From the NCBI GenBank assembly GCA_003697105.1, contig RFFQ01000181.1:1-28517 (forward strand): a stretch of DNA of 28,517 nt, written 5' to 3'. Below the pieces are notes generated by a model. The model was given only the letters and a program-made list of their open reading frames with translations, was not told the origin of the DNA and did not search any database. Of this stretch, positions 1 to 28,517 are shown in pieces; within the stretch, counting starts at the first letter, position 1; every line of letters starts with the position of its first letter. Source of the DNA: Gemmatimonadota bacterium (GTDB lineage Bacteria; 4572-55; J002). The position numbers were made by a program, and so were the translations under genes.

Positions 1-1302
1 CAGGATGAAGCCATCCAAAAGTATTTTGATGCCAAAAATTACCATGCCTTACGCTCATTCCTGATCTTTTGGAGCGTGATTCTGCTAATCATCGCCATCA
101 TCACGCTGGTCGAACACGAATTTATCCGGTTTCTGCCGGTCGCCGCGCATGGACTCCTGATTTACCTCTACTTTCGCTATGGAAATCATCCCGATGTGGT
201 GGAACATTTCCGCCAGTTGACCATCTATTTTTTACTCCTCCAGTTCGTTTTGATCTCACTCTACGCTTATGATGGCGGTTCGGTGAGTGGGGCGGCATTC
301 ATGGCGATTATTCCCCTATTTTGGTTGCGGTTTAAGACCGTTGAATACCAGCAGTTAATTGGTATCCCTTGGATTGTTGCGGTCATCACCTATCTGATCC
401 AAGTGGCGGCGTTAGACCTCCCTTCTGGAGAAGATGTGGCAAACTTGATTGCCTTAACCGTCTTTAGTGGGGTCGTTTATGGGGTAGCAATAAACGTAAC
501 CCGCAAAAAGACCAAACAATTTTTAGCCCAATGGACCGTGGAATACGAACGCAACCACGACCGCCTCCGCATGAAGCAGGAATTAGAACATGCCCATGAA
601 ATCCAGATGAGTATGCTCCCCCAAACCAAACCGGATATTGCCGGATTTGATTTAGCCTCACTCTCCCTACCCGCTACAGAGGTGGGGGGCGATTATTATG
701 ACTACTTTCCGCTCTCGGATTCGCGCCTAGCGGTGGCAATCGGCGATGTTTCCGGTCATGGCGTTGCCAGTGGCTTGGTACTTTCCGGTGTGCGGAGCGG
801 TTTATATGTTCTCCACGACACAGACCGGCAAGCAAAAGACATCCTCGAACGCTTGAACCGGATGGTCAAAAAAACAACCGACCGGCGCATGTTTGTGACC
901 TTCTTATACGCCATTTTTGATCACGAGCGGAAACAACTGACCTTTTCCAGCGCCGGACAACCTCCTTTAGTGTGGTATGATTCCACCTCGAGCACTGTTC
1001 GTGAGATCGAACTCAAAGCATTACCGTTGGGGGCACTGTTCGAGACCACTTTTGAGGAAAAATTGGTTCCCTACCACACGGGGGACGTTTTCGTGATGTA
1101 TTCCGATGGTCTTACCGAGAGTACCAATAAACACCACGAAGAATATGGCGCAGACCGTCTGCACCAGCAATTGCAACAGGTCGCCGCGCAGGGCAAATCC
1201 GCACACCACATTCGGGATGCCTTACTAAATGATGTTTGGAATTTCAAAGGTGACCAAGATCAAAAGGATGACATCACGATGGTGGTCATCAAGATCCGTT
1301 GA
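1..1302 (+). CDS. Membrane-anchored PP2C-family (SpoIIE/RsbU-type) serine phosphatase, 5' end outside window
   Basis: The frame is open from base 1 through a possible GTG at 76, so the gene starts upstream and only its 3' part is seen. The N-terminal third is hydrophobic, with about five or six membrane segments up to roughly base 490. A short charged helix follows (QELEHAHEIQMSMLP), which is the usual linker before SpoIIE/RsbU domains. The catalytic domain shows the metal-binding hallmarks VGGDYYDYF, IGDVSGHG, YSDGLTES and the terminal QKDDITMVV. Proteins of this family dephosphorylate anti-sigma-factor antagonists (STAS proteins) in partner-switching pathways; the membrane part probably senses a signal. 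No STAS or anti-sigma gene is in the window, so the target is unknown. The stop codon overlaps the -35 box of the next transcription unit. The family assignment is firm; the pathway is inferred. Confidence 0.9.
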   Translation, partial: QDEAIQKYFDAKNYHALRSFLIFWSVILLIIAIITLVEHEFIRFLPVAAHGLLIYLYFRYGNHPDVVEHFRQLTIYFLLLQFVLISLYAYDGGSVSGAAFMAIIPLFWLRFKTVEYQQLIGIPWIVAVITYLIQVAALDLPSGEDVANLIALTVFSGVVYGVAINVTRKKTKQFLAQWTVEYERNHDRLRMKQELEHAHEIQMSMLPQTKPDIAGFDLASLSLPATEVGGDYYDYFPLSDSRLAVAIGDVSGHGVASGLVLSGVRSGLYVLHDTDRQAKDILERLNRMVKKTTDRRMFVTFLYAIFDHERKQLTFSSAGQPPLVWYDSTSSTVREIELKALPLGALFETTFEEKLVPYHTGDVFVMYSDGLTESTNKHHEEYGADRLHQQLQQVAAQGKSAHHIRDALLNDVWNFKGDQDQKDDITMVVIKIR

Positions 1303-1327
1303 CATTCACCCCGCTTTTTCGTATGAT
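1299..1327 (+). promoter_or_regulatory. Sigma70-type promoter for the 1454-4787 gene run
   Basis: TTGACA at 1299-1304 and TATGAT at 1322-1327 are separated by exactly 17 bp. The -35 box overlaps the stop codon of the phosphatase gene. Transcription would start near 1334, giving a leader of about 120 nt that contains the 7-bp repeat array. Predicted from sequence only. Confidence 0.65.
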
Positions 1328-1353
1328 CCCTAACATCTGATCTTTGACACCGA

Positions 1354-1416
1354 AATCCTAATCCCTGAATCCTAATTCCTGAATCCTGATCCCTGAATCC
1401 TGAATCCTAATCCCTT
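1354..1416. repeat. Degenerate heptanucleotide tandem repeat (about nine units)
   Basis: Nine consecutive 7-mers in constant phase: AATCCTA, ATCCCTG, AATCCTA, ATTCCTG, AATCCTG, ATCCCTG, AATCCTG, AATCCTA, ATCCCTT. The consensus is A-[AT]-[TC]-C-C-T-[AG]. The array lies between a predicted promoter and the first gene of the operon, so it should be transcribed as leader RNA. The reverse complement of the same unit occurs at 14579-14606 inside a coding region. It resembles, by analogy only, the short tandemly repeated heptamers described in filamentous cyanobacteria. Confidence 0.85.
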
Positions 1417-1453
1417 TTAACCCTTTTTAACTTCTAACAGAGTTGAGGTTTTC

Positions 1454-1666
1454 ATGGCAGGACAAGGCTCCGCCGGCAATGTGATTGCCGCGTTATGCAG
1501 TTTTTTCATCCCCGGTTTGGGGCAACTGGTACAAGGTCGCCCCATTACCGCATTGATTCATTTCGTCATGGCAGGTGTGGTCTGGTTTGTAACATTGGGG
1601 TTGTTCGGCTGGATTATCAACCTCTGGTCTACACTGGACGCCGCCCTTTTTAAGCCCAAGTATTAA
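1454..1666 (+). CDS. Small TM2-like membrane protein
   Basis: A 70-residue protein with two hydrophobic segments (about residues 9-25 and 32-58). Their arrangement, a FFIPGLGQLVQGR turn followed by a second segment ending in LWSTLDAALFKPKY, is typical of small TM2-domain/DUF-type inner-membrane proteins of unknown function. ATG 1454 follows a weak GAGG-like site (1444-1447). The stop codon lies only 6 bp before the flavoprotein gene, so the two are almost certainly co-transcribed. It is the first gene after the predicted promoter at 1299-1327 and its repeat-rich leader. No enzymatic role can be inferred. Confidence 0.8.
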   Translation: MAGQGSAGNVIAALCSFFIPGLGQLVQGRPITALIHFVMAGVVWFVTLGLFGWIINLWSTLDAALFKPKY

Positions 1667-1672
1667 ACGCTC

Positions 1673-2653
1673 ATGTTTGATCTGATCATCATTGGAGCGG
1701 GACCGGCAGGCTTAGCCTGTGCCATCGATGCTCAAAAGGCACATTTGCGCTATCTGATTGTAGATAAAGGGTGTATTGTCAATTCGATTTATCATTATCC
1801 AGAAGGAATGGACTTTTTTTCCACTTCGGAACTGCTCGAAATAGGCAATATTCCCTTCACCTCCCCCCTCAGTAAACCGAAACGGGAGGAGGCAATCGAG
1901 TACTACCGCCGTGTCGTGCGCCACTATGAACTGAATTTGCGGCAATACCACACGGTTATTGATGTCCGCCGGAAAAAAAATACGTTTGAGGTGGTCTCGC
2001 GTGACCGGCTCGGGCGGGAACATCACGATCAGACCCGGAATGTGGTTTTTGCTACCGGATTCTACGATCACCCGAACCGGTTAAATGTGGAGGGTGAGGA
2101 TTTACCGCACGTTTTCCATTACTACCGCTCTCCCCACCCCTTTTTTGGTAGCGAAGTGGTCGTCATCGGTGCGGGCAACTCCGCCACACAAGTGGCATTG
2201 GATTTATACCGCCATGATGCGAACGTCACGTTGGTACATCGCGGAGCAGATTTTAGCCGGGGCGTCAAATACTGGATCCGCCCGGACATCGAAAATCGGG
2301 TCAAAAATCGTGAAATCCGTGCCTTTTTTGAGACCCGCGTGATCAAAATCGAACCCGATCATATCCATCTAAAGCAGAATAGCCGGCGGATTGTTCTGAA
2401 AGCGGATTTTATCTTTGCCATGACCGGTTATCACCCAGATATGAGCCTGCTGACCCAGCTTGGTGTCACCCTAAAACCGGAAAATGACGCCCCCCACATC
2501 AACGAAGTTACCCATGAAACCAACGTTCCCGGCGTGTATGTTTGTGGCTCGATTGTTGCCGGACGAGACACCAACAAAATCTTTATTGAAAACGGACGTT
2601 TTCACGGTGAAACCATCGTCGGTTCTATTTTACGTTCAACCCCCAAGAGGTGA
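1673..2653 (+). CDS. ypdA: YpdA-family FAD/NAD(P)-dependent oxidoreductase (putative bacillithiol-disulfide reductase)
   Basis: A 326-residue two-Rossmann-domain flavoprotein. The FAD-binding motif GAGPAG is at residues 8-13 and the NAD(P)H-binding motif GAGNSATQVAL lies mid-protein. The C-terminal FAD contact region reads GVYVCGSIVAGRDTNKIFIENGRFHG. The stretches VNSIYHYPEGMDFFSTSE and FAMTGYHPD are characteristic of YpdA/Bdr, which reduces bacillithiol disulfide with NADPH in Firmicutes. The CxxC of true thioredoxin reductases is absent. At the place where Firmicutes YpdA has a cysteine (GPCG) this protein has alanine (residue 12); a cysteine sits four residues later (Cys16). It follows the small membrane gene by 6 bp and precedes an NTF2-like gene by 3 bp. 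Family assignment is strong; the substrate is inferred. Confidence 0.85.
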   Translation: MFDLIIIGAGPAGLACAIDAQKAHLRYLIVDKGCIVNSIYHYPEGMDFFSTSELLEIGNIPFTSPLSKPKREEAIEYYRRVVRHYELNLRQYHTVIDVRRKKNTFEVVSRDRLGREHHDQTRNVVFATGFYDHPNRLNVEGEDLPHVFHYYRSPHPFFGSEVVVIGAGNSATQVALDLYRHDANVTLVHRGADFSRGVKYWIRPDIENRVKNREIRAFFETRVIKIEPDHIHLKQNSRRIVLKADFIFAMTGYHPDMSLLTQLGVTLKPENDAPHINEVTHETNVPGVYVCGSIVAGRDTNKIFIENGRFHGETIVGSILRSTPKR

Positions 2654-2656
2654 AAC

Positions 2657-3043
2657 ATGACCTTTACCGATACCCTAAACCAGCATTTAGACGCCATCCG
2701 CACCCGCAACATTACCGCATTTTTGGCAACCGTTATTGAGGATGATTCCCTCAATTTGATTCTACCGAACGGTGCTTGGATCAACAATCGAGCCGATTTT
2801 GTCAAATTTCACGAAGAATGGTTCTCCGACACGGAATGGCACGCTGAATTTGAAGTACTTTCCACCATTGAGCGTAACGACATGGCACAAGCATTGGTGC
2901 AAATGGATTATTCCGATATGGACCCCGAGGGTGAGGAATATCACGCTACCATTTATCTAGGGTTGGTGTTTCTCCGGCAAAAGGAGCAGTGGGTGCTAAT
3001 CCACAGCCAGAACACCCCCATTCAGGACGAGGAAGAGGAGTGA
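2657..3043 (+). CDS. NTF2-like (SnoaL/DUF4440-type) cytoplasmic protein
   Basis: A 128-residue protein with no signal or membrane segment. The pattern is that of the cone-shaped NTF2-like fold: an N-terminal helix (LNQHLDAIRTRN), then FLATV-DDSLNLILPNG, and a C-terminal sheet ending in LRQKEQWVLIHSQNTPI. Such proteins are small ligand-binding domains, stress proteins or enzymes, and sequence alone does not tell which. ATG 2657 has a good site, AGAGGTG (2646-2652). The last base of its stop codon is the first base of the cinA start (TGATG), so translation of the two is probably coupled. The tail is very acidic (DEEEE). Confidence 0.75.
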   Translation: MTFTDTLNQHLDAIRTRNITAFLATVIEDDSLNLILPNGAWINNRADFVKFHEEWFSDTEWHAEFEVLSTIERNDMAQALVQMDYSDMDPEGEEYHATIYLGLVFLRQKEQWVLIHSQNTPIQDEEEE

Positions 3044-4302
3044 TGATCGGACACATCATCAGCGTGGGGGATGAACTTCTCGCCGGACGGATTGTGGATT
3101 CCAACAGCGCCTACATTGCCCAACAATTAACTCTCGCGGGGGTTGAGGTCACCAAAATGGTAACGGTCGGAGATGAACCCGCATCGATTGTTGCCGCCTT
3201 AAACGCCGCCGCCACGGAAGCGCAGATTATCGTTGTCACCGGGGGTTTGGGTCCCACCAACGATGACCGCACGCGCCATGCACTGGCAGAGTTTGCCCGC
3301 GTCCCGTTGGAACTCAACCCAACCGCTCTGGACGCCTTGATCCGCCGTTACAAGGAGCGAAAATGGGGCAAAATGCCGGAAATAAACCAGATTCAAGCCT
3401 ATTTGCCCGCCGGAGCGACGCCAATGATTAACGAACACGGCTCGGCGTGTGGTATCCGGCAAAAAGTGGGACAAACCATAATTTACACCGTGCCCGGCGT
3501 CCCGTTTGAGATGCGCAACTTGGTGGATCAACAGATCATCCCAGATATATTGAAGATCAGTACAAACCCACCGCCGGTGGTGCGTTTCCTCAAATCCAGT
3601 GGCGTAGGAGAATCCAATATTTACGAAAAAATCAAAGACATTATTGAAACAAACACAGGAAAGATCGAATTTTCGTTTTATCCGCACCGCGCCCGCCATG
3701 TGGACATCTGTTTGACCGTTAAAAATCAGCCCGTAAACATCGCCAACGCTTGGCTTGACGCTATTCAACCAGAGCTGGAAGCCCGGCTGGGAGACCACAT
3801 TTTCGCAGTCTCTACCGATCCGGGTCTTTCATTGGAAACCCTTGTGCCGCAAATGCTGATTGCTTCCGGCAAAACCATTGCGGTGGCGGAATCCTGCACG
3901 GGTGGCTTGCTGGCAGATACCTTAACCGATGTACCGGGAGCATCCGCTTATTTTTTAACGGGCGTCACAGCATATAGTAATGATAGTAAAATCAAGGTAT
4001 TAGGTGTGGCAGAGCAACTCATCATCGAACACGGTGCCGTGAGTGAAGCCGTAGCAACGGCAATGGCAGCAGGTATGCGGCAGTTGGCAGACAGCGATGT
4101 TGCCCTCTCCACCACCGGCATTGCCGGACCCACCGGCGGCACGGCAGAAAAGCCGGTCGGGCAAGTGTACATCGGCTTTGCAAACCGGACACATGCCTAT
4201 GCCCACAAATATATCTTCACCGGTGACCGGCGCTATCACAAAATCCGCACAGTACATGTCGCCCTAAAACAATTGTGGCAGGAGCTACGTACCGCTTTAT
4301 GA
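3043..4302 (+). CDS. cinA: CinA-like protein: molybdopterin-binding-fold domain plus nicotinamide-nucleotide amidase
   Basis: A 419-residue protein of the usual full-length CinA size. The N-terminal domain has ISVGDELLAGRIVDSNS and VVTGGLGPTNDD, as in MoaB/CinA (COG1058). The C-terminal PncC domain begins near residue 258, with VAESCTGG at 281-288 and later TTGIAGPTGGTAEKPVGQV. PncC deamidates nicotinamide mononucleotide to nicotinic acid mononucleotide; the N-terminal domain has ADP-ribose pyrophosphatase activity in studied homologues, so the protein acts in pyridine-nucleotide salvage. I chose ATG 3043 over an upstream in-frame start at 2989, because 3043 overlaps the previous stop (TGATG), follows GGAAGAGGAG, and begins exactly where family homology starts. 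Its end overlaps the next gene by ATGA. Confidence 0.93.
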   Translation: MIGHIISVGDELLAGRIVDSNSAYIAQQLTLAGVEVTKMVTVGDEPASIVAALNAAATEAQIIVVTGGLGPTNDDRTRHALAEFARVPLELNPTALDALIRRYKERKWGKMPEINQIQAYLPAGATPMINEHGSACGIRQKVGQTIIYTVPGVPFEMRNLVDQQIIPDILKISTNPPPVVRFLKSSGVGESNIYEKIKDIIETNTGKIEFSFYPHRARHVDICLTVKNQPVNIANAWLDAIQPELEARLGDHIFAVSTDPGLSLETLVPQMLIASGKTIAVAESCTGGLLADTLTDVPGASAYFLTGVTAYSNDSKIKVLGVAEQLIIEHGAVSEAVATAMAAGMRQLADSDVALSTTGIAGPTGGTAEKPVGQVYIGFANRTHAYAHKYIFTGDRRYHKIRTVHVALKQLWQELRTAL

Positions 4303-4787
4303 AATCGATTTTAATCGATCATCTCCGGCGCTACCCCGCCATGCACGTGCAAGACCTCTACAAATTGTGCCATCAGGCGGCACTGGGTAATGAGCATCTG
4401 TTAGCGGATCCAGACCACCTGCTGGACTACCTCGATCAAGAGCTTTCCCGCCTTGCCCCTGACGAAACCCAACCGTTACTAGAACCCATTTCCCCCACCG
4501 GTTTGGTGCGAGTACATTTACGCCCCTTTAAAGCAAAAAAAGGCGATCCGCAACGGCTTTTAACAGCCATGCAGCGAACCGCCCAAACGTTTCATCCTTC
4601 GGTCTCTCATTTACAGGAGTATTGGCAACTTGCACTCGATTTAGATCACGTTGATCCCCCACTTATGCGCCATTTTTTTGAGGCACGCCGGGCAGAAGAC
4701 TTCCCAGCAGTGCACCACTCGGAGGTGTACCGTGCGGCATACTCACCCGCATACCGGGTGGTGCTAAAACGGGAATTTGTGTTTTAA
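4299..4787 (+). CDS. Conserved protein of unknown function, coupled to cinA
   Basis: A 163-residue soluble protein that I do not recognise by function. ATG 4299 overlaps the cinA stop as ATGA and has an AGGAG about 14 bp upstream, so I prefer it to an in-frame GTG at 4275. Visible features are an N-terminal LYKLCHQAALGNEHLL segment, a central VRVHLRPFKAKKGD block, and a C-terminal HHSEVYRAAYSPAYRVVLK block. The conserved-looking His/Glu/Tyr/Arg clusters would fit an enzyme active site, but this is speculation. The translational coupling suggests its product is needed in step with CinA. It is the last gene of the operon and converges on the thioredoxin-like gene. Confidence 0.7.
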   Translation: MKSILIDHLRRYPAMHVQDLYKLCHQAALGNEHLLADPDHLLDYLDQELSRLAPDETQPLLEPISPTGLVRVHLRPFKAKKGDPQRLLTAMQRTAQTFHPSVSHLQEYWQLALDLDHVDPPLMRHFFEARRAEDFPAVHHSEVYRAAYSPAYRVVLKREFVF

Positions 4788-4823
4788 CCGGTGAGTCCCC
4801 GCACCAGAAGAGCACTCTGCTAC

Positions 4824-5405
4824 TCAAAAATCTCGCTTCAACAGTGCCAAAAACTCCTGCTCCAACGCTTTGCCCCGATTGCGCCCGTACCAAAGGTGCA
4901 TCGCTTTCATGATTTCCTCTTTTTCCTGACCGGCGGCTTTGCCTTCATCAAAAATGGCTTGTGCCGCTGCCGGACGGGGTCCCCACCTGAAAAGTTCTTT
5001 ACCATCGGCAGCGAATGCCACCAATTTGGGGATGCCCCGCTTGCCGTTGGTCAAATATTGGTCCATGATGTCCAGATTTTGGTCGCGTAGTAAAATCCGT
5101 AAATCTATTTTAGGGTTACACGCCGCCATTTTGATGATATATCCCAAATTTTGGGCAGAATCACCACACCAAGGCTCCGTGAGGACCATCCACAGTTGGG
5201 GTTCGGTGATGGCTTCAATTGTGGCACGAAGCTCATCTGACACCGTGTATGTCTTTTCAATCCGGTGACTGCGTTGCCAATTCAATTTCAGGTAATCCAA
5301 CTTATCGGACTCGCCTTTTTCAATCTCGGCGCGAAAATGCGCCATATACTGCGCCGGTGTCAATCCGTTATGCGGGCGTTTTTGCTCAAAAAAATCAGAA
5401 CCCAT
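4824..5405 (-). CDS. Thioredoxin-fold protein with a single-cysteine active site
   Basis: A 193-residue protein matching the bacterial thioredoxin_9-type family. The first half is helical (typical QYMAHFRAEIEKGE segment). The thioredoxin core follows, with LTEPWCGDSAQ at residues 75-85 and the cis-proline loop RGIPKLVAF (Pro126). The usual CxxC is WCGDS, so only Cys80 is present; the other cysteine (Cys96) is distant. It may act as a monothiol or thiol-binding protein rather than a dithiol oxidoreductase. No signal peptide is visible, so it is cytoplasmic. A good GGAG site lies about 10 bases before the ATG. Transcription is divergent from the nucleosidase gene at 5535. Confidence 0.85.
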   Translation of the reverse strand: MGSDFFEQKRPHNGLTPAQYMAHFRAEIEKGESDKLDYLKLNWQRSHRIEKTYTVSDELRATIEAITEPQLWMVLTEPWCGDSAQNLGYIIKMAACNPKIDLRILLRDQNLDIMDQYLTNGKRGIPKLVAFAADGKELFRWGPRPAAAQAIFDEGKAAGQEKEEIMKAMHLWYGRNRGKALEQEFLALLKRDF

Positions 5406-5478
5406 TCAGAAGACTCCTTGTATTATCAAATAGTTAAAAAGTGATGCGTTTTTAGTAGCATTTTTCCGAAGCACTGTA

Positions 5479-5484
5479 TATAAT
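5479..5484 (+). promoter_or_regulatory. -10 element (TATAAT) upstream of the nucleosidase gene
   Basis: A perfect TATAAT lies 50 bp before the ATG at 5535. I find no convincing -35 box 16-18 bp upstream, so this is a weak or activator-dependent candidate. Confidence 0.4.
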
Positions 5485-5508
5485 ACGCAGGTGTAACAAA
5501 ATCAACAA
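5480..5508 (-). promoter_or_regulatory. Possible promoter of the thioredoxin-fold gene
   Basis: On the minus strand, TTGTTG (5508-5503) and TATTAT (5485-5480) are spaced by 17 bp. The -35 match is only fair. The -10 overlaps the TATAAT proposed for the divergent plus-strand gene, so the two promoters would compete. Confidence 0.3.
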
Positions 5509-5534
5509 GGGAGATTCAATTTTGGAGTAACCCC

Positions 5535-6368
5535 ATGATTCAGATTGTTTGCGCGTTGCATTGCGAGGCAAAACCACTTATCGAACTTTTGGAGCTAAAA
5601 AAAGATCACACGTCCGCCAAGTTTGATCTATTTCAGTCGAACGACGTACAACTGATTATTAGTGGCGTGGGTAAATTGCGGTCGGCGATTGCCACGACAT
5701 TCTTGATTCAGCGCACTTCGGAGACACGGCGAACCGTACTGTTTAACATTGGGGTTTGCGGTTCTGCCCATCCGGGAGATTCCATCGGGCAGTTGTTTTT
5801 GGTCCACAAAGTCACCGATCACGCGACACAGCGTAGTTATTTTTCCGATCTGCTCTTAGAACATCCGGTGGAAGAAGCCCCATTGGAGACATTCGACCAA
5901 CCGGTGACCGGTGAAGCACCCACAACCGATTTACATTTGGTGGATATGGAAGCCGCCGGATTTTTTGAAGCCGCCAGCATATTCCTTGCACCCAACCAGA
6001 TTTACGTCCTCAAAATCGTCTCGGATCATCTGGAGTGCCTGAAATTCGATAAACAGTTTGTCACCGGATTGGTGGCGAATCAATTGGACGCCATCCGAGC
6101 GATTCTTTTCGCTCAAAAGGCGGCGCTCCCTCACCCAACGGATGAAGTCTTGACGGAAGCGGATTATCGACTTATTTATGGGCTTCGGCAAAATTTACGG
6201 TTAACCGAGACCCAACTGCACCAAGTGGTTCTACAGGCAAAAGCGTATAAAATTCGGTTTCAGCAGGAGCTCGATGTCCTCCACCCGTTTACAACTCGTA
6301 CCATCCACCACAAAAGCGAACGCCGCGCCATCCTTGAGGAGATCCGGGAACGGCTCGGCGCGGTCTAA
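5535..6368 (+). CDS. MTA/SAH-nucleosidase-like phosphorylase-superfamily protein with C-terminal extension
   Basis: A 277-residue protein. Residues 1-195 follow the PNP/UDP-phosphorylase fold of methylthioadenosine/S-adenosylhomocysteine nucleosidases. Glu11 (ALHCEAKPL) aligns with the catalytic acid near the N-terminus of E. coli MTAN. SGVGKLRSA and FNIGVCGSAHPGD form the ligand pocket. Glu139 in VDMEAAG and Asp164 in IVSDH match the ribose-binding Glu and the proton-donating Asp. The segment between is short for the family. Residues 200-277 form a charged, probably helical extension not seen in MTAN. The 3' end overlaps the next gene by 95 bp, so the pair is surely one transcript. Likely role: cleavage of an adenosine derivative made by, or inhibiting, its radical-SAM partner (inference). 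Confidence 0.75.
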   Translation: MIQIVCALHCEAKPLIELLELKKDHTSAKFDLFQSNDVQLIISGVGKLRSAIATTFLIQRTSETRRTVLFNIGVCGSAHPGDSIGQLFLVHKVTDHATQRSYFSDLLLEHPVEEAPLETFDQPVTGEAPTTDLHLVDMEAAGFFEAASIFLAPNQIYVLKIVSDHLECLKFDKQFVTGLVANQLDAIRAILFAQKAALPHPTDEVLTEADYRLIYGLRQNLRLTETQLHQVVLQAKAYKIRFQQELDVLHPFTTRTIHHKSERRAILEEIRERLGAV

Positions 6369-7365
6369 CCGCTACCGTCATCATTTTTCCCATATTTATG
6401 TTGAGCGGGACGCCCTCGCTTATCCCGATACGGAGCGTGTGTTCCGCAAATTTCCACATGCCCGCCGGATCGTGATTGACCACTATAAAGCGGTGTTCAA
6501 TCGCTCCAACCAGCATTTTCAACAGCAAAAAGCCAGCATGAAATTGATTTTGGCGGTCAAACGGGATCATTTTCTGTATGCAGGAAGCCCTGCCGCTCCA
6601 GACTTTGGGCATCCAAACTTTTTCTACAATGCCCTGATGCTAAACTGCTTATATAATTGTGATTATTGCTACTTACAAGGGATGTACCCGTCTGGCAACA
6701 CGGTGATGTTTGTCAATTCGGAAGATTATTTGGCGGCAACAGCGCAGAAGTTAAAAAATGGGGAGGAAATGTATCTGTGCATCTCGTACGATACCGATCT
6801 GCTGGCATTTGAGCATATCATCCCCTATGCCCACCGCTGGATTCAATTTGCCCGCCAACATCCCAATCTGCTGATCGAACTCCGCACGAAAAGTGCGAAT
6901 TTCAACGCAATTAAAACATTAAAGCCGGTAACCAACGTTATTTTAGCATGGACGCTCTCTCCGGCATCCATTACCAAAATTTACGAGAAAAAAACACCAT
7001 CCCTTAAAGCACGCCTCAATGCCATTAAAAAGGCGATGACCACCGGTTGGACGGTGAGACTCTGCTTCGATCCGTTGCTTCATGTACCCGATTGGCAAGA
7101 AATTTATACCGAGTTTGTGGAGCAGGTTTTCACCGCACTCAATCCAGAAAAAATTCAGGATGTGAGCATCGGCGTTTTTCGGATGAACTCCGGCTATTTG
7201 CACCGTATTCGGAAAATGCGGGAAGACTCGCCGGTACTTTATCACCCGGTGGATGTCGTCGAGAATGTGGCAACCTACCCGCAAACCGTCAAGGCGGAAA
7301 TGGAAGATTGGGTTTACCGGCAGGTACGCAAATACCTACCGGATGACCGTGTGTTTGCCCTTTAA
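6274..7365 (+). CDS. Radical SAM protein of the spore photoproduct lyase family
   Basis: A 363-residue protein. The [4Fe-4S] cluster motif CX3CX2C is at Cys125, Cys129 and Cys132 (LNCLYNCDYCYLQG), followed directly by Tyr133 as in spore photoproduct lyase. Cys169 (EMYLCISYDTD) falls at the position of the H-atom-donor cysteine of B. subtilis SplB by my alignment from memory. The N-terminus (HIYVERDAL..P) also fits the family. SPL directly reverses the thymine dimer 5-thyminyl-5,6-dihydrothymine. Homologues in non-spore-formers exist and their substrate is unclear, so the exact lesion is open. ATG 6274 has AGGAG four bases upstream and lies inside the previous gene; the only later in-frame candidate before the conserved region, TTG 6334, lacks a ribosome site. 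Confidence 0.82.
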   Translation: MSSTRLQLVPSTTKANAAPSLRRSGNGSARSNRYRHHFSHIYVERDALAYPDTERVFRKFPHARRIVIDHYKAVFNRSNQHFQQQKASMKLILAVKRDHFLYAGSPAAPDFGHPNFFYNALMLNCLYNCDYCYLQGMYPSGNTVMFVNSEDYLAATAQKLKNGEEMYLCISYDTDLLAFEHIIPYAHRWIQFARQHPNLLIELRTKSANFNAIKTLKPVTNVILAWTLSPASITKIYEKKTPSLKARLNAIKKAMTTGWTVRLCFDPLLHVPDWQEIYTEFVEQVFTALNPEKIQDVSIGVFRMNSGYLHRIRKMREDSPVLYHPVDVVENVATYPQTVKAEMEDWVYRQVRKYLPDDRVFAL

Positions 7366-7400
7366 TCCTGTGAAATTTCCTTCTCTCCCCCCATCCCTGA

Positions 7401-8291
7401 CTACCGGTTTTGACCCCATTTGAGGGTCTGAATTAAAATTCCACTGATAATCAGAACCAACCCGATGATTGAAGTGATGGCAATCGCTTCCCCTAACACA
7501 AAATAGATAAACACCAGAGATAAAAACGGTGAAAGATAAACGAAATGGCTAATCGAGGCACTATCCCGCGCATGGTTGAGCGCTTGGAGCCAAAGCACAA
7601 AGGTCAAGCCCATCTCAAACAACCCGATGTATATTCCGCCAAGCAATCCTTTCAGCGGTGGGACGGTAAATTCCGAGAAGACCAGCATGGTGATGGTCAC
7701 ATACACCGTTCCGAAGATGAAACCGGAACAGAGTTTTAGCACGGGATCGCGTTCATCCTTGACGTTGAAAATCCAGAACAGTGCCCACACCACCGAACTA
7801 AACACCGCTAAAAAAACCCCCACCGGATCGCTGAATTGGAGCGCACCGGTGGGGTCACTGCCTCTGGAAATGACAATCACTCCACTAAAACTGATCAGGA
7901 GCGCCATCAAGGCTTGAAAAGTCAATTTTTGCCCCAACAGCGGCACGGAAAGCACCGAAAGCACCACGGGCCAGGTGTAATTGAGCGGTTGCGCCTGTTG
8001 CGCCGGCAGTAAATCGTACGCCTTGAACAAAATCAGATAATATAAAAATGGATTCAGCAGTCCTAACAGCGCGGACCCGAACCAATCCCGCCGGCTTTGG
8101 GTGAAAAGGTGCGGAATGTTCCCTTGCACCACCAATACAACCAACAAAACCAGCAATGACGATGCGGAAGCATAAAAAAGCATCTGGATAAAATCGAGGC
8201 TACGCAACGCAATTTTAAATGCCGTCGCTACCGTTGACCAAAATAAAACGGCAAGAGCAACAAAAAAGTAGGCTTTCGTTTGAGAAGTCAT
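7401..8291 (-). CDS. DMT-superfamily (EamA) permease
   Basis: A 296-residue integral membrane protein with about ten hydrophobic segments in two homologous halves, as in EamA/RhaT-type drug/metabolite transporters. The first half starts YFFVALAVLFWSTVATAFK. The second includes FSSVVWALFWIFNVK and ends with SIIGLVLIISGILIQTLK. Typical EamA features are the QPLNYTWPVVLSVLSVPLLGQKL stretch and FVYLSPFLSLVFIYFVLGE near the end. The substrate cannot be predicted. I use ATG 8291; an adjacent GTG at 8294 is equally possible, and neither has a clear ribosome site. It lies 36 bp downstream of the protease gene on the same strand and may be read through from it. It converges on the radical-SAM gene. 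Confidence 0.85.
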   Translation of the reverse strand: MTSQTKAYFFVALAVLFWSTVATAFKIALRSLDFIQMLFYASASSLLVLLVVLVVQGNIPHLFTQSRRDWFGSALLGLLNPFLYYLILFKAYDLLPAQQAQPLNYTWPVVLSVLSVPLLGQKLTFQALMALLISFSGVIVISRGSDPTGALQFSDPVGVFLAVFSSVVWALFWIFNVKDERDPVLKLCSGFIFGTVYVTITMLVFSEFTVPPLKGLLGGIYIGLFEMGLTFVLWLQALNHARDSASISHFVYLSPFLSLVFIYFVLGEAIAITSIIGLVLIISGILIQTLKWGQNR

Positions 8292-8330
8292 CACATTATT
8301 GTCAGGTTGAAAATGAGAAAACCCAGCGCC

Positions 8331-10091
8331 TTACCGCAACAACACCATGGACGCCGTTATAGATTCGTGATCCGTTTGTAAGCGATAAAAATAGACACCA
8401 CTTTCCACCACCTGCTGTTGGTCATCCGTGCCATCCCACAGCACCGAATATTCACCCGGCGCTTGAGGCTGATCCACTACCGTGCGGATCAACCGTCCGG
8501 ACAGATCGTAAATCCGCAGGGTCACCTGACCGGTTTGAGGCAGGTGGTAGCGAATCGTGGTACGCGGATTAAACGGGTTGGGGAAGTTGCTCAACGAGAG
8601 CAGCGCCCCGGGGGTATCATATTGTGCCGGGTCTGGATCAACGGAGGTAAAATAATCCGCGGCGGCACTGGCATCGGCAATACCCCAGCCAAACAGATTA
8701 TCAGGACCGGCATCACCAGCGTCAACGGCGGTGTTCAAAAACGCCTCTCTTACTTCGGACATAGTCCAGGCGGGGTGTTTGCTCCAGACCGCCGCGGCGG
8801 CACCCGCAATGAGGGGGCACGACAGTGAGGTTCCAGAAGCGCGAGTATAGCCATGCGGATCGTTGGCATCCACGGTGAAGGTGGCGCGTCCTTGTGCCAT
8901 AATTTCTGGCTTGATACGCCCGTCATAAGTGGGTCCGATGGAGCTAAAACTGACGTATGCACCCAGCGAATCCACGGCACCGACGGCTAAAATCTCAAAG
9001 GCATCTGCCGGCGCATTCATGTAAGGATAATCGCTACCGCCGTTATTACCGTTGGAATTGCAGATTAATACGCCATTTTCCGCCGCCGTATTCGCCGCAA
9101 TCGTTGTGGTGGCGGTTTCGCCATCCATATCTTCGTACTCGTACCAATCGATGTAACCAAGCGAACTGCTCACCACGGACGCACCTTGATTTTCTGCCCA
9201 TTCGATGGCTTCTACCCAGTTATCTTCTTCTACGGGGGTTTCGCTGGTAACATCCTCTGTTTTGCACAAAATAACACTTGCCTCGTAAGCGGGGCTGATT
9301 AAGCGACCGGGAAAATATCCCACGGTTGCCCCCAAGGTCAGGGTGCCGTGCCGGTGCTGATTTGGATGATCGCCGCTTTCGTACCCCACATTCCCATCAT
9401 CATTGACGAAATCCCACTGGGCGATCACATTTAATTCTTCAAAAGCCTCATGAGCCAGATTGTAACCGGTATCCAGCATGGCAATAATGATCCCTTCTCC
9501 GGCGTACCCTTCTTCATGCAAGGGTGGAACATTGATCTGGTTCAGTTGGGTGTATGCCCCGCCGTAATCTTCTGGATCAAATTGGCGTTGCGTGGCTCGA
9601 GATCGGGTGGGATTCACCTCAACCGGCGAGAGGTCAACCGGCTCGGTGCGGCGTGTTTTTGCCACAAGTTGCACCCGCCGGATAAAATCAAACGGGATCA
9701 GTTGGTCGATTTGCCCGGCTTTAATGTCAATACTAATTGCATTGAGCCAGTTGGACGTTGCGCGATGTTTTTCAGCGAGGGCGATCACCTGTTCCACATA
9801 GGGGCGATAGACGGCAATGTCGCGGTAATCCACTATCTGGGATTTACCTTCTTTCAGGCGCCGGGTGATCGCCGGCGGCGAGAGCCGGTTCACCGCCGTT
9901 TGGAGGGCATCTTCCAGTTCCGACCGGGTTAAATCCCCCTTATCTTGAAAAAAGACCCACACCGTAAACACCTGATCGGCATTGGCGGTTTCTAACTGGG
10001 CAGCCAAACGGGGTGTAATCACTTCAGCAGCGACATCACTACCCCCAGCGAAGAGCAAAATGCTAATCCACATCAAAAACCGGTGTTTCAT
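8331..10091 (-). CDS. Secreted subtilisin-family (S8) serine protease with C-terminal sorting tail
   Basis: A 586-residue protein. It has a signal peptide (residues 1-22, ending VAA) and a prodomain-like region to about residue 190. The catalytic triad is Asp207 (MLDTGY), His248 (HRHGTL) and Ser422 (SGTSLSCP), with oxyanion Asn349 (SNGNNGG). The last roughly 90 residues form a beta-rich tail beginning SNFPNPFNPRTTIRYHLP and ending DHESITASMVLLR. This is the FlgD-like/type A sorting domain carried by secreted proteins of FCB bacteria, so surface delivery or release by a type IX-like secretion system is likely. The ribosome site AGGAGGT is excellent. Its own promoter is not obvious; it may be co-transcribed with cutA, 51 bp upstream. 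Substrates are unknown. Confidence 0.92.
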   Translation of the reverse strand: MKHRFLMWISILLFAGGSDVAAEVITPRLAAQLETANADQVFTVWVFFQDKGDLTRSELEDALQTAVNRLSPPAITRRLKEGKSQIVDYRDIAVYRPYVEQVIALAEKHRATSNWLNAISIDIKAGQIDQLIPFDFIRRVQLVAKTRRTEPVDLSPVEVNPTRSRATQRQFDPEDYGGAYTQLNQINVPPLHEEGYAGEGIIIAMLDTGYNLAHEAFEELNVIAQWDFVNDDGNVGYESGDHPNQHRHGTLTLGATVGYFPGRLISPAYEASVILCKTEDVTSETPVEEDNWVEAIEWAENQGASVVSSSLGYIDWYEYEDMDGETATTTIAANTAAENGVLICNSNGNNGGSDYPYMNAPADAFEILAVGAVDSLGAYVSFSSIGPTYDGRIKPEIMAQGRATFTVDANDPHGYTRASGTSLSCPLIAGAAAAVWSKHPAWTMSEVREAFLNTAVDAGDAGPDNLFGWGIADASAAADYFTSVDPDPAQYDTPGALLSLSNFPNPFNPRTTIRYHLPQTGQVTLRIYDLSGRLIRTVVDQPQAPGEYSVLWDGTDDQQQVVESGVYFYRLQTDHESITASMVLLR

Positions 10092-10142
10092 TATAACCTC
10101 CTATAAAATTTGGAAAATTAACGTTTGGTTACTCAAATGTGA

Positions 10143-10469
10143 TTAGTGATCTACGTTCACAACATCATCCAGCCATGCCAAATAGGCGTCTGATCCGGCG
10201 GTAATGGGCAGAGCGATCATCTCTGCCACCTCATACGGGTGGAGTTCGTCAACCGTCTGTTGGATGCCAGCAAGTTTGGACGCGTGCGTTTTAATAATGA
10301 GCAACAGTTCGGGATCATCGCAAATATCGCCCTGCCAACGGTAAATCGACCGAATTTGGGGTACAATATTAACACAGGCAGCCTGTTGGCGTTCAACCAG
10401 TGCCCGTGCCAATTTTTCGGCGTTTTCGGGTGTATCAATCGTCACATAGACCACACGAAAAGGGGTCAT
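10143..10469 (-). CDS. cutA: CutA1 divalent-cation tolerance protein
   Basis: A 108-residue protein of standard CutA length. The motif order is complete: VTIDTPENAEKLARALVE, AACVNIVP, SIYRWQG, ELLLIIKT, VDELHPYEVAEMIALPI and YLAWLDDVV. CutA forms very stable trimers; E. coli mutants are copper-sensitive, but the biochemical role is unsettled. No signal peptide is seen, so the protein is cytoplasmic. A GAGGTG site lies about 9 bases before the ATG. It is divergent from the macroglobulin gene, with its own plausible promoter in the 211-bp gap. Confidence 0.95.
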   Translation of the reverse strand: MTPFRVVYVTIDTPENAEKLARALVERQQAACVNIVPQIRSIYRWQGDICDDPELLLIIKTHASKLAGIQQTVDELHPYEVAEMIALPITAGSDAYLAWLDDVVNVDH

Positions 10470-10525
10470 TTTCGTTTCACCTCACTTTCACTGTGGATTC
10501 GTAAATACGAGCGATAGCTGTACAC

Positions 10526-10554
10526 TGAATACTGCCCCCGCCTTGGAAAGTCAA
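10526..10554 (-). promoter_or_regulatory. Promoter of cutA
   Basis: On the minus strand, TTGACT (10554-10549) and TATTCA (10531-10526) are separated by 17 bp. The start site would be near 10519, about 50 nt before the cutA ATG. A 12-bp dyad (TCGTA-AA-TACGA, 10499-10510) lies just inside the predicted transcript. Confidence 0.5.
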
Positions 10555-10606
10555 GTTTGAAATTACGCAAGCATTACCCGAACAGCCGTCTTGATCGCAA
10601 AACTCA

Positions 10607-10636
10607 TTGACAATCCAGAACTAACTGTGGTATGCT
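10607..10636 (+). promoter_or_regulatory. Promoter of the alpha-2-macroglobulin gene
   Basis: TTGACA at 10607-10612 and TATGCT at 10631-10636 with an 18-bp spacer. The start site would be near 10643, about 38 nt before the ATG. A strong GGAGGT ribosome site follows at 10671-10676. Confidence 0.6.
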
Positions 10637-10680
10637 GGACTTGATTAATCAGAATACTTGGCTTTTCAAGGGAGGTCATA

Positions 10681-13600
10681 ATGATTCGTATCATCCTATT
10701 CGTACTCATTGCCGGAGGGTTATCACTTTTCGCAATGGTCAGCTTTTCCGCACCGGGGAAACATCCGGCAAATGCCTTTAACGCCGGCAACCAAGAGTTT
10801 GAAAAGAAAAATTATGTCAAAGCGTTGGACTATTACCAGCAGGCATTAGAACACGAAAAAAACTCCGAGAAGGCACTGGAAATTCAATATCAAATTGGAT
10901 TGTGCTATGTCCGGCTGAACCGAGAGAGGGACTACCGGCAGAAATTTGAGGAGTTCATTTCAGATTATCTGGAAACCACAAAAGGGACGATCTGGGAAGC
11001 CCGGGCATATTACCTAAAAGGGCTTGCTTTCCAGAACTACTATTATTACCCGGACGGGGAAATCCATCCATTTGAACAGGCACGGCTGATTTACAATGAC
11101 TATCTGAAGAGCAAAAAACTACGCGCTCAAGAACTGCTGGAAACCGACATCCGGTTGGCAGAAGCACTGGAAGCGCAAATTTACAATTACAGTTACCGCC
11201 GGATGGAGCATCAGCGGCAGGAGATGGATAATCCCCCCGCCGGTGACGATCCATTTTACGAAGAATGGGAACGGGAATCGTTGAAAGAAACAGACGCGAA
11301 ATACCACAAGGAATGGGAAATCCGCAAGCGAATTGTCTATTTGTTCCGTGAAATGTCGCGCTTGAGCAAAAAACCGGCGGATCAATTTACCGTGCACTAC
11401 AATTTGGCGCACTTTCTTCGCCGGCAAGCCCGCACGGAAATTTACACCCAGGAGGCCATCAAACGGTTTCGGGATGTCACCGCAGAAGCCCCCGATACCA
11501 AGCTCCGCGAGGATGCCCAATTTAGTATTGCCTTTTTCTACTTGGAGCAGGAAAATTGGCTCACAGCGGAAACTGAATTGGAAGCCCTGATCCGCAAATT
11601 CCCCACCTCACGGTGGGTCTCTGATGCCCGGCGAGCACTCCAGCAAATACGCAAAAAAGAACTTCGGATGGATGTCCAAACAGCCTTTTTGCCGGACCAA
11701 ACTCCTACGATTACCGTGACTACCCGGAACCTAAAAGCAGTCGAGTTCACCCTCTATCCCTTTGATTTTGCCGAATTTTTACAATCAGCAGCCGGGCTGA
11801 AAGCGGAGGCGTTGAACCATTTCAACGAGCTTTTCGGGGATATTGAGCAGGCGGTGAAATACGCTGATAAACCCCTCCACAAGTGGACAGAAACAGTCGA
11901 GGATCGCGACGATCACAATCCGGTGGCAACCGAGTTAACACTCGATTTAAATGAGATCAAAAAAGGTGAACCGGTCATCGGTACATATCTGCTGGTGGGC
12001 AAGCGCGGGCAAAATTCCACTGCCGCCTTGATTGTCGTCTCTGATCTTACCATCATCCAGCGTACCGCCGATGATAAAGTCGTCACTTTTGTAGCAGATG
12101 CCCTTAGCGGCGCTCCCGTCCCCAACGCGGAAGTAACGATCCTCAAGCACCAACATCAATTTCAAGGTGTTTCCGACGAAAACGGGCTTTTTGAAACCCA
12201 CACGGCGCTTAGTTCCTGTGCGGGGTATTCCTGTTTTATCGCCTCCTACGCTGTTGTGGGCAACCGGTTTGCCGCCACACCGCAACAATACGGCTATAGT
12301 TATCGCGAGGATCGCCGTCAGATACAGAGCTACACCATTACCGACCGTCCGGTGTACCGTCCCGAACAAATGGTTTACTTCAAACACATTTTCCGTGAAA
12401 ATCGGGACGGGGTTTACTTCCCATTGAACAACACAGATGTACGGGTAATCATTAAAGACCCGCGCTGGAGCACGGTGTTGGATACCACCCTTCAAACGAA
12501 TGAGTTCGGTTCTATTGCCGGATCATACACTCTGCCAGAAGAAGCGCCCTTAGGGGTATATCGATTTGAGCTTAGCCGTAAAAATCAACGGATCTACGCC
12601 GCCAGTGCACCCCAATTTCGGGTGGAGGAGTACAAACGCCCGGAAGTCAAACTCAATGTCAGTGCGGATGAGAGCAATTTGCGCGTTGGGGAAACGATCA
12701 AAATCACCTTAAATGCCGAGTATTACTTTGGCGGTGGCGTGGCGGATGCGGATGTAAATTACACCATCCGGCGGCAGAATTATCGCCCCACCTTTTATTC
12801 CGGCAATGAGTACGACTGGCTGTACGGGCGCGGTTTTGATGATGAGAACCGGGACCGCGGCTGGTGGTGGTATCGCTGGTGGTACTACGACCGCAACGAA
12901 ACGCTGATGACCTCCGGTAGTGCCAAAACGGACGCAGAGGGCAATGTGGAGATTGAAATCAAAACGGACGATCTACTGACAGACGAGTGGGAAGATGCCT
13001 ATCTCATCACCATCGAGGCGAATGTGACCGATGCCAGCCGCCGTCAGATTGATGCCCGCAAGGAGATCATCCTACCGGTGAGTGAATTTTATGCCTATGT
13101 GGAGAGTGAACGGAACTTTCTGCTCCCTAACGAGAAAGCCAAATTTACCATTTTCACCCTGACGCCCAACTACGCTCCTAAAGATGCCGATGGGACGGTG
13201 CGGGTACTCAAATTAACCCCGAAAGATGATCCCCAAGAAAATGAAGACCCCTACACCGAAAAAGAGATTTATTCTGAAGAGCTTAGCACTAAAAACGGGC
13301 GCGGCGAATTTATTTGGATACCGAAAGATGACGGGCGATTTCGCATCCGATTTGAGGCGCGGGATAAGCGCGAGGCGCTCGTCACCGGGCAGACCGAATT
13401 GTGGGTCGCCGGTGAGAAATTCTCCGGGCGAACCTATCGTTTTGCCAATCTGCAAGTGACCACCAACAAATCGACTTACGCCGAAGGTGAAACGGCGCAT
13501 CTGCTGATCACCACTGCCCAGAATGAGAGCCACGTCTTTTTGACGAGCGGAGCGAACCGCGACCTGTACGGGGCACAAGTCATCGCAATTAAAGGTGGCG

Positions 13601-16536
13601 CGAAGACAATCCCCCTGAAAATTACCGAGCAACACGTACCTAACTTTTTTATCACCGGTTATCAGGTGCAGAAGGGCGTGATCGAAACAGACAACCGGCA
13701 GGTGTTTGTGCCACCTGCCAAGCACTTCATTAACGTGGATTTGACTGCAGATAAAACCACCTATAAACCGGGTGAAACCGGTACGTTTACGCTGAAAACC
13801 ACCGATTCCCAAGGTAAACCGATTGTCGCCGAAGTGGCGCTGAGTGTGTTCGATGCCTCTTTGCTCTACATCCAAAATGAAACCTCCCCGGACATCCGCC
13901 GCTACTACTACGGCAGTCTGCGCGGGGACGCCACCGGCACGCAAAATTCATTCGATTACCGCCTTGCGCCGGTCAGTGAAGATAAAACCACCTACAAGGA
14001 TTATGAGCGACACGGCTACCCCGATGGCTGGTACGGTTTGAGTGATGGACTACGGTATGAGCTACTGGGTGAGGAGATCGATCAACGCACCGAACACATG
14101 AGCATGGGCGCCGCCGGAGAGGGACGCCAAGTCATGGCAATGGACATGGCAGCACCCGCGCCAATGGCGGAAGAAGCCCCCATGATGAAGTCTGCTCCTA
14201 CCGAGGAAGCCGAATTTACCGATGCGGATGAAACCCGCCGCGACGCCAATGAGAAGAAAAAAGAAGGGGCGAATGTCGAGCCAGAAGTACGCACCAACTT
14301 TGCCGAAACCGCGCTCTGGCGTCCGTTTGTCGTCACGGATGAAAATGGGGAGGCAACAGTTGATTGTGACTTCCCGGATGCACTGACCACGTGGCGGGCA
14401 AGCGCCAAAGCGGTCTCCGGTAAAACGCACGTGGGCGAGGCGATGACGGAAGTCCGCACCAAAAAAGAGGTGCTAGTGCGCCTGCAAGCACCTCGCTTTT
14501 TTGTGGAACGGGACGAAGTAGTGATCTCGGCAAACGTCCACAATTACAGTGAAACGGTGCAGGAATTAACGGTGGAATTAGGGATTAGGGATCAGGGATC
14601 AGGAGTTAGCAAATTGCTACGCTTGATCTCGGCGGAAAATCCGGTACAAATCACGTTAGCACCGAATTCCGAAGAGCGGGTCGATTGGCGAGTGGCAGTG
14701 GTCGGCAATGGCGAGGTGACAATCCGCGTCTCTGCCGCCTCTCCGCAGGATGGCGATGCGATGGAATTGACGTTTCCGGTTTTTGAATACGGCATCGAAA
14801 AGATGGTAGCCCATCTGGGCGACCTGCGCACAACGGATCAGGCGGAATTTACCCTGACCGTGCCGGATGAGATCAAGCAAGGGTCGCAGAACTTGCAAAT
14901 CGTCCTCTCGCCTTCACTGGCGGCGATCACCATCGATGCCCTGCCCTATCTGGCGGATTACCCCTACGGCTGTTTCGAGCAAACGATCAACCGCTTTGTA
15001 CCGGCAGTGCTGGTGGCGAAAACACTGCAGAACTTGGGAATGAATCTGGAAGATTTGGAACATGCGCGGAAAAACATCATGGCAAAAGAGCTTGCCGCCG
15101 GGCGCTACCGGCATCGGGAAAGTCCGGTTTACGACAGCCAAGAATTGCAACAGATGATCGATACCGGTTTGAATCGCATTCCTAAATTCCAGAACCGTGA
15201 CGGCGGGTTCGGCTGGTGGACACAGGATTCGCAATCCGACCCTTACATGACGGCGTTAGGTGTAAATTCGCTGATAATCGCCCAATCGTGCGATCTGAAT
15301 GTTAACCAAAATATGCTGCGCCGGGCGGTGAATTATCTGCAAAATTATGTGAAAACACGGGATAATGTGCCGGAGAATCTGCAAACGTATATTTACTATG
15401 CCCTCTCCAATTATGATCCAAAAAAGATCGACATGGAGGCGCTGGACACACTTTTTGGTCGGCGGGATGAACTTTCCTACTATTCTTGGGCGCTGTTAGG
15501 GTTGACCTATGCCAACAAAGTATTGGAAGAACTAGGCACGTTTCGGCGGGGGCAATTGATGGTGGCATCATTGGATGAACCATTAGTGGAGCAAAATTTA
15601 GACAGTCCGGCGTTTGAAAAGATGGATATTTTGCGGCAAAATTTACTAGACCGGATGCGTACAGATGACCAAAATGGCACGGCATTCTGGCAACCTGAAG
15701 GCAGTTATTGGTGGTATTGGTGGAATAATCGGGTAGAAACTACCGCCACCACTCTGCAATTTTTGAATCGGGTGGATCCACACAATGAGAATCTGCCGCG
15801 AGTGGTCAAATGGTTAGTCAATAATCGACGCGGCAATCGCTGGTACTCCACCAAAGATACCGCGCTTGGCGTGCATGTACTGCTGGAATACGCACGGTCA
15901 CAGGGGGAATTAGACGCCGATTACGAATTGACCGTTAAGATGGACGGGGAACCCCTGAAAGTCATTCGCGTCACACCGGAAAATTTGCTGACCTTTGATA
16001 ATAAAATTTTTGTGGAAGCGCCTGAATTGAACCGCGGTGAGCATCAAATTGAAATCAGCAAAAATGGCACGGGCAACCTCTATTATTCTGCCTTTGTGGA
16101 GTACTTCACACAGGAAGAACAGATTGAGGGCACCGGTAATGAAATTTTCATCACCCGGACATATTTTAAGAAAGCAGAAGCGGGGGGTGAAAAGCAAACA
16201 TTAGCGGATGGGGACCGGCTAAACAGTGGTGATGAAATTGAAGTGGAATTGACCATCCATGCCAAAAATGACTACGATTATTTGGTGTTTGAAGACATGA
16301 AACCGGCCGGGTGCGAGTTCACCCAATTGAAATCGGCTGGGGGTTACATGGAACTGCGCGACGAAAAGGCGGTTTTTTTCCGGCATTCACTCCGGCAGGG
16401 AGAGACAACGATTCGATATAACTTGCGGGCAGAAATTCCGGGCGATTTCCATGCACTGCCCACCAAGGGACTTGCCATGTACGCCCCGGATGTGCGATCC
16501 ATCAGTGATAGTTTTACCCTGAAGATTGAAGATTAA
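10681..16536 (+). CDS. Very large alpha-2-macroglobulin with N-terminal TPR region and intact thioester motif
   Basis: A 1951-residue secreted or periplasmic protein with an SPase I-type signal (residues 1-23, no lipobox cysteine). Residues about 30-335 carry tetratricopeptide-like repeats (GNQEFEKKNYVKALDYYQQAL and later copies). Macroglobulin domains follow: the MG2 hallmark TDRPVYRPEQMVYFKHIF near residue 554 and the A2M hallmark ALWRPFVVTDENGEATVDC near 1210. A Met/Ala/Pro/Glu-rich segment at 1140-1200 sits where a bait region could be. YPYGCFEQ supplies the internal thioester (Cys1431, Gln1434), followed by an alpha/alpha-toroid thioester domain (GGFGWW..DPYMTALG) and C-terminal beta domains. 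Such proteins trap proteases, probably protecting the envelope. No penicillin-binding protein 1C gene, the common partner, is adjacent. A 7-bp repeat tract lies in frame near residue 1300. Confidence 0.93.
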   Translation: MIRIILFVLIAGGLSLFAMVSFSAPGKHPANAFNAGNQEFEKKNYVKALDYYQQALEHEKNSEKALEIQYQIGLCYVRLNRERDYRQKFEEFISDYLETTKGTIWEARAYYLKGLAFQNYYYYPDGEIHPFEQARLIYNDYLKSKKLRAQELLETDIRLAEALEAQIYNYSYRRMEHQRQEMDNPPAGDDPFYEEWERESLKETDAKYHKEWEIRKRIVYLFREMSRLSKKPADQFTVHYNLAHFLRRQARTEIYTQEAIKRFRDVTAEAPDTKLREDAQFSIAFFYLEQENWLTAETELEALIRKFPTSRWVSDARRALQQIRKKELRMDVQTAFLPDQTPTITVTTRNLKAVEFTLYPFDFAEFLQSAAGLKAEALNHFNELFGDIEQAVKYADKPLHKWTETVEDRDDHNPVATELTLDLNEIKKGEPVIGTYLLVGKRGQNSTAALIVVSDLTIIQRTADDKVVTFVADALSGAPVPNAEVTILKHQHQFQGVSDENGLFETHTALSSCAGYSCFIASYAVVGNRFAATPQQYGYSYREDRRQIQSYTITDRPVYRPEQMVYFKHIFRENRDGVYFPLNNTDVRVIIKDPRWSTVLDTTLQTNEFGSIAGSYTLPEEAPLGVYRFELSRKNQRIYAASAPQFRVEEYKRPEVKLNVSADESNLRVGETIKITLNAEYYFGGGVADADVNYTIRRQNYRPTFYSGNEYDWLYGRGFDDENRDRGWWWYRWWYYDRNETLMTSGSAKTDAEGNVEIEIKTDDLLTDEWEDAYLITIEANVTDASRRQIDARKEIILPVSEFYAYVESERNFLLPNEKAKFTIFTLTPNYAPKDADGTVRVLKLTPKDDPQENEDPYTEKEIYSEELSTKNGRGEFIWIPKDDGRFRIRFEARDKREALVTGQTELWVAGEKFSGRTYRFANLQVTTNKSTYAEGETAHLLITTAQNESHVFLTSGANRDLYGAQVIAIKGGAKTIPLKITEQHVPNFFITGYQVQKGVIETDNRQVFVPPAKHFINVDLTADKTTYKPGETGTFTLKTTDSQGKPIVAEVALSVFDASLLYIQNETSPDIRRYYYGSLRGDATGTQNSFDYRLAPVSEDKTTYKDYERHGYPDGWYGLSDGLRYELLGEEIDQRTEHMSMGAAGEGRQVMAMDMAAPAPMAEEAPMMKSAPTEEAEFTDADETRRDANEKKKEGANVEPEVRTNFAETALWRPFVVTDENGEATVDCDFPDALTTWRASAKAVSGKTHVGEAMTEVRTKKEVLVRLQAPRFFVERDEVVISANVHNYSETVQELTVELGIRDQGSGVSKLLRLISAENPVQITLAPNSEERVDWRVAVVGNGEVTIRVSAASPQDGDAMELTFPVFEYGIEKMVAHLGDLRTTDQAEFTLTVPDEIKQGSQNLQIVLSPSLAAITIDALPYLADYPYGCFEQTINRFVPAVLVAKTLQNLGMNLEDLEHARKNIMAKELAAGRYRHRESPVYDSQELQQMIDTGLNRIPKFQNRDGGFGWWTQDSQSDPYMTALGVNSLIIAQSCDLNVNQNMLRRAVNYLQNYVKTRDNVPENLQTYIYYALSNYDPKKIDMEALDTLFGRRDELSYYSWALLGLTYANKVLEELGTFRRGQLMVASLDEPLVEQNLDSPAFEKMDILRQNLLDRMRTDDQNGTAFWQPEGSYWWYWWNNRVETTATTLQFLNRVDPHNENLPRVVKWLVNNRRGNRWYSTKDTALGVHVLLEYARSQGELDADYELTVKMDGEPLKVIRVTPENLLTFDNKIFVEAPELNRGEHQIEISKNGTGNLYYSAFVEYFTQEEQIEGTGNEIFITRTYFKKAEAGGEKQTLADGDRLNSGDEIEVELTIHAKNDYDYLVFEDMKPAGCEFTQLKSAGGYMELRDEKAVFFRHSLRQGETTIRYNLRAEIPGDFHALPTKGLAMYAPDVRSISDSFTLKIED
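14579..14606. repeat. Heptanucleotide repeat embedded in the macroglobulin reading frame
   Basis: Four 7-mers in phase: TAGGGAT, TAGGGAT, CAGGGAT, CAGGAGT, with partial units on both sides (14574-14578 and 14607-14610). The reverse complement (ATCCCTA, ATCCCTG and so on) is the same unit family as the array at 1354-1416. It encodes a Gly/Asp/Gln/Ser-rich stretch between two predicted beta strands, so the reading frame is preserved. Confidence 0.8.
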
Positions 16537-16607
16537 GCCCCGGTGCAGGCGTGATTGAAAATCAAACCCCATTACGGTAAAGGTCACTCTTACAGGCATA
16601 AAATAAA

Positions 16608-16644
16608 AACCCTAAGTAGATGATTTACTTAGGGTTAATCTTTT
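16608..16644. terminator. Bidirectional terminator between the macroglobulin gene and the tRNA genes
   Basis: An 11-bp perfect stem (AACCCTAAGTA at 16608-16618, TACTTAGGGTT at 16626-16636) with a 7-nt loop. The plus strand continues with AATCTTTT. On the minus strand the stem is followed by a strong T-rich tract (complement of 16601-16607). It lies 10 bp beyond the 3' end of tRNA-Lys, so it fits termination of the tRNA transcript best. Confidence 0.75.
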
Positions 16645-16646
16645 CA

Positions 16647-16722
<76 letters not shown>

Positions 16723-16730
16723 GGGTAATA

Positions 16731-16807
16731 TGGTGCGCCAGAGAGGATTCGAACCCCTGACACCCAGATCCGAAGTCTGGTGCTCTATCCAGCTGAGCTA
16801 CTGGCGC
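16731..16807 (-). tRNA. tRNA-Arg (anticodon TCG)
   Basis: A 77-nt cloverleaf on the minus strand with an encoded CCA (3' end 16731). The acceptor stem GCGCCAG pairs with CTGGCGC. The anticodon stem CCAGA/TCTGG encloses loop CTTCGGA, so the anticodon is TCG, reading CGA codons. The T-arm loop TTCGAAT is canonical. It is the first gene of the two-tRNA unit. Confidence 0.95.
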
Positions 16808-16828
16808 AAGTGCTAAATTGAACGCCCG

Positions 16829-16857
16829 AATATACAGCCAATCGGGTACCCTGTCAA
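16829..16857 (-). promoter_or_regulatory. Promoter of the tRNA-Arg/tRNA-Lys unit
   Basis: On the minus strand, a perfect TTGACA (16857-16852), a 17-bp spacer and TATATT (16834-16829). The predicted start is about 15 nt before the mature tRNA-Arg 5' end, as expected for a stable-RNA promoter. Confidence 0.75.
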
Positions 16858-16862
16858 GAATT

Positions 16863-16904
16863 TTCCCCGAATTGGGTTTAACCCTCGCCACCCAATCCGG
16901 GGAA
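16863..16904. promoter_or_regulatory. Large inverted repeat between two divergent promoters (operator or cruciform candidate)
   Basis: The left arm TTCCCCGAATTGGGT (16863-16877) and the right arm ACCCAATCCGGGGAA (16890-16904) pair at 14 of 15 positions around a 12-nt centre. A smaller dyad GGGTT-T-AACCC (16874-16884) overlaps the left arm. The repeat begins 5 bp from the tRNA -35 box and ends 4 bp from the -35 box of the 16988 gene, so it is upstream of both transcripts and is not a terminator by position. No T-tract follows either arm. The function is unknown. Confidence 0.6.
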
Positions 16905-16908
16905 CGGG

Positions 16909-16937
16909 TTGACATTTATGCCGAACTACTGTATTTT
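16909..16937 (+). promoter_or_regulatory. Promoter of the CarboxypepD_reg-like gene
   Basis: TTGACA at 16909-16914, a 17-bp spacer and TATTTT at 16932-16937. The start site would be near 16944, about 44 nt before the ATG at 16988. Confidence 0.65.
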
Positions 16938-16987
16938 ATTGAGGTACTAAACCCATTAACTTTACATTTTTGGAAGGATTTTGCGTC

Positions 16988-18034
16988 ATGCGAATACCCG
17001 TCGTCCTGCTCTTGGGGTTGGTGCTTTGCGGAATAACCACAGTCTTTGCCGCAGAATCCAGCACCATTCATGGTTTTGTGTTGGATGAAAACGGCAATCC
17101 GTTGGAAAGTGTACGCATTTCAGTCACGGGCACGCAGCAATACGCCATCACCGGCCAAGATGGTACCTACACGATTGAGATCGAAAGCGGCTCATATCTG
17201 GTTCAAGCTTCCACACTAGATATGGTTTACGAACCGGCAATTAAATGGGTCGATCTGGCTCCAGATGAAGAAACTACCTTAAATTTTATCTTATTTAAGG
17301 AAGATAGCAAAATAGTAGATTGTAACCAAATAAACTTAGAACAGTTGCTCGCCTTATGGCGACAGTGCTACGATAATACCCGCTTTAACGACGTCATGGC
17401 TCAGGCACAAATTGATGGATGCCAACACTTCGTTCAAACGCTAGTCGATGTACTCGTCGATAACTGGGAGTACCAATCACGAGATTATGCCCGCCAAATT
17501 GATCAAATTCCGATGACACACCGTACTACCAGCGATTATGCCTCCCAAATTCAGAAACGGCGCTACTATTATAATCAGTTTAAAAATGCCCATTGGATAT
17601 TATCATGGTTGATTGAACCGCCGCCGTATCCGGTTTCGTCTTTTCCCAAAACGTTATGTCAAGACACACCCGTTAATGAAAAGTTGGCAGGCTATCTTAG
17701 CGATCCAGACCCCCGGATCAAAGCCATCGTAATCGATATTTTGGGAAGTGCCACCGATATTGCCTTGCTCCCGGGTCTGAAAGAAAGTTTGAAAAATCCG
17801 GAATGGCTCTCGATTTACGAATCCATGTATCAGGATTTCCGGTTAAGCCCCATGAATTTTGACATCTGGGATGCCATGTACAATTTTCATGAATTTATGA
17901 ATGTCGATTTTTCTACCACGTTGAAAACCTTAGCGGAAACACATCCCAGCCAATACGTGCGCCGGCGTTCTATGGCACAATTAACGGAATCCTACCCGGA
18001 TATTGCCAAGCAGGTGCGAGAGATTCAACATTGA
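16988..18034 (+). CDS. Secreted protein with CarboxypepD_reg-like domain and HEAT-like C-terminal region
   Basis: A 348-residue protein. ATG 16988 is preferred to an in-frame TTG at 16970 because GGAAGGA lies 9-15 bases before it and the signal peptide begins there. The signal peptide ends about residue 21 (TVFA). Residues 25-103 form a carboxypeptidase-regulatory-like beta sandwich: STIHGFVLDENGNPLESVRISV, then GQDGTYTIEIESGSYLVQAS. The rest is helical, with one HEAT-like unit (DPDPRIKAIVIDILGSATD) and another near the C-terminus (HPSQYVRRRSMAQLTE). No catalytic motif is visible. In FCB bacteria the beta domain often caps surface or envelope proteins. It is a single-gene unit ended by a strong terminator. 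Function unknown. Confidence 0.8.
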   Translation: MRIPVVLLLGLVLCGITTVFAAESSTIHGFVLDENGNPLESVRISVTGTQQYAITGQDGTYTIEIESGSYLVQASTLDMVYEPAIKWVDLAPDEETTLNFILFKEDSKIVDCNQINLEQLLALWRQCYDNTRFNDVMAQAQIDGCQHFVQTLVDVLVDNWEYQSRDYARQIDQIPMTHRTTSDYASQIQKRRYYYNQFKNAHWILSWLIEPPPYPVSSFPKTLCQDTPVNEKLAGYLSDPDPRIKAIVIDILGSATDIALLPGLKESLKNPEWLSIYESMYQDFRLSPMNFDIWDAMYNFHEFMNVDFSTTLKTLAETHPSQYVRRRSMAQLTESYPDIAKQVREIQH

Positions 18035-18065
18035 CCCAACTTGACCTTTTTCACATTAAATTTTA

Positions 18066-18098
18066 CCGAAGATTCGGGCCCGAATCTTCGGTTTTTTT
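18066..18098 (+). terminator. Strong intrinsic terminator just upstream of tyrS
   Basis: A perfect 26-bp palindrome (arms CCGAAGATTCGGG at 18066-18078 and CCCGAATCTTCGG at 18079-18091) followed by seven T residues. Each arm is itself a small dyad (CCGA-N4-TCGG), so one long or two short hairpins can form. It ends only 18 bp before the tyrS ATG, leaving no room for a tyrS promoter downstream of it. Confidence 0.85.
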
Positions 18099-18116
18099 GC
18101 ACTAGGAGACACTCAA

Positions 18117-19319
18117 ATGACCCTTGATCAACAAATTGCCGCGATCAAACGTGGTACGCAAAGTATTATCCCGGAAGCAGAACTCCGGCAAAAATTAGAA
18201 AAATCGCAAAAAACCGGCAAACCGTTAAAAGTAAAATTGGGGCTTGATCCCACCGCGCCGGATATTCATCTTGGTTTTGCCGTTGTTTTACGTAAATTGC
18301 GTCTATTTCAGGACTTAGGTCATGAAGTTATCATTATCATCGGAGATTTCACCGCCAGCATTGGAGACCCCAGCGGAAAATCCAAAACCCGACCCCAACT
18401 TTCCCCACAAGAAATTGCGGAAAATGCGAAGACCTACGCCGATCAATACTCCAAAATTTTGGATCGGGAAAAAACAACGGTACGCTTTAATAGCGAGTGG
18501 CTACAACCTCTTGATTTTGCCGATATTATCCGGTTGGCATCCAAATTAACCGTCGCACGAATTTTAGAACGGGACGACTTTCAAAATCGATTGAAGGAAG
18601 GGCGCGAATTACGCTTGCATGAAATTTTATACCCCGTTTGCCAGGCGTATGATTCGGTGGCGTTGGAATCCGATATTGAAATGGGGGGAACGGATCAGAT
18701 GTTCAACATTTTGCTGGGGCGCGATCTGCAACGAGAATTCGGACAAGACCCGCAAATTGGGCTGTTCATGCCGTTACTTGTCGGAACAGATGGGACGGAA
18801 AAGATGAGCAAAAGTCTGGGCAATTACATCGGCATTCATGAACCCCCGGCAGAGATGTATGGCAAAACCCTTTCCATCCCAGATAGTGCCCTTTACACCT
18901 ATTACGAACTTGCCAGCGATGTCAGTGATGAAGAACTGGCGGAAATCAAAGTTCAACTGGAAACCGGTACGGCAAATCCACGAGACCTCAAACGTCGCCT
19001 TGCCCGTAACATTGTCGCCCAATATCACAGTGAAGATGCCGCCTACGCCGCGGAAGCCGAATTTGACCGTATTTTTATTAAAAAAAGCATTCCAGAAGAC
19101 ATTCCAGAATACCCGCTCAGGGAAAAACCCGCTCGCTTGATTGCGATTATGGTCGATCTGGAGTTTGCCAAATCCAACGGAGAAGCCCGCCGGCTCATCC
19201 GGCAGGGTGGGGTGTACTTAAACGAGGAACGGGTTCAGGATGAAAATCTGGAAATTACCGGCGAACAGGAATTGATTTTGAAGGTCGGGAAGCGTAAATT
19301 TGCCCGGCTATTACCTTAG
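18117..19319 (+). CDS. tyrS: Tyrosyl-tRNA synthetase
   Basis: A 400-residue class I aminoacyl-tRNA synthetase that charges tRNA-Tyr. The HIGH-type signature reads HLGF at residues 51-54, inside GLDPTAPDIHLGF. The tyrosine pocket includes VCQAYDSVALESDIEMGGTDQMFN. KMSKS is intact at 229-233. The C-terminal S4 RNA-binding domain (about 338-398) shows RRLIRQGGVYLNEERV. The length and the early KLGLDPTAPDIHLG motif fit the TyrZ-like branch rather than the E. coli TyrS branch. The ribosome site TAGGAG (18103-18108) is good. A strong terminator sits just upstream, so its transcription start is unclear: readthrough, attenuation, or a weak promoter in 18031-18060 (two TTGACC boxes). The YbbR-like gene follows after 29 bp. 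Confidence 0.97.
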   Translation: MTLDQQIAAIKRGTQSIIPEAELRQKLEKSQKTGKPLKVKLGLDPTAPDIHLGFAVVLRKLRLFQDLGHEVIIIIGDFTASIGDPSGKSKTRPQLSPQEIAENAKTYADQYSKILDREKTTVRFNSEWLQPLDFADIIRLASKLTVARILERDDFQNRLKEGRELRLHEILYPVCQAYDSVALESDIEMGGTDQMFNILLGRDLQREFGQDPQIGLFMPLLVGTDGTEKMSKSLGNYIGIHEPPAEMYGKTLSIPDSALYTYYELASDVSDEELAEIKVQLETGTANPRDLKRRLARNIVAQYHSEDAAYAAEAEFDRIFIKKSIPEDIPEYPLREKPARLIAIMVDLEFAKSNGEARRLIRQGGVYLNEERVQDENLEITGEQELILKVGKRKFARLLP

Positions 19320-19348
19320 CCCACCCGATATAATGGATGTGGGGTCTT

Positions 19349-20290
19349 ATGCAGTCAAAACGGATTCGGAATATGGGATTACGCATCATCGCCCTGTTGA
19401 TTGCGATCGTGCTATGGGTACATACATCTGGAGAGTCAATCCATGAACTCACAACAGAGATTCCCATCCATTATCGTAATCTACCGAGCGATCTCTCTTT
19501 TGCGGGCGACGTCCCCGAAACCATCAATGTGACGATTCATGCCCCGGGGTTTGATCTGCTCCAACTCCGCGCCACAGACTTTTACGGATTGTATGCCGAA
19601 CTCGACCTTAAAGCCGTCCAACCCGGTAAAGAGACCTTCAACCTCAACACAGAAAACATTCATTTACCGGAAGAATTGCGCATCCAATCCATTGAAATCC
19701 GCTCCCACAAACGATTAACCCTCCAAATCGATCCGCTGATCGAAAAAACATTGACGGTCATCCCCGCCGTGGCAATCAAGCCAAAAAATGGACATATTTT
19801 AGTTGATAATCTGCAGATCGATCCCCCCCAAGTGACAGCCAGAGGTCCCCAAAGCACCCTCCGTGAGATGACCAGCATCAAAACCGAAAAGATTCAAATC
19901 CGGGAAGCAGACCGCACCATCTCCCAACAGGTACCCCTCCAAATTCCGCCGAATAGCCATCTGAGTTGTAAACCCTCCCATGTTACCATTGAACAACGAG
20001 TTGAAGCGTTTTCCCGACAACGATTTATGGGAGTTCCGGTCAAACTGATCAACGTTCGTAACGGCTACAACGCCCGAACAGACCCCGAAACGGCAACGGT
20101 GCTTATTTCTGGAATCGCCTCTATTGTGGACTCTCTGACTCTAAACGATTTAGCGTGCACCATCGATGCCCGTTGGCGGCGTGAAGGCGAATTTACCCTT
20201 CCGGTGAAGGTACGCTACCCAGAATCCCCCTATATTTCCCTCGATCTGGTCATTCCGGAGGAATTTACCCTTATCATTACCCGAAATTAA
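19349..20290 (+). CDS. YbbR/CdaR-like membrane-anchored protein
   Basis: A 313-residue protein with one N-terminal membrane segment (LRIIALLIAIVLWVHT) and a large extracytoplasmic part made of repeated YbbR beta domains of about 80 residues. Typical units are VPETINVTIHAPGFDLLQL, then DPPQVTARGPQSTLREMTSIKTEKIQI. In Firmicutes the YbbR protein CdaR regulates the diadenylate cyclase CdaA encoded next to it. Here no cyclase gene is adjacent; the neighbours are tyrS and an alpha/beta hydrolase, so a c-di-AMP role is only possible. The start could also be ATG 19337; I prefer 19349 because it follows GGGG and begins right before the membrane helix. The hydrolase gene starts 8 bp downstream. Confidence 0.82.
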   Translation: MQSKRIRNMGLRIIALLIAIVLWVHTSGESIHELTTEIPIHYRNLPSDLSFAGDVPETINVTIHAPGFDLLQLRATDFYGLYAELDLKAVQPGKETFNLNTENIHLPEELRIQSIEIRSHKRLTLQIDPLIEKTLTVIPAVAIKPKNGHILVDNLQIDPPQVTARGPQSTLREMTSIKTEKIQIREADRTISQQVPLQIPPNSHLSCKPSHVTIEQRVEAFSRQRFMGVPVKLINVRNGYNARTDPETATVLISGIASIVDSLTLNDLACTIDARWRREGEFTLPVKVRYPESPYISLDLVIPEEFTLIITRN

Positions 20291-20298
20291 GTGCCTTT

Positions 20299-21225
20299 AT
20301 GAAGCCAACGTGGTGGGACTTGCAATTTCCCAATGGACTACAATACGTGACAATTCCAGATACCAACAATGAACCCGTCCAAATTGCCTACGCGGAAAAA
20401 GGCACGGGAAAACCGCTGGTGTTGGTGCAAGGGTGGGGCAGTTGGAGTTACGCTTGGCGAAAAAACATCGATGCGCTGGCAGAACAGTTTCGGGTAATTT
20501 GCTTTGACGGTAAAGGGTATGGATATTCTGAAAAACGTCCCACCCGTGAAAAAGCCGGACACCAAATTGAGGAAACCTTTCACATTTTGGCGGCATTGAC
20601 CGCCGAACCGGTCATCATGGTGGCGGAATCACTGGGAAGCGTGATTGCACTCGCGATAGCTCAACACCATCCAGAGCGAATTTCCCATCTGATTCTGATC
20701 GATTGTGCCGTGTTCCCCCAAAAACTACCCAATATGGGGATGCAACTCCTAACATATCTACCGCTCATGGGGGTGCAACGCCTTGACGAATGGGGGTGGA
20801 TACGTTTATTCAGCCCGTTGATTCAGTGGATAACATACGTCGCACAGGGTGAAATTTACACCAACCAGTCAATCAGTTACGATGCGATAAAAACCGTTAT
20901 CGATCCATTTATACGAGAGCGGTACGCCGTAACGCAACTGGTACAAGACACTCAAATTGCCGCGCGGGAAATTCAAAAATACCGGAAACACCAGCCAAAT
21001 CTTTTATGGGAAATTCACAACCGGCTTTCGCAGGTCAAACAGCCCACACTGATTTTGTGGGGCGAGAATGACCACTGGTTTCCCCCTTCGGATGGCGAAA
21101 AATTGTGTAACCTTTTGCCCAATGCGCAGTTGAAGATCATCCCCAACTGCGGGCATCATGCGCCGGGAGATCAGCCCGAAATCGTCAATACGGAAATATT
21201 GAACTTTCTTCAACAGGAAAATTAA
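20299..21225 (+). CDS. Alpha/beta-fold hydrolase
   Basis: A 308-residue protein with the alpha/beta-hydrolase layout: an oxyanion-loop strand LVLVQGWGSWSYAW, FDGKGYGYSEK, a nucleophile elbow at Ser111, an acid at Asp258 (LWGENDHW) and His286 (NCGHHAPGD). The elbow reads AESLGS rather than GxSxG, a tolerated but less common variant. There is no signal peptide, so it is probably cytoplasmic. The substrate cannot be told; the family includes esterases, haloalkane dehalogenases and C-C hydrolases. It is 8 bp after the YbbR-like gene and 5 bp before a glycosyltransferase gene, so it belongs to the same transcription unit; its ribosome site is weak. Confidence 0.85.
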   Translation: MKPTWWDLQFPNGLQYVTIPDTNNEPVQIAYAEKGTGKPLVLVQGWGSWSYAWRKNIDALAEQFRVICFDGKGYGYSEKRPTREKAGHQIEETFHILAALTAEPVIMVAESLGSVIALAIAQHHPERISHLILIDCAVFPQKLPNMGMQLLTYLPLMGVQRLDEWGWIRLFSPLIQWITYVAQGEIYTNQSISYDAIKTVIDPFIRERYAVTQLVQDTQIAAREIQKYRKHQPNLLWEIHNRLSQVKQPTLILWGENDHWFPPSDGEKLCNLLPNAQLKIIPNCGHHAPGDQPEIVNTEILNFLQQEN

Positions 21226-21230
21226 AACTG

Positions 21231-22385
21231 ATGACAACCCCAACCCGCCAACCGCTCAATCTTCTTTTTGTGAACGGTATCCGCGAGCATATTTTTCGAG
21301 GCGGCGAGAAATGGATGCTTTTGACCGCCAGTGGATTGCATCAGCGGGGTCACACGGTCCTCATCAGCGGACGTCCCAATAGCGAGTGGATCAAGCGATG
21401 TGCCGCGGCAGGATTACCAGTCTATCCCACTCCCTTACGCGGTGATTTCTACCCGCCAGCGTGGCGTTTCTTCTATCAGTTGGTCAAAGCACATCATATT
21501 GACGGCGTCTGCCTCTCGATGGAAAAAGCGGTGCGGTTGTGTGGTGTGGCGGCAAAAATGGCGGGTGTTCCGGCGATCGTCTCTCGCAAAGGACTGATGC
21601 TGATGAAAAATGAACTGCTCTACCGTCTGGCATACCGCTACATCGTGGACCGCGTAATCACCAATTCGCACCAGTTAAAAACGGAAATGTGCCAATTTGA
21701 TTTCCTCTCACCGGAAAAAGTGAGTGTTGTTCACAACGGAGTGGAATTACCCCCGTTGATGAGTCAAAGCGAAAAGCAACAATTAAGAGAAAAATTCAAG
21801 TTACCCGTAAATGCGTTGATCATCGCCGGAGCGGGTCGATTTTCCCCCCAAAAGGGATTTACCGATTTAATCAATGCGTTTTTTCGCGTTCGTCAAACCC
21901 TCCCTCACGTCCATCTGGTATTGTTTGGCGACGGTGAAGAGAAACCCCAATTGGTCGATCAAACCAAAACGTTGTCCTTGACAAACGAGGTACACTTTTT
22001 AGGACACCAACAACCTTTACCGACATTAATACAACTGGCGGATTTGTTTGTACTTTCCTCACATTACGAAGGAATGCCCAACGTGGTACTAGAAGCCATG
22101 TCTGCCCAAGTTCCGGTGCTGTCAACGAACGTCAACGGCGTACCGGAATTAATTGAGGAAGGGGTTTCCGGAGTTACCGTCGAACCCCAAAACCCAGCAC
22201 AATTAGCACAACACATCATCGGGTTATTATCGGATGAATCCCGGCGAAAATCACTGGCAATCGCCGGACGACAGCGGGTCGAGCATCATTTTACCATCCG
22301 CCAGATGATTGACGGCATGGAAGCATTGTTTTACGACATTCTAGCCGAAAAAGGGAAGGGAAACAGTGAAGGTATTCATCACTAA
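21231..22385 (+). CDS. GT4-family glycosyltransferase (first of a tandem pair)
   Basis: A 384-residue GT-B fold enzyme. The N-terminal acceptor domain begins FVNGIREHIFRGGEKWMLLTASGL. The C-terminal donor domain has AGAGRFSPQKGFTDLINAF and the GT4 E-x7-E motif at Glu280/Glu288 (YEGMPNVVLEAM), followed by VNGVPELIEEGVSG. These retaining enzymes transfer sugars from nucleotide donors, here probably in lipopolysaccharide or exopolysaccharide assembly at the inner face of the cytoplasmic membrane. The donor and acceptor are not predictable. Its 3' end overlaps the next glycosyltransferase by 20 bp, and the two share N-terminal signatures, suggesting an old duplication. Confidence 0.9.
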   Translation: MTTPTRQPLNLLFVNGIREHIFRGGEKWMLLTASGLHQRGHTVLISGRPNSEWIKRCAAAGLPVYPTPLRGDFYPPAWRFFYQLVKAHHIDGVCLSMEKAVRLCGVAAKMAGVPAIVSRKGLMLMKNELLYRLAYRYIVDRVITNSHQLKTEMCQFDFLSPEKVSVVHNGVELPPLMSQSEKQQLREKFKLPVNALIIAGAGRFSPQKGFTDLINAFFRVRQTLPHVHLVLFGDGEEKPQLVDQTKTLSLTNEVHFLGHQQPLPTLIQLADLFVLSSHYEGMPNVVLEAMSAQVPVLSTNVNGVPELIEEGVSGVTVEPQNPAQLAQHIIGLLSDESRRKSLAIAGRQRVEHHFTIRQMIDGMEALFYDILAEKGKGNSEGIHH

Positions 22386-23439
22386 CTCATCCCGCGTTTG
22401 GGGCGGAAACGAAAATTGGGCAGTCACCACTGCTGAAGGATTGCAGAATGCAGGTCACACGGTCAAGTTGATCCTCAAAGCCGGGGGAGCGGTACAAAAA
22501 CGGGCAACCGCACGCGGTCTGTCTGTAATCGCGCTGGAGCGATTCGGGGGCGACGCGGAGCTACCGGCTCTTCTCCGGTTTTACCGGTTATTCCGGCGCG
22601 AACAACCGGACGCAATTATTTTGACCAACACCAAGGATTATTGGGTTTGCGGCTTAACCAGCTATTTGGCAGGAGTACCAAAGCGGATTCTGCGCCTTTC
22701 AATGGTACGGCGCATTCAGAACAATATCAAATATAAACTGATTTACACGCGATTTAGCACTCACGTGATTGTAAACAGCCGAGAAGTGGAGACGGGTATC
22801 CGGCAATCCGCGGCGTGGTTGCAGTCGATCCCCATTGAGGTCGTTTATAACGGGGTTAGCCGCCTCAAGGTTTCACCACCGCGAGAACAACCGCTTGAGT
22901 TACCCTCAAATGCGTTTGTGATTGGCGCTTGTGCCAATATTACGACTCGTAAACGATTTGATTGGGTAATCCGGGCAGTGGCAGAATCATCTCCAGAATT
23001 GAATCACGCTCAGGTGGTACTGGTGGGCGAGGGTAGCGCCCTTCCCGACCTGCAAAAATTAGCCGAACAATTACATGTTACAAATCGCATACATTTCCCC
23101 GGTTATACCTCTGACCCACACCCGTGGTACCATCTGTTTGACCTAAATGTCTTGCCTTCGCAACAAGAAGGAATGCCGACTGCCATTCTGGAAGCCATGG
23201 CACAGGGGTGCCCCACCCTTGCCACCGATTGCGGCGGTGTACGGGAATTATTGAACAACGGCGAATGCGGGATGATTGTCGGGATCAATGATTACAACGG
23301 GTTCAAACAGGCATTGATTGATCTAGCATCCCAACCGGATCGATTAGCAACATACCGGAAAAACAGCATTGAACGGGTCAAAACACATTTTACGCACACG
23401 AAATTGATCGAACATCTCAACCGCATTTTAATGAGTTAA
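22366..23439 (+). CDS. GT4-family glycosyltransferase (second of the pair)
   Basis: A 357-residue GT-B enzyme starting at GTG 22366, 20 bp inside the previous gene, with GGAAGGGA just upstream. The N-terminus, SRVWGGNENWAVTTAEGLQNAGHTV, resembles that of its neighbour. The donor domain has GACANITTRKRFDWVIRAV and the E-x7-E motif at Glu268/Glu276 (QEGMPTAILEAM), then CGGVRELLNNGECGM. It probably acts in the same glycan pathway as the preceding enzyme. It is the last plus-strand gene of the unit; a 99-bp gap without a convincing terminator separates it from a convergent gene. Confidence 0.9.
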   Translation: MKVFITNSSRVWGGNENWAVTTAEGLQNAGHTVKLILKAGGAVQKRATARGLSVIALERFGGDAELPALLRFYRLFRREQPDAIILTNTKDYWVCGLTSYLAGVPKRILRLSMVRRIQNNIKYKLIYTRFSTHVIVNSREVETGIRQSAAWLQSIPIEVVYNGVSRLKVSPPREQPLELPSNAFVIGACANITTRKRFDWVIRAVAESSPELNHAQVVLVGEGSALPDLQKLAEQLHVTNRIHFPGYTSDPHPWYHLFDLNVLPSQQEGMPTAILEAMAQGCPTLATDCGGVRELLNNGECGMIVGINDYNGFKQALIDLASQPDRLATYRKNSIERVKTHFTHTKLIEHLNRILMS

Positions 23440-23538
23440 TCTGGAAGCACCAACATGTCATAAACCCTCGACACGTTGGAAAACATCAGATGTGATCTGT
23501 CGTGCGTCCGCGGTGGAAGTGCCGGTCATCGTGACGGA

Positions 23539-24714
23539 TTACCCTTTAGCCGGATGGCAAAGCCGGTGGATTTCAGCCAGCATCAGTTTCCCCCGTTTTT
23601 GCCAGAGATACGCATCTGCCTGCTGTAGCGCCGCGTGAGTAAATTGGCGGTAAACGGCATTCGTTTTTAGAATATGGCGGATTCCTTGTGCCATTTCTGC
23701 GGGGTTTTCCGGGGTGAAAAATTGCGCCGCCCGCTCATCCGGTAAAAAGTTCCGAATGGCAGGTAGATCCGCGGTAACAATGGGAATCCCGTGTGAGAGA
23801 TAATCAAACAATTTATTCGGTGCGGTTAGGTAGCGGTTGTAGAACACATTTTTTAACGGAATGACGCCGATGGCAACCTTTTCTAACCAGTGATCGACTT
23901 CGACCGGTGGAATCCAGCCGGTAATGTGAATGCGGTCTTGCCAACCTGCTACGGTAATGTGGTGCTGAATGGGCGCAATTTCCCGGTCATCTCGTCCCCC
24001 GATGAGAACCAGTTTTAAATCTGGGTCTTCTAACAAGCGGAATGCTTCAAACAGAAATTCAACCCCTTTTTTCCACTCCAAACTACCAACATAGCCGATC
24101 AGTTTATGCCGAAACCGGTCAAATTGAGGGGGTTTAATGCGTAGCAATCCCGGCTTTGCCACGGTGATCGCGTGGTTGGGGAAATATTTTTGATACCATT
24201 GGGCTTGAGCTTCTTGAAGACATAGCACACCGGTCATTCGGGGAATAAACGTCCGCTCCAGCCAGCGATATTTTTTCGCATTTGCTGGCTTCAGGTCCGG
24301 GCGGATAGAAAGATCGAGGTAAAAATTATGCGGCTGGTAAAACACCGGAATTTGGGTGTGGAATTTTAACCAAGCCAAGTATGGTAGTGCGCCCGGATCC
24401 CGGGAGATGACCGCGTCGAGCGGTCGATGTTGGTGAAGTTGCCGAATTTGGCGAAACGCCTCCAGATAAAACCATTGGTTGGTACGTATTCCGAAGCGAG
24501 CCGTTCGCGGGAGCATGATCACCTGAAAATGAGGTAATTCCTCCAACTCAAAATTGGCAAAAAGAGATGTTGTGGTGAAATGGGGGTCTTTTTTTTGAGT
24601 AATAAGGATACACTCCGCCCCACCCAATGCCAAACCATAACCGTTTAACAGGGAAAAATTGACTGCCGGAATATTCGTATCCATCCGGACTTTATTGAGG
24701 TAAACAACTCTCAT
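23539..24714 (-). CDS. Glycosyltransferase, GT4-like, coupled to miaA
   Basis: A 391-residue GT-B protein. The C-terminal half shows a donor domain: LIGYVGSLEWKKGVEFLFEAFRLL, LVLIGGRDDREI, and APNKLFDYLSHGIPIVTADLPAIRNFL. The last replaces the E-x7-E motif of classical GT4 enzymes with the NKLFDYLSHGIP form seen in many LPS/capsule transferases. ATG 24714 overlaps the miaA stop as ATGA, so I prefer it to an in-frame ATG at 24729. The donor and acceptor are unknown. Pairing with miaA is probably only operon packing. It is more distant from the two plus-strand glycosyltransferases than they are from each other. Confidence 0.87.
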   Translation of the reverse strand: MRVVYLNKVRMDTNIPAVNFSLLNGYGLALGGAECILITQKKDPHFTTTSLFANFELEELPHFQVIMLPRTARFGIRTNQWFYLEAFRQIRQLHQHRPLDAVISRDPGALPYLAWLKFHTQIPVFYQPHNFYLDLSIRPDLKPANAKKYRWLERTFIPRMTGVLCLQEAQAQWYQKYFPNHAITVAKPGLLRIKPPQFDRFRHKLIGYVGSLEWKKGVEFLFEAFRLLEDPDLKLVLIGGRDDREIAPIQHHITVAGWQDRIHITGWIPPVEVDHWLEKVAIGVIPLKNVFYNRYLTAPNKLFDYLSHGIPIVTADLPAIRNFLPDERAAQFFTPENPAEMAQGIRHILKTNAVYRQFTHAALQQADAYLWQKRGKLMLAEIHRLCHPAKG

Positions 24715-25637
24715 CGCGGATGTTCCCATAAATGCAAAATTTCAGCGCAAATGTCTGCTGAGGACTGCTCTCCCACATCCAGCCATTGAATGCGCGGATT
24801 CGCCCGAAACCAAGTCAATTGACGCTTGGCATAACGGCGGCTGTTTTGCTTGATCTGATTTACCGCATCGGTTTGGGAGATGCGCCCTTGCAAATAGGCA
24901 ATCGATTCTTTGTAACCGATGGTATTTAAGGCATTTAGATCGGGTGAGAATCCGTGGTCTAAGATGGATTGGACTTCATCAAACAAACCCATTTCAATCA
25001 TCTGATCGACACGAAGTTCAATCCGTTGGTATAGTGCCGCCCGATCTCGGGTCAAGCCAATAAATAGAGGGTCATAGCGTGGATTCGATTGCGCCTGATG
25101 TTCGGTATGCCACGCGGTGAGGGTTTTACCGGTGCCGTGATACACTTCCAGCGCCCGTACTAGCCGCTTGCGGTCATGGGGGTGAATCCGGGCGGCGGAC
25201 GGAGGATCGACCTGACGCAGTTGGTCATACAAGCTCGCTAATGGTAAATTTTTCAGTTTGTTACGGATTTCAGGATCTGCCGGAGGTCCTGAAAAAAACC
25301 CCTCAATTAATGCGCGAATGTACAACCCAGAACCGCCCACGATCACCGGAGTTTTAGAACGTTTCCGCAACTGATCGATAATCCGGTGGCTATCAGTGGC
25401 AAACTGGGCGGCATCGTACGATTGATCGGGGCTTACAATATCAATTTGATGATGAAACACGGCGGCTTGTTCTTGCGGGGTCGGTTTTGCCGTGCCGATA
25501 TCGAGATAGCGGTATATTTGGCGGGAGTCTGCTGAGATAATTTCGCCGTTTAAATGGTGTGCCACCCGAATACCAAGGGCAGTTTTTCCCACCGCCGTGG
25601 GTCCGGCAATAATCACAAGATCATATGTATCTGGCAT
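24711..25637 (-). CDS. miaA: tRNA dimethylallyltransferase
   Basis: A 308-residue protein of normal MiaA length. It transfers the dimethylallyl group of DMAPP to N6 of A37 in tRNAs that read UNN codons. The P-loop GPTAVGKT is at residues 12-19 and DSRQIY at 37-42. IGTAKPT, HHQIDIV, and PVIVGGSGLYIRAL follow, with the later block RIHPHDRKRLVRALEVY and the C-terminal NTIGYKES and KQNSRRYAKRQLTWFR that contact tRNA. The ribosome site is weak. It is divergent from the outer-membrane barrel gene and translationally coupled to the downstream glycosyltransferase. Confidence 0.97.
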   Translation of the reverse strand: MPDTYDLVIIAGPTAVGKTALGIRVAHHLNGEIISADSRQIYRYLDIGTAKPTPQEQAAVFHHQIDIVSPDQSYDAAQFATDSHRIIDQLRKRSKTPVIVGGSGLYIRALIEGFFSGPPADPEIRNKLKNLPLASLYDQLRQVDPPSAARIHPHDRKRLVRALEVYHGTGKTLTAWHTEHQAQSNPRYDPLFIGLTRDRAALYQRIELRVDQMIEMGLFDEVQSILDHGFSPDLNALNTIGYKESIAYLQGRISQTDAVNQIKQNSRRYAKRQLTWFRANPRIQWLDVGEQSSADICAEILHLWEHPR

Positions 25638-25683
25638 GAAGGCACTTGCTCATTTCCGTTTCGGTCTATTGGGATAATTTTAA

Positions 25684-25712
25684 TTGACAAACCTCGGGGG
25701 ATCCCCTAGAAT
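25684..25712 (+). promoter_or_regulatory. Promoter of the outer-membrane barrel gene, with a palindromic spacer
   Basis: TTGACA at 25684-25689, a 17-bp spacer and TAGAAT at 25707-25712. The spacer ends in a perfect 10-bp palindrome GGGGATCCCC (25697-25706) that touches the -10 box. A palindrome there could be an operator, but is short enough to arise by chance. Confidence 0.65.
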
Positions 25713-25765
25713 GTCCATCATTCCGTTCATGTCTCTCCGCGAATTTTCCCAAATAGGATAAACTC

Positions 25766-26767
25766 ATGCGACGATTCATTGGATTTTGGGTGATGCTGAT
25801 GGTCTGTTTTGGCATTCATCCGATTCACGCCCAAGCACCCACCTTTCGTGGGGATAAAGTGTATAAAACGGATGGACAAATTTTAGTTGGTAAGGTGTTG
25901 AAGATTACGGTTCAAGAAGTATTGATTCAAGTTGAGCACGAGCGGACATCTCTTACAATACCCAGCTCTGAAATTGATCGCGTTCGACTAAAAAATGGTA
26001 CGGAAATCCAGTTTCCAATCGATGAAGATTATGTGGATATTGAAGGGACGCCCTACCAACGCAAGAAAGTAAAATCGACTCATGTCGAAAACAGTGCCGG
26101 CCTGTTTGTCAGCGGATTTCGTTATGAACCGTCCTTGAAATCATTCAATGCGTTCATCGATTATACAAATAATGAATTCACCAACATCTTTCCGGCTCAA
26201 GTCACCGGCGTCACCATTGAAGACCCTCTTGAACTCAAACATTTAGAGGGTAATTACGGCATTCATGCGGGTTTCCGCTATTATACCGATCCCGGGTGGT
26301 CGATTGCCCTCTCCTACGGCTATATGTCCACAGATAGTAAAGATGAATTCAGTTATTGGATTCAAAATACATTATATGAATATAAATTCCGGTATATCCT
26401 CAACGCTACGATTGTTGGATTGACGTTTCGTAGTAATCTTATCAAATCTGGGTGGGTTTCTCCGATTTTAGGTGGTGGATTTGACATCTATTCGATTCGT
26501 CGTAAATTGGAATTGGCGACTCCCGATCCCGAAGATACCATCACCCAAGTCGCAAAACAAGAATTTTTATATTTTGAAGACGATGCGCGAGGGGTGGGCA
26601 TCACAGGTTTAGGGGGATTGGAGCTCAACATTACCCGTAATTGGGCCGTGAATGCCGAAGCAAAATATACTTTTTACGGAAAAGCCACGACCAATTATAG
26701 TAAAACGTATGATGTCGAGATGGACGGATGGGCGGCAAGTGCCACCGTATTATTCTACTTCAAATAA
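25766..26767 (+). CDS. Outer-membrane beta-barrel protein
   Basis: A 333-residue protein with a signal peptide ending HAQA (about residue 24). Residues 30-85 form a small beta domain (DKVYKTDGQILVGKVLKI..VLIQVE..SSEIDRVRLKNG) that resembles Sm/SH3-like modules before FCB outer-membrane barrels. From about residue 105 amphipathic strands alternate, for example YGIHAGFRYYTDPGWSIALS and NWAVNAEAKYTFYGKA, and the chain ends SATVLFYFK. This is the usual pattern of OMP_b-brl/OmpA-like barrels. The function is unknown (adhesin, porin or structural). It is a single gene with a good promoter, divergent from miaA; a weak hairpin follows. Confidence 0.82.
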   Translation: MRRFIGFWVMLMVCFGIHPIHAQAPTFRGDKVYKTDGQILVGKVLKITVQEVLIQVEHERTSLTIPSSEIDRVRLKNGTEIQFPIDEDYVDIEGTPYQRKKVKSTHVENSAGLFVSGFRYEPSLKSFNAFIDYTNNEFTNIFPAQVTGVTIEDPLELKHLEGNYGIHAGFRYYTDPGWSIALSYGYMSTDSKDEFSYWIQNTLYEYKFRYILNATIVGLTFRSNLIKSGWVSPILGGGFDIYSIRRKLELATPDPEDTITQVAKQEFLYFEDDARGVGITGLGGLELNITRNWAVNAEAKYTFYGKATTNYSKTYDVEMDGWAASATVLFYFK

Positions 26768-26790
26768 CATATTTATAATCAACAAGTTAA

Positions 26791-26822
26791 ATCGCTTTAT
26801 CACCTAAAATTTGAGCGATTAA
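26791..26822 (+). terminator. Weak hairpin after the barrel gene
   Basis: A 7-bp stem (AATCGCT/AGCGATT) with a loop of about 17 nt and no T-tract. It may be a poor terminator or simply AT-rich background in the 273-bp gap before dnaA. Confidence 0.25.
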
Positions 26823-26928
26823 TCTGAAACAAAAACTTACAAAAAAACCTAAAAAAAATATCTATAACCATCTGGAAATAAAAGAGTTAACTTCAACAAA
26901 ATCTGAGAAAAAATCCCTGAAATTTTTC

Positions 26929-26957
26929 TTGACATTTGAAATAATCTCCTGTATTAT
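26929..26957 (+). promoter_or_regulatory. dnaA promoter
   Basis: TTGACA at 26929-26934, a 17-bp spacer and TATTAT at 26952-26957. The start site would be near 26964, giving a leader of about 77 nt. A DnaA-box-like 9-mer overlaps the -10 box. Confidence 0.75.
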
Positions 26958-26962
26958 CGACA
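26954..26962 (+). promoter_or_regulatory. DnaA-box-like site on the dnaA -10 element
   Basis: TTATCGACA differs at one position from the consensus TTATNCACA and overlaps the -10 box TATTAT. Binding there would block RNA polymerase, giving autorepression as described for dnaA in other bacteria. I find no second good box in the gap, so this rests on one near match. Confidence 0.4.
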
Positions 26963-27040
26963 AACGCTCTTTTTATAAGCGGGATACGAAGGATATTCGA
27001 TTATTTTGGTGCATGACTATGCGGGGATGAAGGGAAGTTT

Positions 27041-28435
27041 ATGAGTTCCACAGCGGCTCAACTTTGGGAAAAGGTATTAGAAGGAATCCGATCGGAAGTC
27101 GATGAACAAAGTTACGAAACGTGGCTTGCCAGTGCAAAAGGCGTGTCACTCTCAACAGACTTTCTATATATTGAGGTCGAGAGTGATTTTGCTGCGAATT
27201 ATATTTATCGTAACATGAAGGATCAACTCGAAGCGGTGTTAAAAAAAACGGTCAACAATAAATCCGTTGGGATTAAATGTATCGTTGCTGAAGGTCAAGC
27301 CCCTCGCCCTCAACACGCGGAATCACCCGCACCTTCCACACTCCGCCCACCGGATCATTCTCGGAAACGGGTTTCCGGAGCCACCCCGGTTCAAACCCTT
27401 GAAAGCACTTTAAATCCGAAATACACATTTAGTGAATTTGTTGTCGGGAAAAGTAACCAGTTCGCCCATGCCGCAGCAAAAGGTGTGGCTGAAAAACCTG
27501 CCCAAATTTATAACCCGCTTTTTATCTACGGTGGTGTCGGTTTAGGAAAAACACACTTGATGCAAGCAATTGGGCATAGCGTTAAAGAACAACAGCCCCA
27601 GAGCAAAGTCTATTATGTTCAAGCCGAAAATTTCATGAATGAAATGATCCAATCGATCCAGCATGGTAATATCATGGATTTTCGGAATAAACACCGGAAT
27701 TTGGATGTATTATTGATAGATGATATTCAATTTATTGCCGGAAAAGAAAGTACGCAGGAAGAGTTTTTCCACACCTTTAATTCACTTCATGGGGCACACA
27801 AGCAGATTATTGTCACAAGTGACCGCCCTCCTAAAGAAATACCCACCTTGGAAGCACGGCTGGTATCTCGTTTTGAATGGGGGTTAATTACCGATATTCA
27901 ACCCCCAGATTTTGAAACACGGGTGGCAATTCTCCGAAAAAAAGCCGAATCCCACTCCCTTGAAATCCCCAACAATGTGATGCACTTCATTGCACACAAT
28001 ATTGATTCCAATATTCGAGAGCTAGAAGGCTCGCTGATCCGTTTAATTGCCTATGCCCAAATTAAAGACCTGCCCATCACGATTGAAATGGCAGGAGAGG
28101 TTCTTAAAGATATGATGGGTGAGGGAAATCACACTATCACAATTGATATTATTCAGCGGGTTGTTGGTGATTATTTTAATGTTTCAATGGCGGATCTCAT
28201 ATCCTCCAAGCGGCATAGCCACCTTGCCCGCTCGCGTCAAATCGCGATGTACCTCTCCCGGGAGTACACCAACGCCTCTCTGATTGAAATTGGGAAAAAT
28301 TTCGGTGATCGGGATCACGCCACGGTTATTCACGCCCATAAAAAAATTAAGAAAGAACTCTCGAAAGAGACGGAAACAGCTAAAGATATTAAAGAACTCA
28401 CCACAATACTTCAGGAGTGGCTGAACCAAAAATAA
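27041..28435 (+). CDS. dnaA: Chromosomal replication initiator protein DnaA
   Basis: A 464-residue protein of standard DnaA length with all four domains. Domain I (1-80) has LWEKVLEGIRSEVDEQSYETW. A Pro/Ser-rich linker (85-120) is domain II. The AAA+ domain III has Walker A GGVGLGKT at 164-171 and Walker B LLIDDI near 224-229, followed by SRFEWGLI. Domain IV ends with the DNA-binding signature FGDRDHATVIHAHKKI (DHATV at 425-429). DnaA binds oriC boxes and melts the origin with ATP. A ribosome site AAGGGAAG precedes ATG 27041. The gene has its own consensus promoter. dnaN would commonly follow, but the window ends 82 bp later. Confidence 0.98.
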   Translation: MSSTAAQLWEKVLEGIRSEVDEQSYETWLASAKGVSLSTDFLYIEVESDFAANYIYRNMKDQLEAVLKKTVNNKSVGIKCIVAEGQAPRPQHAESPAPSTLRPPDHSRKRVSGATPVQTLESTLNPKYTFSEFVVGKSNQFAHAAAKGVAEKPAQIYNPLFIYGGVGLGKTHLMQAIGHSVKEQQPQSKVYYVQAENFMNEMIQSIQHGNIMDFRNKHRNLDVLLIDDIQFIAGKESTQEEFFHTFNSLHGAHKQIIVTSDRPPKEIPTLEARLVSRFEWGLITDIQPPDFETRVAILRKKAESHSLEIPNNVMHFIAHNIDSNIRELEGSLIRLIAYAQIKDLPITIEMAGEVLKDMMGEGNHTITIDIIQRVVGDYFNVSMADLISSKRHSHLARSRQIAMYLSREYTNASLIEIGKNFGDRDHATVIHAHKKIKKELSKETETAKDIKELTTILQEWLNQK

Positions 28436-28517
28436 CAAAACCCCTACATATTGTGTGTTGTAAAGTACTGACATCACAAGATATTGTGAATATCTATAAA
28501 AACAGATAACATAATTA
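28436..28517. other. AT-rich sequence after dnaA, possibly the start of an origin or intergenic region
   Basis: 82 bp, visibly AT-rich, with no gene start seen. ATATTGTG occurs twice (28448-28455 and 28481-28488). The second copy lies in a perfect dyad GATATT-GTG-AATATC (28480-28494). No canonical DnaA box is present; the best is TGTGAATAT, two mismatches from TGTGGATAA. The stretch is cut by the window edge. Confidence 0.35.

Follow-up and report, generated by a model that had tools for sequence, protein, structure and literature searches.

A G-rich heptad array in frame within a bacterial alpha-2-macroglobulin gene, probably copied from a dispersed repeat family

A bacterial alpha-2-macroglobulin (A2M) gene carries, in frame, a short tandem array of 7-bp units, and the explanation that we favour, at a probability of roughly 0.7, is that this array is a coding member of a dispersed family of GGGATYA-type, G-rich heptads, copied in from an existing array. 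The window, that is, the whole stretch of 28,517 nucleotides analysed, holds the following features.

10681 to 16536, plus strand: A2M gene, 1,951 residues, with MG2, bait region, A2M, thioester and bMG10 domains
14579 to 14606, plus strand: four perfect heptads in the sequence, TAGGGAT, TAGGGAT, CAGGGAT and CAGGAGT, with partial units out to about 14574 and 14610
14581 to 14613, plus strand: codons for GIRDQGSGVSK, A2M residues 1301 to 1311, a modelled strand end and loop
14593 to 14595, plus strand: CAG (Gln), the one place in the array where Y coincides with a codon's first base; with a T-type unit, the commoner kind, this codon would be TAG (stop)
1354 to 1409, minus strand: eight units of the A2M-array family in the intergenic space that separates a SpoIIE-type phosphatase gene from a small membrane-like ORF

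The sequence matches the description in an earlier note on this DNA of four heptads with partial flanking units at 14574–14610, with GGAAT 5′ of the heptads and TAGC 3′, and agrees with its assignment of the array at 1354 to the same unit family on the opposite strand. The A2M ORF (10681–16536) stays open and in frame across the heptads, as that note also stated, and encodes G1301-IRDQGSGVS-K1311. The array is a direct tandem of ~35 bp, not a palindromic element of ~100–150 bp. Elsewhere in the window, a subtilase gene (8331–10073, minus strand) with FlgD-like and Por_Secre_tail C-terminal domains, tails that are common in this genome, adjoins A2M; dnaA lies at the window end (27041–28435), and just upstream of it is an A-rich 12-bp tandem repeat (26827–26858) that is possibly part of an origin region.

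The proposal that the heptad belongs to a genome-wide family on both strands was upheld. A search of the whole 4.18 Mb genome for three consecutive YAGGRDT units gave 47 overlapping matches (28 forward, 19 reverse). Once overlaps were merged, 25 arrays remained, each with at least three units; the same pattern read backwards gave 0 matches genome-wide. Since TAGGGAT is the same read backwards, such a control is uninformative for that unit, and the YAGGRDT triple and Markov controls were used instead. A 1.22 Mb sample contained 26 arrays of at least two units, whereas three third-order Markov sequences of equal size contained none. Array-bearing contigs were over-represented in that sample, which makes the count over the whole genome the fairer measure.

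Several of these arrays share more than their unit. The A2M array and the intergenic array at C49 have 22 identical bases in common. At C66, C67, C160 and C183, heptads are joined through a fixed linker, TTCATGTAATTC, to octamers like AACTCCCG; the composite heptad-linker-octamer repeats at C66, C160 and C183 are identical over 42–50 bases, with the full 50 bases shared by C160 and C183, and a second linker, GGGGAACGAAA, connects heptads with octamers at C60, C109 and C138. Composite repeats of this kind would be expected from block copying, and not easily from independent slippage. The longest string common to sites averages 20.3, versus 18.0 (sd 0.6) for shuffled units, with 0 of 60 shuffles as high; this excess is real but modest, and is partly due to the composite repeats rather than to A2M. 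The suggestion in the earlier note that the family can expand or insert into genes stands in part: spread by copying fits both the composite repeats and the multi-unit strings that sites have in common, but no machinery that moves the heptads was found, and for the A2M array no transposase, terminal repeats or target duplication was identified. The octamers (AACTCCCG / AACTCCCA) make up a second dispersed family, seen in G000 at C66, C67, C101, C109, C145, C160, C173 and C183 (for example L164:9557-9690) and often joined to heptads via TTCATGTAATTC or GGGGAACGAAA.

A different origin, which we consider unlikely but the strongest of the alternatives, is that a chance seed in the A2M loop was expanded locally by polymerase slippage, its likeness to the intergenic arrays reflecting a shared tendency of the replication machinery to produce G-rich heptads, with no copying involved. 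Heptad matches occur in 38 of the 386 genomes searched, in unrelated families and in several cases in large numbers (e.g. G228, G332, G066 and G171), which suggests recurrent independent birth, and polymerase slippage has been cited as a possible cause of heptamer abundance (PMC4692102). However, the A2M array mixes unit variants in the order that it has in common with C49, and so does not consist of copies of one seed; the composite repeats show heptads moving as blocks; and single-unit slippage within the gene would go through frameshifted states. The heptad class is widespread but patchy among bacteria, and the one same-class genome searched had no YAGGRDT-triple match. At three loci (L050:6934-7009, L053:10453-10550 and L158:9165-9233), heptad arrays lie close together on opposite strands, G-rich then C-rich, and could form long hairpins; similar paired arrays have been described for Xanthomonas (PMC4692102).

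If the A2M array was copied in, as we favour, a short stretch of an existing heptad array would have entered the gene, most simply by template switching or as repair filler, and would have replaced part of a hairpin turn. The insert may then have persisted because its orientation and frame were permissive, its unit encoding a putatively flexible heptapeptide, Q-G-S-G-V/I-R-D. Comparison with homologues is consistent with such a history. The closest, from a same-class genome and 53% identical overall, aligns with five residues missing exactly at the array, and two distant homologues lack six residues opposite GIRDQG..., with alignable strands flanking the gap. The alignment proposed in the earlier note thus found homologues without these 5–6 residues, and no distant homologue carried the residues in unrelated codons; the note's estimate of about 10 added residues was too high, the net gain being 5–6. 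Because this net gain of 15–18 bp is smaller than the 28 bp of the four heptads, the ancestral turn was presumably partly replaced, or the insert later trimmed. An AlphaFold model of a 201-residue A2M segment, of modest quality (mean pLDDT 63, ~80 at the array), predicts a strand up to residue ~1304 followed by a loop at ~1305–1312, in keeping with the inter-strand position that had been suggested; the structures that it matches best are of the macroglobulin family, namely chains of complement C3, C4 and C5 and of bacterial A2M. In all likelihood, then, the array was copied from the dispersed heptad family and is specific to this lineage, as an in-frame insertion or a replacement.

Plotting the arrays against genes, another check put forward earlier, placed most of them in intergenic DNA. 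Only 3 of the 25 lie inside genes, versus ~21 expected from random placement (binomial P = 5e-16) at a coding fraction of 85%, taken from our own gene calls on 1.75 Mb sampled in stretches. The three are the A2M array, one in the linker of mutL, and one in a linker before a secretion tail on C95. The last, a degenerate array in a partial protein (C95:117-137), is coded by the C-rich strand and stands immediately before the Por_Secre_tail domain, which rules out strictly sense-only insertion. An array at C96:483 was rejected as an in-gene case, as the gene there is unconvincing. On C51, a match of two units precedes a similar tail and may be a case like that on C95 or a chance occurrence. Heptad-like DNA encoding PESYSL lies directly 5′ of YPNPFNP secretion tails at L050:1-408 and L104:11573-12616; of the 25 tails of this kind in the sampled DNA, only these two have it. 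The mutL array is as follows.

L162:2755-2834 (G000:C136): mutL (gene at L162:1711-3573), interdomain linker, with an in-frame array of about ten degenerate heptads that encodes DQESGVRKQGLGVRDQEAGVREQGS

It corresponds to residues ~349–375, between the DNA_mis_repair domain (ending at 328) and MutL_C (starting at 436). All four of its Y positions at the first base of a codon are CAG, and a 21-bp superperiod is weak (identity 0.73 at lag 3 versus 0.60 at lag 1). Since the linkers of 13 homologues are not alignable and MutL here does not exceed its counterpart in the same-class relative in length, we claim no net insertion in mutL.

The reading frame constrains which arrays can be coding. A 7-bp unit passes through all three frames in 21 bases, and on the G-rich strand YAG falls as a codon in every third unit; because TAG is a stop, the unit at that position must be CAG (Gln). 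The counterpart codon on the C-rich strand is TRA, which in perfect arrays is a stop. The 12 intergenic arrays with at least four perfect units have 36 frames in each direction, of which 3 were open in sense and 0 in antisense. With most frames closed by stops, in-gene arrays are a filtered set, mostly sense. The same arithmetic bears on copy number. When one or two heptads were changed computationally, A2M met a stop at residue 1305 or 1313 of 1951, within ~15 codons, and MutL at 350–364 of 620 (~357 for a one-unit change), whereas a change of three heptads left the frame open and altered the length by 7 residues in either direction. The idea that copy number is a source of variation in the A2M loop is not supported in that form, as loop length can shift only in multiples of three units. 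Once in the gene, the array should instead act as a potential slippage-prone off switch rather than a dial, a prediction computed from the sequence; because it is short and imperfect, slippage may be rare.

We also weighed whether the array is kept for a role of the nucleic acid itself, for example as a G-quadruplex in mRNA or DNA that affects A2M expression. The related heptads GGGAATC and GGGGA(C/T)T form quadruplexes in vitro, with four units preferred (PMC4692102), but the A2M array has only three GGG tracts plus a GG, its fourth unit being CAGGAGT; a place at codon 1300 of 1951 does not resemble a regulatory site, and that study's authors saw no regulatory role for their heptads. We regard this role as improbable. 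Least credible is coincidence, with normal A2M residues that happen to show a heptad periodicity: loops of macroglobulin domains do differ in length between homologues, but no such run arose in simulated sequence, over which the heptad is enriched genome-wide, the array matches the genome's own repeat family exactly, a second in-gene array is present in mutL, and the homologues have a gap at this very site.

Array loci were also fetched from ten other genomes, in-gene cases being counted only with Pfam support. Three in-frame arrays in unrelated bacteria were confirmed, all sense.

L271:1172-2065: HisIE, array between PRA-CH and PRA-PH, SQESGVRSQEL
L246:483-2438: ABC transporter, array between ABC_membrane and ABC_tran, GIRDQGS
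L252:1091-3019: BadF/BcrA-type ATPase gene, VRSQESGVRS

ORFs over arrays in G202 and G332 had no Pfam support and were not counted. Together with A2M and mutL, these cases indicate that one heptapeptide type (Q-G/E-S-G-V/I-R-x) has arisen from heptad DNA in proteins of unrelated bacteria. A broader reading, which we put forward as speculative and rather doubtful, is that G-rich heptads spread by themselves as a repeat class across bacteria, time and again seeding this peptide into conserved proteins at their linkers and loops, and that here mutL and the surface A2M would serve as slippage on/off switches, mismatch-repair state and repeat instability reinforcing each other.

G-rich heptads, repeats inserted in frame, and switching of mutL by repeats have all been described before, but separately; what is added here is an intergenic heptad family in frame both within a folded surface-protein domain and in the mutL linker of one genome. 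This gives a testable route from non-coding repeats to new protein loops and linkers, and predicts that mutL in this lineage may be switchable by repeat slippage. In Salmonella, mutL contains three 6-bp tandem units, the copy number of which can inactivate mismatch repair (PMC2955026); the mutL described here instead has about ten degenerate 7-bp units in an interdomain linker, where a one-unit change is predicted to shift the frame.

The closest known systems are the G-rich heptameric repeats GGGAATC of Xanthomonas and GGGGA(C/T)T of Nostoc, which occur on both strands, mainly in intergenic DNA with a minority in genes, and in part as inverted pairs (PMC4692102). The present family resembles them in its 7-bp G-rich unit, its dispersal over both strands and its over-representation in non-coding DNA. 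It differs in that the unit is GGGATYA, the arrays are fewer and shorter, octamers are joined to them, and the in-gene copies are placed in specific loops and linkers. No unit is GGGAATC, and GGGATTA fits the pattern GGGANTN but GGGATCA does not; by sequence, the family appears to work like those repeats without being a member by its unit. TAACTGA heptads of marine Beggiatoaceae, cyanobacteria and Bacteroidetes are likewise intergenic, with a few in-ORF arrays that encode the heptapeptide LSVISYQ, and there too stop codons restrict which orientation can be coding; however, they lie mostly just upstream of start codons, with in-ORF copies mostly at protein ends, whereas the A2M and mutL copies are internal (PMC4679880). 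The title of a further paper reports cyanobacterial heptad repeats inside the RNase P RNA gene. Rickettsia palindromic elements (Ogata et al., via PMC10969869) stand in frame in unrelated genes and are seemingly tolerated by the protein. The in-frame presence in unrelated genes that marks these elements and MITEs was also found here (A2M, mutL and the secretion-tail protein), but the Rickettsia elements are ~150 bp long and palindromic, and the A2M array is a tandem of ~35 bp.
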